Positions 1-53,837 of a stretch of 53,837 bases of DNA are shown piece by piece. This stretch comes from Planctomycetota bacterium. Lineage in GTDB: Bacteria; Planctomycetota; Phycisphaerae; Phycisphaerales; SM1A02. Below the pieces are notes generated by a model, which ran no database searches, was not told where the DNA came from, and saw nothing but the letters and a program-made list of their open reading frames with translations. Position 1 is the stretch's first letter; each line of letters opens with the position of its first letter. The stretch is taken from NCBI GenBank assembly GCA_016873115.1, contig VGYB01000010.1:1-53837 (forward strand), read 5' to 3'. Position numbers and translations under genes: made by a program.

Positions 1-7
1 GTGGGGC

Positions 8-13
8 TATTCT
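8..13 (+). promoter_or_regulatory. Candidate -10 box upstream of the MocA-type oxidoreductase
   Basis: TATTCT lies about 38 nt before the ATG at 52. It would give a leader of roughly 30 nt carrying the AAGGAG Shine-Dalgarno. The -35 region lies outside the window, so this rests on the -10 match alone. Confidence 0.3.
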
Positions 14-51
14 AGGACCGCTCCACCTGACGGAGCGTGCAAGGAGCGACC

Positions 52-1128
52 ATGGCCTTCGGCATCGGCATCATCGGCTGCGGCGAGATCGGCGGCGTGC
101 ATGTTCAGGCGGCGACCCGTGCGGGCCTTCCCATCGTGGCGGTCTGGGACATCCGGCCTGAACGAGCCGGGAAGTTCGCGCAGGCCAATGGCGGCCGTGC
201 ATGCGCGAGCATCGATGAACTGCTCGCCATCAAGGAGGTCAAGGCCGTGGCGGTCTGCGTACCCAATGACCAGCATCACCCGTGCGCGCTGAAGGCACTC
301 GCCGCCGGGAAGCATGTGCTGCTCGAGAAGCCCATGGCGATGAATGTCGCGCAATGCGACGAGATCGCCGCTGCCGCTGCACGCGCAGGGACCACCCTCC
401 AGATCGGCTTCGTCTGCCGCGGCAGTCCGGCAGCGCGGTGCGTCAAGGCATCCATCGATGCCGGCAGGTTCGGTTCGATCCAGCACATCAAGTGCGCGCT
501 CTACCGCCGCCGCGGCATCCCCGGGCTTGGGGGGTGGTTCACGACCAAGGCCCGATCGGGAGGCGGTCCGCTGATCGACCTTGGCGTGCACATGCTCGAT
601 CTGTCGCTCTGGCTTGCAGGTTCGCCGCGTCCGATCCGCGCCAGCGGCGCGACCAGCAGCGGCCTGGGTGCGGCGATGCGGGGCTACACCTACACCTGGA
701 TGTGGGCGGGCCCGCCGAAGTATGACGGCGTATGCGATGTCGAGGACAGCGCGACGGCCCTCGTGCGGTGCGATGGCGGCCTGACCATCGAGCTGAATGT
801 GACCTGGGCGGCCAACATTCCCGACGGTCACCTGAAGGACGGTCTCTGCGTGATCGGCTCCAAGGCTGGTGCTGCGTTCCAGGTCTTCGGCAAGGAAGTT
901 TCGATCGCCACCGAGGAAGAGGGCCACCTCGTCGACCTCAAGCCCCACTTCGCGGCCGAGGATCCTGAGCGCCAGATGTGGGACGAGCAGTACCGACAGT
1001 TCATCGATGCCGTGGAAGGTCGCGCCAAGCCGCATGCCGATGCAGCAGCGGGGCGCCGCGTGCAGGCGCTGGTCGAGGCGATCTATCGCAGTGCGGACGA
1101 GTCGCGCGAGGTCGAGGTCGCAGGCTGA
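52..1128 (+). CDS. Gfo/Idh/MocA family NAD(P)-dependent oxidoreductase
   Basis: Predicted cytoplasmic dehydrogenase acting on a sugar, inositol or similar polyol. The N-terminus shows the Rossmann signature GIIGCGEIGG. It is followed by the family hallmark LLEKPMAMN, where EKP holds the conserved lysine, and by a C-terminal alpha/beta substrate domain containing a GGPLIDLGVHMLDL segment with the typical catalytic-region Asp/His. At about 358 residues the length is normal. I chose ATG 52 because AAGGAG sits 6-7 nt upstream; an in-frame GTG at 37 would place the Shine-Dalgarno inside the gene. It stands alone, convergent with the TlpA-like gene. The family is broad and no partner enzyme is nearby, so the substrate cannot be assigned. 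Confidence 0.93.
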   Translation: MAFGIGIIGCGEIGGVHVQAATRAGLPIVAVWDIRPERAGKFAQANGGRACASIDELLAIKEVKAVAVCVPNDQHHPCALKALAAGKHVLLEKPMAMNVAQCDEIAAAAARAGTTLQIGFVCRGSPAARCVKASIDAGRFGSIQHIKCALYRRRGIPGLGGWFTTKARSGGGPLIDLGVHMLDLSLWLAGSPRPIRASGATSSGLGAAMRGYTYTWMWAGPPKYDGVCDVEDSATALVRCDGGLTIELNVTWAANIPDGHLKDGLCVIGSKAGAAFQVFGKEVSIATEEEGHLVDLKPHFAAEDPERQMWDEQYRQFIDAVEGRAKPHADAAAGRRVQALVEAIYRSADESREVEVAG

Positions 1129-1213
1129 GGACGCGGGCGTCGGGGCCCATCTGCGCCGGTTGGCGCGCCGCGCTCACAAGCAAGCGCGCTGCCGCACGCA
1201 ACCAAGCAGCGAC

Positions 1214-1238
1214 GAAGCCCGGCGCGAGGCCGGGCTTC
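1214..1238. terminator. Hairpin between convergent genes, likely bidirectional terminator
   Basis: A perfect 10-bp stem (GAAGCCCGGC / GCCGGGCTTC) with a 5-nt loop lies between the stops of the oxidoreductase (+) and the TlpA-like gene (-). There is no long T tract on either side, so termination efficiency is uncertain, but the position between convergent stops fits a shared terminator. Confidence 0.55.
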
Positions 1239-1273
1239 GAGGTGTCTTCATCGCACGGGAGCGTGAGCGCCGC

Positions 1274-2398
1274 TCACTTGCCCTTCTTGTAGGTCTCGAG
1301 CGTGTCCTGCATTTCCTTCGCCATCGGCGTGTCCTTGGAGAGGCTGACGGCCTTCTCCTGGAGCTCGATCGCCTTGGCGTTCTCGCCGCGTTCCCAGTGC
1401 ACGCGGGCGAGCGTGTCAAGGATCGCGCCGTCGGCTCCCTTCGCGGCCTCGTTGGCGGCGGTCGCAGCCTTGAGGCAGAAGTCGAGGTTGCGCTTCATGA
1501 CCGAGTCGTCCTGCACGGCGAACCAGGCAATCTCGTTGAGCAACGGCCCATCACCCGTGCCGTCGGCAACGAGCTGTGCACCAAGCTCATAGCCGGGCTC
1601 TGGCATGTTGGCCGCGCCGATCAGCGTCTGGAACTTCATCATCCGGAACTGCATCTGGGCCGGCGTGCCCTTGGTCGACTCGATCAGCCCGTCGATGGTC
1701 TTCGACCAGCCCGACCAGTCGCCTGACTCCTTCGCCGCGACGCGCGCCTTCAGCAGGTCGCGTGCGGCCTTCTGGACGGCCATGCGGGACTCGTTCTCCC
1801 TGGCTTCCGCGTCCTCGAGTTTCTTGGCCTCGTCGAGGTTCCACGCTCCGGCGACGACCTTCTCGAGCACCGGGTCCATCTGCATCGGGTGGCCCATCCA
1901 CGCCACCTTGCCCTTCTGATCCACGATGAAGGCGCTTGGGATCCCATTGCGAGCGGCGGCAGCCATCCAGGCCTTGTCGGACTTCTTCTCGGGACCGTCG
2001 TAGGCCACCGTGTAGGCCATCTTCTCGCCCTGTTGCTCGACCTTCGCCTTGACCTTGGCGAGTGTCCCGTCGTCGTAGGGGCGCTCCCAGATGTTGACGC
2101 CGATGATGGTCACCCTGTCGCCGTACTGCTTCTGAAGCTCGGAGAGGTGCGGGAAGGCGCGGATGCAGGGGCCGCACCAGGTCGACCAGAACTCGACCAC
2201 ATAGACCTGCCCGTCCTTGAAGCCGTCGATCGCATCGCCCTTGATGAACTCCTGGACCGACAGCGGCGGTGCGTCCATGCCGGTCACCAGGCGCTCGGGC
2301 TTGGCGTCGGCCGCAACGGGCTTGGCGGCATCCTGTGCGAACATCATGGGTCCGGCAGGCAGGGAGAGGATGATCGAGGCAAGCAGGGTGGTCAGCAT
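1274..2398 (-). CDS. Exported TlpA/ResA-like thioredoxin-fold protein
   Basis: Predicted extracytoplasmic thiol-disulfide oxidoreductase. Residues 1-22 form a signal peptide. The AhpC/TSA-type thioredoxin domain follows, with the redox motif WCGPC at residues 74-78 preceded by VVEFWST. Residues from about 205 to 374 form an Ala/Lys/Glu-rich helical region resembling TPR-like repeats (for example ERGENAKAIELQEKAVSL), which makes the protein roughly twice the size of a simple TlpA. A Shine-Dalgarno AAGGAG lies about 8 nt before the ATG, and a TAGGCT box lies about 25 nt upstream. The gene is divergent from folD. The substrate could be apocytochrome c or another exported thiol protein; no cytochrome gene is adjacent to decide this. 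Confidence 0.9.
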   Translation of the reverse strand: MLTTLLASIILSLPAGPMMFAQDAAKPVAADAKPERLVTGMDAPPLSVQEFIKGDAIDGFKDGQVYVVEFWSTWCGPCIRAFPHLSELQKQYGDRVTIIGVNIWERPYDDGTLAKVKAKVEQQGEKMAYTVAYDGPEKKSDKAWMAAAARNGIPSAFIVDQKGKVAWMGHPMQMDPVLEKVVAGAWNLDEAKKLEDAEARENESRMAVQKAARDLLKARVAAKESGDWSGWSKTIDGLIESTKGTPAQMQFRMMKFQTLIGAANMPEPGYELGAQLVADGTGDGPLLNEIAWFAVQDDSVMKRNLDFCLKAATAANEAAKGADGAILDTLARVHWERGENAKAIELQEKAVSLSKDTPMAKEMQDTLETYKKGK

Positions 2399-2466
2399 GA
2401 GGTGGCTCCTTCGGGAGTCGGAAGCCTAGCACACCGGACGCGCCGGACCATGCCCCCCAAGGTCGT

Positions 2467-2472
2467 TAGATT
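2467..2472 (+). promoter_or_regulatory. Candidate -10 box for a leaderless folD-like transcript
   Basis: TAGATT ends 9 nt before ATG 2482 and there is no Shine-Dalgarno in between. This is one of a recurrent TANNNT-to-start arrangement in this window. Confidence 0.45.
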
Positions 2473-2481
2473 CCCCACGAC

Positions 2482-3324
2482 ATGACTGCGCGCCCCATCG
2501 ATGGCAAGGATCTGTCGGCCCGAGTGAAGGCAGACCTGCGCGATCGCATCCAGCGCGCTGGGCGCCCGGTCCGGCTTGACGCGGTCCTGGCGAGCCCCGA
2601 CAGGGGAGCCGCCTTGTACGCCCACAATCAGGCCAAGACCTGTGCCGAGGTCGGCATCGAGTACCACCTCCACGAACTCTCCGCCGAGGCGAGTTACGAG
2701 GATGTGGCGGGGCGTGTGCTGCTCATGAACACCGATGAGTCGGTGCGTGCCATCATGGTGCACATGCCTCTGCCGCCGGCGATCGATGCCGAGCGCGTGC
2801 AATCGCTCATCGCACCCGAGAAGGATGTCGAGGGCGTGAACCCAGCCAACATCGGCAATGTGGTCTACGGCCGTCGGAGCTTGGTGCCGTGCACGGCGCT
2901 GGCCACGCTCGAGATGATCGAGCACACCGGCATCGATCTTCGCGGTGCCCGTGCCGTGATCGTGGGTGCGAGCAACATCGTGGGCAAGCCGATCGCCGTG
3001 CTCCTCATGCGCGCAGAAGCCACGGTGGTGAGCGCGAACAAGTTCACGCAGGGGCTTCCGGCGCTGTGCCGTGAGGCGGATGTCGTGGTTGCGGCGGCAG
3101 GAGTCCCGGGCCTCGTGAAGCCTGAGTGGATCAAGCCGGGCGCAGTCGTGGTCGATGTGGGCATCAATCGGATCAAGGGCGCGGATGGTCGCACCACGAC
3201 CGTGGGCGATGTGGACGCGGCGGTTGCCGGCGTGGCGGGCTGGCTGAGCCCTGTGCCAGGCGGTGTCGGGCCGATGACGGTCGCGATGCTCCTGCGCAAC
3301 GTGGTCGATACGGCGCTTCGCTGA
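2482..3324 (+). CDS. folD: FolD-family methylenetetrahydrofolate dehydrogenase/cyclohydrolase with altered active site
   Basis: FolD normally interconverts 5,10-methylene-, methenyl- and 10-formyl-tetrahydrofolate in the cytoplasm. Family signatures are clear: GASNIVGKP at the NADP site, and PGGVGPMTVAMLL near the C-terminus; 280 residues is the usual length. The catalytic pocket is unusual. Aligned by eye to E. coli FolD, Tyr50 is kept (Y46). The catalytic Lys54 is Gln50 (in YAHNQAK), Gln98 is His94 (VHMPLP), and Asp121 is Glu117 (KDVEG). From established work on the human homologue, these three residues are central to cyclohydrolase chemistry. It may therefore be a dehydrogenase-only form or act on another pterin such as tetrahydromethanopterin. 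The family call is firm; the bifunctional activity is doubtful. Confidence 0.85.
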   Translation: MTARPIDGKDLSARVKADLRDRIQRAGRPVRLDAVLASPDRGAALYAHNQAKTCAEVGIEYHLHELSAEASYEDVAGRVLLMNTDESVRAIMVHMPLPPAIDAERVQSLIAPEKDVEGVNPANIGNVVYGRRSLVPCTALATLEMIEHTGIDLRGARAVIVGASNIVGKPIAVLLMRAEATVVSANKFTQGLPALCREADVVVAAAGVPGLVKPEWIKPGAVVVDVGINRIKGADGRTTTVGDVDAAVAGVAGWLSPVPGGVGPMTVAMLLRNVVDTALR

Positions 3325-3378
3325 TCCGCATGATGCAGGGCAACCATCGGGCCGCGGCGCAACGGTCACGGCAGCGAA

Positions 3379-4341
3379 TCAGGCCAGGATGCAGGCGATC
3401 TCGCGATAGCGCTCCAGCGTCAGCTCGACGACCGAATCCGGCAGGCGGGGCCCGGGGGATTCCTTGTTCCAGCGTCCCGCAGCCACCTCGTCGAGCAGCC
3501 AGTTGCGCAGCACCTGCTTGTCGAAACTGGGCTGATCGCGTCCTGCCTCGTAGCGATCGGCTGGCCAGTAGCGGCTCGAGTCCGGGGTCAGGACTTCATC
3601 GACGATCAGCAAGTCGTCGGTCGGCTCGCCGCGCTCATCGAGCGCCAGTCCGAACTCGAACTTCGTGTCGGCCAGGATCACGCCGCGTGCACGCGCATGG
3701 TCTGCCGCTCGGGAGTAGAGCTCGATCGTGATGCGTTCGAGCCGCTTGGCCAGGGCGCGGCCGCCGAAGCGCGACCAGGTCGGGTCGCGCTCGAGGGCAT
3801 CCTGCGCCTGGGCGGGAGAGATGTTCTCGTCGTGGCCCGCTTCGGCCTTGGTTGCGGGCGTGAAGATGGGCTCGGGCAACCGTTCGCACTGACGCAGCCC
3901 CTTGGGAAGCGTGATGCCGCATGCAGTGCCGTGTCGCTGGTATTCGGCCCAGCCACTGCCGGCCAGATATCCACGGGCCACGCACTCGACCGGGATGACG
4001 CGGGCAGCGCGGCACTGCATCACGCGGCCCGTCAGGGAACTCGTGAGAGCCCGATCATGGAGGCACTCGGCAGGCACATCGGTCGAGAGCACATGGTCAG
4101 CCACCAACCGCTGCCCGCGCAGCCACTGGAACCAGCCAAGGCTGACCTGCGTCAGCAGGCGGCCCTTCCCGGGCATGGCGGTGGGCATGACGACATCGAA
4201 GGCACTGACCCGATCGGTCGCCACGACCAGCAGCGCGGGGGGCATGCGGCCCGGGAGCGCATACACATCCCGGACCTTGCCTTGACGGCGCCCGGGCAGC
4301 GGCAGGTCGGTCGAGAACAGGGCGTCGGCGGCCAGCATCAT
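3379..4341 (-). CDS. purC: Phosphoribosylaminoimidazole-succinocarboxamide synthase (SAICAR synthetase)
   Basis: Catalyses ATP-dependent condensation of CAIR with aspartate in de novo purine synthesis. The N-terminus carries the signature GRRQGKVRDVY (about residues 17-27) and the following ATDRVSAFDVV segment. The central VIPVECVARGYLAGSGW motif and the later DTKFEFGLA segment are also typical. At 320 residues it resembles the longer yeast Ade1-type enzyme rather than the roughly 240-residue E. coli form. There are two adjacent ATG codons (4341 and 4338). The first is chosen because a TACACT box ends 7 nt before it and no Shine-Dalgarno is present. It is convergent with the folD-like gene and divergent from the GH10-like gene; no other pur gene is present. 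Confidence 0.95.
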   Translation of the reverse strand: MMLAADALFSTDLPLPGRRQGKVRDVYALPGRMPPALLVVATDRVSAFDVVMPTAMPGKGRLLTQVSLGWFQWLRGQRLVADHVLSTDVPAECLHDRALTSSLTGRVMQCRAARVIPVECVARGYLAGSGWAEYQRHGTACGITLPKGLRQCERLPEPIFTPATKAEAGHDENISPAQAQDALERDPTWSRFGGRALAKRLERITIELYSRAADHARARGVILADTKFEFGLALDERGEPTDDLLIVDEVLTPDSSRYWPADRYEAGRDQPSFDKQVLRNWLLDEVAAGRWNKESPGPRLPDSVVELTLERYREIACILA

Positions 4342-4348
4342 CGAATTG

Positions 4349-4354
4349 AGTGTA
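4349..4354 (-). promoter_or_regulatory. Candidate -10 box for leaderless purC
   Basis: On the minus strand TACACT ends 7 nt before ATG 4341. The divergent GH10-like gene has an identical box 42 nt away at 4397-4402. Confidence 0.45.
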
Positions 4355-4396
4355 GTGCCGTTCTTCGGTCAGTCGTTGCGTGGCGCAGTGCACCGA

Positions 4397-4402
4397 TACA
4401 CT
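4397..4402 (+). promoter_or_regulatory. Candidate -10 box for the leaderless GH10-like gene
   Basis: TACACT ends 10 nt before ATG 4413 with no Shine-Dalgarno between. It supports 4413 as the start rather than the in-frame upstream ATG at 4380, which lies before the box. Confidence 0.45.
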
Positions 4403-4412
4403 CACTCTCCCG

Positions 4413-5894
4413 ATGCTTCGGTTCACCGTCGATCCCGCGACCAGCGCCACGGCCGTGCAGCCCACGCTGTCACAGGCCTACACGCTTGGGCAGGATGAGA
4501 CGCCGCTCCCGGCAGCAGTATCCATGACCGATGGCGAGTTGCGTTGCCAAGTCGAGCACGCCCGATCCGCAGGGGTCTGCCTGGGATTCGATTCGGGTGC
4601 GGGTACGACCATGGTCGCGACATGTCTCTTGCAGTTGCGCGACCAGCCCTATCGACTGGTCCTTGAACTGGCCCGCAATCAGATCCGGCTCTGCCTGGCC
4701 AAGTGCGATGATTGGCTCTTCGCCGACCACCCGCTTGCGCAGCCTGCCCTGAAGCGGCTCGACCAGGCGCGAGAGCTCTTCACCGAGGCCATGGTCGAGC
4801 GTGACTTCATGCGTGCCGAGCACGCCAGCCGCGAGGCGCTCCGCAGGGCCATCGAGGCTGGCGAACTGCTGGCGTACGCACACGCCAACGCAGCACTGTG
4901 CATGCGGTACGCCTCGAGGGGCGCGTCCAGATCCTCGGTCGGGGTCCGGGTGGATCTCGACTTGGATCCGTTGCGGCTCGCGCCGGTCCTGGCCGACATT
5001 GATCTGCTCATGATCCCCACGCCCTGGCGCGCCTTGGAGCCGCAGCCGGGCTCGTACGAGCTCGCCAACCTCGACCGTTGGATCCACTATGCCGCCAAGG
5101 CTGGCAAGCGCATCGTGCTCGGCCCGCTGCTCGACCTCTCGGACGGCGTGCTGCCGATCTGGATGATTCCCAAGCGACACGACGAGGTCGCGCTGCGGGA
5201 TCGGCACGCGCAGTTCTGCTCAACCATCATCCACCGATACGGTGCAGCGGTCGGCATGTGGATCACGGCGGTCGGGCTCAACGAGTGCCGTTTCGTGCCG
5301 TTGCGACCCGAAAGCATGGTCGACCTGACCCGTCGGGTGGCGGTCGCCATTCGTCACTCCCTGCCCAAGGCCCGGCTCATGGTCGAGCTCGCACACCCGT
5401 GGGGCGAGGATGTCGCGTTGTCACCGAAGGCCATCCCGCCGCTGCGCTGGGTGCAGATGCTCATCGATGAGGGTGTGCGGTTCGATGCAGTCGGGGTGCG
5501 CGTGCTGCAGGGAGTCCAGGAACGAGGCGGCATGGTGCGGGATCTCCTGCAGATCAGTGCCATGCTCGAGCGCCTGGTGCACCTCAAGGTGCCCATCATG
5601 CTGACGGCTGTCGGGCTGCCGAGTTCTGGCAAGCCGGGCTCCGCCGGTGCGTGGCGTGGGACCCCGAGCCCTGAGCTCCAGGCACGCTGGCTCGCGGCGA
5701 TCGTCACCATCGGGCTCAGCAAGCGCTTCATCGAGACCGTGTGCTGGGGCCAACTGGTCGACAAGGATCCTTCGCAGCCTGCCATGGGGTTGCTCACGGC
5801 TGAAGGCAAGCCGAAGCCGTCGTGGGAGCAATTCTGCTCGATCCGCAAGCGACTCAAGGAGCCACTGGGCATCGGCTCCAGAGCGCTGGCATGA
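4413..5894 (+). CDS. GH10-like TIM-barrel protein, probably catalytically degenerate
   Basis: A 493-residue protein with no signal peptide. The N-terminal ~190 residues resemble no domain I can name, apart from a helical AEHASREALRRAIEAGELL segment. The C-terminal ~300 residues look like a glycoside hydrolase family 10 barrel. A strand-like IDLLMIPTPWRALEP segment comes first, then a KAGKRIVLGPLL segment. An Asn-Glu pair (N290-E291, in GLNECRF) sits where GH10 enzymes carry the acid/base. At the expected nucleophile strand, VPIMLTAVGLP, the Glu of the usual TEL motif is replaced by Ala399. It may therefore bind carbohydrate or have lost hydrolase activity. It overlaps the next gene by 4 nt (ATGA). 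The fold assignment is by pattern only. Confidence 0.55.
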   Translation: MLRFTVDPATSATAVQPTLSQAYTLGQDETPLPAAVSMTDGELRCQVEHARSAGVCLGFDSGAGTTMVATCLLQLRDQPYRLVLELARNQIRLCLAKCDDWLFADHPLAQPALKRLDQARELFTEAMVERDFMRAEHASREALRRAIEAGELLAYAHANAALCMRYASRGASRSSVGVRVDLDLDPLRLAPVLADIDLLMIPTPWRALEPQPGSYELANLDRWIHYAAKAGKRIVLGPLLDLSDGVLPIWMIPKRHDEVALRDRHAQFCSTIIHRYGAAVGMWITAVGLNECRFVPLRPESMVDLTRRVAVAIRHSLPKARLMVELAHPWGEDVALSPKAIPPLRWVQMLIDEGVRFDAVGVRVLQGVQERGGMVRDLLQISAMLERLVHLKVPIMLTAVGLPSSGKPGSAGAWRGTPSPELQARWLAAIVTIGLSKRFIETVCWGQLVDKDPSQPAMGLLTAEGKPKPSWEQFCSIRKRLKEPLGIGSRALA

Positions 5895-6214
5895 TCCACT
5901 CCTGCGTCGATCGCCGCCCGGGGCGCACGGTGGCGCTGCTGCTCGCGGCGCTGGCGTGCGTGGTCATGCTGCGACTGGGCGTCTCGCAGGGGGCGTCGAT
6001 CCCCATCGGCTGGCTCGTCGACCCATCCACCGCATCGCGAGCGGAACTCGCGATGCTGCCAGGCGTGGGGCCGTCGCTTGCGCGCGCGATCATCCTCGAC
6101 CGCATCGCTCGAGGTCCGTTCCGATCGATCGACGACCTCTCTCGCGTCAGGGGCATCGGCCCCGCACGACTGGCGGCACTGCGCCCTTGGCTGCGGGTCG
6201 AGGGCACCCCGTGA
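5891..6214 (+). CDS. ComEA-like helix-hairpin-helix protein, membrane-anchored
   Basis: A 107-residue protein. The N-terminal hydrophobic helix (about residues 13-30) is a membrane anchor or signal sequence. It is followed by two helix-hairpin-helix motifs, ELAMLPGVGPSLARAI and DLSRVRGIGPARLAAL, which bind DNA backbone non-specifically. This matches the HhH domain of ComEA competence proteins. The start ATG overlaps the stop of the upstream gene (ATGA) and its own stop overlaps the mfd start (TGATG), so all three are probably co-translated. Its role could be DNA uptake or a shortened HhH protein of unknown function; no other com gene is visible. Confidence 0.75.
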   Translation: MIHSCVDRRPGRTVALLLAALACVVMLRLGVSQGASIPIGWLVDPSTASRAELAMLPGVGPSLARAIILDRIARGPFRSIDDLSRVRGIGPARLAALRPWLRVEGTP

Positions 6215-9200
6215 TGCCCGCGTGGGCGTCGACCATCCTTGGATCGCCGATCGTCGAGTCCATGGCCGCCACCTTGGGTCGGGGCGGGTCCCTGCATGTC
6301 TTGGGGATGCAGGGATCGAGCCCCTCGGTGCTCGCGTGGGCGGCGCACGAGCGCAGTGGCCGGCCCATGCTCGTGCTCGTGGCGCACATCGATGAGGCTG
6401 ACGAAGTCGCGGCCGAGTGGGAGTCGCTCGGTTCTCGAGCGCATGTGCTGTCCCCCCTCGAACTCGGCGCGCGCGATGCGGCGGCGCTCGCGGAATCGAT
6501 GCTTGCTCGCCTGCAGCTGGTGCAGTCGCTGCGCACGGCCGGGAGCGAGCCGGTCGTGGTCGTGGCTTCGATCGCTGCGGCGATGCAGGCCTTGCCGGCA
6601 CCCGATGCGTTCGATGGCGTGCTCCGGACCGTGCGACCGGGTGAGCGGGTCGGGCAGGCGTCGCTGCTGGCATGGCTCGGTCAGGCCGGGTACGCGCGCG
6701 TTGCCGTCGCCGAGCAGCCGGGCGAGTTCGCCGTGCGCGGTGGCTTGCTCGATGTCTTCGGTTTCGGATGCGCCCTGCCGGTGCGGTTGGATTTCTTCGG
6801 TGACGACCTCGAACGCCTGCACGAGATCGATGTGGCCACGCAGGCCACCGATCGATCGGTCGAGTCGGCCTCGTTCCTTGCGGCGGAGCGTGCCGCGTCA
6901 TCGCTCGCCGCGGGCGTGACGATCGCCTCGATCATGCCGGCTGGGTGGGGCGCGATCCTCGTCGAACTGGGTGAACTCGCCGAGCAGGGTCGGGCGTTCG
7001 CGGATCGCATGGCCGATGGCCGCGGGCTCGTGCCGTTGAGTGACCTCCTTCGTGAAGTCGCCGCGAGGGCCAACGCCACCATCTCGCTCGGGGCCTTCAG
7101 CACGAGTGCCCGTGCAGAGCAGTCCATGGAGTCGCCCGTGGGGGCACTTGGCGTCTTCCCCGATGAGGCGTCGGCAGCCTTCGCCATGCTCGCCGACGAG
7201 GCCCGCCACGGCGAGGCTTGGCTCGTCTCCGACAACGAGGGAGAGCAGCAGCGCGCGCGTGAACTGCTGGCAACGACCGATGGTGGTGAGCGCGTCCATC
7301 TTGCCATCGGTCATCTGCATCGAGGCTTTGCCTTCGGTGATGGTCCCGGTCGTCTGGTGCTGGTGCCACAGTCGGAACTGATGCACCGCTTCGGGGCGCG
7401 TCGGCGCGGTTCCCGGCTGAGCATGCCCACACGAACGCGCGAGGCGTTCCTGCACCTGGAGGCTGGCGACTATGTGGTGCACCGCGATCACGGGATTGCC
7501 CGGTACGAGGGGCTTGCACCGCTCAAGGACGCTCGTCGCGATGGCGGTGATGTGGAGTTCCTCGCGCTGCACTTCGATGGCGGATCGGTGCTGCATGTCC
7601 CGATCAGCAAGGTCGCGCTGGTGCAGAAGTATGTCGGTGCGGGTGCGCGCAAGCCGCCGCTCTCGGCCATCGGCGGCAAGCGTTGGAAGAGCCAGGTCGC
7701 CGATGCCCAGGAGTCGGTCCGGGACCTTGCGGCCCAGATGCTGCGCGTGCAGGCCGTGCGCGACGCCACGCCGGGGATCGCCTTCCCCGCGGACGGTGAC
7801 TGGCAGCGCGAGTTCGAGGCGGAGTTCCCATGGGAAGAGACCGAGGACCAGCTCAGTGCGATCGAGGCCACCAAGCGCGACATGCAGCGCGCGCGGCCCA
7901 TGGATCGTCTGGTCTGCGGCGATGTGGGCTTCGGCAAGACTGAGGTCGCGATCCGCGCCGCCTTCAAGGCGGTCGATGCGGGTCGGCAGGTCGCGGTCCT
8001 TGTCCCGACGACCGTGCTCGGCGAGCAGCATGAGCGGACCTTCCGCGATCGCTTCCGGGCGTATCCATTCCGCATCGAGAGCCTCAGCCGCTTCAAGAGC
8101 GATGCCGAGGCGCGTGCGATCCTCACGGCCGTCGCTTCGGGCGAGGTCGACATCGTCATCGGGACGCACCGGTTGCTGTCGAAGGATGTGTCGTTCCGCG
8201 ACCTTGGCTTGGTCGTTGTCGACGAGGAGCAGCGTTTCGGCGTCGAGCACAAGCAGCGTCTTCTCGAGTTCCGGCTGACGGCGGATGTGCTCACGCTGAG
8301 CGCCACGCCCATCCCGCGCACGCTGCACATGGCCATGCTCGGGTTGCGTGACATCAGCAGCCTCACCACGCCGCCACCGGATCGGCGAGCGATCGTCACC
8401 GAAGTCATGCCGTTCAGCGAGAAGCGGCTTGGCCTGGCGATCACGCGTGAGCTTGCCCGAGGGGGCCAGGTCTTCTGGGTGCACAATCGAATCTACGACA
8501 TGGCGGATGCGCTCGAGCAGGTGCAGCGCATCGCACCGCAGGCTCGCGTGGTGGTGGGTCATGGTCAGATGGCGTCGCACGATCTCGAGGAGGTCATGGT
8601 GACCTTCATGCGCCGGCAGGCCGACATCCTGCTGTCGACCACGATCATCGAGAGCGGCATCGACATCCCGACCGCGAACACGATGATCATCGACGATGCC
8701 GGGAGATTCGGGCTTTCCGAGCTGCACCAACTGCGCGGGCGCGTCGGTCGCTCCCGGCACCGCGCCTACTGCTACCTGCTCCTGCCCAAGGGCCGGCCAC
8801 CCACGCCCGAGGCCATGAAGCGGCTCAATGCGCTTGAGGAGCACAGCATGCTCGGTGCAGGTTTCCGCATCGCCGTGCGCGATCTCGAGATGCGCGGAGC
8901 CGGCAACCTGCTCGGAGCAGAGCAGTCGGGCCACATCACGGCCGTGGGCTACGAGATGTACTGCGAGATGCTGGAGCGCACGGTGGGCGACCTCAAGCAG
9001 GCCCCTCGTGTGGAGGCGCTCGACACCATCATCGAGATCGGGCTGCATGGACACCTTCCGAAGGCGTGGATCCCGAGTGATCGCCGTCGCATGGAGGCCT
9101 ACCGCCGCATCAGTGGCGCGCGCACGATGGCGGGGCTCGAGGCGGTCGGTCAGGACCTGGCTGGTGCCTACGGCGAGGCACCCCCGGTGGCGGCCACATG

Positions 9201-9501
9201 CCTTCGCTTCGCCCAGGTGAGGCTGGCCGCTGCGCTGCAGGGAATACGCAGCGTCGTGGTGCGGGATCCCGATGTTGTCTTCCGCGCGTCGCTGCCGCGC
9301 GAGCTGATGGTCGCGATGCATGGCGTGCAGGGCACGGTCAAGGCGATCGGTTCGCCCGATGCCGCTGGCCTGCAGGATGTGTACTGGCGGCCTCCGAAGC
9401 CGTTCCTGGAGCCGGAGTCACTTGCGACGGTGCTCATTCGCCGGCTGGCACCATCTGCCAGTGGCACCGCTGCTGGATCTCCCGCCATTGCGCGCCGGTG
9501 A
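6214..9501 (+). CDS. mfd: Transcription-repair coupling factor
   Basis: DNA translocase that removes stalled RNA polymerase at lesions and recruits UvrA. The 1095 residues are close to the family's ~1150. Domains in order: N-terminal UvrB-like region (about 1-400), RNA-polymerase-interaction domain starting at the GDYVVHRDHGIARYEG segment (from residue 418), superfamily-2 helicase with Walker A GDVGFGKT (569-576), DEEQ box (670-673) and the SATPIPRTLHMA motif, the second RecA lobe with the IIESGIDIPTANTMI and RGRVGRS segments, then the C-terminal D7 domain. The start is ATG 6214, overlapping the HhH gene stop by one base; GTG 6211 is an in-frame alternative. Confidence 0.97.
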   Translation: MPAWASTILGSPIVESMAATLGRGGSLHVLGMQGSSPSVLAWAAHERSGRPMLVLVAHIDEADEVAAEWESLGSRAHVLSPLELGARDAAALAESMLARLQLVQSLRTAGSEPVVVVASIAAAMQALPAPDAFDGVLRTVRPGERVGQASLLAWLGQAGYARVAVAEQPGEFAVRGGLLDVFGFGCALPVRLDFFGDDLERLHEIDVATQATDRSVESASFLAAERAASSLAAGVTIASIMPAGWGAILVELGELAEQGRAFADRMADGRGLVPLSDLLREVAARANATISLGAFSTSARAEQSMESPVGALGVFPDEASAAFAMLADEARHGEAWLVSDNEGEQQRARELLATTDGGERVHLAIGHLHRGFAFGDGPGRLVLVPQSELMHRFGARRRGSRLSMPTRTREAFLHLEAGDYVVHRDHGIARYEGLAPLKDARRDGGDVEFLALHFDGGSVLHVPISKVALVQKYVGAGARKPPLSAIGGKRWKSQVADAQESVRDLAAQMLRVQAVRDATPGIAFPADGDWQREFEAEFPWEETEDQLSAIEATKRDMQRARPMDRLVCGDVGFGKTEVAIRAAFKAVDAGRQVAVLVPTTVLGEQHERTFRDRFRAYPFRIESLSRFKSDAEARAILTAVASGEVDIVIGTHRLLSKDVSFRDLGLVVVDEEQRFGVEHKQRLLEFRLTADVLTLSATPIPRTLHMAMLGLRDISSLTTPPPDRRAIVTEVMPFSEKRLGLAITRELARGGQVFWVHNRIYDMADALEQVQRIAPQARVVVGHGQMASHDLEEVMVTFMRRQADILLSTTIIESGIDIPTANTMIIDDAGRFGLSELHQLRGRVGRSRHRAYCYLLLPKGRPPTPEAMKRLNALEEHSMLGAGFRIAVRDLEMRGAGNLLGAEQSGHITAVGYEMYCEMLERTVGDLKQAPRVEALDTIIEIGLHGHLPKAWIPSDRRRMEAYRRISGARTMAGLEAVGQDLAGAYGEAPPVAATCLRFAQVRLAAALQGIRSVVVRDPDVVFRASLPRELMVAMHGVQGTVKAIGSPDAAGLQDVYWRPPKPFLEPESLATVLIRRLAPSASGTAAGSPAIARR

Positions 9502-9518
9502 TCGGCTCGATCCGTGGC

Positions 9519-9893
9519 TCAGCAGGCTGCGCGGGCGCCGCAGTAGTTCATCTCGAGATAGCGCGCCACATAGTCGAGGATGCTCTTGGCTTCGGGAATC
9601 TCGGGGTTGTTGGTGGCCCCGCTCGGCTCGAAGTGCATGCCGCGGAAGCGGTCGCAGGCATCACGCACCGTGAGGCCGTGCTGCAGCGCGAGGCTGAAGG
9701 CACGGCAGAAGCCCTGCACGAGTCCGGAGAGCGTCGAGCCCTCCTTGCTCATCTTGATGAAGACCTCGCCAGGACGGCCATCGTCGAAGAGGCCGACCGT
9801 GAGGTAGCCCTCAAAGTTGTTGATCGAGAATTTGTGGGTGACCGACTTGCGAGTCGACGGAAGGCATTCGCGACGATTGATGATGGCGGTCAT
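9519..9893 (-). CDS. Stand-alone TSCPD domain resembling the C-terminus of B12-dependent ribonucleotide reductase
   Basis: A 124-residue protein. The run EGYLTVGLFDDGRPGEVFIKM, the following KEGSTLSGL, and FEPSGATNNPEIPEAKSI closely match the C-terminal region of class II (NrdJ) reductases, but the catalytic barrel is absent. The C-terminus ends YCGARAAC, with two cysteines six residues apart that could act like the redox-shuttling tail of reductases. It might complement a separate large subunit, regulate ribonucleotide reduction, or have another role. A GGGAG Shine-Dalgarno lies about 8 nt before the ATG. It is convergent with mfd and divergent from the permease gene. The domain call is firm; the function is inferred. 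Confidence 0.8.
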   Translation of the reverse strand: MTAIINRRECLPSTRKSVTHKFSINNFEGYLTVGLFDDGRPGEVFIKMSKEGSTLSGLVQGFCRAFSLALQHGLTVRDACDRFRGMHFEPSGATNNPEIPEAKSILDYVARYLEMNYCGARAAC

Positions 9894-10026
9894 GACAATG
9901 CTCCCAAGGTCTCAGGCCCGACGCGGGAGGCGCCGGTCGCAGGGTTCCGCCGGGGCATCACCCCGCGCCTCGCGGTCATCGACCTCGGAGGCTGGAGGCC
10001 TCCACAAATCGGTGATGGTCGTCTGC

Positions 10027-10032
10027 TAGCGT
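10027..10032 (+). promoter_or_regulatory. Candidate -10 box for the leaderless permease gene
   Basis: TAGCGT ends 6 nt before ATG 10039, the spacing expected if transcription starts at the start codon itself. No Shine-Dalgarno is present. Confidence 0.45.
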
Positions 10033-10038
10033 TCGGGC

Positions 10039-11403
10039 ATGGACGAGGTGCGACGATCACCGGCGGTTCCGGCACCGGCCCGAGGCGAGCATCGCGTGCT
10101 TGGAGCCATCGGTGCCACGGGCATGATCGTGGCGGCCATGGTCGGCAGCGGGATCTTCGCGTTGACTGGCCAGTTCGGTGCTTCGGTCGGTTCGCCTTCT
10201 GGGGTGCTCCTGCCGTGGGTCATCGGCGGCGTGCTTGCACTGTGCGGTGGCTTGTCGCTGGCGGAACTGGCTTCGATGCTGCCCTGCTCAGGTGCGAGCA
10301 TCGAGGGGGCCCGCCGCGCCTATGGGCCGACCGTGGGCTACCTCGCGGCCACGGTCACCATCCTGGCGGGTTACCTGCTCTCCACGGCAGTGGTCGCGCT
10401 CTTCCTGGCTGAGTATGTCGACAAGTTGATCCCCACCGATCTCCCCGACACGGCGTTGGCGGCCGGCGCCATCCTGCTGGCGCTCGTGACGCAGCTGCCA
10501 GGGCTCCGGTTGGGGTTTGCCTCCAACACCGTCCTGGCGGTGGTCAAGGTCGCGGTGATCGCAGCCTTCGTGATCGGTGGGCTTTCGGTCGAGGTGACCG
10601 ATCGGCTCGTTGCCGCCCCTTCGGGCGTCGTACCCACGCTGGCGTCGCCGCAGGTGGCAACGGCGGTGCTCTTGGTGAGCTTCGCCTATCTGGGCTGGTC
10701 GACCGGTGCCGACATTGCGGGGGACCTGCGCGATCCGGGGCGCACGATCCCGCTGGCCATGGTCGCCTCGATCCTGGTGGTCACGGCCCTCTACCTGGGT
10801 GTGAACGTGGCGTATCTGAGGGTGATCGACCCGGGCGCGATGGTCGAGGCTGGTGGATCGGGCATGCGGGCGATCGGCTCGGTGGCGGCGGGGCTCCTCT
10901 TTGGCCCGGAAGTCGGCACGGCGATGACGGCTGCCATTGCGCTCCTGTTGTTGTCAACGGTCGTGTCGGGGGTCATCACCGGTGCGCGGATCCTGGAGTC
11001 GATGGCTCGGGCGGGCGAGATCCCGGCATGGCTTGGCCTGCGACGCCCCGACGGCGTGCCACAGCGCGCCCTGATCGTGGTCGCAGGGCTCTCGGGAGCG
11101 GCCTTGGCGATCGGTTCGCTGGGGGACTTGCTGGACCTGCTGACCGTGCTCGTGAATGTGTTCAGTGCGCTGACGGTGGCGGCGCTCTTCGTGCTGCGGC
11201 GCACGATGCCCGATGCGCCGCGACCCTTCAGGGTGCCGCTCTACCCGTTTGTGCCGGCGATTTACCTGGCGCTGGCTGGATGGACGGTCATCTCGAGCAT
11301 CACGACAGGAGGCGCACGCGCCGCATGGGGCTCGTGCGCCTGCGTGATCATCCTGCTGATGCTCAGGCCGCTGGTGCGTTGGCGCCAGGCGAACGGAGCG
11401 TGA
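10039..11403 (+). CDS. APC-superfamily amino acid permease
   Basis: Integral inner-membrane transporter of 454 residues with about 12 hydrophobic helices. Helix 1 has the unwound-segment motif GSGIF (residues 36-40), and helix 2 includes GGLSLAELASMLP; both are diagnostic of the amino acid-polyamine-organocation family. The motif FAYLGWSTGADIAGDLRDPGRTIP, around helix 6 and the following loop, is typical of APA/LAT-type carriers. No periplasmic binding protein or catabolic gene is adjacent, so the substrate cannot be specified. It is convergent with rplI with only 35 nt between the stops. Confidence 0.92.
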   Translation: MDEVRRSPAVPAPARGEHRVLGAIGATGMIVAAMVGSGIFALTGQFGASVGSPSGVLLPWVIGGVLALCGGLSLAELASMLPCSGASIEGARRAYGPTVGYLAATVTILAGYLLSTAVVALFLAEYVDKLIPTDLPDTALAAGAILLALVTQLPGLRLGFASNTVLAVVKVAVIAAFVIGGLSVEVTDRLVAAPSGVVPTLASPQVATAVLLVSFAYLGWSTGADIAGDLRDPGRTIPLAMVASILVVTALYLGVNVAYLRVIDPGAMVEAGGSGMRAIGSVAAGLLFGPEVGTAMTAAIALLLLSTVVSGVITGARILESMARAGEIPAWLGLRRPDGVPQRALIVVAGLSGAALAIGSLGDLLDLLTVLVNVFSALTVAALFVLRRTMPDAPRPFRVPLYPFVPAIYLALAGWTVISSITTGGARAAWGSCACVIILLMLRPLVRWRQANGA

Positions 11404-11438
11404 GCGCAGCGCAGACCCGTGCGGGCCGGCTCGTCCAC

Positions 11439-12131
11439 TCACTCAGCGTCGGCCTTCTTGGCCTTCTTGGCCTTCTCAGCCTTCCCGGCCCTGTCGGACT
11501 TCTCGGCCTTCTCGGCCGTTTCGGCCTTCTCAGCCGTTTCAGCCTTCTCAGCCTTCTCGGCCTTCTTGGCCTTCTTGGCCTTCACCTTGGGGGCGTCGCC
11601 TTCGGCGGCCGCTTCCTCGGTGGTGGGTGCTGGGGCCTCTTCGGTCGTTTCGGGCTTGCGGTCGATCTCCAGCACGCGATCGCTCTTGACGATGACATCG
11701 ATGTCGGTGCGCAGATCGCGGTCATATTGGATGGCCACCGAGCCCGAACCGACGCGGCGGAACGGCTGGCTCAGCCGCACGGCACGGGTATCGACGCCGA
11801 AGCCCATCTTGATGAGTTCATCGCTGATGTCGCGCTGCGTGACCGCGCCGTACAGCAGGCCTTGGTCGTTGGTGGAGCGGACGAGCGTGACGGTGACTCC
11901 GACGAGGCGCTCGATGAGGGCAGCGCGCTCGGCACGCTGCTTGGCCACTTCAGCCTCGGCGCGCGCACGGGCTGCCTTGAGCAACTCGATCTTCTCCTGC
12001 GTGGGGTGCTCAGCGAGGAGCATGGGCAGGAGGTAGTTGCGCGCGAAGCCTTGGCGCACCCGGACCACCTCGCCAACCAGGCCGAGGTTTTCAACGGTGT
12101 CGAGCAGCAGCAATTCGATGTGGGATGCCAT
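11439..12131 (-). CDS. rplI: Large ribosomal subunit protein bL9 with a long Lys/Ala/Glu-rich tail
   Basis: Ribosomal protein of the 50S L1-stalk base. Residues 1 to about 150 cover the whole family: the N-terminal domain with VENLGLVGEVVRVRQGFARNYLLP, the connecting helix, and the C-terminal rRNA-binding domain. From about 155 to 230 there is an extra low-complexity extension (acidic first, then repeats of AEKAEK/AKKAKK) absent from ordinary ~148-residue bL9. The start ATG 12131 has AAAGGA about 10 nt upstream, and a good promoter lies about 100 nt upstream. It is last in the ribosomal cluster, separated from ssb by 350 nt where rpsR is normally found. Confidence 0.95.
   Translation of the reverse strand: MASHIELLLLDTVENLGLVGEVVRVRQGFARNYLLPMLLAEHPTQEKIELLKAARARAEAEVAKQRAERAALIERLVGVTVTLVRSTNDQGLLYGAVTQRDISDELIKMGFGVDTRAVRLSQPFRRVGSGSVAIQYDRDLRTDIDVIVKSDRVLEIDRKPETTEEAPAPTTEEAAAEGDAPKVKAKKAKKAEKAEKAETAEKAETAEKAEKSDRAGKAEKAKKAKKADAE
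11452..11590 (-). repeat. Low-complexity repeats encoding the bL9 basic tail
   Basis: Near-identical 9- to 15-bp units encode alternating K-A-E-K-A and K-K-A motifs (for example AEKAETAEKAETAEKAEK). They look like expansion by slippage or unequal exchange within rplI and stay in frame throughout. Confidence 0.85.
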
Positions 12132-12229
12132 GGGTCGTTGTCCTTTCGTGAACGAGAGTTAGGAGCCCGCCGAGCCCCAGCGTGATGTGCAAACCATGCA
12201 CAGGCGGAGAAACGAGTTGTGAGCCGCGC

Positions 12230-12258
12230 AGTATGGCATGGCCCGCGCCTTGCGGCAA
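12230..12258 (-). promoter_or_regulatory. Predicted rplI promoter
   Basis: On the minus strand TTGCCG (-35) and CATACT (-10) are separated by exactly 17 nt. This predicts a leader of roughly 90 nt before the bL9 ATG, so rplI is probably transcribed separately from the upstream cluster. Confidence 0.5.
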
Positions 12259-12342
12259 GCCTTGGCAGCCCCTTCGCCAACGCTTGTCATGGGTTGGCCG
12301 GGGTGCACACAGGAAGAGCCAGCGCTTGAGTGGGAATAACAG

Positions 12343-12380
12343 GGTGTGGACCAAGCGCTCCGACGCACTGGGTCCACACC
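12343..12380 (-). other. 10-bp perfect inverted repeat downstream of ssb
   Basis: GGTGTGGACC and GGTCCACACC flank an 18-nt spacer. It could end the ssb transcript or be an operator-like site; there is no T tract on the downstream side, so a simple intrinsic terminator is not certain. Confidence 0.45.
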
Positions 12381-12480
12381 GGAAGTCTTCAGGCCTTGTT
12401 CGATGTCAGGCTCTCCGCCGAGCTCGATGCCCAGCGTGCTGCCCAGTTCCATGCCGACATGCGCGCTCGTGACTGAGGGG

Positions 12481-12930
12481 TCAGAACGGGATGTCGTCGC
12501 TCGGGAGTGGCACGTGTTCGCCACCGCCGCTGCCACCACCACCCGACGAGCCGCGGCTGGCACGGGCATGGCCGCTGGCGCCCGTACCCGAGCCCTCGCC
12601 ACGGCTCCCGATGAACTGGAAGTTCTCGATCACCACGCGCAGCTTGGAGCGCCTTTCGCCTTCCTTGCTCTCCCACTGGTCGAGCTTGAGGCGGCCCTCG
12701 ATGAAGATGGGGCTGCCCTTGGTGAGGTACTGCTTGAGCACCTCGGCCGTGCGGCCCCACGCCTCGCAGTCGACGAAGGTGACTTCTTCGCGCTCTTCGT
12801 TGTCCTTGGTGCGAAAGCGGCGGTTCACGGCGAGGCCGAGCTCAGCCACCGCCTGGTTGCCGGCGACATGCTTGAGTTCGGGATCGCGGGTGAGGTTGCC
12901 GAGCAGGATGACTTTGTTGAATGATGCCAT
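12481..12930 (-). CDS. ssb: Single-stranded DNA-binding protein
   Basis: Binds ssDNA during replication, repair and recombination. An OB-fold domain occupies residues 1 to about 108, beginning MASFNKVILLGNLTRDPEL, with the typical VDCEAWGRTAEVL and GSPIFIEGRL strands. A Gly/Ser-rich linker follows, and the acidic tip DDIPF (145-149) is the docking site for partner proteins. 149 residues is normal length. AAGGAG lies 8 nt before the ATG. It lies downstream of rpsF, the standard bacterial order, but with 191 nt and a hairpin between them. Confidence 0.97.
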   Translation of the reverse strand: MASFNKVILLGNLTRDPELKHVAGNQAVAELGLAVNRRFRTKDNEEREEVTFVDCEAWGRTAEVLKQYLTKGSPIFIEGRLKLDQWESKEGERRSKLRVVIENFQFIGSRGEGSGTGASGHARASRGSSGGGGSGGGEHVPLPSDDIPF

Positions 12931-13083
12931 GGATTGTTTCTCCTTCGATGAACGGGCATCCTAGTCAGCCGTGACGCCGCCCCCGGGAATCCGCGCGTTT
13001 TTCGGCGGATCATCATGAAAAGGGAGCCGCACCCGGAGGCACGGCCCTGTTCGATCGATGTGGTGCGGCGTGGCTGGCCCCGG

Positions 13084-13107
13084 GCGGTTGCGCGCAGGCG
13101 CGACCGC
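13084..13107 (-). terminator. Hairpin between rpsF and ssb
   Basis: A 10-bp stem (one G-U pair) closes a 4-nt loop within the 191-nt gap. Without a T tract it may be an attenuator or RNA-processing site rather than a full terminator. I see nothing else in this gap besides the ssb leader. Confidence 0.4.
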
Positions 13108-13121
13108 TCGGAAGGCATGAC

Positions 13122-13544
13122 TCACTCTGCCGCGGGGGCAGGGGCAGCCATGGCCTCGCTGGCTTCATCGCCCTCGGAGCGACGCAGCTTCATTTCCATG
13201 GCGAGCTTGGCCTGACCCTCGGCATCGTTCATCTGCTCGGTGGTCAGGTGGTCCGCGCGCGTCACGAGCGACCGCAGCATGCGCTCGTTCAGGTTGCAGT
13301 CACGCTCGATCTCCTTGAGCATCGCGGTGGGCGCGGTGAAGTAGGCGAGGATGTACAGGCCGCGCTTGTTGCCCTTGACGTCGTAGGCGAGGCGGCGCTC
13401 GTCCCACTTGGTGATGCTGCAGATGGTGGCGCCGCGTGCCGTGAGCATCTGCTTCACGGTCTCGACGGTGCCCTGCAGGTCGGCGACGGCGGACTGCGGG
13501 AAGAGGAACATGCCCTCGTACTGGGCGGTGCGGGTCTCGGTCAT
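13122..13544 (-). CDS. rpsF: Small ribosomal subunit protein bS6
   Basis: 30S platform protein that in bacteria pairs with bS18. Typical segments are YEGMFLFPQSAVADL at the N-terminus, the ITKWDERRLAYDVKGNKRGLYILAYF strand-turn region and the RDCNLNERMLRSLVTR helix. The 140 residues include an acidic/Ala-rich tail beyond the ~100-residue core. ATG 13544 is chosen because AAGG precedes it and family members start near this point; a longer frame to 13586 would overlap pth. The usual downstream partner rpsR is not found near it. Confidence 0.96.
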   Translation of the reverse strand: MTETRTAQYEGMFLFPQSAVADLQGTVETVKQMLTARGATICSITKWDERRLAYDVKGNKRGLYILAYFTAPTAMLKEIERDCNLNERMLRSLVTRADHLTTEQMNDAEGQAKLAMEMKLRRSEGDEASEAMAAPAPAAE

Positions 13545-13582
13545 GGTGGTTACCTTGTGGTGGTTGGGGTTCTGATGCGCCG

Positions 13583-14224
13583 TCACGATGACGACGCGCT
13601 GTCGGTCTGCGGTCCTGCACCGTGCGGACCTGGGGTTGGTGCAGGCACCTTGGTGTTGAACGCATTCATCGCGGCGGCGGCGCCGCGATCGAGCCAGGCC
13701 AGGACGGCCTCGGAGGCTGAGGCGATCGATGCATCGAACGAGGGCCGTTCCTCGGCACTGAATCGTCCGAGCACATGCGCGACCTGCGACATGTGCTCGA
13801 TTGGCTTGCCGATGCCCACGCGCAGGCGTGCCCAGTTGCCGCTGGACAGCTTGACCGCGATGTCGGCGAGCCCGTTGTGGCCACCGCTCCCGCCATCTTG
13901 GCGCAGACGGATGTGGCCAACGGGCAGGGCAAGGTCATCGGCAACGACCAGGAGGTCGCGCGCGGCGTCGAGCTTGTGGAACCGCATGGCTTGCGCCACG
14001 GAATCCCCCGAGAGGTTCATGAAGGCCAATGGCTTCATGAACAGCACCTTGTCCTGCACGCCGTCGACACGGAGTTCGGCTTCCCAGCAGATCGCGCCGA
14101 AGCGTTCTCGCCCCTCGTCGCGTGCATGGCGCGTGACGAGGGCATCGACCACCTCGAACCCGGCATTGTGCCGGGTGCCGCGATAGTCGTTGCCTGGGTT
14201 GCCGAGTCCGACGACAAGCTTCAT
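13583..14224 (-). CDS. pth: Peptidyl-tRNA hydrolase
   Basis: Releases peptides from peptidyl-tRNA that has dropped off ribosomes. The N-terminus VVGLGNPGNDYRGTRHNAGF holds the conserved Asn9 and catalytic His19. MNLSG gives the substrate-binding Asn70, the VVADDLALP segment gives the conserved Asp, and GGSGGHNGL is the glycine-rich loop. 213 residues include a Pro/Ser-rich C-terminal tail. It lies between rplY and rpsF, and the rplY-pth pair is a widely conserved order. Confidence 0.97.
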   Translation of the reverse strand: MKLVVGLGNPGNDYRGTRHNAGFEVVDALVTRHARDEGRERFGAICWEAELRVDGVQDKVLFMKPLAFMNLSGDSVAQAMRFHKLDAARDLLVVADDLALPVGHIRLRQDGGSGGHNGLADIAVKLSSGNWARLRVGIGKPIEHMSQVAHVLGRFSAEERPSFDASIASASEAVLAWLDRGAAAAMNAFNTKVPAPTPGPHGAGPQTDSASSS

Positions 14225-14247
14225 GGTCCTTCAGTCGATGGATGGTC

Positions 14248-14931
14248 TCACTTCTTCGGCGCAGCGGCCTTCGCTGCGTCGCCGTCGCCAGCCTTCTTCA
14301 CTTCTCCGGCGGGCGCTGCGGCTTCTCCAGCGGGCGCTGCGGCTTCTCCGGCAGGTGTTGCGGCTTCTCCGGCCACTTCCTCGGCGATGATGATCACGCG
14401 GGCCACGGGGGCGTGTGCATCGATCGCCAGCGTGACGCCGGCAGGCAGCTTGAGTTCGCCCGCGATGAGTATCTCGCCCTGCATGGCCGACAGGTCGGCA
14501 CGCACGGACTCGGGGATGTCGCGCACCTTGCAGTGGATCGCGAGTTCGGCCAGGTCATGGGTGAGCACGGCACCTGGCTTCTTGGAGGCGGCGCACTCGC
14601 CGAAGAACTCGATGCGCACATTCACGCGCACGATCTCGTCGAGGTTCACGCGAGCGAGGTCGACATGGATGATGTCGTCGCCGAGGTAGCCGAACTGCAG
14701 TTCCTTGACCAGGCAGGTCTGGCTGGTGCCGCCGAGGGCGACGGTGATGACGTGGCTGCCGTGGTGCAGGTGCCCGAGCATCTCCTTGGCGTTGACCGCC
14801 GCAGAGACGGGCTTCTCGCCGTGGCCGTAGATGACCACCGGCAGCATGCCCTGTGCGCGGAGGCGACGGGTGTAGCGGGTGCCCAGCCGCTCACGCAGGG
14901 CGGCGGCGACGGTCGGGGTGGTGGATGCCAT
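14248..14931 (-). CDS. rplY: Large ribosomal subunit protein bL25, CTC family, with repeat tail
   Basis: 5S-rRNA-binding ribosomal protein of the longer general-stress (CTC) type: N-terminal L25 domain (residues 1 to about 95) and a TL5-type C-terminal beta domain (about 100-185). The N-terminus RERLGTRYTRRLRAQGMLPVVIYGHGEKP is characteristic. Residues from about 185 to 227 are an extension with three PAGEAAA-type repeats encoded by 21-bp DNA repeats near 14300-14372. The start at 14931 is supported by AAGGAG about 9 nt upstream. The gene order prs-rplY-pth matches that in Bacillus. Confidence 0.95.
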   Translation of the reverse strand: MASTTPTVAAALRERLGTRYTRRLRAQGMLPVVIYGHGEKPVSAAVNAKEMLGHLHHGSHVITVALGGTSQTCLVKELQFGYLGDDIIHVDLARVNLDEIVRVNVRIEFFGECAASKKPGAVLTHDLAELAIHCKVRDIPESVRADLSAMQGEILIAGELKLPAGVTLAIDAHAPVARVIIIAEEVAGEAATPAGEAAAPAGEAAAPAGEVKKAGDGDAAKAAAPKK

Positions 14932-14974
14932 GTGTTGTGAACTCCTTGGGTTGGTTCGGGGTGTGGTTGGGGAC

Positions 14975-15958
14975 TCAGCGCTTGGCCCCGAGGCCATGCT
15001 TGAACAGCGCGCTGATGGACTGGTCGTTGTGGATGCGACGGACCGCCTCGCCGAGCAGCGGGGCGACCGACAGCATGGTGAACTTGTGGGCGATCGGCTC
15101 GAAGCGCGGTCCGTCGGGGATCGTGTCGCAGCCGACCACGCCATCGACGAGCGGCTCGCTGAGCCTCTGCGTGGCGAGACCCACGAGCAGCGGGTGGGTG
15201 CAGGCCGCGTACACGGCACGGGCACCGTGCTCACGCACGACCTTCGCCGCCTCGCAGATGGTCCCGGCGGTCGAGATCATGTCGTCGAACATCAGCACCG
15301 TGCGCCCCTCGACATCGCCGATCAGGTTCTTGACCGTGACCGACGAGCCCGAGGTGCGGCGCTTGTCGATGATCGCCAGGTCGGCGTGCAGGAGGTTGGC
15401 GTACATGTTCGCCACCTTGACATTGCCGACATCGGGGCTGACGACGCACACCTCGCCGAAGGATGGCTTGAGCCGGAGGAAGTGGTCAGCGATCACCGGA
15501 GAGGCGCTCAGGTGATCCACAGGCAGGTCGAAGAAGCCCTGGATCTGCGCGGCATGGAGGTCCATGCACAGCACCCGGTCGGCGCCGGCCTTGGTGATCA
15601 GGTTCGCCACGAGCTTGGCGGTGATCGGCACGCGCCCCTCGTCCTTGCGGTCCTGGCGCGCGTAGCCGAAGTAGGGGATGACGGCCGTGATGCGCTTGGC
15701 ACTGGCGCGACGCAGGCAGTCGATGAAGATCAGCAGTTCCATCACGCTGCTGTTCACGGGCTCGCAGGTGGAGATCACCACGAACACATCGCGGCCGCGG
15801 ACATCTTCCTCGAGTTTTACGATCAGTTCGCCATCGGGGAACACGATCGTGGTGGCCTGCCCGAGTGGCAGTTCCAGGTGCGCGCACATCGATTGGGCGA
15901 GCGCTCGGCCGGTGCTGCCGGCGAAGATCTTCATGCCATCGCGGTCGGTGGTGCTCAT
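14975..15958 (-). CDS. prs: Ribose-phosphate pyrophosphokinase
   Basis: Makes PRPP from ribose 5-phosphate and ATP for nucleotide, histidine and tryptophan synthesis. Recognisable segments are FAGSTGRALAQ and FPDGELIVKLEEDVRGRDVFVV at the N-terminus, YFGYARQDRKDEGRVPITAKLVA with the catalytic flexible-loop region, DLHAAQIQGFFDLPVDHLSA, and the PRPP-binding loop VLMFDDMISTAGT. 327 residues is normal. Its ATG overlaps the glmU-like stop by 4 nt (ATGA), so the two are translationally coupled. Confidence 0.97.
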   Translation of the reverse strand: MSTTDRDGMKIFAGSTGRALAQSMCAHLELPLGQATTIVFPDGELIVKLEEDVRGRDVFVVISTCEPVNSSVMELLIFIDCLRRASAKRITAVIPYFGYARQDRKDEGRVPITAKLVANLITKAGADRVLCMDLHAAQIQGFFDLPVDHLSASPVIADHFLRLKPSFGEVCVVSPDVGNVKVANMYANLLHADLAIIDKRRTSGSSVTVKNLIGDVEGRTVLMFDDMISTAGTICEAAKVVREHGARAVYAACTHPLLVGLATQRLSEPLVDGVVGCDTIPDGPRFEPIAHKFTMLSVAPLLGEAVRRIHNDQSISALFKHGLGAKR

Positions 15959-16728
15959 GCCCGGACTCCTGCCGCGGTGCGGCTTTCGAGGATGGCGCTG
16001 ACCTCGGCGAGCTGGGCCGGGGTGTTCACGCTCAGGACATCGGACGCGGGTACGGCAGCGACCACCGCCACCGTACGCCCCTCATCGCGGAGGAGGCCGA
16101 AGGTGTCGGTGATGTAGTACTCGCCGTTGGCGTTCTTGTTGTCGACTCGCGCGAGCGTGCGGAAGAGGTCGCCCGCGGTGAAGCAGTAGTAACTGGGATT
16201 CACCTCGCGGATCGCCAGTTGCGCCGGCGTGGCGTCCTTCTGCTCGACGATGCGAAGGAAGCGACCGCTCGCATCGCGCTCGATGCGGCCATAGCCGGCG
16301 GGTTCGTCGATCACGCTGGTGGCGAGCGTGGCCGAAGCAGTGGCCGACCGGTGCGCTGCCAGCAGTGCGCACAGCGTGGACCCTCGGATGAGCGGCCCGT
16401 CTCCACAGAGGACCAGCAGTTCGCGTGCAGGCTCCGCGTCAAGCAGCGGGCGTGACTGGTCGACGGCGTGACCCGTCCCCAGCTGCGGCGACTGCACCAC
16501 GAAATCGATGTCGCGCTGCCCGGCGAAGTGCGCACGCACCACCTCGGCACCGTGGCCGACGACGAGCACGATCCGGCTGACGCCCGCCTCGCGGCACGCG
16601 AGCACGACCCACTCGACCAGCGGGCGGCCGAATGCCGTGTGCATGACCTTGGGAAGGTCGCTGTTCATGCGCGTACCCTTGCCTGCAGCAAGGATGACGG
16701 CGGCGGGGGCGTTCGGGTTCGTCGTCAT
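15955..16728 (-). CDS. glmU: GlmU-type N-acetylglucosamine-1-phosphate uridylyltransferase, pyrophosphorylase domain only
   Basis: Expected to form UDP-GlcNAc from UTP and GlcNAc-1-phosphate. The N-terminal nucleotidyltransferase signature VILAAGKGTRMNSDLPKVMH is complete, as are VVQSPQLGTGHAV, LCGDGPLI, GYGRIERD, and the NANGEYYITDTF stretch near the end of the domain. The protein stops after about 257 residues, so the left-handed beta-helix acetyltransferase half of bifunctional GlmU (~450 residues) is missing. GlcN-1-P acetylation must come from another gene, or the enzyme has another substrate. ATG 16728 is preferred over an upstream in-frame start because a GAAGGGA Shine-Dalgarno precedes it. 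Confidence 0.88.
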   Translation of the reverse strand: MTTNPNAPAAVILAAGKGTRMNSDLPKVMHTAFGRPLVEWVVLACREAGVSRIVLVVGHGAEVVRAHFAGQRDIDFVVQSPQLGTGHAVDQSRPLLDAEPARELLVLCGDGPLIRGSTLCALLAAHRSATASATLATSVIDEPAGYGRIERDASGRFLRIVEQKDATPAQLAIREVNPSYYCFTAGDLFRTLARVDNKNANGEYYITDTFGLLRDEGRTVAVVAAVPASDVLSVNTPAQLAEVSAILESRTAAGVRA

Positions 16729-16777
16729 GGCGCGTTCCCTTCGAGGTCCGGCCATCAGGAATTGGGGGGGGGAGTAA

Positions 16778-16848
16778 CTGGCCCGCCTAGATTCGAACTA
16801 GGACAAGGAGAATCAAAATCTCCTGTGCTACCGTTACACCACGGGCCA
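16778..16848 (-). tRNA. tRNA-Gln (anticodon TTG)
   Basis: A 71-nt cloverleaf reads on the minus strand. The acceptor arms are TGGCCCG/CGGGCCA, with the U1-A72 pair typical of tRNA-Gln. The anticodon stem is GGAGA/TCTCC around loop TTTTGAT, with TTG at positions 34-36. The T arm is CCTAG-TTCGAAT-CTAGG, with discriminator G. CCA is not encoded. Confidence 0.96.
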
Positions 16849-17256
16849 ATGGGCCTGGACCAGGCCGACCTGATGGTATGGACGAGTCGTGTCAGGGGCG
16901 ATGCCCTGCGCGTGCAACGAGCGAACTGCTGACGCGGCAGGCACCAGGCCGATCCGCGGCATCCTCAAGGCTGGAGTTCCGCAAGCCGCGTTGGAACCCC
17001 ATGTGGCGCCAGAACCTGACTGGTTGCTGTCACCAACGGCCCTCTCGTGAGGAGGGGGGATGCTAGCGAGGTGGTCGCACCGAGGGAAGCCCTCGATGCG
17101 CACGCGCGACCCGGCTTCGCGTGACGCTCCGCGACGGGGTCGAGGCAGTGTCTGGCCCTTCATCGTCCTATAAGCCATCGGCGGACCATGTCCCAAATCC
17201 GCCTTGCTGGCAGTGCCGGGGGCTGGTGTGCAACGCGATGCGATCAGGGGTGGTCC
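16849..17256. other. About 410-nt region without a recognised gene, upstream of tRNA-Gln and the aldehyde dehydrogenase
   Basis: No convincing reading frame. It holds a 15-nt palindrome (GGCCTGGACCAGGCC) next to the tRNA, and short hairpins at about 17040-17057, 17081-17095, 17107-17142 and 17187-17210. On the minus strand a TTGGGA/17 nt/TTATAG promoter-like pair lies near 17169-17197, which could start a transcript running toward tRNA-Gln. I do not recognise an RNase P, tmRNA, 6S or SRP RNA here. Confidence 0.5.
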
Positions 17257-17262
17257 TACGAT
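17257..17262 (+). promoter_or_regulatory. Candidate -10 box for the leaderless aldehyde dehydrogenase gene
   Basis: TACGAT ends 7 nt before ATG 17270 and no Shine-Dalgarno lies between. It excludes the longer in-frame start at 17204. Confidence 0.45.
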
Positions 17263-17269
17263 CGCTCCC

Positions 17270-18640
17270 ATGCTGCGCATCACGAACCCTGCAACGGGCG
17301 ACCTGGTCGGGGAACTCGAATCCACATCGATCGAGGGGATCGGGTTGATGGTCCACCGCGCGCGGCAGGCGCAGCGGAGTTGGGCCGCGATCCCGCTGGA
17401 CGAGCGCGCACGGCTCGTGGCGAGCGCTGCCGCCGCGATGAAGGAGCGCAGCGGCGCCATCGGCGACTTGATCACGCGCGAGATGGGCAAGCCGATCGCC
17501 GAAGCGCAGGGCGAGGCCAACCATACCGCCAGCGGACTCGAGGAAGCGTGCACCGAGATCGTCGCGGCGCTTCGGCCGGAGTCGCTCGAGGACGAGCGCA
17601 CCGTGACGACGATGCTTTACGCGCCGCTCGGCGTGGCGGTCTGCATCACGCCGTGGAACTTTCCGGTCTTGATGTGCAGCGACACGGTGGTGCCTGCGCT
17701 GGTCGCGGGCAACACGGTCATCCTCAAGCCGAGCGAACTCAGCACGCTCTGCGCGCTCGAGTGGGCGAAGTGCCTGATGGCCGTGCTGCCGCCCGATGTG
17801 CTGCAGGTCGCGATCGGCGATGAGGTGCAGGGCAAGGCGCTCGTCGCCGCGCCCATCGATCTCATTGCGTTCACGGGCAGCCGCTCGGCCGGCCGGCACA
17901 TCATGCAGGCTGCGGCGGGGGGTCTGAAGCGTCTCATCCTCGAACTTGGCGGCAAGGATCCGCTGGTCGTCCTTCCCGATGCCGATGTCGATGCCGCTGC
18001 CGCCTTTGCAGCCCGCAACAGTTTCCGCAACGCGGGACAGGTCTGCGTGAGCACCGAGCGCATCTATGTCCACGAGTCGATCGCGCCCGCGTTCACGAAG
18101 GCCGTGATCGACCGCGCGCAGCAGCTCGTGGTCGGCGACGGCATGCAGGCCGGAACGCAGATCGGTCCGATGGTCAACGCGCGCCAGAAGGAGCATGTGC
18201 TGGCGCAGGTTTCGCTCGCCGAGGCGACCGGTGCCACGGTCGAGTGCGGTGGCGACGGCGGCGGCAACTTCGTCAAGCCCGTCGTCCTCACGGGCGTGAC
18301 CCACGAGATGCCGATCATGCAGGAAGAGACCTTCGGTCCGGTCGCGTGCATCATGACCTACCGCGAGATCGACGAGGCGGTGCGCCTGGCCAACGATTCA
18401 CCGTACGGCCTCGGCGGCGCGGTCTTCGGTCGCGACGAGGAGCGCGCCCGCGAAGTGGCCGAGCGCCTGCACATCGGCATGGTCGGCGTGAACCAGGGTT
18501 GCGGCGGCGCGAGCGGTTCGCCGTGGGTCGGTGCCCGCCAGTCCGGCTACGGCCACCACAGTGGGATGAGCGGCCACCGCCAGTTCGCCCAGGTCCGCGT
18601 GATCAGCAGGCCCAGGGCCAAGCCGGTCACGGCGGGTTGA
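17270..18640 (+). CDS. NAD(P)-dependent aldehyde dehydrogenase family protein
   Basis: Oxidises an aldehyde to the acid through a thioester intermediate. Key elements are ITPWNFPVLMCSDTVVPALVAGNTVILKPSE in the cofactor domain, FTGSRSAGRHI, the general base Glu225 in LELGGKDP, catalytic Cys259 in NAGQVCVST, and EETFGPVACI near the C-terminus. 456 residues is on the short side, resembling succinate-semialdehyde dehydrogenase (GabD)-like or lactaldehyde dehydrogenases. No neighbouring pathway gene indicates the substrate; aat follows 45 nt downstream. Confidence 0.95.
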   Translation: MLRITNPATGDLVGELESTSIEGIGLMVHRARQAQRSWAAIPLDERARLVASAAAAMKERSGAIGDLITREMGKPIAEAQGEANHTASGLEEACTEIVAALRPESLEDERTVTTMLYAPLGVAVCITPWNFPVLMCSDTVVPALVAGNTVILKPSELSTLCALEWAKCLMAVLPPDVLQVAIGDEVQGKALVAAPIDLIAFTGSRSAGRHIMQAAAGGLKRLILELGGKDPLVVLPDADVDAAAAFAARNSFRNAGQVCVSTERIYVHESIAPAFTKAVIDRAQQLVVGDGMQAGTQIGPMVNARQKEHVLAQVSLAEATGATVECGGDGGGNFVKPVVLTGVTHEMPIMQEETFGPVACIMTYREIDEAVRLANDSPYGLGGAVFGRDEERAREVAERLHIGMVGVNQGCGGASGSPWVGARQSGYGHHSGMSGHRQFAQVRVISRPRAKPVTAG

Positions 18641-18685
18641 CGGAATGCTCTGGCACTCGACTGCACGGCGAGCGATGATGCCTTG

Positions 18686-19306
18686 GTGACCCGCCAGCGC
18701 CCGGAAGCCGACCTCTCGCCACAGATGCTGCTCTCGGCCTATGCGCAGGGCGCGTTCCCGATGGCCGATCCCGACACCGGGCGCGTGGACTACTTCACCT
18801 GCGATCCGCGGGCCGTCTTCGAGCCGCAGGCATGGCAGCCGGGCCTACGGCTCGCACGAACGATCCGGAACGGTCACTTCGAGATTCGCATCGACTCCGC
18901 CTTCGATGCGGTGGTTGCCGCGTGCGCGACGGACCGGAGCAACGAGAATCGAAGTTGGATCGGCGAACGGATCCGTACGGCGTTCCACGAGTTGCATGGG
19001 CTCGGCATCGCCCACTCGGTCGAGGCGTGGGTCGGCGATCGGCTCGCGGGCGGCCTGTACGGCGTGGCGCTCGGCGGCGCGTTCTTCGGCGAGAGCAAGT
19101 TCACCGTCCGTGAGCCGTGGGCGCGTGACGCGAGCAAGGTCGCGTTCGCCGCGCTCATGAAGCGACTGCGCCGATCAGGCTTCGCGATCGTGGACTCGCA
19201 ATACGCGAATCCGCATGTTCTTGCCCTGGGGGCGGTCGAGATCCCGTTCGATCGCTACCTCGAGCGGATGCACGAAGCGATCGCGCTCGATGTCACCTTC
19301 TCCTGA
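18686..19306 (+). CDS. aat: Leucyl/phenylalanyl-tRNA--protein transferase
   Basis: Adds Leu or Phe from aminoacyl-tRNA to N-terminal Arg/Lys of proteins, tagging them for ClpS/ClpAP in the N-end rule pathway. Family motifs are LLSAYAQGAFPMAD, GLYGVALGGAFFGESKF (GNAT-like core) and DSQYANPHVLALGAVEIP. About 206 residues is normal length. The start could be GTG 18686 or TTG 18683 immediately before it. It is downstream of and close to the aldehyde dehydrogenase gene; clpC is about 9 kb away, but I see no clpS here. Confidence 0.96.
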   Translation: MTRQRPEADLSPQMLLSAYAQGAFPMADPDTGRVDYFTCDPRAVFEPQAWQPGLRLARTIRNGHFEIRIDSAFDAVVAACATDRSNENRSWIGERIRTAFHELHGLGIAHSVEAWVGDRLAGGLYGVALGGAFFGESKFTVREPWARDASKVAFAALMKRLRRSGFAIVDSQYANPHVLALGAVEIPFDRYLERMHEAIALDVTFS

Positions 19307-19333
19307 GCGTCCAGCCGCTCGGCAGCCTCGCCA

Positions 19334-20422
<1,089 letters not shown>

Positions 20423-20534
20423 GGTGGGTGCCCTTCTGGGGAAAGCGGCGAATGGTAGCGATTCCCGTTGAACGGTTCGGCGAGCCGCTCGTACACTCAA
20501 CGCACCGGTCGCACGGCAAGGAGGCCAGCGAGGG

Positions 20535-22877
20535 ATGGCGATGCTTCAATCGAGCCAGTTCGGCATGTTCCAGCGCAGGCTGGTCATGCTGTCGATCGGC
20601 CTGCTGCTGGTCGTCGTGGGGCTGTTGGCGCAACTCTGGCGTCTGGCGGTGCTGGAGCACGAGAGTCGCCTTGAGCGCGCGATGGGTCGCGTGAAGCAGA
20701 GTGAGTTCCTGCCCACGCTGCGTGGAACCATCGTCGACCGGCAGGGCCGCGTGCTCGCCGAGGATGCAGCCAGTTACGACGTGGCCCTGCACTGGAGCGC
20801 GATCAACGGTGACTGGGCCATGCAGCAGGCCACCGCCGAAGAGGTCAAGGCAGCGGGTGGCCGCCGCGCCTGGCTCAAGCTTCCGCTGGAGGAGCGCGAG
20901 CGTCGCAAGCAGGCGGCGTGTGCGACATGGGACGCCGCATGGGCCGATGTGCTCAACGCCATCGTCACCGTGGGCGGCATGCCGGCCGCCGAGCGTGATG
21001 AGGCGATCGTCGCCCTCAAGGACCGCGTCAATTTGATCCAGAAGCAGAAGGATGAGCGGGATCAGGCCCGGCGCGTCGACCTCTACGGCGAGGAATCCCG
21101 CGCTGACTTCCGCAGCGAGACGGTGCAGGAGAAGACGCAGTACCACGCGGTGCTGCGCGGTGTGGACGATGCCACCGCGTTCGCCTTCGGCAAGCTTGCG
21201 GATCGTGCACCCGGCGCGATCACCGTGCTCGACAGCCGTGTGCGTCGGTATCCGCATGCCGAGGCGATCGTGGAGCTGCCGTGCGACGGCTTGCCCATGG
21301 GCCTGCGGAGTGACTCCCCCGTGCGGATGAGCGTGACCAATGTCGGTTCGCGCATCATCGGCGTGACGCGATCCGAGGCACGCGCCGAGGATGCGCAGCG
21401 CCGACCGATCTATCGCGTCCGGGATGGCGACTTCACCGTGGACCTTGGTGGGTATGAGCCGGGTCCCGATGTCGTCGGGGTCACCGGCATCGAGCGTGCG
21501 CAGGATGATCGCTTGCGAGGCAAGCGTGGTCGTGTGCGCACACCCGTCGGCGCCGATGAGCCCATCCGCGAGGAGCCAGTGCCCGGTGACCGCGTGCAAC
21601 TCTCCATCGATGCCGCCCTGCAGGCGCGCGTCGAGGCGATCCTCGAGCCAGCCTTCGGGCTCACCGTGGTGCAGGGGTTCCATGCCCAGCCGGACCAGGA
21701 GTACGGCACGCCGCTCGCGGCAGCTGCCGTGGCCATCGATGTCGAGACGGGTGAGATCCTCGCCATGGCGAGTTGGCCAGACCTCGATGACCACGATCGA
21801 CTCAGTCCGCGGCAGCGGCTCGCGCTCACGCCGTGGATGGACCGCGCGATGGGGGCATCGTTCGAGCCGGGCAGCGTGATGAAGCCGATCGTGATCGCGT
21901 GTGCTGCGGCCGAGGACCTGGCCACGCCATCGACGGTCATCGATTGCACCGGGCACTTCTTCCCCGGTGTGCACGGACACGCACGATGCTGGATCTACCG
22001 GCCCTTCAACACCCCCAATCACCACGGTCCGCTCGAACCCGCCGAGGCGATCGCACGAAGCTGCAACATGTACTTCTACACGCTGGCCGACCGTCTCGGC
22101 CCGCGCAAGCTCATGAAGGGCTACACCTCGTGGGGATTCGGTCGCACACTCGGTGTCGGGCTCGACTACGAGCGGCTGTCGGAGTCCGCCGTCGTGCAGC
22201 GGGTTGGCGAGTCGGCGGGCTCGATCCGCCAACGGGACCTGATGCAGATCGAGTCCTCGAAGGATCGGCAGACGACGATCTCCCTCGGCATCGGCCAGGG
22301 CGACATGCGCGTCACGCCGCTGCAGGTGGCGAACGCCTACGCCACGCTGGCGCGCGATGGCGTCTCCATCCGGCCAAGCGTGTTGCGCGGCGGCGGTGGA
22401 TCGCGCGTCGATCTTGGCGTTCCTGATGCCATGATGGCCACGATCAAGGAAGGCCTGCGGCTCTCGATCGATGCGGAGTACGGCACGCTGCACCATGTCG
22501 GGACGCGTGACCGGCGCACACCGGTGTTCGATCTTGCCGGCATCCGAGTCTGGGGCAAGTCGGGCACCTCCGAGACGAGCCCGCTGGTGATCACCCATGC
22601 CGATGGCACCCGTGAAGTGATCACCTCCAAGGACCACTCATGGGCGGCCGGCTTTGTCGGGGCGCGTGCCGATGGCAGGCCGCGCATCGCGTTCTGCACC
22701 TTCGTGGATCACGGCGGCGGTGGCGGCAAGTCGGCGGGCCCGATCGCTGCAGCGCTCGTGCGTGCGTGCGCCGACGAGGGATATCTCGGTGACGCGCTCC
22801 GCTCGCGGTCGCTCGTCCAGTTCCCCGATGCCGCGACGAAGGACCGGAGCCTGGCCACCACCGGGGGCGTGCGCTGA
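20535..22877 (+). CDS. mrdA: Class B penicillin-binding protein (PBP2-like peptidoglycan transpeptidase)
   Basis: Inner-membrane transpeptidase that crosslinks peptidoglycan. One N-terminal membrane helix (residues 14-38) precedes the PBP dimerisation region, which begins [16 protein letters not shown]. The catalytic domain has the SXXK box S447-V-M-K450 (FEPGSVMKP), the SXN box S509-C-N511 and a KSG box (675-677) in place of the common KTG. 780 residues exceeds the ~630 of PBP2. The extra length comes from a charged, Lys/Arg/Glu-rich segment at about residues 95-215. The rodA-like gene starts within its stop codon (TGATG), which supports assignment to the elongation pair rather than FtsI. 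Confidence 0.92.
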
Positions 22878-24115
22878 TGGGGCGCCTGGCTGCCAGCGAG
22901 TTCAAGGGTTCGGGATCGCCACGCGTGAGCCTGGAGCGCCTCCTGAATCCGGGGATCCTCGTGGTCGTGCCGGCGCTGGCGCTCTCCGTGATCGGCATCT
23001 CGGCGATCGGCACGACGGAGCCGGGTTTCGCTGCGCGCCACCTGATGTATCTGGTGGTCGGGCTCGTGGCGGCTGCGGCCGTGATCTGGTCGCCGTGGTG
23101 CCGGCCGTCGAACCTCGAGCGATGGAGCCCATACTTCTTTGCCGGCTCCGTGATCCTCTTGCTCATCGTGATCGCGCCGGGCATACCCGAGTCGATCGTC
23201 CGCGCACGCAATGGTGCCCGTCGCTGGATCAGCCTGGGGTTCACCGATATCCAACCTGCGGAGATCGCCAAGATCGCGTTCCTCCTCATGCTCGCCACAT
23301 TGCTCCAGCGCACGAGAAGCCATCGCACGCTGCGGGGACTCGTCCTGCCGGGGTTCCTGGCGCTGATACCTGCCTCACTGATTGCGCTCGAACCTGACCT
23401 CGACACGACGCTGCTCTTCGTGCCGGTGCTCGTGGGCGTGCTGCTGGCGGCCGGCTGCCGCAAACGCCACATCGCGCTGTTTGCGGTGTGCGCCTCGCTG
23501 GTCGCGCCCGCTGCCTTCTTCGGTGGCGTGCTCAAGCCGCACCAGCGCGCGCGCATCGATGCCTACATCGCGCAATTGGAAGGCGATCCTCGGTACCGCA
23601 ACGACATCGGCTACCAAGCCGACCGTGCGACGACGCTCATCGGCGCGGGCGGGCTGTGGGGCATGCCTGCAGACGAGGCGGCCGTGGTGATCGAGCGCAA
23701 CCGGCTTCCCGAGGAGCACAACGACATGGTCTTCAGCGTGATCTGCTGCCGATGGGGCTTGGTGGGCGCGATCGGCGTGTGGGGACTGGTGGCGGTGTTC
23801 TCGATCGGGTGCTTCCTGGTGGCGAACCACACGCACGACCCCTGGTCGCGCCTGGTGGCCGTGGGTGCGGGGTGCCTGATCGGCGCGCAAGCGATCATCA
23901 ACACCGGCATGAACATCGGGGTGCTTCCCATAGCGGGCATCAACCTGCCGTTCGTCAGTTACGGAGGAAACAGCCTGGTGGTCTCGTGGATCATGGTCGG
24001 TCTGGTCTACGGCCTTGCGCTCTGGAAACCGCGCGGCGTGAAGCGCGAGTCCTTCGAGTTCGATGACGATGGTCGTCCACGCGATGGCGGGATCGTGGGA
24101 TGGCTCGCGCCGTGA
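22877..24115 (+). CDS. rodA: SEDS-family peptidoglycan glycosyltransferase, RodA/FtsW type
   Basis: Polytopic membrane polymerase that extends glycan strands from lipid II with its PBP partner. About ten hydrophobic helices are visible. SEDS motifs include NGARRWISLG, QPAEIAKIAFLL, LEPDLDTTLLF, PEEHNDMVFSVI, NTGMNIGVLPIAGINLPFVSYGGNSL. 412 residues is typical. The gene starts inside the stop codon of the PBP2 gene and overlaps the start of rsmG, so the three form one transcriptional unit. RodA rather than FtsW is preferred from the PBP2-like partner. Confidence 0.93.
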   Translation: MGRLAASEFKGSGSPRVSLERLLNPGILVVVPALALSVIGISAIGTTEPGFAARHLMYLVVGLVAAAAVIWSPWCRPSNLERWSPYFFAGSVILLLIVIAPGIPESIVRARNGARRWISLGFTDIQPAEIAKIAFLLMLATLLQRTRSHRTLRGLVLPGFLALIPASLIALEPDLDTTLLFVPVLVGVLLAAGCRKRHIALFAVCASLVAPAAFFGGVLKPHQRARIDAYIAQLEGDPRYRNDIGYQADRATTLIGAGGLWGMPADEAAVVIERNRLPEEHNDMVFSVICCRWGLVGAIGVWGLVAVFSIGCFLVANHTHDPWSRLVAVGAGCLIGAQAIINTGMNIGVLPIAGINLPFVSYGGNSLVVSWIMVGLVYGLALWKPRGVKRESFEFDDDGRPRDGGIVGWLAP

Positions 24116-24813
24116 GCGCACCCCAATCCGCCATCGATGCGCTTGGAAGGCTGGGTGTGGAACTCGAGCCGGGGGATCTCGATGCGCTCGGCCGCTATCT
24201 CGATGCGCTCTATCGGGCCAACGCCACCATGAACCTGACGGCCGTGCCCGAGGGCGAGGAAGCCTGGCATCGCCATGCCGTCGACAGCCTCTCGCTCCTT
24301 CCGTGGATCGCCTCGACCGGGGCATCGAGCGTGATCGATGTTGGCACCGGTGGCGGCTTGCCGGGCATCCCGCTCGCCTTGGCCGTGCCCGGGCTGCGCG
24401 TGACCCTGCTCGAAGCCACGGGCCGCAAGTGCGAGTTCCTGCAGGAGTGCGTGAACGCCCTGGGCCTTGAGTCGCGCTGCAGCGTCGTGAACCTGCGGGC
24501 CGAGGTCGCCGGGCACCGACCCGAATTGCGCGAGCGTTTCGACCTCTGCGTCAGCCGCGCGGTGGCGCGCCTGAATGTGCTGCTGGAGTACTGCATCGCG
24601 TTCCCCAAGCCGGGCGGTCACATCGTGCTCATCAAGGGCGAGCAGGCGCAGGCCGAGATCGACCAGAGCAAGAAGGCCCTGCATTCGCTCCACGCGCAGG
24701 TCGTGGAGAGCGTGCGCACGCCCACCGGCACGATCGTCGCGATCGAGAAGTTGCGTGGCGCGCCGAAGATGTATCCGCGCGCGGATGGCGAGCCCAAGCG
24801 ACGGCCACTCTGA
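24100..24813 (+). CDS. rsmG: 16S rRNA (guanine527-N7)-methyltransferase
   Basis: SAM-dependent methyltransferase of the 530 loop of 16S rRNA. The N-terminal helix bundle with NATMNLTAVPEGEEAWHRHAVDSL is typical, followed by the SAM-binding motif IDVGTGGGLPGIPLAL, then EATGRKCEFLQE, and VSRAVARLNVLLEY. The length is normal. GTG 24112 is an equally good start, because it gives the GTGA stop/start overlap used elsewhere in this genome. It is the last gene of the PBP2-RodA unit. Confidence 0.95.
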   Translation: MARAVSAPQSAIDALGRLGVELEPGDLDALGRYLDALYRANATMNLTAVPEGEEAWHRHAVDSLSLLPWIASTGASSVIDVGTGGGLPGIPLALAVPGLRVTLLEATGRKCEFLQECVNALGLESRCSVVNLRAEVAGHRPELRERFDLCVSRAVARLNVLLEYCIAFPKPGGHIVLIKGEQAQAEIDQSKKALHSLHAQVVESVRTPTGTIVAIEKLRGAPKMYPRADGEPKRRPL

Positions 24814-24879
24814 GCGCCACACGACCGCACGGCACGCTCGGGGGTGCCTTCGATCGGGCGGCGTTGCCGCTTGGCCGAG

Positions 24880-25965
24880 TCACGGTTCGGCCGGGGGAGC
24901 GGTGGCCGGTTCGGGCGTCAGCTCGGGCGGCGGCGGATCGATCCCTGGCCGGGAGCGTGCGACGGCCTCGCTCCAGCGATAGGCCGTCCGGTCGAGCAGT
25001 CCATAGACCTTGTCGCGCATGGCGATCGTCCGTTCGAAGCGCGCGCGCGCCTCGCTCAGGCTGCCACCCTCGGTGGGGTCGGCTGCCTGCGCCAGAGCGG
25101 CATCGAGCGCTGGTGCCGTCCAGCCCTCGCGGGTCAGTCGGATCCAGCGTGCGGCGCGCAATTCATGCACGCGACCATCGCGACCCAGCACGCGCAGGGG
25201 GCCGAGGATCCACGATCCGCACGGTTCGGCGATGGGTGACGCCGTTGCCGGGAGCACGGGTCGGTCCTCCTCGTTGCGCGGCCAGCGATCGAGCATGAAG
25301 AGCGCCTCGCGGTCGTTGAGCAACTCCGCACCGAATGTGGTGCCCCATTCACGGGCGCGCCGCAGGTCATCGGCCCGGTCGATGGTGGGCTCGGGTGGCA
25401 GGGTGTCGGTCGAGACGAGCGAGAGCACCGCCTCGATGGGGAAGGACCATGCACAGCCGTCGAGGCCGCGATCGAGCGCAGCGCGGCACGGCTCCACGCG
25501 CGAGAGATCACCATCCCACGCGCAGGCCGCCACGATCGGCGTGGCGAGGGTGACGACCCTGCCATCGAAGCGCACCATCCACTGCAGCGTGACGAGGCCC
25601 GTGAGCCCGCCCTCGCACTCGATGGCCGAGCGCGTGAAGAGTTGCTCGCCGCGCCACTCCTCGATCGATGGATGGAAGATGGTGACTGCACCGAGCGAGC
25701 GCGGCCACTGCGCCCATGATGGCCACGACCGATCGGTCACGAAGGCGGTGGGCTCACCGCTGACCGCAGGATCGCCGGTGCGCGCGTCCTCTTGGTCAGC
25801 GGTTCGTGGGGGCAGGGTGGCGGCCGAACCGGCTGGCTCCTTCGGTGCATCATCGCCATCGCACGCCACCAGTACGGCGCCCGCGGCAACACAGCACGCG
25901 GCAGCGACGACCGCGCGTACGGGTGAGCGCCAGCGAGCGAGCATGAGCCCTTGCGGGACCCGCAT
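24880..25965 (-). CDS. Putative lipoprotein of unknown function
   Basis: 361 residues that I cannot assign to a family. The N-terminus, including the hydrophobic AVVAAACCVAAGAVLVAC segment, is a lipoprotein signal with lipobox LVAC. A Pro/Ala/Asp-rich linker follows, then a globular part of about 250 residues with several Trp and Cys residues (for example CEGG, CAWDG, CAWSF), and a Pro-rich C-terminus. Its ATG overlaps the thiolase stop (TGATG), so it is probably co-translated with that gene, although no functional link is obvious. A second in-frame ATG at 25944 is possible. Confidence 0.75.
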   Translation of the reverse strand: MRVPQGLMLARWRSPVRAVVAAACCVAAGAVLVACDGDDAPKEPAGSAATLPPRTADQEDARTGDPAVSGEPTAFVTDRSWPSWAQWPRSLGAVTIFHPSIEEWRGEQLFTRSAIECEGGLTGLVTLQWMVRFDGRVVTLATPIVAACAWDGDLSRVEPCRAALDRGLDGCAWSFPIEAVLSLVSTDTLPPEPTIDRADDLRRAREWGTTFGAELLNDREALFMLDRWPRNEEDRPVLPATASPIAEPCGSWILGPLRVLGRDGRVHELRAARWIRLTREGWTAPALDAALAQAADPTEGGSLSEARARFERTIAMRDKVYGLLDRTAYRWSEAVARSRPGIDPPPPELTPEPATAPPAEP

Positions 25966-27140
25966 CAGCACATCTCGATGAGCATGCTCACGGCGTTGCC
26001 GCCGCCGAGGCAGAGGCTGCAGATGCCACGCTTGCCGCCGGTGCGCTGGAGCTGATGCACGAGCGTGCAGAGGACGCGCGCGCCGCTCGCACCGATCGGG
26101 TGACCGAGCGCAATGCCGCCTCCGCAGATGTTGAGCTTGTCCTCGCTGATCCCCAGCGGCGTGATGTCCGCCAGGACCTGCGCGGCGAACGCCTCGTTGA
26201 GCTCGAAGAGATCGATGTCCTTCACGGCGAGCGAGTGATCCTTCAGCAACCGTTCGATCCCGACCTTCGGCGCGAAGAAGAGTTCCTTGGGCTCGACCCC
26301 GGCGGTGTTCCAACCGACGATGCGCGCGAGTGGCTTCGCCCCCATCGCCTTCGCAGCCTCCCCGGAGCTCACGAGCACGGCAGCGGCGCCGTCGCTGATC
26401 TGGCTGGCGTTGGCGGCCGTCACGCTCCCATCGGGCTTGAACGCCGGGCGGAGCTTTCCGAGTCCCTCGGCCGTCGAGTCCCCGCGGATCCCTTCGTCGG
26501 CGGCGAGCCCGGTCTTGGCCTTGATCATCTCGGCAGTGATCTCGACGATCTCGGGCTTGAACCAGCCTTCGGCGGTCGCGCGTGCGGCGCGCTGGTGGCT
26601 CTGCGCGCTGAAGCGGTCCTGCTCGGCGCGGCTCACGGAGCATGTGGCGGCGATGTGCTCGGCGGCGAAGCCCATGCCCCAGCACTCGAAGGCGCAGCGC
26701 AGGCCGTCGTACTCCATGTGGTCCTGCATCTCGACCTTGCCGAACTTGGCGCCCGCGCGGACATGGGCAAAGTGCGGTGCCAAGTCCATGTTCTCCATCC
26801 CGCCGGCGACCACGACCCTGTTCACGCCCGCACGGATCCCGGTGGCAGCCTGCATCACGGCCTGGAGGCCGCTGCCGCAGACCTTGTTCACGGTGACGGC
26901 ATTCAGGGTGTGGGGAAGGCCCGCCTTGAGCCCTGCCTGCCGGGCCGGGTTCTGGCCAACGCCTGCCTGCAGCACGCAGCCCATGATGCACTCGTCCACA
27001 TGCTCCTTGGCGGCTGGTACCTGCTCGAGCACAGCCCTGATGACGATGGCACCCAGGTCGGGGGCGCTGGTGCGGGCGAGCGAACCACCGAACTTGCCGA
27101 CGGGGGTGCGCTTGGCGGCGAGGATCACGGGCTGGTGCAT
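25965..27140 (-). CDS. Acetyl-CoA C-acetyltransferase (thiolase family)
   Basis: Condenses two acetyl-CoA to acetoacetyl-CoA or carries out the reverse thiolysis. Catalytic elements are Cys88 in NKVCGSGLQAV, the NEAFAAQ box, the GHPIGASGARV histidine loop and the C-terminal active Cys in CSLCLGGGNA. 391 residues is the length of biosynthetic thiolases (AtoB/PhaA type). ATG 27140 is supported by GGAG upstream and a TATGAT box further out. It may serve isoprenoid, ketone-body or fatty-acid metabolism; no companion gene settles this. Confidence 0.95.
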   Translation of the reverse strand: MHQPVILAAKRTPVGKFGGSLARTSAPDLGAIVIRAVLEQVPAAKEHVDECIMGCVLQAGVGQNPARQAGLKAGLPHTLNAVTVNKVCGSGLQAVMQAATGIRAGVNRVVVAGGMENMDLAPHFAHVRAGAKFGKVEMQDHMEYDGLRCAFECWGMGFAAEHIAATCSVSRAEQDRFSAQSHQRAARATAEGWFKPEIVEITAEMIKAKTGLAADEGIRGDSTAEGLGKLRPAFKPDGSVTAANASQISDGAAAVLVSSGEAAKAMGAKPLARIVGWNTAGVEPKELFFAPKVGIERLLKDHSLAVKDIDLFELNEAFAAQVLADITPLGISEDKLNICGGGIALGHPIGASGARVLCTLVHQLQRTGGKRGICSLCLGGGNAVSMLIEMC

Positions 27141-27173
27141 GGGTGCTGGTCTCCGGGTTTGGGGGAAGTTGCC

Positions 27174-27179
27174 ATCATA
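27174..27179 (-). promoter_or_regulatory. Candidate -10 box for the thiolase-lipoprotein unit
   Basis: TATGAT on the minus strand lies 33 nt before ATG 27140. I do not see a convincing -35. Confidence 0.4.
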
Positions 27180-27221
27180 CGCAGCATGCGGCGCATGGTC
27201 GCGCCGCCAGGAGCCTCGCGC

Positions 27222-28232
27222 ATGCGATCGAATGTCGACACCGGCAACCTTCTCAGCCTCCAGAGCCACATCCTGCAGGAGGAGGCTCGACACCCCGGCG
27301 CATCGGGTGACTTCTCCTGGATCGTCAGCGCCATCTCGCTGGCAGGGAAGGCGATCGCGCACAAGGTGCGGCGCGCGCGGCTCGAGGGCGTGCTCGGAGA
27401 CTGGGGCGAGAAGAATGTGCAGGGCGAGGAACAGATCCGCATGGATGTGATCGCCAACGAGACCATCCTGCGCTGCCTCGGCTCGCGCGCAAGCATCGCG
27501 GTGGTGGCGAGCGAGGAGGACGAGGAACCCACCATCCTGCGCACCGGCAAGGAAGGCGGCAAGTACTGCGTCCTGTTCGATCCGCTCGACGGCTCGAGCA
27601 ATCTGGATGTGTGCGGTCCGGTCGGCACGATCTTCTCGATCCTGCGCAACGACCCGGTGATCGAGGGCGCCGAGGCGACCATCTGCCAGCGCGGCGTGCG
27701 GCAGGTCGCCGCGGGCTACATCCTCTATGGCCCGAGCACGGCGTTCGTGATCACCACCGGCAACGGCGTGGACCTCTTCGAGCTCGATCCGTTCCTCGGC
27801 TCATTCCTGCTCGTGAAGCAGGGGCTGCGCATTCCGCAGGGCAACCGGACCTACTCGTTGAACGAGGCCTACACCCAGAGCTTCCCGGCCGGCTACCAGC
27901 GCTACCTCACTTGGGCGCACGGCCACGGCTACAGCAGCCGCTACATCGGTGCGTTCGTCGCTGATGTGCACCGCATCCTCATGTCAGGCGGCGTGTTCCT
28001 GTATCCGCCAACCAGCAAGCACCCCGAGGGCAAGCTGCGCCTGCTCTACGAGGCGAATCCAATGGCCTACATCATCGAGCAGGCCGGAGGCAAGGCGATC
28101 TCAAGCGGGCTGCCCACGCTCGACCTTCACCCGCAACGGCTCCACCAGCGCACACCGATCGTCGTCGGCAGTGCCGATCAGGTGGATGCCATGATGGCGC
28201 AGGTGCATCAGGCCACCGACTGGCATCCCTGA
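27222..28232 (+). CDS. fbp: Fructose-1,6-bisphosphatase, class I
   Basis: Hydrolyses fructose 1,6-bisphosphate in gluconeogenesis. The metal-binding motif FDPLDGSSNLDVCGPVGTIFS is complete. ASEEDEEP supplies the upstream acidic metal ligands, and GGVFLYPPTSKHPEGKLRLLYEANPMAYIIEQAGGKA the C-terminal substrate site. Starting at ATG 27222, which has AGGAG 9 nt upstream, gives 336 residues, the family norm. ATGs at 27186 and 27195 are less likely. It is divergent from the thiolase gene. Confidence 0.96.
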   Translation: MRSNVDTGNLLSLQSHILQEEARHPGASGDFSWIVSAISLAGKAIAHKVRRARLEGVLGDWGEKNVQGEEQIRMDVIANETILRCLGSRASIAVVASEEDEEPTILRTGKEGGKYCVLFDPLDGSSNLDVCGPVGTIFSILRNDPVIEGAEATICQRGVRQVAAGYILYGPSTAFVITTGNGVDLFELDPFLGSFLLVKQGLRIPQGNRTYSLNEAYTQSFPAGYQRYLTWAHGHGYSSRYIGAFVADVHRILMSGGVFLYPPTSKHPEGKLRLLYEANPMAYIIEQAGGKAISSGLPTLDLHPQRLHQRTPIVVGSADQVDAMMAQVHQATDWHP

Positions 28233-28303
28233 GGAAACGGTGTGCGTGGGTGCCCCCGCGCGGGCGAATCGCGGGCGAATCATGCTGGCGGGTCGTCGGC
28301 ATG

Positions 28304-28332
28304 AAAAAACCCCACGGCAACACACCGTGGGG
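28304..28332 (-). terminator. Intrinsic terminator of clpC
   Basis: Reading the minus strand, an 8-bp GC-rich stem (CCCCACGG / CCGTGGGG) with a 7-nt loop is followed directly by six Ts. It sits 30 nt after the clpC stop and is the clearest rho-independent terminator in the window. Confidence 0.9.
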
Positions 28333-28361
28333 TCGGGTTGGGTTTCGGTGGTCCCCGTGCC

Positions 28362-30902
28362 TCAGGCGCTTGGGGCGGTCTCGCTCGGTGCCGCGTCGCT
28401 GATCGGCGCGGTGGCACGCTCGGCTCGGAACGTCAGGTGCTCCTTGCCGTCCTCGCGGGTCGCGTGGATCGTGTCGCCGGGGCGGAAGTCGCCCAGGAGC
28501 AGATTCTCGGCCAGGGGGTCCTCGACGAAGGTGCCGATCGCACGACGGAGCGGACGAGCGCCGAAGTCGGGGTTGTAGCCCTTTTCGATCAGGAACTCGC
28601 GCGCCGGGGCATCGAGCTCCAGCTTCATGTCCCGCTCGGCCAAGCGTTGACGGAGCTTGGCCAGTTCGATCTCGATGATCTGCGTGAGGTCCTCCTTCAC
28701 GAGCGACCGGAAGACGATGATGTCATCGAGGCGGTTGATGAACTCGGGGCGGAAGTACTTCTCGGCTTCGCCGAGGAGCTGCTTCTTCATCCGGTCGTAG
28801 TCGGCGACCTCGCTGCGCTTGGTGAAGCCGAACGCCGAGCCACCCTTGATCAGGTCGGCACCGATGTTGCTGGTCATGATCACGATCGTGTTCTTGAAGT
28901 CCACATTCCGGCCGTAGGAGTCGGTCAAGCGGCCTTCTTCCGTGATCTGCAGCAGCATGTTGTAGACATCGGGGTGGGCCTTCTCGACTTCGTCGAGCAG
29001 GACGACCGAGTAGGGACGGCGACGCACGCGCTCCGTGAGCTGGCCGCCCTCCTCGTAGCCGACATAGCCCGGAGGCGCGCCGACCAGCCGGCTGACCGCG
29101 TGCTTCTCCATGTACTCGCTCATGTCGAGGTGGATCATGGCATCGGGGTCACCGAACATGAAGGTCGCCAGGGCCTTGCACAGCAGGGTCTTGCCGACGC
29201 CCGAGGGGCCGACGAAGAGGAAGCTGCCCATGGGGCGGCGCGGGTCCTTCAGGCCGGCGCGAGCCTTGCGGATCGCGCGGGCGACCGCCTTGACCGCGTC
29301 GTCCTGGCTGACGACTGCCTTGTGGAGCTCGGCCTCGAGCTGCATGAGCCGCTCGGACTCTTCCTTGGCGAGCTTCGTGAGCGGCACGCCGGTCATCTTC
29401 GACACGACCTCTCGGATCATGTCCTCGTCGACCAAGGCCTGTGACTCGTTCATGCGCTCGCGCCACTCGACCTGGCGGCGCTCCTTCTCCTTGCGCATCT
29501 TCTCGGCCTGATCGCGAAGATCCGCAGCACGCTCGTAGTCGGCACCGCGCACGGCCTCGTCCTTCTCGAGCGAGAGGCGCTCGATGCGCTCCTCGATTTC
29601 GGCCAGGTCAGGCGGCTTGCTCATGGTCTTCAGGCGCACACGGGCGCCGGCCTCGTCGAGCACATCGATCGACTTGTCCGGCTGGACGCGGCCGGTGATG
29701 TAGCGGCCGCTGAGATCCACTGCGGCGCGCAGCGCGTCGTCATCGAAGCGCACCTTGTGGTGGGCCTCGTACTTCTCGCGCAGTCCCTTGAGGATCTCGA
29801 AGGTCTGCTCGGCGTTCGGCGGGTCGACGGTGATCGGCTGGAAGCGGCGCTCCAGGGCCGGGTCCTTCTCGACGTACTTGCGGAACTCGTCGTAGGTGGT
29901 CGCACCGATGCACTGGATCTCGCCACGGGCGAGGGCAGGCTTCAGCACATTGCTCGCATCGATGGCACCCTCGGCGCCGCCGGCACCCACGAGGGTGTGC
30001 AGTTCGTCGATGAAAAGCAGCACATTCTTCGAACGCTTGACCTCGTTCATGACGGCCTTGATGCGCTCCTCGAACTGGCCGCGGTACTTGGTACCCGCGA
30101 CCATGGCTGCCAGGTCGAGCGCGATCAGGCGCTTGTCGTAGAGCAATTCAGGTACATCCTGCGCGACGATCGAGCGGGCCAGGCCCTCGGCGATGGCGGT
30201 CTTGCCGACGCCGGCTTCGCCCAGGAGGACCGGGTTGTTCTTCGTACGGCGGCAGAGCACCTGGATCAGGCGCTCGATCTCGCTGGCACGGCCGATGACC
30301 GGATCGAGCTCGCCGTTGCGAGCCATCTCGGTGAGGTCATGTCCGAAACTGTCGAGCGCGGGGGTCTTGCTCTTGCCGGAGGCGCGGCGGCCCGGCTCGG
30401 GCGCAGGCGCGGCAGCCTCGCCCTCGGAGGCCTGCGGCTGCTGGCTGGTTTCCTCGGCTTCCCCACCGGCACCCAGGAGGTTCAGGACTTCCTCGCGGAC
30501 ATCATCGAGCTTCAGGCCCAGGTTCAGGAGCACCTGGGCCGCCACGCCATCCTGCTCACGCAGGAGGCCCAGCAAGAGGTGCTCGGTGCCGACATAGTTG
30601 TGATTCAGGTTGCGGGCTTCCTCGATGGCGTACTCCACGACCTTCTTGGCGCGCGGGGTCTGGGGCAGCTTGCCCATGGTGACCATCTCGGGGCCGCTCT
30701 TGACGAGCTTCTCGACCTCAAGGCGGACCTTGCGCAGGTCGATGCCGAGATTCTTGAGCACATTGGCGCCGACGCCCGAGCCTTCCTTCACGAGGCCCAG
30801 CAGGATGTGCTCCGTGCCGATGTACTCGTGGTTGAAGCGCTGGGCTTCCTGGTTGGCCAGGGCCATCACCTTGCGTGCGCGGTCGGTCAGCCGTTCGTAC
30901 AT
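28362..30902 (-). CDS. clpC: ClpC-type AAA+ unfoldase of the Clp protease
   Basis: Hexameric ATPase that unfolds substrates for ClpP. Two N-terminal Clp repeats (residues 1-145, including [18 protein letters not shown] and [18 protein letters not shown]) precede a linker. The first AAA+ module follows, with Walker A GEAGVGKT (228-235) and [18 protein letters not shown]-like middle segment [11 protein letters not shown] (460-470) is the mark of ClpC rather than ClpA or ClpB. The second AAA+ module has Walker A GPSGVGKT (565-572). 846 residues is normal. AAGGAGG lies about 5 nt before ATG 30902; longer frames upstream are not real. Confidence 0.97.
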
Positions 30903-31249
30903 CGAAGCCTCCTTGGGGCGGCCGCGGATGGTAGGGGCCGCGTCCGTCGATTCCCGCAATCCGGTTGCACATGGCGTGCCAGCGGTGCGGAATTCCAGTC
31001 CATTGGCCGCTTCCTGCGGCGGCCACACTGAAGCATCGGATTCACGGAGAGAAGACTCAAGCCGGGAGCGTGGGAATCGCGGGGATCGTGGCCACCCCGG
31101 GCACCGACTCCGGCGACCGTGGGCCTTCCCATCATGCAAACCACAGATACACATGGTGTTACGGACCAACATGGCCGGGGTTCGCCGCCTCGTTCCCAAG
31201 GGGACTTTTTTGTGCCCAACGCCCCGCCAACGCGCGACAATCCTGCACC
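30903..31249. other. Divergent intergenic region between clpC and the metalloprotease gene
   Basis: 347 nt without a gene. It contains a 7-bp inverted repeat (31004-31010 / 31019-31025) in the clpC leader. A small hairpin (GTTCCC/GGGGAC) followed by six Ts lies near 31193-31210 on the plus strand, just before the protease gene. I looked for a CIRCE element (TTAGCACTC-N9-GAGTGCTAA) and did not find one. Confidence 0.5.
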
Positions 31250-32617
31250 ATGTCAGCCCTTGTTGCGTTGGTGATCTCCGCCGTGCTCGCCCAGTCGCAG
31301 GGCGAGCCTGCAGTTCCGGCGGGCGACGCTGCCACGAGCACCGCTGCTGCACCCAACATCGGCACGACGATCGAGGAGACTCGGCTCGAGAAGTCGCTCC
31401 GCATCCGAACGAAACTCGCGAAGGGAACGATCGTGGCTGGCCTGCTCGCCACATGGGATGACGATGCGTTCGCCGGCGACTTCGGGCGCATCGAGTGGAT
31501 CGAGCTCACGCCGAGCGAGTTCAAGCGGCTCTTCGGCCAAGTGATGGATGACCGCGATGCGTCGCACCAGCTCCGGTACGCGGAACTGCTCGTTGCGGTT
31601 GGGCTGGACCCGCCGGCGGAGAGTGCGTGGAAGAAGGCCGCCTCGATCGACCCGTCGATCGCGTCGCGCGTGGCCGGCTCGCGTGAAGCGGCGAAGGCCA
31701 TGCGCAAGGCTCGGCTCGAGAAGGAGCGCATGGAGCGTGAAGGTGCCGTGCAGGACTTCGCCGAGGACGGTGCTGCGCCACGATGGCCGGTGCTTACGGA
31801 TGCCGAGCGTGGTGCTGCGCTTGCGACCATGCGCGAGGACGCCAAGCGCTACTCCGCGATGGCCGGCGTGAGCGTGGAGCCGATCGAGACGGAGTACTTC
31901 ATCCTGATCTCGGAGCTTCGGCCCGCCGAGACCAAGGAGCTCCGGAAGGAACTCGATCGGATGTACGCGCAGGTGCTGGGCTACCTCGGGGTGGACCCGA
32001 AGGTCAACCTGTTCTGGGGCAAGGCGGTGATCTTCCTCTTCGCGACCGAGGACCGCTTCAAGGCCGTTGAGGCGGGGGCGTTCCGGAACCCCATGGTTGG
32101 CCGCCCCGGCAGCGGCCAGGTCATGGGGCTGTGCCACATGATGAAGGAGAAGGTCTTCGTCAACAGCTGGCGTTGCCCCGACTACGCCCTGTTCGGCAGC
32201 GTGCTCATCCACGAGACCGTGCACGGGATCATGCACCGCTACTCGACGCCGGCTCGCCTGCCCGCGTGGGCCGACGAGGGGTTCAGCGATTGGGTCGCGG
32301 CGCAGTTCCAGACCGCCACCGTGGAGCAGGCGCGCCGGGCGCAGGCGATGCAGTACATCCGCAGCGGGGGCAACCTCGTGACGGTGCTCGACATGAACTA
32401 CCGCGACGGGTCGTGGCCTGGCCCGAATGCGCTCGGCTACGCGGTGGGCTACGCGATCGTCGATGCCATGATGCGGGAGGATCCCCGGAAGTTCGAGGCC
32501 TGGCTGCGCAAGGTCAAGGGCGGAACGCCCTGGGAAGAAGCGTTGCAGGACGCATGCGGGTTGAGCAAGCCGCAGCTTGCTGCGAATGTCGCGCGGTTCT
32601 TCTCGACGCGGGATTGA
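31250..32617 (+). CDS. Exported zinc metalloprotease-like protein (gluzincin pattern)
   Basis: 455 residues with a short signal peptide (1-16). The N-terminal ~180 residues are mostly helical and unassigned. The C-terminal domain has the zinc motif H321-E-T-V-H325 and a downstream WADEGFSDW segment whose Glu343 fits the third zinc ligand of the peptidase MA clan. This layout occurs in many uncharacterised exported bacterial proteins. The substrate is unknown. It is convergent with the lolD-like gene, with 8 nt between stops. Confidence 0.75.
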   Translation: MSALVALVISAVLAQSQGEPAVPAGDAATSTAAAPNIGTTIEETRLEKSLRIRTKLAKGTIVAGLLATWDDDAFAGDFGRIEWIELTPSEFKRLFGQVMDDRDASHQLRYAELLVAVGLDPPAESAWKKAASIDPSIASRVAGSREAAKAMRKARLEKERMEREGAVQDFAEDGAAPRWPVLTDAERGAALATMREDAKRYSAMAGVSVEPIETEYFILISELRPAETKELRKELDRMYAQVLGYLGVDPKVNLFWGKAVIFLFATEDRFKAVEAGAFRNPMVGRPGSGQVMGLCHMMKEKVFVNSWRCPDYALFGSVLIHETVHGIMHRYSTPARLPAWADEGFSDWVAAQFQTATVEQARRAQAMQYIRSGGNLVTVLDMNYRDGSWPGPNALGYAVGYAIVDAMMREDPRKFEAWLRKVKGGTPWEEALQDACGLSKPQLAANVARFFSTRD

Positions 32618-32625
32618 AGCGCTCC

Positions 32626-33399
32626 TCAGCCCTCGACGACCTGGCCGTCGCGAAGGTGGACCACGCGGTGGGCCCGCGCGGCGACCGTGGCATCGTGCGT
32701 GACCATCGCGACGGTCAGTCCCTGCGCATGCTGCGCGGCGATGAGGTCGAGGATCGAGGCACCCGTGGTGGCGTCGAGGTTGCCGGTGGGCTCATCGGCA
32801 AGCAGCACGCGCGGCCCGTTCACAAGCGCACGCACGATGGCGACCCGCTGGCGCTCGCCGCCGGAGAGTTCAGCCGGTCGGTGTCTCAGGCGGTGGGACA
32901 GGCCCGCTTGATCGAGCAGTTCCTCTGCGCGCCGTCGGGCGGCCGCCGCACGGGCATGGCCGAACCAGCCACCCACGAGCCCGGGCAGGCACGCGTTCTC
33001 GAGCACCGAGAGTTCGGGCAGGAGGTGATAGAACTGGAAGACGAAGCCGACATCGCGGTTGCGATACCGGTCGAGCGAGCGACCGGCGCCGAGGTTGACG
33101 GCACGGCCCTCGAACTCGATCGTGCCGCGCCCCTCGTCCGGTCGGTCGAGCCCGCCCAGCAGGTGCATGAGCGTGCTCTTGCCGCTGCCGGACTGTCCGA
33201 GGATGGCGACCCACTCGCCTTGAGCGATCGAGATGCTCGCGCCGCGCAGCACCGGCACTTCGACCTGGCCGAATCGATAGGTCCTGTGCACCTCGAGCGC
33301 GGCGAGCATCGGCGGAGCCGTCGTGGCCGAGGGCGGCCGACTGGTTCGACCGGAGTCTGCGGACAGGGTGCCCGAGTGGGTCGACGCGGGATCAGCCAT
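32626..33399 (-). CDS. lolD: LolD-like ABC transporter ATP-binding protein
   Basis: Cytoplasmic ATPase expected to power the adjacent LolC-type permease, which extracts lipoproteins from the inner membrane. Walker A GQSGSGKS (68-75), Q-loop FQFYHLLPE, signature LSGGERQ (178-184), Walker B LLADEPTGN (199-207) and the H-loop THD are all present. The N-terminal ~30 residues before MLAALEVHRTYRFG are extra. A start at the internal ATG (33309) would remove them. The chosen ATG overlaps the permease stop by 8 nt. MacB-type export is the main alternative. Confidence 0.9.
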   Translation of the reverse strand: MADPASTHSGTLSADSGRTSRPPSATTAPPMLAALEVHRTYRFGQVEVPVLRGASISIAQGEWVAILGQSGSGKSTLMHLLGGLDRPDEGRGTIEFEGRAVNLGAGRSLDRYRNRDVGFVFQFYHLLPELSVLENACLPGLVGGWFGHARAAAARRRAEELLDQAGLSHRLRHRPAELSGGERQRVAIVRALVNGPRVLLADEPTGNLDATTGASILDLIAAQHAQGLTVAMVTHDATVAARAHRVVHLRDGQVVEG

Positions 33400-35035
33400 A
33401 GCGCAGCGCCTCGACTGGATCGACATCGGCCGCCTTGGCTGCGGGGATCGCAGCACCGATCACGCTGAACACGATGCCGCCGCCCACCGTGATGGCCGCG
33501 TTGAACCAGTCGACCTGGCTCGGGATGCGGCTGAAGTAGTAGACCGAAGGATCCCAGATGAGCGTGCCGCGGTGGCCAAGGAGCGCCAGCGTGATCACGC
33601 CGAGCGTGACCGAGGCGATCGTCCAGAGCAAGCCGGGAAGGAGCTGGCCGCGCCCAGCGAGGGAGTGCAGGGCCATCACCAGCGACAGCACCGACAGGGC
33701 GCATGTGGTGATCCAGGCGGCGCGCGGTGCATCGCGGCCGATCGCCTCATGGATCAGGTTGATGTTGTCCACGACGATCCACGCAATCCCCACGCCGGCC
33801 AGGCTGCCGACCACGCCGATCGCCAGGCCGTAGCGCAGGAAGATCCAGAGGATCCCGAGCCGGCTCGCGCCCACGCTGCGCAGGATGCCGATGTCGCGGG
33901 TCTTCTCGATCACGATCGACCAGAAGATGCTGAGGATCAGGCCTGCGCAGACGATGTGGATGATCGAGAAGAGGATGCGCATCATCTCGCGCTCCTTCTC
34001 GACTGGTCCGATGAGGTCGCGCAGTTGCTGCTCCCAAGTCAGGATGCTCACGCGCTCGGGCGGACGCCCGAGTCGGTCGCTGCGGCGCGCCGCCCTGGCG
34101 ACGAAGGCATCCCACGACGCTTCGACCGCATCGCGGGCAGCCAGGGCGTCGACGCCGGGCTTCGCACGGATGAGCACCTTCGTCACGCGCGCCGGTGTCG
34201 TGCCCAGGAGCGGCAGATTGCCCTCTCCATCGGGTTCGGCGGTCGTGTCGTAGAGCGGCGCCGCATCGAGCCGCAGGAGCTGCTGCGCCTGGGCGAGCGG
34301 GATGAAGATACGGCTCTTGTCGACGTCGTAGACGCCGCTGAAGACCTCATTGACGATGGGGAAGGTCGCGTCGCGGGGCTCGCTGATCTTGCCGCTCTCG
34401 CTGACGGGGACGACGGTGAGGGTGACTTCCTCGCCGGGCATGAACCAGCCGAAGCGCGGCAGGTACGAACCATTGGACTGCCGTGCATTGCCGATGGACA
34501 CATGCATGCCCAGCACGATGCCCGGCCTGCCGGTGGAAGCCTGCGTGAGCGTGAGCCCGTCGCGCAGGATCGACCCGTCCATGCGGAGGCGCGGGTCCTC
34601 GGGGAGCATCGCGTCCCGCGCGGCATCGTCGGTTGGCGGCCGCCACCACACCTTCTCGCCGAATGCGGTCACGCGCGCGAACGAGGCTGGCTCGATCGCC
34701 CAGACCTGGACCGGCGCGATCTCCTTGCTCGGACCCGACGGGTACGGCATGCGCAGGAGGCCGAGCGTGTCGATGACGGGCGTGGCTTCCTCGACCTCAG
34801 GAAGCGCGCGAAGGTCGGCGAGCCACTCGTCGTAGTGGGGGATGCCGCCGACACCGCTCGACACGATCACATCGCCGATGAGCGTGCGACCGCTGGCCTT
34901 GAGCATGTCGAGGAACCCGCTCATCACGCTGACCACGATGATGACCAAGGCGACGCAGAGCGCGACTGCGCCGACCGCGATCATCGGGATCACGCGGGAG
35001 GTCAGGTACCGGTTGGAGAGGAGCGCCGCGTACAT
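33392..35035 (-). CDS. lolC: LolC/E-type ABC transporter permease (FtsX family)
   Basis: Inner-membrane permease. Helix 1 is at about residues 15-40, then a periplasmic MacB-like domain of about 330 residues, then three or four C-terminal helices including HIVCAGLILSIFWSIVIEKTRDIGILRSVGAS, the FtsX-type coupling motif. It ends in DPVEALRYG, typical of LolC/E. It is longer than E. coli LolC (~400) because of an enlarged periplasmic part and an extra hydrophobic segment (about 450-480). GTG 35041 is an in-frame alternative. ATG 35035 is preferred since TAGGCT ends 10 nt before it. Confidence 0.88.
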   Translation of the reverse strand: MYAALLSNRYLTSRVIPMIAVGAVALCVALVIIVVSVMSGFLDMLKASGRTLIGDVIVSSGVGGIPHYDEWLADLRALPEVEEATPVIDTLGLLRMPYPSGPSKEIAPVQVWAIEPASFARVTAFGEKVWWRPPTDDAARDAMLPEDPRLRMDGSILRDGLTLTQASTGRPGIVLGMHVSIGNARQSNGSYLPRFGWFMPGEEVTLTVVPVSESGKISEPRDATFPIVNEVFSGVYDVDKSRIFIPLAQAQQLLRLDAAPLYDTTAEPDGEGNLPLLGTTPARVTKVLIRAKPGVDALAARDAVEASWDAFVARAARRSDRLGRPPERVSILTWEQQLRDLIGPVEKEREMMRILFSIIHIVCAGLILSIFWSIVIEKTRDIGILRSVGASRLGILWIFLRYGLAIGVVGSLAGVGIAWIVVDNINLIHEAIGRDAPRAAWITTCALSVLSLVMALHSLAGRGQLLPGLLWTIASVTLGVITLALLGHRGTLIWDPSVYYFSRIPSQVDWFNAAITVGGGIVFSVIGAAIPAAKAADVDPVEALRYG

Positions 35036-35045
35036 GCGCACGGCA

Positions 35046-35051
35046 AGCCTA
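35046..35051 (-). promoter_or_regulatory. Candidate -10 box for the lolCD unit
   Basis: TAGGCT on the minus strand ends 10 nt before ATG 35035; no Shine-Dalgarno is seen. It lies just downstream of the nnrE stop, so lolCD may have its own promoter. Confidence 0.4.
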
Positions 35052-35059
35052 GCAGCGGT

Positions 35060-35692
35060 TCACTGCGGGGCGGGCGCCCCGATGCCCGCGACCACCACGG
35101 CACCGAGCCAGTGCGCGGCGGCCTCGAAGCCCGCCTTGGGAGCCACGAACGTGACCGTCAGTGCCGCGCGGACGGCGCAGCCATGGGGCTGGCCGGTGTC
35201 CGCATCGATGCCGCTGGGCAGGTCCACGCTCACGATCGGGGCACCGCAGCCGTTCATCCACTCGATCGCCTCGCGGTGGCGGCCGACGACGGCGCGGTCA
35301 CAGCCGGTCCCCAGGAGTGCATCGACGATGATGCCGGGCGCGCACGGTGGCTCGACGGGAGTGAAGGCCGTGATCGGGAGGCCCATCCCCCGTGCAATGT
35401 GCGCCATCGTGCGCGGGGCGTCGCCTCGGGGCTCGCCGATGGTCGCCATGCGCACGCTCCGGCCCGCTACGGCCAAGTGCCGTGCGATCGCGAAGCCGTC
35501 GCCGCCATTGTCGCCTTCACCACAGACGACGACGATCTCGCCGACATGCCGATCAGCGACGAGCAGCACCTCGCGTGCGACCGCCGCCGCCGCATTCTCC
35601 ATGAGCAGGAGCCGGGGCATGCCGAGCACCTCGATGCAGTGCGCATCGTGGGCACGGGCCTGGTCTCGGGTGAGCGTTCGCGGCACGGACAT
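35060..35692 (-). CDS. nnrE: NAD(P)H-hydrate epimerase (YjeF N-terminal domain)
   Basis: Converts the R epimer of damaged NAD(P)HX to the S epimer for repair. Motifs are LLMENAAAAVAREV, the loop CGEGDNGGDGFAIARHL, DALLGTGCDR, and SVDLPSGIDADTG. The 210 residues are the epimerase domain only. The ADP/ATP-dependent dehydratase that is often fused at the C-terminus is absent and should be elsewhere in the genome. The frame continues far upstream on the same strand, but the conserved domain starts at ATG 35692. It is divergent from the glycosyltransferase gene, only 27 nt apart. Confidence 0.93.
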   Translation of the reverse strand: MSVPRTLTRDQARAHDAHCIEVLGMPRLLLMENAAAAVAREVLLVADRHVGEIVVVCGEGDNGGDGFAIARHLAVAGRSVRMATIGEPRGDAPRTMAHIARGMGLPITAFTPVEPPCAPGIIVDALLGTGCDRAVVGRHREAIEWMNGCGAPIVSVDLPSGIDADTGQPHGCAVRAALTVTFVAPKAGFEAAAHWLGAVVVAGIGAPAPQ

Positions 35693-35707
35693 GCAATCGT
35701 AGTGCGC

Positions 35708-35713
35708 TACACT
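35708..35713 (+). promoter_or_regulatory. Candidate -10 box for the leaderless glycosyltransferase gene
   Basis: TACACT ends 6 nt before ATG 35720. The divergent nnrE start is 27 nt away, so any upstream promoter elements must lie inside nnrE. Confidence 0.5.
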
Positions 35714-35719
35714 CGGCGC

Positions 35720-36973
35720 ATGGTCTGGCAGGATGCCGTCGGCATGGTGCTGTCCGCCCTGGCACTCGCCGGTGGTGCGTTCTGGGCCATCGTGGCGTTC
35801 CGCATCTGGCAGGACCTGCCGTTCACGCGACCGGTGGCGGATGGCCTTGATGTGGCCATCGGAGGTCCTGGCCCCTCGGTGTCGGTGATCGTTCCTGCCC
35901 ACAACGAGCAGGGGAAGGCCGCCCACTGCGCCCGCAGCATCCTCGCCAGCGATTGGCCGTCGATCGAGGTGATCTTCGTCCTCGATCGCTGCACCGATGG
36001 CACGCTCGCCGAGCTTCGCGAGGTCGCGGCGGGCGACCCGAGGCTGGTGATCATCGAGAACGATTCGTGTCCCGAGGAGTGGGCTGGCAAGTGCAATGCC
36101 GCGCGGATCGGGGTGGGGCGCGCTCGTGGCGATGTGCTGCTCTTCACGGATGCCGACACCTGGTTCGATCCGCGGCTGGTGCGTGCGTCGGTCGGCTTGT
36201 TGCGGAACCGCGGTCTTGGATTGCTCAGCCTCTTGAGCACGCTCACCCGGAAGCTGCCCTTCGAGCGTCATGTGCAGCCGGTCGCGGCGATGCAGCTCAT
36301 GATGCGCTACCCGTTGGGCCGCGCGAACCGACTCGACCGTCCAAAGCCGTTCGCGAATGGGCAGTTCATGCTCTTCGAGCGCTCGGTCTACGAGGGTCTT
36401 GGTGGTCATGAAGCCGTGAAGCACGCGCTGCTCGAGGACCTGGCGTTCGCATGGGCTGTGCACCGCGCGGGCTTGCGGACCGGCGTGTTCGTGGCGGATG
36501 GCATGCTCGTCACGAGCATGTATGACTCGTGGGAGCAGTTCGCCGAAGGCTGGAAGCGCATCTACATCGAGGCCTACGGCCGGAGCGTGATCGCGCTGCG
36601 TCGGGCCGCGCTTGGGTTGATCGGTGTCGGGATCGTGACGCCCGCGTCGAGCGTGATGTGCGTTGGATTCGGCGTGCTGGGGGCGTGCTTGGGGTGGCCG
36701 CGCTGGGGCTGGCCGATCGGTGTCGGTGTGGGCACGCTCGCCATGATGCTGGGCACATTGACTTGGGTTCATTGGCACATGCATGCGCCGCGCTGGGGCG
36801 TGCTGCGCCATGCCGAGGGTGCGTGGCTGGTGGCGCGGATCCTCCGGGCCGGTGCGCATGATCTTGCATCGCGGCGTGCGGTGCGCTGGGGTGGCCGCGC
36901 CTATGTGCTCGAGTCGCGCGAGGACCGAAGGAAACGTCAGGCCGCATCGGCCACCGGCTCCAGGCCGCGATAG
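35720..36973 (+). CDS. Membrane-associated family 2 glycosyltransferase
   Basis: 417 residues. An N-terminal membrane helix (about 8-30) precedes a GT-A domain with VSVIVPAHNE, DRCTDGT, the metal-binding DAD of LFTDADTWFD, and the acceptor-region LLEDLAFAWAVHRAG. Two or three hydrophobic helices follow near residues 295-355. The architecture resembles hopanoid- or carotenoid-associated transferases (HpnB or CrtQ type), but no hpn or crt gene is nearby, so the acceptor is unknown. The real start is ATG 35720; the open frame upstream is antisense to lolCD and nnrE. Confidence 0.88.
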   Translation: MVWQDAVGMVLSALALAGGAFWAIVAFRIWQDLPFTRPVADGLDVAIGGPGPSVSVIVPAHNEQGKAAHCARSILASDWPSIEVIFVLDRCTDGTLAELREVAAGDPRLVIIENDSCPEEWAGKCNAARIGVGRARGDVLLFTDADTWFDPRLVRASVGLLRNRGLGLLSLLSTLTRKLPFERHVQPVAAMQLMMRYPLGRANRLDRPKPFANGQFMLFERSVYEGLGGHEAVKHALLEDLAFAWAVHRAGLRTGVFVADGMLVTSMYDSWEQFAEGWKRIYIEAYGRSVIALRRAALGLIGVGIVTPASSVMCVGFGVLGACLGWPRWGWPIGVGVGTLAMMLGTLTWVHWHMHAPRWGVLRHAEGAWLVARILRAGAHDLASRRAVRWGGRAYVLESREDRRKRQAASATGSRPR

Positions 36974-36985
36974 CCTCCAAGAACC

Positions 36986-37768
36986 ATGCGCATCCTGCTC
37001 ACGAACGATGACGGCATCGAGGCTCCCGGGATCGCCGCGCTGCACGATGCGCTTGCCGGGCTCGGCGAGATCCTGGTCGTGGCACCGCTGACGGTGCAGA
37101 GCGCATCCGGTCACGGCATCACCTTCCACGGACCGCTCATGACGCGCACGGTGCGCACGCCCTCCTTCACCGGCGTCGCCGTGGATGGTCTTCCGGCGGA
37201 TTGCGTCAAGGTGGCGCTGCGCGCGATCTGGCCCGAACGGTTCGGCGCGGGCTCGCGTCCTGATGTCGTCATCAGCGGCATGAACTCGGGCGCGAATGTG
37301 GGTGTCAATGTCATCTATTCGGGCACGGTGGCTGCGGCGGTCGAGAGCGCCTTCCTGGGCGTACCGGCGATTGCAGTGAGCCTGCATCTGGGACGCAACG
37401 AGGCGAACTTCGCGCGCGGTGCCTGGATTGCACGCCAGACGATCGATCGGATCCTCGAGCATCCGCTCGACGCACACCGGGTGATGAATGTGAATGTGCC
37501 CCGTACGGAGAGCGCCGATGCGCCGATGCCGCCGATCCGCGTGGTGCCGATGAATACGGCCGCTGGCGCTGACGGCTATGAACGACGCACAAGCCCCGGT
37601 GGCGCCGCCTACTACTGGCCGTGCGGCAATGGCATGGAGTTCGTGCACACGGCCCTGGGATCCGATGTCGAGGCACTCGTCGGTCGCGCCGTCACGGTCA
37701 CGCCGCTCTTCCATGACTTGACCGACCTGCCCGGGCTCTCGCCGTGGCGGTCGCGGCTGGAACGCTGA
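36986..37768 (+). CDS. surE: 5'/3'-nucleotidase SurE
   Basis: Stationary-phase survival phosphatase that dephosphorylates nucleoside monophosphates. The N-terminal metal site MRILLTNDDGIEAPGI with the DD pair is diagnostic. VVAPLTVQSASGHGIT, VISGMNSGANVGVNVIYSGTVAAAVE and the FHDLTD segment complete the family pattern. 260 residues is normal. It follows the glycosyltransferase stop by 12 nt. A TAGCCT box ends 9 nt before the ATG, but its first three bases are that stop codon, so a separate promoter is uncertain. Confidence 0.96.
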   Translation: MRILLTNDDGIEAPGIAALHDALAGLGEILVVAPLTVQSASGHGITFHGPLMTRTVRTPSFTGVAVDGLPADCVKVALRAIWPERFGAGSRPDVVISGMNSGANVGVNVIYSGTVAAAVESAFLGVPAIAVSLHLGRNEANFARGAWIARQTIDRILEHPLDAHRVMNVNVPRTESADAPMPPIRVVPMNTAAGADGYERRTSPGGAAYYWPCGNGMEFVHTALGSDVEALVGRAVTVTPLFHDLTDLPGLSPWRSRLER

Positions 37769-37785
37769 CGCTCGACGGTTCGCTT

Positions 37786-37818
37786 GGCACGGCGCATTGC
37801 AGCGGCCCGCTCCGTGCC
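37786..37818. terminator. Inverted repeat between convergent surE and the ion-channel-like gene
   Basis: GGCACGG and CCGTGCC form a 7-bp stem with a 19-nt loop in the 69-nt gap. No T tract; a bidirectional terminator is plausible from position only. Confidence 0.35.
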
Positions 37819-37837
37819 AGAGGGGCACCGATCCGCC

Positions 37838-38983
37838 TCACGCCATCACGCAGATGACGACGCAGAGCGCGAGCCATGTCGGGGTGATCACGCGGAACCA
37901 GAACCGGTCGATTGCCTTGCTCCGGTCAGGGTCGCCACTCTCAAGGATCCTGAGCGAGCGCACATTCACAAGCGTCACCGCGAGGATGACGCCGAAGGAG
38001 GTGACATGCAGCCAGTCGGCGATCGTGGGTGGTGCGCGAGGCGGAAGCGCACTCCCGATGACCCACTGGCTGGCCATGACGGCAAACAGCGCGCCGACAG
38101 GGAAGCCGAGCCGGTCGACACCATAGTGCGCGACGACGAGCGACATGAGGGCGAGCATCGTGCTGATGAGCAGGCCGCAGGTCAGCTTGACGAAGTATGC
38201 CAGTCGGACCTGGCGGATCGGGATCTCGAATGCGACGCCAGCGAAGTGCGACTCATCGCCGGCCGGGAGCGAGCGGTCGCCGAAGTTGGTCGGGTAGGAT
38301 CGCGTGTAGGTCGAGACCGACGGCCGGTCATGCATCCATCCCGTGATGCGGAAGTCGGCGGCGCCGGAGTTGCGGGCATCGGCTTCGTAGCGCACCATGT
38401 GGTCGGGGTGTTCCTCGTCCTCGATACTGAAGTGCAGCACATGGTGATCCAGCGGGAAACGGTTGAGGTTGAAATCCTCGTGGATCGTGCCCATCACCCG
38501 GAATTGGGCGTAGCCGGGTTTCTTCACGATCGGCTCGATGTTGAGTTCGAAGGCTCCGACGAAACCGATCGTGTCGCATGGGGCTCGCGGCAGGCCTGCC
38601 TGTTCGGCCGATGCGTCTGCGCCTGGGGGGAGGAACTTGGCCGCATCCCAGTTCATCCAAACATACGCATCGATCGCGAAGGTGCCCTCCGCGAAGTCGA
38701 TGTGCGAGATGTCCATGAGGTAGATCCCCACCGACGCGGGTGCACCGGTCGCAGGCAGCGCCCGCTTGGGTTCGCTCGGCTCGTCGTCCTGCTCCTGGAC
38801 ATCAGTGAGATCGCCGAGCACGACCTTGTTGTTGTGCTCCGAGATGTCGTGGCCGGGTCCACTGGACTCGGCACGCCGTATGTCCTCGAAGGCGCGGCTG
38901 AGCCGCGGGGCGACGGAGATGACGATGGCGATGGCGGCCAAGAAGGCGACCGCTCCCGTTGCGAGCAGCGTGCGTGAGCGCAT
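37838..38983 (-). CDS. Pentameric ligand-gated ion channel-like protein
   Basis: 381 residues with the layout of prokaryotic GLIC/ELIC-type channels. An N-terminal signal or anchor (about 8-25) and an acidic linker come first. The extracellular beta-sandwich opens with VGIYLMDISHIDF and TFAIDAYVWMNW (85-112) and contains the loop FPLD (176-179) at the position of the conserved FPF/Y-D of the family. Four C-terminal helices follow: M1 about 261-287, M2 292-313, M3 322-345, M4 361-381. No Cys-loop cysteines are seen. Ligand and ion selectivity are unknown. The family call is from pattern and topology, without an alignment. Confidence 0.72.
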   Translation of the reverse strand: MRSRTLLATGAVAFLAAIAIVISVAPRLSRAFEDIRRAESSGPGHDISEHNNKVVLGDLTDVQEQDDEPSEPKRALPATGAPASVGIYLMDISHIDFAEGTFAIDAYVWMNWDAAKFLPPGADASAEQAGLPRAPCDTIGFVGAFELNIEPIVKKPGYAQFRVMGTIHEDFNLNRFPLDHHVLHFSIEDEEHPDHMVRYEADARNSGAADFRITGWMHDRPSVSTYTRSYPTNFGDRSLPAGDESHFAGVAFEIPIRQVRLAYFVKLTCGLLISTMLALMSLVVAHYGVDRLGFPVGALFAVMASQWVIGSALPPRAPPTIADWLHVTSFGVILAVTLVNVRSLRILESGDPDRSKAIDRFWFRVITPTWLALCVVICVMA

Positions 38984-38993
38984 GGCACCCGCG

Positions 38994-38999
38994 AGTCTA
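38994..38999 (-). promoter_or_regulatory. Candidate -10 box for the leaderless channel-like gene
   Basis: TAGACT on the minus strand ends 10 nt before ATG 38983, with no Shine-Dalgarno between. Confidence 0.4.
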
Positions 39000-39052
39000 G
39001 CGCGGAGCGGATGCGCTCAAGCCAACCACGCGTCGTGACGCGTAAGGTCCCG

Positions 39053-40408
39053 TCAGCGCAGGTAGATGCGCACGCGGAAACGCGCGAGCTGGCCGGGCTG
39101 AAGTTGGCTGATCTGCTTGCCACTCGCCCGCCAGCGGTAGAGCGTGTCGACAACAGGCTCATCGACCGCCTCCTTCAATCCGCTGCTCTCGACGATCTTG
39201 ACCTGCACGGGCTTGCCGGTGTGGTCGAAGTAGATGTCACACTGCGGGTTGCGGTAGTTGGCCGAAACCTGCGTGAGCGTGGTCAATTCGACGCGGCGCG
39301 TCCGGATGTTCAGGCCTTCGCGCGCAAGCGGCTTGCCGTTTCTCCAGAGGCTCGCTGGGACATCGATCACGCTCGTTGCCGCCGACTGCTTGTCGCTCTT
39401 GGCGCCGTCGGTGATGGGCCCGGGCTTGTCGGCGTTGGGATTGGTGGCAGCGCCTGGCGAAGAGACTTGGGGCGGCACTTGCGGGCGTTCCTGTCCGGGC
39501 TTCTCGACCGTCGCGGGTGCCGTCGGCTGCGTTGGTGCAGGTGCGGGCTTGGGGTTGGCGGCCACAGCATCCTTCGGCTGCGTTGCCGACGGTACTGGTG
39601 TGGCGGACTCGGGCGGTCGTGTGGGATCCGGCGAAGTGGGCGGCGCGGTGGATGGATCCGTGGCCGGTGCGCGGTCGATCGCGGTTGGGTCGGGAACGAT
39701 TCCCGGGACCGAGAGTGCAGGCGCAGGATCAGGCTGCGATGGCTGCGCGGGCGGGGAATCGGCGGGAACCGTGGTGGTCACGGCTGGCGGCTCAGGCTGC
39801 GCGGCGGGGGGCTCAGTGGGTGCAACGGCAGCCGGCGTGACCGTGGCTGGCTGCTCGGCTGGTGCTGCGCGATCCACCAGACCCCGAAGCCGGCCCTCCG
39901 GTCCTTGCGGCAACGGTTGTGGCTCTGCAGTCACGGATCGCGCGCCGCCGCCCGACGATTCGAGATCGAACGCTGCCTGCTCCTGCGCGGCCAGACGAGC
40001 CAGGTGCTCCTGATACTCGTCGTAGCCAATCCAGTTCATGCTGGTGGGTGATCCTCCCTCGATGCCGGGCGTGACCTCGACCACATCGGGCTCGGGTGGC
40101 GGCGGCATCCCAGGTGTGCGCGGTGGCCGTTGCTCGCCGGGCTCGGGTGGACGAGGCTCCTCGGTGCGCTCAGGCTGGTCCCTTCGCTCCGGCTTCAAGG
40201 CCGCATCGGACTTCAGCGGGTCGTTCGACTCTGGCGTTCGTGGCTGCTTCGGGTCGTTCGCCGCGATCTCGGGTTCGTGGACCGCGTCGATGACGGCACG
40301 GAATGCATCGCCCACGAGCCGTGCAGCGTCCTCGGCATAGCCGCCGAGGACCAGGACATGCAGCAGCAGGCTGACGACGAAGCCGAACGCGACGGGGCTG
40401 ACATTCAC
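39053..40408 (-). CDS. TonB-like energy transducer with very long proline-rich linker
   Basis: 451 residues. A single N-terminal membrane helix (about 6-24) precedes a Pro/Ala/Glu-rich periplasmic linker of about 300 residues. The C-terminal domain (about 365-451) has the TonB-like strands CDIYFDHTGKPVQVKIVESSG and ARFRVRIYL. It is about twice the length of E. coli TonB. The start is GTG 40408, whose GTGA overlaps the ExbD stop by 4 nt. No ExbB or receptor gene is present, so partners must lie elsewhere. A TolA-like role is possible. Confidence 0.8.
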   Translation of the reverse strand: MNVSPVAFGFVVSLLLHVLVLGGYAEDAARLVGDAFRAVIDAVHEPEIAANDPKQPRTPESNDPLKSDAALKPERRDQPERTEEPRPPEPGEQRPPRTPGMPPPPEPDVVEVTPGIEGGSPTSMNWIGYDEYQEHLARLAAQEQAAFDLESSGGGARSVTAEPQPLPQGPEGRLRGLVDRAAPAEQPATVTPAAVAPTEPPAAQPEPPAVTTTVPADSPPAQPSQPDPAPALSVPGIVPDPTAIDRAPATDPSTAPPTSPDPTRPPESATPVPSATQPKDAVAANPKPAPAPTQPTAPATVEKPGQERPQVPPQVSSPGAATNPNADKPGPITDGAKSDKQSAATSVIDVPASLWRNGKPLAREGLNIRTRRVELTTLTQVSANYRNPQCDIYFDHTGKPVQVKIVESSGLKEAVDEPVVDTLYRWRASGKQISQLQPGQLARFRVRIYLR

Positions 40409-40923
40409 GGCTGGCCTCGGTGGTCCGGAGAGCCTGCCCCGGCGGGCGTCGAGTTCGGCGATGAGGCCGTTGGAGCCGCAGGAACGGTGACGGGCTGCAC
40501 GGTATGCGCCGGCGCAGGCTTGCCCACGATGTTCACGGTGAGCCCGCTGCCCTTGAGGCGCTCCCAGACTTCCTGAAGGATTGGCGCGCGATCGACCGTC
40601 CCCTTGCCGTCGGCGACAGCGAGGTAGATGACCGTGCGGCCATCGCTCTTGCGGCGCTCGTCGACCATGGTGGCGAGTTGTTCGAGGCCAGCCTCGCGCC
40701 GGTCGACCCAGACACGGCCATCGAGGTCGATGCTCACGCTGCACGCGGGCGGGACCTTGGCCTCGGTTCCCGAACTGAAGTGCTTGAGCTCCATGGGCAC
40801 GATCGCCACGCGGGTGGTGAGCACCTGCGCGTACACGAAGAAGGTCAGCAGGAACATCATCACATCGATGAGCGGCACCAGTTCGATGCGCGGCTCGAGC
40901 GGCGTGCGGCGCAGGCGGAGCAT
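40405..40923 (-). CDS. exbD: ExbD/TolR-family proton-channel subunit
   Basis: 172 residues. One N-terminal membrane helix begins LVPLIDVMMFLLTFFVYA, with the conserved proton-path Asp20. A periplasmic domain (about 45-135) with VSIDLDGRVWVDRR and AVADGKGTVDRAPILQEVWERLKGSG follows, and a Pro/Ser tail. It normally works with ExbB and TonB, or TolQ and TolA. Here the TonB-like gene follows directly and no ExbB is seen. It starts 1 nt after the STAS gene stop. Confidence 0.9.
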   Translation of the reverse strand: MLRLRRTPLEPRIELVPLIDVMMFLLTFFVYAQVLTTRVAIVPMELKHFSSGTEAKVPPACSVSIDLDGRVWVDRREAGLEQLATMVDERRKSDGRTVIYLAVADGKGTVDRAPILQEVWERLKGSGLTVNIVGKPAPAHTVQPVTVPAAPTASSPNSTPAGAGSPDHRGQP

Positions 40924-40924
40924 G

Positions 40925-41263
40925 TCAGTCGCCCATCTGCAGCGAGGCCAGCGCCATGAGCTTGTCGTCGACGAAGTCGAAGACCTTGTCGAGCCCGGTG
41001 GTCAGGAAGATGCCCCAGACCGCATTCGTGCAGCCGGTGACCTTCATGCGGCACTCGTTCGAGAGCACGAGCCGGCGCAGCCGCAGCAGCGCAGCGATGT
41101 TCGAGCTCGTGAGGTAGTTGACCTCGGCAAGGTCGAGCACCACATCACGGTGGTCACCGTCCTTCTCGAAGCGCACCGCGAGCGCGGCCAGATCCTCGCT
41201 CAGCGAGGGTTCATCCTCGAGCTCGGCGATGACGATCGTCTCGGACCAGTTGGTGAGGGACAT
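40925..41263 (-). CDS. STAS-domain protein (anti-sigma factor antagonist-like)
   Basis: 112 residues, essentially one STAS domain. The key helix region is VVLDLAEVNYLTSSNIAALLRL. Ser53 lines up with the phosphorylatable Ser of SpoIIAA (DSSG), though the preceding Asp is Thr52. ATG 41263 has GGAG about 6 nt upstream; GTG 41290, overlapping the gyrA stop, is an alternative. It might be phosphorylated by an anti-sigma kinase, but none is adjacent. It is placed between gyrA and the exbD/TonB pair. Confidence 0.85.
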   Translation of the reverse strand: MSLTNWSETIVIAELEDEPSLSEDLAALAVRFEKDGDHRDVVLDLAEVNYLTSSNIAALLRLRRLVLSNECRMKVTGCTNAVWGIFLTTGLDKVFDFVDDKLMALASLQMGD

Positions 41264-41286
41264 GCGGGGCTCCGTTGGGGGGTGGT

Positions 41287-43914
41287 TCACTCGTCATCGG
41301 CCGGCACGGCCTCGGTGGGGGCGGGTCCGTCGTCGCTGGCATCGACCCGGGCGGCGGCGCGCAGCGTGTCGCCATCACGCAGGCGCACCACGCGCACGCC
41401 CTGCGTGTTGCGGCCGATCGCGCGGACATCCGTTGCCGCGATGCGGACGGCCATGCCGTTGGTCGTCATGAAGAGCAGGTTGTGGTCAGCGGTCACCGGG
41501 TGGACCGAGACAACCGGACCGTTGCGGTGGTTGACCACGATGTCCTTGCGTCCCTTCCCGCCGCGGCTCTGCACGCGCGTGGAGCCGTCTTCCTGCTGCA
41601 CGAGGTACTCGCGCATGGGCGTCCGCTTGCCGTAGCCATTGAGCGTGACCGTGCAGAGGTCTGCCGTGTCGTCGCAGCGCACGAGGCCGACCACCGAATC
41701 GCCCTCGGCGAGGTCGATGCCTGCGACGCCCGCCGCGTCGCGCCCCATGACGCGGGCATCGTTCTCATCGAAGCGGATCGCCATGCCATGCGCCGTCGAC
41801 AGCAGGACATGGTCGTTGCCGCGCGTGAGCAGGGCATTGACGAGGCCGTCGCCCTCGTTCAGGCGGACCGCGATGATGCCGCTGCGGTTGACATTGCGGT
41901 AGTCCTTGAGCGCGCTGCGCTTGACCCGGCCCTGCGCGGTGGCGAAGAAGAGGTAGTCCTCGCTCGCCTCGAAGTCCTTGATGGGCAGGAAGGCGCGGAC
42001 GCGCTCGCCCTCGCGCAACTCGAGCAGGTTGTTCAGGCTGCGGCCCTTGCTGGTGCGACCGAGTTCGGGCACCTGCCAGACCTTGAGCCGGAACACGCGG
42101 CCGGTGTCGGTGAAGCAAAGCAGGTCGTCGTGCGAGTTCGATACGAACATGTGCTCGACGAAGTCACCATCGCGCACCTCGCCGCCCTTGATGCCCACGC
42201 CGCCGCGTCCCTGCGTGCGGTAGGTCTCGACCGGCAGCCGCTTGGCCAGGCCCTCGCTGGAGATGCTCACGACGACATCGTGCTCGGCGATCAGCTCGGC
42301 CATGTCGAAGTCGGCGGCATCGCCCTCCTCGAGCAAGGTGCGGCGGTCGTCGCCGAAGCGCTCGGCGAGCTCGATCGTGTCCTCGCGGATGATGTCCAGG
42401 ACGAGGCGGTCGCTCGCGAGGATCGCCTCGAGGCCATCGATCTGCTCGAGCAGCTTGGTGAACTCGTTCGCGAGCTTCTCGATCTCGAGGCCCACGAGCT
42501 GGATCAGCCGCAGGGCGCCGATCGCCTCGGCCTGCACGCGCGTGAGCTGGACACCGCCGTCCTCGCGGCTGCGCTCGACGACCCGCTGGGGCACGAGCGA
42601 GGCGTATCGGTGATCGGGAGCGATGCGGAAGGCTCGCTCCTGCAGGCGCTCGATCGCCTCCTCGCGGGTGCGGCTCCCGCGGATGATGCGGATCACCTCG
42701 TCGATGTCGCAGACGGCGTACATCAGGCCCTCGAGACGGTGGGCCTGCTGGCGCGCCTGGCGGAGCTGGAACTCCGTGCGGCGGCGGATCACCGCGCGGC
42801 GGTGGTCGATGTAGGCCTCGATCAGGCTCTTGAACGGCAGCGTGCGTGGCTGGCCGTTGACGAGCGCGATGTTGATGATGCTGAAGGTCGACTGCAGCGG
42901 CGTGTACTCGTAGAGCTTGCGCTCGACGACCTGGGGATCGGCGCCCTTCTTGAGCGTGATCACGATGCGCGTCTGCGCATCGCGGCCCGAGTGGTTGCTC
43001 ACATCGCTGATGTCGCCGATGCGGGCTTCGCGCTGGCCATCGTCCTTGCGCGTGCACTCGACGATCTTCTCGATCAGGTTGCTCTGCACCACCTGGTAGG
43101 GGATCTGGTCGATGACGATGACATCGCGGCCGTTGCGCTGCTCGTGGTGCACGGTGCCGCGCACGGTGACGCGTCCACGGCCGGTGGCATAGGCCTCGAT
43201 GATGCCGCGGCGGCCCACGATCGTGCCGCCCGTGGGGAAGTCGGGTCCCGCGCAGTGGCGCATGAGGTCCTCGAGCCCGATCCCGGGCTGGTCGATGACC
43301 GCCATGATCGCCGCGCAGACTTCACGCAGGTTGTGCGGCGGCATGCTGCTGGCCATGCCGACGGCGATGCCCGCGCTGCCGTTGACGAGGAGGTTCGGCA
43401 GCTTGGCCGGGAGCACGGTGGGCTCCATGAGGCGGTCGTCGTAATTGGGCTTGAAGTCGACCGTTTCCTTGTCGAGGTCCTCCATGAGCGCGACGGTGGC
43501 CGCAGTCATGCGCGCTTCCGTGTAACGCATGGCGGCCGGCGGGTCGCCCTCGATCGAGCCGAAGTTGCCCTGCTTGTCCACGAGCAGGTAGCGGGTCTTC
43601 CACGACTGGCCCATGTTGACCAGGGTGGGGTAGACCACGCTCTCGCCGTGCGGGTGGTAGTTGCCGCTGGTGTCGCCGCAGATCTTGGCGCACTTGATGT
43701 GCTTGCGGCCGGGCGACAGGTTCAGGTCGTTCATCGCCACCAGGATGCGCCGCTGGCTGGGCTTGAGGCCATCGCGCACATCAGGCAGCGCGCGGTCCAT
43801 GATCGTGCTCATGGCGTAGGTCAGGTACGACTCGTGCAACTCACGGTCGATGGCCTGCTCGACGACGCGGTCGATCGGTGCGGGGCTGGGCGACGGTTCC
43901 GGTGTGGTGGCCAT
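41287..43914 (-). CDS. gyrA: DNA gyrase subunit A
   Basis: Type IIA topoisomerase cleavage subunit, 875 residues. The catalytic Tyr131 is in AMRYTEAR. The helix facing DNA reads YHPHGESVVYPTLVNMG, so Ser83 of E. coli is kept (Ser92) but Asp87 is Pro96. The C-terminal beta-pinwheel is complete. The GyrA box reads QGRGGVG (568-574), a weakened form of QRRGGKG; a second QSRGGKG occurs further on. I call GyrA rather than ParC from the full pinwheel with a box-like motif. A TAGGAT box at 43961-43966 lies about 47 nt upstream. Confidence 0.95.
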   Translation of the reverse strand: MATTPEPSPSPAPIDRVVEQAIDRELHESYLTYAMSTIMDRALPDVRDGLKPSQRRILVAMNDLNLSPGRKHIKCAKICGDTSGNYHPHGESVVYPTLVNMGQSWKTRYLLVDKQGNFGSIEGDPPAAMRYTEARMTAATVALMEDLDKETVDFKPNYDDRLMEPTVLPAKLPNLLVNGSAGIAVGMASSMPPHNLREVCAAIMAVIDQPGIGLEDLMRHCAGPDFPTGGTIVGRRGIIEAYATGRGRVTVRGTVHHEQRNGRDVIVIDQIPYQVVQSNLIEKIVECTRKDDGQREARIGDISDVSNHSGRDAQTRIVITLKKGADPQVVERKLYEYTPLQSTFSIINIALVNGQPRTLPFKSLIEAYIDHRRAVIRRRTEFQLRQARQQAHRLEGLMYAVCDIDEVIRIIRGSRTREEAIERLQERAFRIAPDHRYASLVPQRVVERSREDGGVQLTRVQAEAIGALRLIQLVGLEIEKLANEFTKLLEQIDGLEAILASDRLVLDIIREDTIELAERFGDDRRTLLEEGDAADFDMAELIAEHDVVVSISSEGLAKRLPVETYRTQGRGGVGIKGGEVRDGDFVEHMFVSNSHDDLLCFTDTGRVFRLKVWQVPELGRTSKGRSLNNLLELREGERVRAFLPIKDFEASEDYLFFATAQGRVKRSALKDYRNVNRSGIIAVRLNEGDGLVNALLTRGNDHVLLSTAHGMAIRFDENDARVMGRDAAGVAGIDLAEGDSVVGLVRCDDTADLCTVTLNGYGKRTPMREYLVQQEDGSTRVQSRGGKGRKDIVVNHRNGPVVSVHPVTADHNLLFMTTNGMAVRIAATDVRAIGRNTQGVRVVRLRDGDTLRAAARVDASDDGPAPTEAVPADDE

Positions 43915-43960
43915 GGGGGTGGTTGCGACGGCCGCGATGAGCCGCGTGCGAAGCCCCGGA

Positions 43961-43966
43961 ATCCTA
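43961..43966 (-). promoter_or_regulatory. Candidate -10 box of gyrA
   Basis: TAGGAT on the minus strand would give a leader of about 40 nt for gyrA-STAS-exbD-TonB. No clear -35 was found. Confidence 0.35.
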
Positions 43967-44001
43967 CCCGAACCGGGGCGTCGATGCCCGTCAGGTCGAG
44001 G

Positions 44002-44613
44002 TCAATCGGCGCGGGCGAGCAGTGCGAAAAACTCCATGTTCCCCCGGCCCTTCTTGGAGCTCTTGCCACCCGTGATCGGGCTCTCGGCGTGGGCGATCAC
44101 ACGCACACCGAGCGTGGGCATCGCGGCGAGCACGCGGGCGCAGACGGCTCGGCTGTCATCGGGCTCGAGCGCACCGCCCTTGAGCAGCCGCTTCTCGTCC
44201 GGGGTGACCTCGTAGTGCGGCTTCACGAGCGAGATGATCCGTGCGTGAGGGGCCTTCGAGAGCCAGCGCAAGGCGGCGGGGATCGCGAGCCGCTGCGGGG
44301 TCCACGCCATGTCGATCGTGATGAGGTCGACGGGATCGGCGGGTGCCGGGGCATGGAGCGCATTGGTCCGCTCCATGACGCACACGCGCGCATCGTTGCG
44401 CAGGGTCCACGCCAGCGTGCCGTAGCCGGTGTCGATGGCGGTCACATGTGCCGCGCCCCGGCGGAGGCAGACATCGGTGAAGCCGCCGATGTTGCAGCCG
44501 AAGTCGGCCACACGCCATCCCCCGAGGTCGAGACCGAAGGTGATGATCGCGTGCTCCAGCTTGAGCCCGGCCCGTGAGACGAAGGGGCAGTCCGGATCGG
44601 CCATCGCCTTCAC
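44002..44613 (-). CDS. TlyA-like rRNA methyltransferase lacking the S4 domain
   Basis: About 203 residues with a Rossmann methyltransferase fold of the TlyA/FtsJ type: VSRAGLKLEHAI, SAM motif DFGCNIGGFTDVCLRRGA, AIDTGYGTLAWTLRNDARV, ERTNAL, and VKPHYEV. TlyA proteins 2'-O-methylate 16S and 23S rRNA and usually begin with an S4 RNA-binding domain of about 60 residues, which is missing here. The start is GTG 44613 (GTGA overlap with the lpxI stop); ATG 44604 is the alternative. It is last in the LOG-lpxI operon. Confidence 0.85.
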   Translation of the reverse strand: MKAMADPDCPFVSRAGLKLEHAIITFGLDLGGWRVADFGCNIGGFTDVCLRRGAAHVTAIDTGYGTLAWTLRNDARVCVMERTNALHAPAPADPVDLITIDMAWTPQRLAIPAALRWLSKAPHARIISLVKPHYEVTPDEKRLLKGGALEPDDSRAVCARVLAAMPTLGVRVIAHAESPITGGKSSKKGRGNMEFFALLARAD

Positions 44614-45452
44614 GCCGATGGGTGGGCCACACCGACGATCGCGATCCCCAGTCGATCGGCGGCGGCCAGGACGGCTGGCGCATCGATCAGGATCACCCGG
44701 CCCGCGCCCACGGCGATGCAGGCGCCACCGTTGCGTGCGACCCGCTCGACCGTCGGCACACCGATCGTGGGGACATCGGCGCGCATGTCGTGCGAGCGCT
44801 TGGCGCTCTTGAAGAGGGTCCATCCCTTGGCTCGGCAGAGTTCACCGGCGCGGTCGATCATGCGGTCGGTGCCCTCGAGCGCCTCGACGGCGACGATGTC
44901 GCCCTCGCGCACGATGATGGCCTGGCCGATGTCGAGCTCCACGACCTTGTCCAGGAGCGGCCAGCCGAAGATGATGTCGCGCGCCTGCAGCGAGCCGGGC
45001 TGGCGGCTCGTCATCGTGCCTTCCTTGGCCATGTGCTCGGGGATGTAGGTCGTGCTGTCGATGAGGGGGACTCCGGCGCGGGCAAGTTCGTCCGCAACCG
45101 CGGCAAGCACCACATGCGAGCGGCGGTCGTGACGCAGGCGACGATACCAAAGGTCGATTGCCCGCCAGTCAGGCAGCTGGCGGATCAGGCGCAGCGGATC
45201 GTGCATGCGCGCCTTGCTGACGCGACCCACCATGACGGCGTGCGGAACACCTCCCTTGCGGAGCAGGCGGATCCAACGGCCCAGTTGCACGACGCCTGCA
45301 GTGCTGAACTCGTCGCACTCGGCCGCGAGTTCGGGCACGAACTGGTCGCGCAGGCCGACGCAGACCACTCGATGTCCTGCTGCCCGGATGCCTCGTGCCA
45401 CCAGCACGGGCAACTGGCCCTGGCCAGCGATCAGGCCGACGGGCGGACTCAT
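44610..45452 (-). CDS. lpxI: UDP-2,3-diacylglucosamine diphosphatase LpxI
   Basis: Hydrolyses UDP-2,3-diacylglucosamine to lipid X in lipid A synthesis, replacing LpxH. The N-terminus GLIAGQGQLPVLVARGIRAAG, the central EALEGTDRMIDRAG motif and the C-terminal DVPTIGVPTVERVARNGGACIAVGAGRVILID are all typical of the LpxI (DUF1009) family. 280 residues is normal. It implies an outer membrane with lipid A. The start overlaps the LOG gene stop by 4 nt (ATGA). Confidence 0.94.
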   Translation of the reverse strand: MSPPVGLIAGQGQLPVLVARGIRAAGHRVVCVGLRDQFVPELAAECDEFSTAGVVQLGRWIRLLRKGGVPHAVMVGRVSKARMHDPLRLIRQLPDWRAIDLWYRRLRHDRRSHVVLAAVADELARAGVPLIDSTTYIPEHMAKEGTMTSRQPGSLQARDIIFGWPLLDKVVELDIGQAIIVREGDIVAVEALEGTDRMIDRAGELCRAKGWTLFKSAKRSHDMRADVPTIGVPTVERVARNGGACIAVGAGRVILIDAPAVLAAADRLGIAIVGVAHPSA

Positions 45453-46063
45453 CCTGGGCGCTCCCGGTCGCCGTGCATCGGCAGCATCTCGACTGGATCG
45501 GGCAGGTTCTCCTCGAGCCGCATCATGCGGTCGATCAGCCTCGACGCATCGGTGTCCCGCAGCACCAGGCTCCGGGCCGCGGGCCGCGCGAATCCCTCCT
45601 CGACCGCGTGATCGAGCAACTCGCAGAGCGGGTCGAAAAAGCCATCCACATCCAGCAGGCCGATCGGCGCAGGGTGACGACCGATGATCAGGCCGACGAA
45701 GGTCTCGAAGAACTCCTCGTAGGTGCCGAAGCCGCCGGGGAGCACGAGGAATGCCTGCGCACGCGATTCGAGCATCGCCTTGCGTTCACGCATGCCGGGC
45801 ACCACGATGAGTTCGTCGCAGCCTTGCCAGCCTTGCTCGAGCTTCAGGAATTGCTCGGTGATGATGCCGACGACCCTGCCGCCCGCATCCTTGGCCGAGC
45901 GACTGACGGTGCCCATCAAGCCGATGCCGCCACCGCCGTAGACGAGCGTGAGTCCGCGTCGCGCGAGTTCGTGGCCGACCTCGCGAGCGCACGCCTCGTA
46001 GCCGGGGTCGCGCCCGAGCGCGCTGCCGCAATAGACGGTGATGGCGTTGATGGCCTCTGGCAC
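45449..46063 (-). CDS. LOG-family protein (nucleoside 5'-monophosphate phosphoribohydrolase-like)
   Basis: 204 residues of the TIGR00730/lysine-decarboxylase-like Rossmann family. Diagnostic motifs are VYGGGGIGLMG and PGGFGTYEEFFE, the nucleotide-binding and catalytic loops. LOG enzymes release the base from cytokinin or AMP-type nucleotides; the bacterial substrate is usually unknown. The start is GTG 46063, with TACCCT ending 6 nt upstream and no Shine-Dalgarno, so the operon probably begins leaderless. Confidence 0.92.
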   Translation of the reverse strand: MPEAINAITVYCGSALGRDPGYEACAREVGHELARRGLTLVYGGGGIGLMGTVSRSAKDAGGRVVGIITEQFLKLEQGWQGCDELIVVPGMRERKAMLESRAQAFLVLPGGFGTYEEFFETFVGLIIGRHPAPIGLLDVDGFFDPLCELLDHAVEEGFARPAARSLVLRDTDASRLIDRMMRLEENLPDPVEMLPMHGDRERPG

Positions 46064-46069
46064 GACGGG

Positions 46070-46075
46070 AGGGTA
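46070..46075 (-). promoter_or_regulatory. Candidate -10 box for the LOG-lpxI-TlyA operon
   Basis: TACCCT on the minus strand ends 6 nt before GTG 46063, consistent with transcription starting at the start codon. Confidence 0.45.
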
Positions 46076-46155
46076 GTGGGGCCGGCGGCTGAACGCCCGA
46101 TCACCTCAGTCCATCCCACCCCGTGACGGCAGCCCGCATGGATGTCGCTTGGACC

Positions 46156-46161
46156 TACTCT
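46156..46161 (+). promoter_or_regulatory. Candidate -10 box for the O-antigen-ligase-like gene
   Basis: TACTCT ends 7 nt before GTG 46169. If correct it rules out the longer start at ATG 46142. Confidence 0.4.
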
Positions 46162-46168
46162 CCCCGGC

Positions 46169-48454
46169 GTGACGGCGGCGCCCACATCCACATGGCGGTC
46201 CGAGCGAGCAGGCGAGGAGCGTGGCTTGGTGGGCAGCTGCCTCGTGACCACGCTGGCCGGGCTGCTCGCTGCGCGCACCGTCGTTGCGTGGACGCCCTTG
46301 GTGCACTTTGACCTCGATCCTTCGGCGATTTCGCGCGAGGCGGTGGTGCCGTTTGCCGGCCTGGGTCCAACTGGCAGTCTGGCGCTCGATGCCCTGACCT
46401 GTCTGGTGGCCGCGGCGTTGCTCGCGGTCCTTGCACGAAGCTGCACCGTTGCCTGGCAGGGCGGACTTGCGATCGCAGCAGGCATCATGGCTGCGCTCGA
46501 TGTCGCGCTCGTGATTCGTGGGGACTTCGAGAATCTCTGGCGTGGCAGTGCGTGGGTGAGCGCCTTCCTGGGTGCCGGTGCGCTGGCGGCCTGCGCCGCG
46601 CATCCGCGGGTGGCGCGCCTGCAGCGCATTGCGCTGGCGGTCTTGCTCTCGGTGGCCGCACTCTGGCTGGTTCGTGGTGCGTGGCAAGTCGCGGTCGAGC
46701 ATCCCGCGACCGTGGCCCAGTACCAGTCCTCGAAGCAGGAGTTCCTGGCAGCACAAGGTTGGACCGAGGAGTCCGCGCAGGCACAAACCTACGAGCGGCG
46801 ACTCATGCAGCGTGAGGCGACCGGTTGGTTCGGGCTCTCCAACATCATGGCGGGTCTCGTGGGTGCCGTCGGCGTGGCGTGCGCCGTGCTCATCGTGCAA
46901 GCGCGTCGCACGCTGGCCTTGCGATCGGCAGCGGTGCTGGCGCTGTGTGCCCTGGCGTGCGGAGCGATCGTGGCGGTGAATGGATCGAAGGGTGCGCTCG
47001 CCGCGTGCGCACTCGGGCTCATGGCGGCGTGGTGGGCGGGGCGATCAGCTTGGCATGCACGGGTCGCCGTGCTCGCCGCGCTCGTCATCCCGGTCGTGGC
47101 GGTCGTGGTGCGCGGCGCGATCGGTGAATCGCTTGGCGAACGAAGCCTTCTCTTCCGTTCGCAGTATTGGGTCGGCGCCTGGCAGGTCATGCTGGATGCC
47201 TGGCCCTGGGGTTGTGGTCCCGATTCCTTCCAAGCCGCGTACACGCTGCACCGTCCCGCTCTCGCGGTCGAAGAAGTGACGAGTGCGCACGCGGCGCCGG
47301 TGGATTGGCTTGCCACCATGGGATTGGCTGGCGTCCTCATGACCGCTGCATGGGTCGTGCTGCTGTGGGGATGCGGCGGATGCGCCGGGAAGGACGCGCA
47401 CACGAAGCGTGCGAAGCTCGAGGAGCCATGCGTTGCCGCGGACGCGCGCGAGTCCTGGATGGTTTCGCTGCTTGGCCTGTCGGTCGTTGGCGTGATCGCC
47501 ATGCTTGCCGATCCTGCTGGCCGCGTGCTGCCAGCGGTCGGCATCGTGCTGGCGGCCGTCCTTGCGCGGACGATCGTCGATGGGCTGATGATCCTCGACG
47601 CGCGTGCGCAGCGCATGATGATGACGGGGCTGGCGGTCGTCCTTGCTGCGGACGCGATGGTCGAGATGACGCTGTGGCAACCCGGGAGCGCGTCGTGGGT
47701 GCTGGGCGTGATCGGCGTGCTGGCGATGGGATTGACCGTGGGGCCGGCGGGTGCGTTGGGCCGCACGACGGCCGCGTTCGCGAGTGGAGCCACGGCTGCA
47801 CAGGCGGGAACAAGCCCCGCGCGTGCCACGCCGTGCTGGCCACTCGTGCTGACGGCTGCCTGCATCGCGGCGATCGCCTCGCTGCAGGCTTTGGCATCGT
47901 GGACCACAGCTCGTCAGGAGCGCGCGGTGGACGCAGCCGCCGAGACGCTGGTTGAGAATCTCTTCACGGCGCCTGCGCGCGCGAGCGCAGGCGAGCAACT
48001 CCGCGCGGCCGTCGAGGAGGAGCCGATCCTTCGTCGTCACCTGCTGCTGCTCAAGTCGGCGGATCAGTTCCTGCAGGCCGGGCTCGCGGAGCCCGATCCG
48101 GCGCGGGCCCGGGTGTGGTTCGGCGAAGCGCTCGACTCCGCTCGCGCCGCTCGCGAGGCGTTCCCGTTCCGTTCAGCCTTGGTGTCGGCGGCGATCATCG
48201 ATGCCATGGTCGTGCGCGGTCTTGTGGGTTGGGATGAGGTCGTCGCTGTGCGGAGCGATGTGCTCACGCAGGATCCTCGTCACACCACCTCCTTGGTACG
48301 GCTCGCCGATGCCTACGGCATGGCAGGGAACGATGCCGCTGCGCGCGATGCCGCGCGCAAGGCGCTCGAGGTCGATGACTCCTTCCGGCTCGATCCGCTG
48401 CGTCAGCTGCCGAGTGCCGTGCGAGAGCGATGCCGCGGACTTGTGAGCCGGTGA
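46169..48454 (+). CDS. O-antigen ligase-like (Wzy_C) polytopic membrane protein with C-terminal repeat domain
   Basis: About 761 residues. Ten or more hydrophobic helices span residues 20 to about 590. The Wzy/WaaL signature is seen in VAVNGSKGALAACALGL and the loop RSQYWVGAWQVMLDAWPWGCGPDSF. The C-terminal ~160 residues are soluble and helical, with TPR-like RLADAYGMAGNDAAARDAARKALEVDD. It would ligate or polymerise a glycan on the periplasmic face, for example O-antigen or exopolysaccharide, or a protein glycan as in PglL-type ligases. No sugar-synthesis cluster is adjacent. ATG 46142 is an alternative start. Confidence 0.8.
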   Translation: MTAAPTSTWRSERAGEERGLVGSCLVTTLAGLLAARTVVAWTPLVHFDLDPSAISREAVVPFAGLGPTGSLALDALTCLVAAALLAVLARSCTVAWQGGLAIAAGIMAALDVALVIRGDFENLWRGSAWVSAFLGAGALAACAAHPRVARLQRIALAVLLSVAALWLVRGAWQVAVEHPATVAQYQSSKQEFLAAQGWTEESAQAQTYERRLMQREATGWFGLSNIMAGLVGAVGVACAVLIVQARRTLALRSAAVLALCALACGAIVAVNGSKGALAACALGLMAAWWAGRSAWHARVAVLAALVIPVVAVVVRGAIGESLGERSLLFRSQYWVGAWQVMLDAWPWGCGPDSFQAAYTLHRPALAVEEVTSAHAAPVDWLATMGLAGVLMTAAWVVLLWGCGGCAGKDAHTKRAKLEEPCVAADARESWMVSLLGLSVVGVIAMLADPAGRVLPAVGIVLAAVLARTIVDGLMILDARAQRMMMTGLAVVLAADAMVEMTLWQPGSASWVLGVIGVLAMGLTVGPAGALGRTTAAFASGATAAQAGTSPARATPCWPLVLTAACIAAIASLQALASWTTARQERAVDAAAETLVENLFTAPARASAGEQLRAAVEEEPILRRHLLLLKSADQFLQAGLAEPDPARARVWFGEALDSARAAREAFPFRSALVSAAIIDAMVVRGLVGWDEVVAVRSDVLTQDPRHTTSLVRLADAYGMAGNDAAARDAARKALEVDDSFRLDPLRQLPSAVRERCRGLVSR

Positions 48455-48505
48455 TTGTGGCAGTCGCCTTGCTGGAATCCCGTGCGCAACCCCGCGTTGG
48501 TCTTG

Positions 48506-48511
48506 TACCCT
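48506..48511 (+). promoter_or_regulatory. Candidate -10 box for the leaderless kinase gene
   Basis: TACCCT ends 7 nt before ATG 48519 with no Shine-Dalgarno between. Confidence 0.4.
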
Positions 48512-48518
48512 TACATGG

Positions 48519-51500
48519 ATGCCAGACCTTCCGACCATCGGCGGCGACGAGGATCCTCGCGAACCGGCGAAGCCGTTCGGGCAAGCCGGGCCCGATCCAG
48601 GATCGCCGGCTTCGTCAGCTGATGCCACGGTGGTCGGGGATGGAGCGTCGTCCGCAGGATCCGCGGCCCCGGCATCTTCCTCGGGCGCTCCCCGTACGCG
48701 CGTCCAACTCGAGAAGCCCGGCGACGTCATCGGCCCCTTCCGGCTCGTGAAGGAGCTCGGTGCAGGTGGCTTTGGTGTGGTGTGGCTCGCCGAGCGCAAG
48801 GTGCCCTACGAGCAGAAGGTCGCGCTCAAGCTGATCAATCCCGGCATGGATTCGAGCACGGTGCTCGGTCGCTTCGAGCAGGAGCGCCAGGCGCTGGCGA
48901 TCATGAACCATCCCAACGTCGCCAAGGTGCTCGATGGCGGCGTCACGGACATGGGTCGGCCGTACTTCGCGATGGAGTATGTCAAGGGCGAGCCGATGAA
49001 CGAGTACTGCGATTCGCGCAAGCTCGACCTTCGTGCGCGGCTCGAGCTCTTCATCCAGGTCTGCGAGGCCGTGCAGCACGCGCACACGAAGGGCCTGATC
49101 CACCGCGACCTCAAGCCCGGCAACGTGCTCGTGGCCGCCGGCGAGGGCGACCGCCCGACCGCGAAGGTCATCGACTTCGGCATCGCCAAGGCGCTCAACA
49201 CGCGCATGAGCGAGCACACGGTGATGACGGAGACCGGGCAGATGATCGGCACGCCGGAGTACATGAGCCCCGAGCAGGCCGACCCGGATGCAACCGACAT
49301 CGACACGCGCAGCGACGTCTATTCGCTTGGAGTGATGCTCTACGAGCTCTTGGTCGGTGCGCTCCCCTTCGAGCCCAAGGAACTGCGCAGCCGCGCCTAC
49401 CGCGAGATCCAGCGGATCATTCGCGAGGAGGATCCTCCCACGCCGAGCCGGAGGCTCTCGACGTTTGCCACCAAGGATGCGGGGTCGGCCTCGAAGATCG
49501 CCGAGGCCCGGCGGAGCAGGATCGACGAGATCGCCCAGACGCTCAAGAACGAGCTCGAGTGGATCCCGCTCAAGGCCATGCGCAAGGAGCGCGACCAGCG
49601 CTATGCGAGCCCCAACGACCTCGCGGCCGACCTGCGCAACTATCTGGGCGGACTCCCGTTGGTCGCGGCGCCCGAGTCGAAGGCCTACAAGGTCCGCAAG
49701 TTCGTGCGGCGCAACAGGGCGCTGGTCTACGCAGCCACCGCCGTGGCGGCCTCGCTCGCGATTGGCGCCGTGGTGAGCACCGTCTTCGCCATCGCCGAGG
49801 CGCGCCAGCGCGAGCTCGCCGAGCAGGCGGCGCTCGCCGAGAAGGCTGCTCGCGACCAGGCCGAAGCACTGGCCAAGGCCGAGCGTGCAGCGAAGGAACG
49901 GGCCGAGCAGCGAGAGCGTGATGTGAAGGCCGTGCTGGGCCAGCAGGTGCGCCTGACGAGCGAGTTCGGCGGCGGCGATACAGGGTCGCGCATGGCGGCT
50001 GAGCTGATGCGGCAGATCGATGCGTTGTCGCAGACGCTGGCGGATCCTGCGCAGCGCACCGCGATGCAGCAGAGCTTCCGCGATGCGCTCCTGCGCATCA
50101 ACATGACCGATGTCGCAGCCACGCTCGTCACCGAGATCATGCTTGAGCGTGCGATCGCCCGCGCCAGCACCGAGCACGCCAACGATCCCTTCGTGCGCGC
50201 TGGCCTGATCATGGCTGCGGGTCGCGCCTATCAGCAGCTCGGGCGGACGGAGCGTGCCGAGGAGCTCTTCCGGCAGGCGAGGGACCTCTACGGTGCGCAG
50301 CTCGGTCCGGACGACCGACGGACCATGCTTGCTTCGCAGTGGTTTGCGCGGGTGCGGCGTGACCGCGCAGAGGCTGAGCGTGGTCTTCGCGAGGTCCTTG
50401 CGCGCCTCACGGCGCTGCATGGCGAGGCCGATGTCGACACGGTCGAGTGCCGACGGCTGCTTGCGGCCTTCCTTGAGGAGAAGGGCGACCGTCGCGCCGC
50501 GCTGGCCGAGTACCAATCGGTGCTGGCCCAACCGTCGCTGACACCGGACATCCGCTCTGGCACGATGTCCGCCGTCGGCGATCTGCAGCGTGCAGGCGGT
50601 GACTTGGACGAGGCGATCGCCACGCTGCGGCAGGCGCGCACCGAGATCGAGCGCCTCCAGCCGGTGCCTGATCGGTTGCTGTCGAATGTGCTCACGAACT
50701 TGGGGTTGGCCCTGGCCGATCCGAGCACGCCCCAGTCTCAAGCTGAAGGCATCGCGCTCTTGCGCAAGGCCATTGCCATCGACTCCGCCTTCTACGGCGA
50801 TGCGCATCCCTTGAGCTTCGACAGCCGTGCCAACCTCGCCGCGACGCTGGAGCTGATCGATGATGGAAGCGGCTCCTCGATCGCCGAGGCCATCCGGGTC
50901 TTCGATGAGAACCGACGGGTGGGTTCGTCGCTCGTTGCGCCGCCGGACGAGCACCTGCTGTCGCTCATGGAGTCGGCCATGCTGATGGCGAAGACCGCAC
51001 CCGCGGACGAAGCCGCGGCCCGGCCCGTGCTCGCCGATGCGGTCAAGCTCGGCGAGGATGCGCTGCGCGTGGCCGATCAGCGGCGGATCGCCGACGCCGC
51101 TCGTTGGCGTGACTTCCGCAAGACCATGGCGTTCATCTACGCGCGTGCCGGTCGATTCGCCGACGCCGAGCGCCTGCAGCGGCAGGTGCGCGACCTCTGG
51201 CTTGCTGCGGGTGAGCCGACGGCGATTCCCGTCTTCAACATCACGAAGGATCTCGCCGGTGCCCTTGTGGCCCAAGGGCGGTTGGGCGAAGCCGTCGACC
51301 TGCTTCAGGCCATGCAGGATGCGAAGCCCTCGCGCGCGCCAACCAGCGATGCGCGCTGGGTGAACGCCATCATGCTGCGCGACCTGCTTCGCGAGCAGGC
51401 ATCGCGCGAGCTCGCGGGTCCTGCCAAGGCCAGGCTGGTCCAGCAGGACGCCGAGGTCGCCACGCTGCGCAAGGCCCGCGAGGCTGCCGGTCTGGGCGTG

Positions 51501-51554
51501 GACCTTGATGCGCCGGTTGCGCCCGAGCCTGCGCCGGATCCAGCGCAGCCTTGA
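48519..51554 (+). CDS. Membrane serine/threonine protein kinase with C-terminal TPR-like sensor region
   Basis: 1011 residues. A Pro/Ser/Ala-rich tail (1-68) precedes the Hanks-type kinase domain. It has the Gly loop GAGGFGVV (81-88), VALK with Lys104, HRDLKPGN with catalytic Asp197, DFG with Asp219, and GTPEYMSPEQ. After a helix-rich extension (about 310-400) comes one membrane helix (401-425), an Ala/Glu/Arg coiled coil (430-465), and about 500 residues of TPR-like repeats outside the membrane. This layout is common in planctomycetes. It probably senses an envelope signal; the substrate is unknown. The RCC1-repeat gene lies downstream, 202 nt away. Confidence 0.93.
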   Translation: MPDLPTIGGDEDPREPAKPFGQAGPDPGSPASSADATVVGDGASSAGSAAPASSSGAPRTRVQLEKPGDVIGPFRLVKELGAGGFGVVWLAERKVPYEQKVALKLINPGMDSSTVLGRFEQERQALAIMNHPNVAKVLDGGVTDMGRPYFAMEYVKGEPMNEYCDSRKLDLRARLELFIQVCEAVQHAHTKGLIHRDLKPGNVLVAAGEGDRPTAKVIDFGIAKALNTRMSEHTVMTETGQMIGTPEYMSPEQADPDATDIDTRSDVYSLGVMLYELLVGALPFEPKELRSRAYREIQRIIREEDPPTPSRRLSTFATKDAGSASKIAEARRSRIDEIAQTLKNELEWIPLKAMRKERDQRYASPNDLAADLRNYLGGLPLVAAPESKAYKVRKFVRRNRALVYAATAVAASLAIGAVVSTVFAIAEARQRELAEQAALAEKAARDQAEALAKAERAAKERAEQRERDVKAVLGQQVRLTSEFGGGDTGSRMAAELMRQIDALSQTLADPAQRTAMQQSFRDALLRINMTDVAATLVTEIMLERAIARASTEHANDPFVRAGLIMAAGRAYQQLGRTERAEELFRQARDLYGAQLGPDDRRTMLASQWFARVRRDRAEAERGLREVLARLTALHGEADVDTVECRRLLAAFLEEKGDRRAALAEYQSVLAQPSLTPDIRSGTMSAVGDLQRAGGDLDEAIATLRQARTEIERLQPVPDRLLSNVLTNLGLALADPSTPQSQAEGIALLRKAIAIDSAFYGDAHPLSFDSRANLAATLELIDDGSGSSIAEAIRVFDENRRVGSSLVAPPDEHLLSLMESAMLMAKTAPADEAAARPVLADAVKLGEDALRVADQRRIADAARWRDFRKTMAFIYARAGRFADAERLQRQVRDLWLAAGEPTAIPVFNITKDLAGALVAQGRLGEAVDLLQAMQDAKPSRAPTSDARWVNAIMLRDLLREQASRELAGPAKARLVQQDAEVATLRKAREAAGLGVDLDAPVAPEPAPDPAQP

Positions 51555-51705
51555 CGGTCATGGCAGATCGGGTACGCCGATATTTGCGTGCTTGGGCTGC
51601 AGGAGGGGGGCGTTACTGATGGGGGAGCCGACCGCTTCCACCCACGCACATGGATTTGCCGGCATTTTGAGAGGGTTTTTCCAGTGCGGGGTGCGGGCTT
51701 TGGGT

Positions 51706-51711
51706 TATGTT
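51706..51711 (+). promoter_or_regulatory. Weak candidate -10 box for the RCC1-repeat gene
   Basis: TATGTT lies 45 nt before ATG 51757 in the AT-richer part of the 202-nt gap after the kinase gene. No good -35 at 16-18 nt spacing. Nothing else is recognised in this gap. Confidence 0.3.
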
Positions 51712-51756
51712 CTTTCACCGCTGATCGCCCTGACGCGCCCATTCCGGAAACCCATC

Positions 51757-53837
51757 ATGCACTACCACCTCAACGTTGCTGCTCCACGCCGTGCGCTTGC
51801 CACCTTCGCCATGACCCTCGGCGGCGTGAAGCGGGTCTTGAGCGGATCGCTCCGCTCACTCGGAGTGCTCGCGACCACGATCAGTGCGTTGTCCACGGGT
51901 GGCTCGGCGTTTGCAAAGGGCCAGGAGCAGGGAGGGCAGGTGGTGCAGTGGGGGAGTGGTGACATCGCTCAGCCCGCATCGCTGCTTCCGTACAGGCAGG
52001 TCGCCTGCGGCAGCGAGCACACCTACGCCCTGAAGAACGACGGCACCCTGGTCGGCTGGGGCCGCAACCTACACGGCCAGACGAACACCCCCGCGGGCCT
52101 TGCCAACGTGTCGCAGGTCGCCTGCGGCATATACCACACCTACGCCCTGAAGAATGACGGCACCCTGGTGGGATGGGGCGCGGGCGGGCCAGGGCAGGCC
52201 GGCGGCGGTGCTCATTTGGGCCAGACCAACACCCCCGCGGGCCTCAGCGGCGTGAAGCAGGTCGCCTGCGGCGGCTACCACACCTACGCCCTGAAGAACG
52301 ACGGCACCCTGGTGGGATGGGGCAGCAACACCTACGGCCAGGCGACCACCCCCGCGGGCCTCAGCGGCGTGAAGCAGGTCGCCTGCGGCAGCTCCCACAC
52401 CTACGCCCTGAAGAACGACGGCACCCTAGTCGGCTGGGGCTCGAACGAACGGGGCCAGACGAACACCCCCGCGGGCCTGAGCGGCGTGAAGCAGGTCGCC
52501 TGCGGCGGCTACCACACCTACGCCCTGAAGAACGACGGCACCCTGGTCGGCTGGGGCGACAACCTATATGGCGCGACGACCACCCCCACGGGCCTTGCCA
52601 ACGTGTCGCAGGTCGCCTGCGGCCAGGCCGTCACATTTGCCCTGAAGAGCGACGGCACCCTGGTCGGCTGGGGCAGCAACTGGGACGGCCAGACGAACAC
52701 CCCCGCGGGACTTGCCAACGTGTCGCAGGTCGCCTGCGGCGACTACCACACCTATGCCCTGAAGAACGACGGCACCCTGGTCGGCTGGGGCCGGAACAAC
52801 GACGGCCAGACGGACACCCCCGCGGGCCTCAGCGGCGTGAAGCAGGTCGCCTGCGGCGGCGACCACACCTACGCCCTGAAGAACGACGGCACCCTAGTCG
52901 GCTGGGGCTACAACATGAACGGCCAGACGAACACCCCCGCGGGCCTGAGCGGCGTGTCGCAGGTCGCCTGCGGCGGCTCCCACACCTACGCTTTGAAGAA
53001 CGACGGCACGCTGGTCGGCTGGGGCCGCAACTGGGAGGGCCAGACGGACACCCCCGCGGACCTCAGCGGCGTGTCGCAGGTCGCCTGCGGCAGCTTCCAC
53101 ACCTACGCCCTGAAGATTGGCGGCACCCTGGTCGGCTGGGGCTCCAACATGCACGGCCAGACGAACACCCCCGCGGGCCTTGCCAACGTGACGCAGGTCG
53201 CCTGCGGCTACGGCCGCACCTACGCTCTGAAGAGCGACGGCACGCTGGTGGGATGGGGCGCCAACGACTACGGCGAGACGACCACCCCCACGGGCCTGAG
53301 CGGCGTGTCGCAGGTCGCCTGCGGCGGCTTCCACACCTACGCCCTAAAGAGCGACGGCACGCTGGTGGGATGGGGCGCCAACTTCTCCGGCCAGACGAAC
53401 ACCCCCGCGGGCCTTGCCAACGTGTCGCAGGTCGCCTGCAGCTCCCACACCTACGCCCTGAAGAACGACGGCACCCTGGTCGGCTGGGGCTACAACATGA
53501 ACGGCCAGACGAACACCCCCGCGGGCCTTGCCAACGTGTCGCAGGTCGCCTGCGGTGGTGGATTCACCGTTGCACTGCTCACGCCCGAAGCCAGCACCTG
53601 CACCAATCCCTCCGGCGCTGGCACGGCGACGCTGACCACGAGCGGATCTGCGTGGGAGAACGTGAGTGTGTGGACTTGGTCCAACGGTGGTGGTCCGCAG
53701 GTGCCTGGTGCGCTCTCAGCTGTCGATCTTGGTACATACGGATCTGTAGGCAGCACATGCGATGCGCAAGCAGCGAGCTTGGTGGCTCGAAGCGGGAGCA
53801 CGCTCTTGATGCCGGTGGATCTGTCGGTGCCTGCGTC
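51757..53837 (+). CDS. Exported RCC1-repeat (beta-propeller) protein, cut by the window end
   Basis: At least 693 residues; the frame is open to the last base, so the C-terminus is missing. Residues 1 to about 54 form a long signal peptide ending in GGSAFA. From about residue 80 there are 13 full RCC1-type units of 39 residues (one of 48, one of 38) and a partial 14th. Each unit follows the pattern VACGxxHTYALKNDGTLVGWGxNxxGQTNTP. RCC1 units are blades of beta-propellers that bind protein or other ligands. After the repeats comes a Gly/Ser/Thr-rich segment (TATLTTSGSAWENVSVW) of unknown type. It is possibly a cell-surface adhesin or recognition protein. Confidence 0.88.
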   Translation, partial: MHYHLNVAAPRRALATFAMTLGGVKRVLSGSLRSLGVLATTISALSTGGSAFAKGQEQGGQVVQWGSGDIAQPASLLPYRQVACGSEHTYALKNDGTLVGWGRNLHGQTNTPAGLANVSQVACGIYHTYALKNDGTLVGWGAGGPGQAGGGAHLGQTNTPAGLSGVKQVACGGYHTYALKNDGTLVGWGSNTYGQATTPAGLSGVKQVACGSSHTYALKNDGTLVGWGSNERGQTNTPAGLSGVKQVACGGYHTYALKNDGTLVGWGDNLYGATTTPTGLANVSQVACGQAVTFALKSDGTLVGWGSNWDGQTNTPAGLANVSQVACGDYHTYALKNDGTLVGWGRNNDGQTDTPAGLSGVKQVACGGDHTYALKNDGTLVGWGYNMNGQTNTPAGLSGVSQVACGGSHTYALKNDGTLVGWGRNWEGQTDTPADLSGVSQVACGSFHTYALKIGGTLVGWGSNMHGQTNTPAGLANVTQVACGYGRTYALKSDGTLVGWGANDYGETTTPTGLSGVSQVACGGFHTYALKSDGTLVGWGANFSGQTNTPAGLANVSQVACSSHTYALKNDGTLVGWGYNMNGQTNTPAGLANVSQVACGGGFTVALLTPEASTCTNPSGAGTATLTTSGSAWENVSVWTWSNGGGPQVPGALSAVDLGTYGSVGSTCDAQAASLVARSGSTLLMPVDLSVPA
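51997..53580 (+). repeat. Tandem 117-bp repeats within the RCC1 gene
   Basis: Fourteen copies begin with the CAGGTCGCCTGC core at 51997, 52114, 52258, 52375, 52492, 52609, 52726, 52843, 52960, 53077, 53194, 53311, 53428 and 53542. Spacing is 117 bp except for copy 2 (144 bp, a 27-bp insertion) and copy 13 (114 bp, loss of one Gly codon). Nucleotide identity between units is very high outside two short variable patches, and unit ends alternate between two versions (GLANVS or GLSGVK/GLSGVS). This indicates duplication or gene conversion. Confidence 0.95.

Follow-up and report, generated by a model that had tools for sequence, protein, structure and literature searches.

The propeller gene at the end of the window, i.e., the whole stretch of DNA analysed here (contig C10 of genome G000, 53837 bases, in an assembly of 2.36 Mb and 87 contigs), probably encodes an exported, dockerin-tailed recognition protein in which amplification and exchange of blades are combined with diversifying selection on five ligand-facing codons. 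According to this proposal, two BLIP-II-like seven-bladed RCC1 propellers would display about 70 residues on a single face of each ring, every blade giving five of them, two in its A-B turn and three in the WGxNxxG loop. Single blades would undergo amplification, unequal exchange or gene conversion, processes by which the arrays would be made and refreshed, the scaffold staying near-identical, while selection would diversify the five ligand-facing codons and then maintain their diversity. We infer from the evidence below that the protein is exported, that there are two rings, that they bind a protein or surface ligand and that diversifying selection is the cause. The interpretation offered by an earlier first-pass annotation is, taken as a whole, partly supported.

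The propeller gene and its repeats

The gene starts with an ATG at 51757 and lacks its 3' end, as the contig stops at 53837. The Pfam profile RCC1_2 (PF13540) matches it in 13 stretches (400 bits, E 1.4e-123), and a match to PF25390 was obtained with E 3.5e-104; a profile search with PF00415 returned zero matches, and PF13540 was used in its place. TRF detects a 117-bp tandem array at 52219-53555 with a score of 1653. The features of the locus are as follows, L074 and L075 being the two relatives of the gene in the sister species G005.

48519..51554, plus strand: upstream Ser/Thr protein kinase with TPRs (Pfam PF00069), syntenic beside propeller gene L075 in G005
51757..53837, plus strand: RCC1/BLIP-II-type propeller gene (ORF and Pfam PF13540, 13 stretches; 693 codons before the contig end)
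51757..51915, plus strand: putative export-signal-like N-terminus ending ...STGGSAFA (from the sequence; 135 bp identical in DNA to L074)
51934..51954, plus strand: N-terminal strand GQVVQWG, predicted to close ring 1 with unit 7 (AlphaFold strand E2-7; alignment)
51934..52767, plus strand: predicted propeller 1, seven blades (AlphaFold model; BLIP-II structural match)
52768..53580, plus strand: predicted propeller 2, seven blades (from the number of units; low model confidence)
51997..52113, plus strand: unit 1, loops SE / RNLH (scaffold as in unit 4 of L075 bar one base)
52114..52257, plus strand: unit 2 (48 aa), loop IY and longer second loop AGGPGQAGGGAHLG
52258..52374, plus strand: unit 3, loops GY / SNTY
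52375..52491, plus strand: unit 4, loops SS / SNER
52492..52608, plus strand: unit 5, loops GY / DNLY
52609..52725, plus strand: unit 6, loops QA / SNWD
52726..52842, plus strand: unit 7, loops DY / RNND (strands 1-2 predicted to close ring 1, strand 3 to open ring 2)
52843..52959, plus strand: unit 8, loops GD / YNMN
52960..53076, plus strand: unit 9, loops GS / RNWE
53077..53193, plus strand: unit 10, loops SF / SNMH
53194..53310, plus strand: unit 11, loops YG / ANDY
53311..53427, plus strand: unit 12, loops GF / ANFS
53428..53541, plus strand: unit 13 (38 aa, one residue missing: VACSSH), second loop YNMN
53542..53577, plus strand: half unit 14 (QVACGGGFTVAL), which would close ring 2 with strand 3 of unit 7 (topology after the seven-blade model)
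53587..53837, plus strand: beginning of the region after the propeller (83 aa, 93% identity to L074)

Thirteen units span 51997-53541. Eleven of them comprise 39 amino acids, one has 48 (unit 2, with a second loop that is 9 residues longer) and one has 38 (unit 13). By strand count, the closing N-terminal strand, the thirteen near-identical units and the closing half-unit add up to fourteen blades. The repeats described in the first-pass annotation are therefore real and its list of loop residues is correct, but the gene is 3'-truncated and the array consists of fourteen blades rather than being open-ended. The longer second loop of unit 2 (WGAGGPGQ..GQ, window 52180-52224) recurs in units 3, 5 and 11 of L074 and likewise in L123 and L170 of other genera, as though it were an alternative cassette common to several arrays. 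Elsewhere in the window, low-complexity tandem repeats are present on the minus strand at 11449-11583 and 14301-14373, apparently KAE-type and AAPAGE-type tails.

In pairwise comparison, the eleven full units are on average 83.9% identical in DNA, corresponding to about 98 of 117 bp and close to the roughly 100 of 117 bp estimated by eye from the letters in the first pass. Mean pairwise amino-acid identity of the full units is 77% with a minimum of 64%, which places the array among the highly repetitive propellers as defined in PMC9218822 (median blade identity >60%). It is the most homogeneous among 61 related arrays. Codon identity within columns amounts to 0.88 versus 0.74 after shuffling of codons for the same amino acid between columns, and none of 1000 shuffles reached the observed value. 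Codon preference is thereby rejected as an explanation of the near-identical scaffold, whose sameness reflects shared ancestry or exchange.

Predicted rings and the variable face

The first seven blades were modelled alone with AlphaFold, with fifteen seven-bladed relatives taken from the collection of loci. The segment forms a closed ring (pLDDT 92.2, pTM 0.89) that matches BLIP-II (3qhy_B) with Z 37.8 and an rmsd of 1.5 over 259 aligned positions at 42% identity (residues 1-278). BLIP-II ranks ahead of RPGR, HERC2, UVR8 and RCC1 in the structural comparison and is the best PDB sequence match as well. A full-length 14-blade model is poor after about residue 290, with pLDDT <60 through much of the second part; residues 7-283 of this model match BLIP-II over exactly seven blades (Z 33.7). 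In the seven-blade model, ring 1 is completed by the N-terminal strand together with strands 1 and 2 of unit 7. The third strand of that unit can open ring 2, and half unit 14 would close it. Most likely, the fourteen blades thus form two seven-bladed propellers, the second of which is proposed from the unit count. A single 14-bladed ring was considered and set aside, because the seven-blade segment closes alone at high confidence and relatives end after seven blades.

Blade number was counted in 83 arrays: 43 have seven blades, and most others count 12-15, which in many cases is an HMM undercount of fourteen. Fourteen blades are present both in the window gene and in L074 of the sister species. 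Free variation of copy number, as implied in the first pass, is not supported by these counts. Nor is copy number strictly in sevens; this is a tendency only, as two recently amplified arrays of genome G038 count 11 and 8.

For BLIP-II, 22 ligand contact residues have been published (PMC10817188); we took the list from this single secondary source and read the printed 'Tyr19' as Tyr191. When the units are aligned with BLIP-II, 20 of the 22 contacts fall in columns 6, 7, 23, 25 and 26, with one each in columns 24 and 30 (hypergeometric p 6e-19). DSSP on the model shows antiparallel A-B-C strands, with both loops located at the same end of these strands. Because the contacts map to these five columns and the loops share one strand end, the variable residues are predicted to form a single face, the one with which BLIP-II binds. 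The first-pass annotation had named burial of the variable residues between blades as an argument against its reading; upon inspection they are found on the predicted ligand-facing surface. By analogy with BLIP-II, this face of the window protein would bind a ligand.

The loops do vary as the first pass had it; the variable set, however, is not simply two loops but five codons around the almost invariant Asn24 and Gly27. In the window array, pN for codons 6, 7, 23, 25 and 26 is 0.616, compared with a pS of 0.147 and a pN of 0.087 for the scaffold. The ratio of loop pN to scaffold pS is 4.2 (bootstrap 3.4-5.6), from pairwise counts in which related units are taken to be independent. At codon positions 1+2, pi reaches 0.655 in the top five columns by variability; a neutral star simulation stays lower, at ≤0.42 with the observed synonymous rate and at ≤0.56 when this rate is doubled. 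Columns 36, 37 and 39 vary too, but as two linked linker haplotypes (ANVS and SGVK/S) and not as a diverse set. A constant scaffold combined with a diversified surface, the core of the earlier description, is borne out by these figures together with the position of the contacts on one face.

Across the 61 related arrays, these five columns again rank highest in variability, and loop pN ranges from 0.52 to 0.77 in all of them, whatever their synonymous divergence. In the four youngest arrays (scaffold pS <0.3), two of which stem from G038, a member of another taxonomic family, the loops are already saturated. The two G038 arrays, L104 and L142, are recently amplified RCC1 arrays that combine saturated loops with low synonymous divergence and represent independent replicates. 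Since RCC1 arrays in general vary at these columns, part of the pattern appears to be a family property. Note that the loop columns were first noticed through their variability. Their choice is not circular, because the 61 arrays and the independent BLIP-II contacts give the same columns, and the simulation further mitigates this concern.

All 29 full 39-aa units of the window gene, L074 and L075 carry distinct loop quintets. In composition, the loops contain 28% F, W, Y and H and 13% aliphatic residues, which looks like a binding surface. These data also bear on the possibility that the propellers are structural or enzyme-accessory modules whose loops are simply unconstrained. In RCC1 repeats generally, conservation is lowest in the loops, as such a reading would have it. 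Relaxed constraint, however, predicts pN no higher than pS, while the ratios obtained are 4.2 for the array and 2.3 for the sister-species paralogs treated below, and an excess of aromatic residues and histidine over aliphatic ones speaks for binding. We regard unconstrained loops as a highly improbable explanation and consider selection for binding the better one.

Exchange and diversification in related genomes

The comparison with G005 rests on one genome per species. Synteny between L075 (contig C20) and the window extends over the kinase and further upstream genes. L074 (contig C16) shares its N-terminus with the window gene; on the downstream side, the flank of L074 matches contig C34 of the window genome. 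C34 ends just past the gene, and contigs C16 and C20 both break inside L074 and L075, respectively. These breaks inside or directly beside the gene in two genomes suggest a tandem pair with near-identical ends. In G000, a second propeller-gene copy may reside in the gap between C10 and C34.

L074 continues past the propeller into FG-GAP repeats and a C-terminus resembling a GC-type dockerin (NF041540; E 2.8e-6, 27.6 bits, just below the curated cut-off of 29). About 60 similar dockerin-like tails occur in the window genome. Going by dockerin type and gene content, the source of the DNA is probably a planctomycete. In other genera, the same downstream region is found behind RCC1 arrays with differentiated blades in the same domain order. 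With its tail read from the ortholog L074, the window protein appears to be a member of this exported, dockerin-tailed family, distinguished by its homogenised array. The first pass had pointed to export signals, and both the putative signal-like N-terminus and the dockerin-tailed ortholog fit this view; judged by these features, the window protein is probably exported.

The ends of the gene and its repeats differ in history. At 51779-51913, 135 bp of signal-coding DNA are identical to L074, although dS between the window and the neighbours of L075 is 0.26 for the kinase and 0.81 for a membrane protein; this identity may reflect recent exchange or strong constraint. The post-propeller region differs from that of L074 with a dS of 0.11. 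The repeats are far more diverged from L074 at synonymous sites than the gene ends, and the unit type of the window occurs in units 3-5 of L075. Near-identical ends, diverged repeats and an L075-like unit type together suggest that the array was replaced or re-amplified between gene ends that stayed. The four-gamete test applied to the window array shows conflicts in 89 of 171 informative site pairs. Some of the blocks in conflict are multi-base haplotypes, and this points to exchange between units. Homogenisation by exchange, proposed in the first pass, is in agreement with such reassortment of variants.

An assembly artefact, in which a strain chimera or collapsed repeats produce the mosaic, has to be weighed here, because the window contig and the two G005 contigs end inside the gene and exact internal repeats reach 68 bp in the window array and 109 bp in the G005 copy. 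We consider it very unlikely: the frame is open over 14 blades, L074 likewise has 14, 61 independent arrays show variation in the same loop columns, and repeats of 68 bp are resolvable by usual k-mers or paired reads.

Close relatives with near-identical scaffolds differ in their loops, just as the first pass supposed. A comparison of window unit 1 with L075 unit 4 shows 11 differing bases: ten belong to the five loop codons, the remaining one to codon 8. Their 34 scaffold codons are alike bar that one base, and two loop codons have changed at all three positions. The same holds true for the two G005 paralogs when units are compared 1:1. Here, loop pN is 0.290, as against 0.124 for scaffold pS (Fisher p 0.0013) and 0.053 for scaffold pN (p 2e-9).

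Changes that are limited to short blocks of codons, often with several bases of a codon replaced and with near-zero synonymous change around them, could in principle be written by loop-targeted mutagenesis through a diversity-generating retroelement or a similar system. Neither the reverse transcriptase nor the template repeat that the first pass proposed to look for was found. The RVT_1 profile gave no match in the window genome, while control genomes gave matches, and a search with unit DNA retrieved only the array itself and a weak paralog, with no copy outside the array. A diversity-generating retroelement was rejected on these grounds. The changes moreover affect all bases and codon positions with no obvious adenine bias. 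As the genome is about 96% complete, an element may have been missed, but targeted mutagenesis in any form has very little probability compared with selection acting on exchanged blades.

A pair of orthologs in another genus behaves differently. Between G067 (L171) and G072 (L170), repeat number and 63 of 65 loop residues are kept at a propeller pS of about 0.01, and the loops change no faster than the scaffold. Replacement and synonymous changes number 8:2 in the propeller versus 2:13 in the tail (Fisher p 0.0015); in these near-identical genes, propeller and signal region carry most replacements and the tail almost none. The stability of these loops argues against very rapid loop switching, at least in differentiated members of the family, and fast turnover is not general.

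This stability is also in favor of the main rival explanation, namely that a recent single-blade amplification was followed by one-off specialisation of the blades for one fixed ligand and that no continuing arms race is involved. RCC1/BLIPII forms account for 10% of known highly repetitive propellers, for which a cycle of amplification and differentiation is described (PMC9218822). In addition, BLIP-II uses the same columns for one target class, relatives with the same domain order in other genera have differentiated blades, and the loop columns are variable family-wide. On the other hand, sister-species units on the same scaffold differ at nearly all loop codons, the two G005 paralogs share their scaffold and differ in their loops, and variants have been reassorted between units. 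One-off specialisation is therefore a serious alternative, albeit an unlikely one, and continued exchange with diversifying selection remains the reading that we prefer.

A wider proposal is more tentative, and we hold it for possible rather than probable: some bacteria would possess an exported two-ring RCC1 repertoire of the HET-E kind, in which blades are exchanged and homogenised and selection keeps about 70 ligand-facing residues hypervariable, with lineage-specific recognition as the outcome. If true, the surfaces of phage, kin or prey are examples of what might be recognized in this way.

Relation to known propeller systems

Highly repetitive RCC1 propellers are common in bacteria. In the window and its relatives, the variable positions coincide almost exactly with the BLIP-II ligand face and outpace the synonymous clock in independent arrays. 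Repetitive propellers thereby become a testable case of diversified binding surfaces, and they would offer a natural library that tells which five residues per blade change freely on an RCC1 scaffold. The highly repetitive RCC1/BLIPII propellers of Pereira and Lupas 2022 (PMC9218822) share with the window array a blade identity >60% and recent single-blade amplification. The part of that paper considered here reports amplification and, unlike the present work, contains no analysis of substitutions in RCC1 loops versus scaffold. The likeness to GC-type dockerin-anchored proteins (NF041540) comes via the C-terminus of L074, as the tail of the window gene lies off the contig.

BLIP-II of Streptomyces (PDB 1JTD, 3QHY) is secreted, as the window protein probably is, and is built, like the predicted ring 1, as a seven-bladed RCC1-type ring with blades of about 39 amino acids, and its ligand contacts coincide with the five variable columns. 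In contrast to the arrangement proposed for the window protein, it consists of a single ring of differentiated blades, lacks an FG-GAP or dockerin tail and has a known target. Fold and contact face match while the contact residues differ, and nothing suggests that the window protein binds beta-lactamase.

HET-E and HET-D of Podospora anserina show concerted evolution of blades, with positive selection on four codons that form two pairs on one face (PMC1805685). Near-identical blades and a few diversified codons flanking a conserved residue on one face are common to HET-E/HET-D/HNWD (PMC1805685) and the window array. The fungal proteins differ in that they contain WD40 instead of RCC1 blades, are intracellular NLRs with a NACHT domain and have a demonstrated role in self/non-self recognition. 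A Pfam search of the window revealed no NACHT domain and the blades are of the RCC1 type, so that membership in the HET-E/HNWD family proper is not claimed. Two hallmarks of HET-E are nevertheless found here, blade exchange (four-gamete conflicts in 89/171 pairs, array replacement) and an excess of replacements at few surface codons (4.2). By this analogy, the window array appears to work like HET-E/HET-D, its closest functional parallel.
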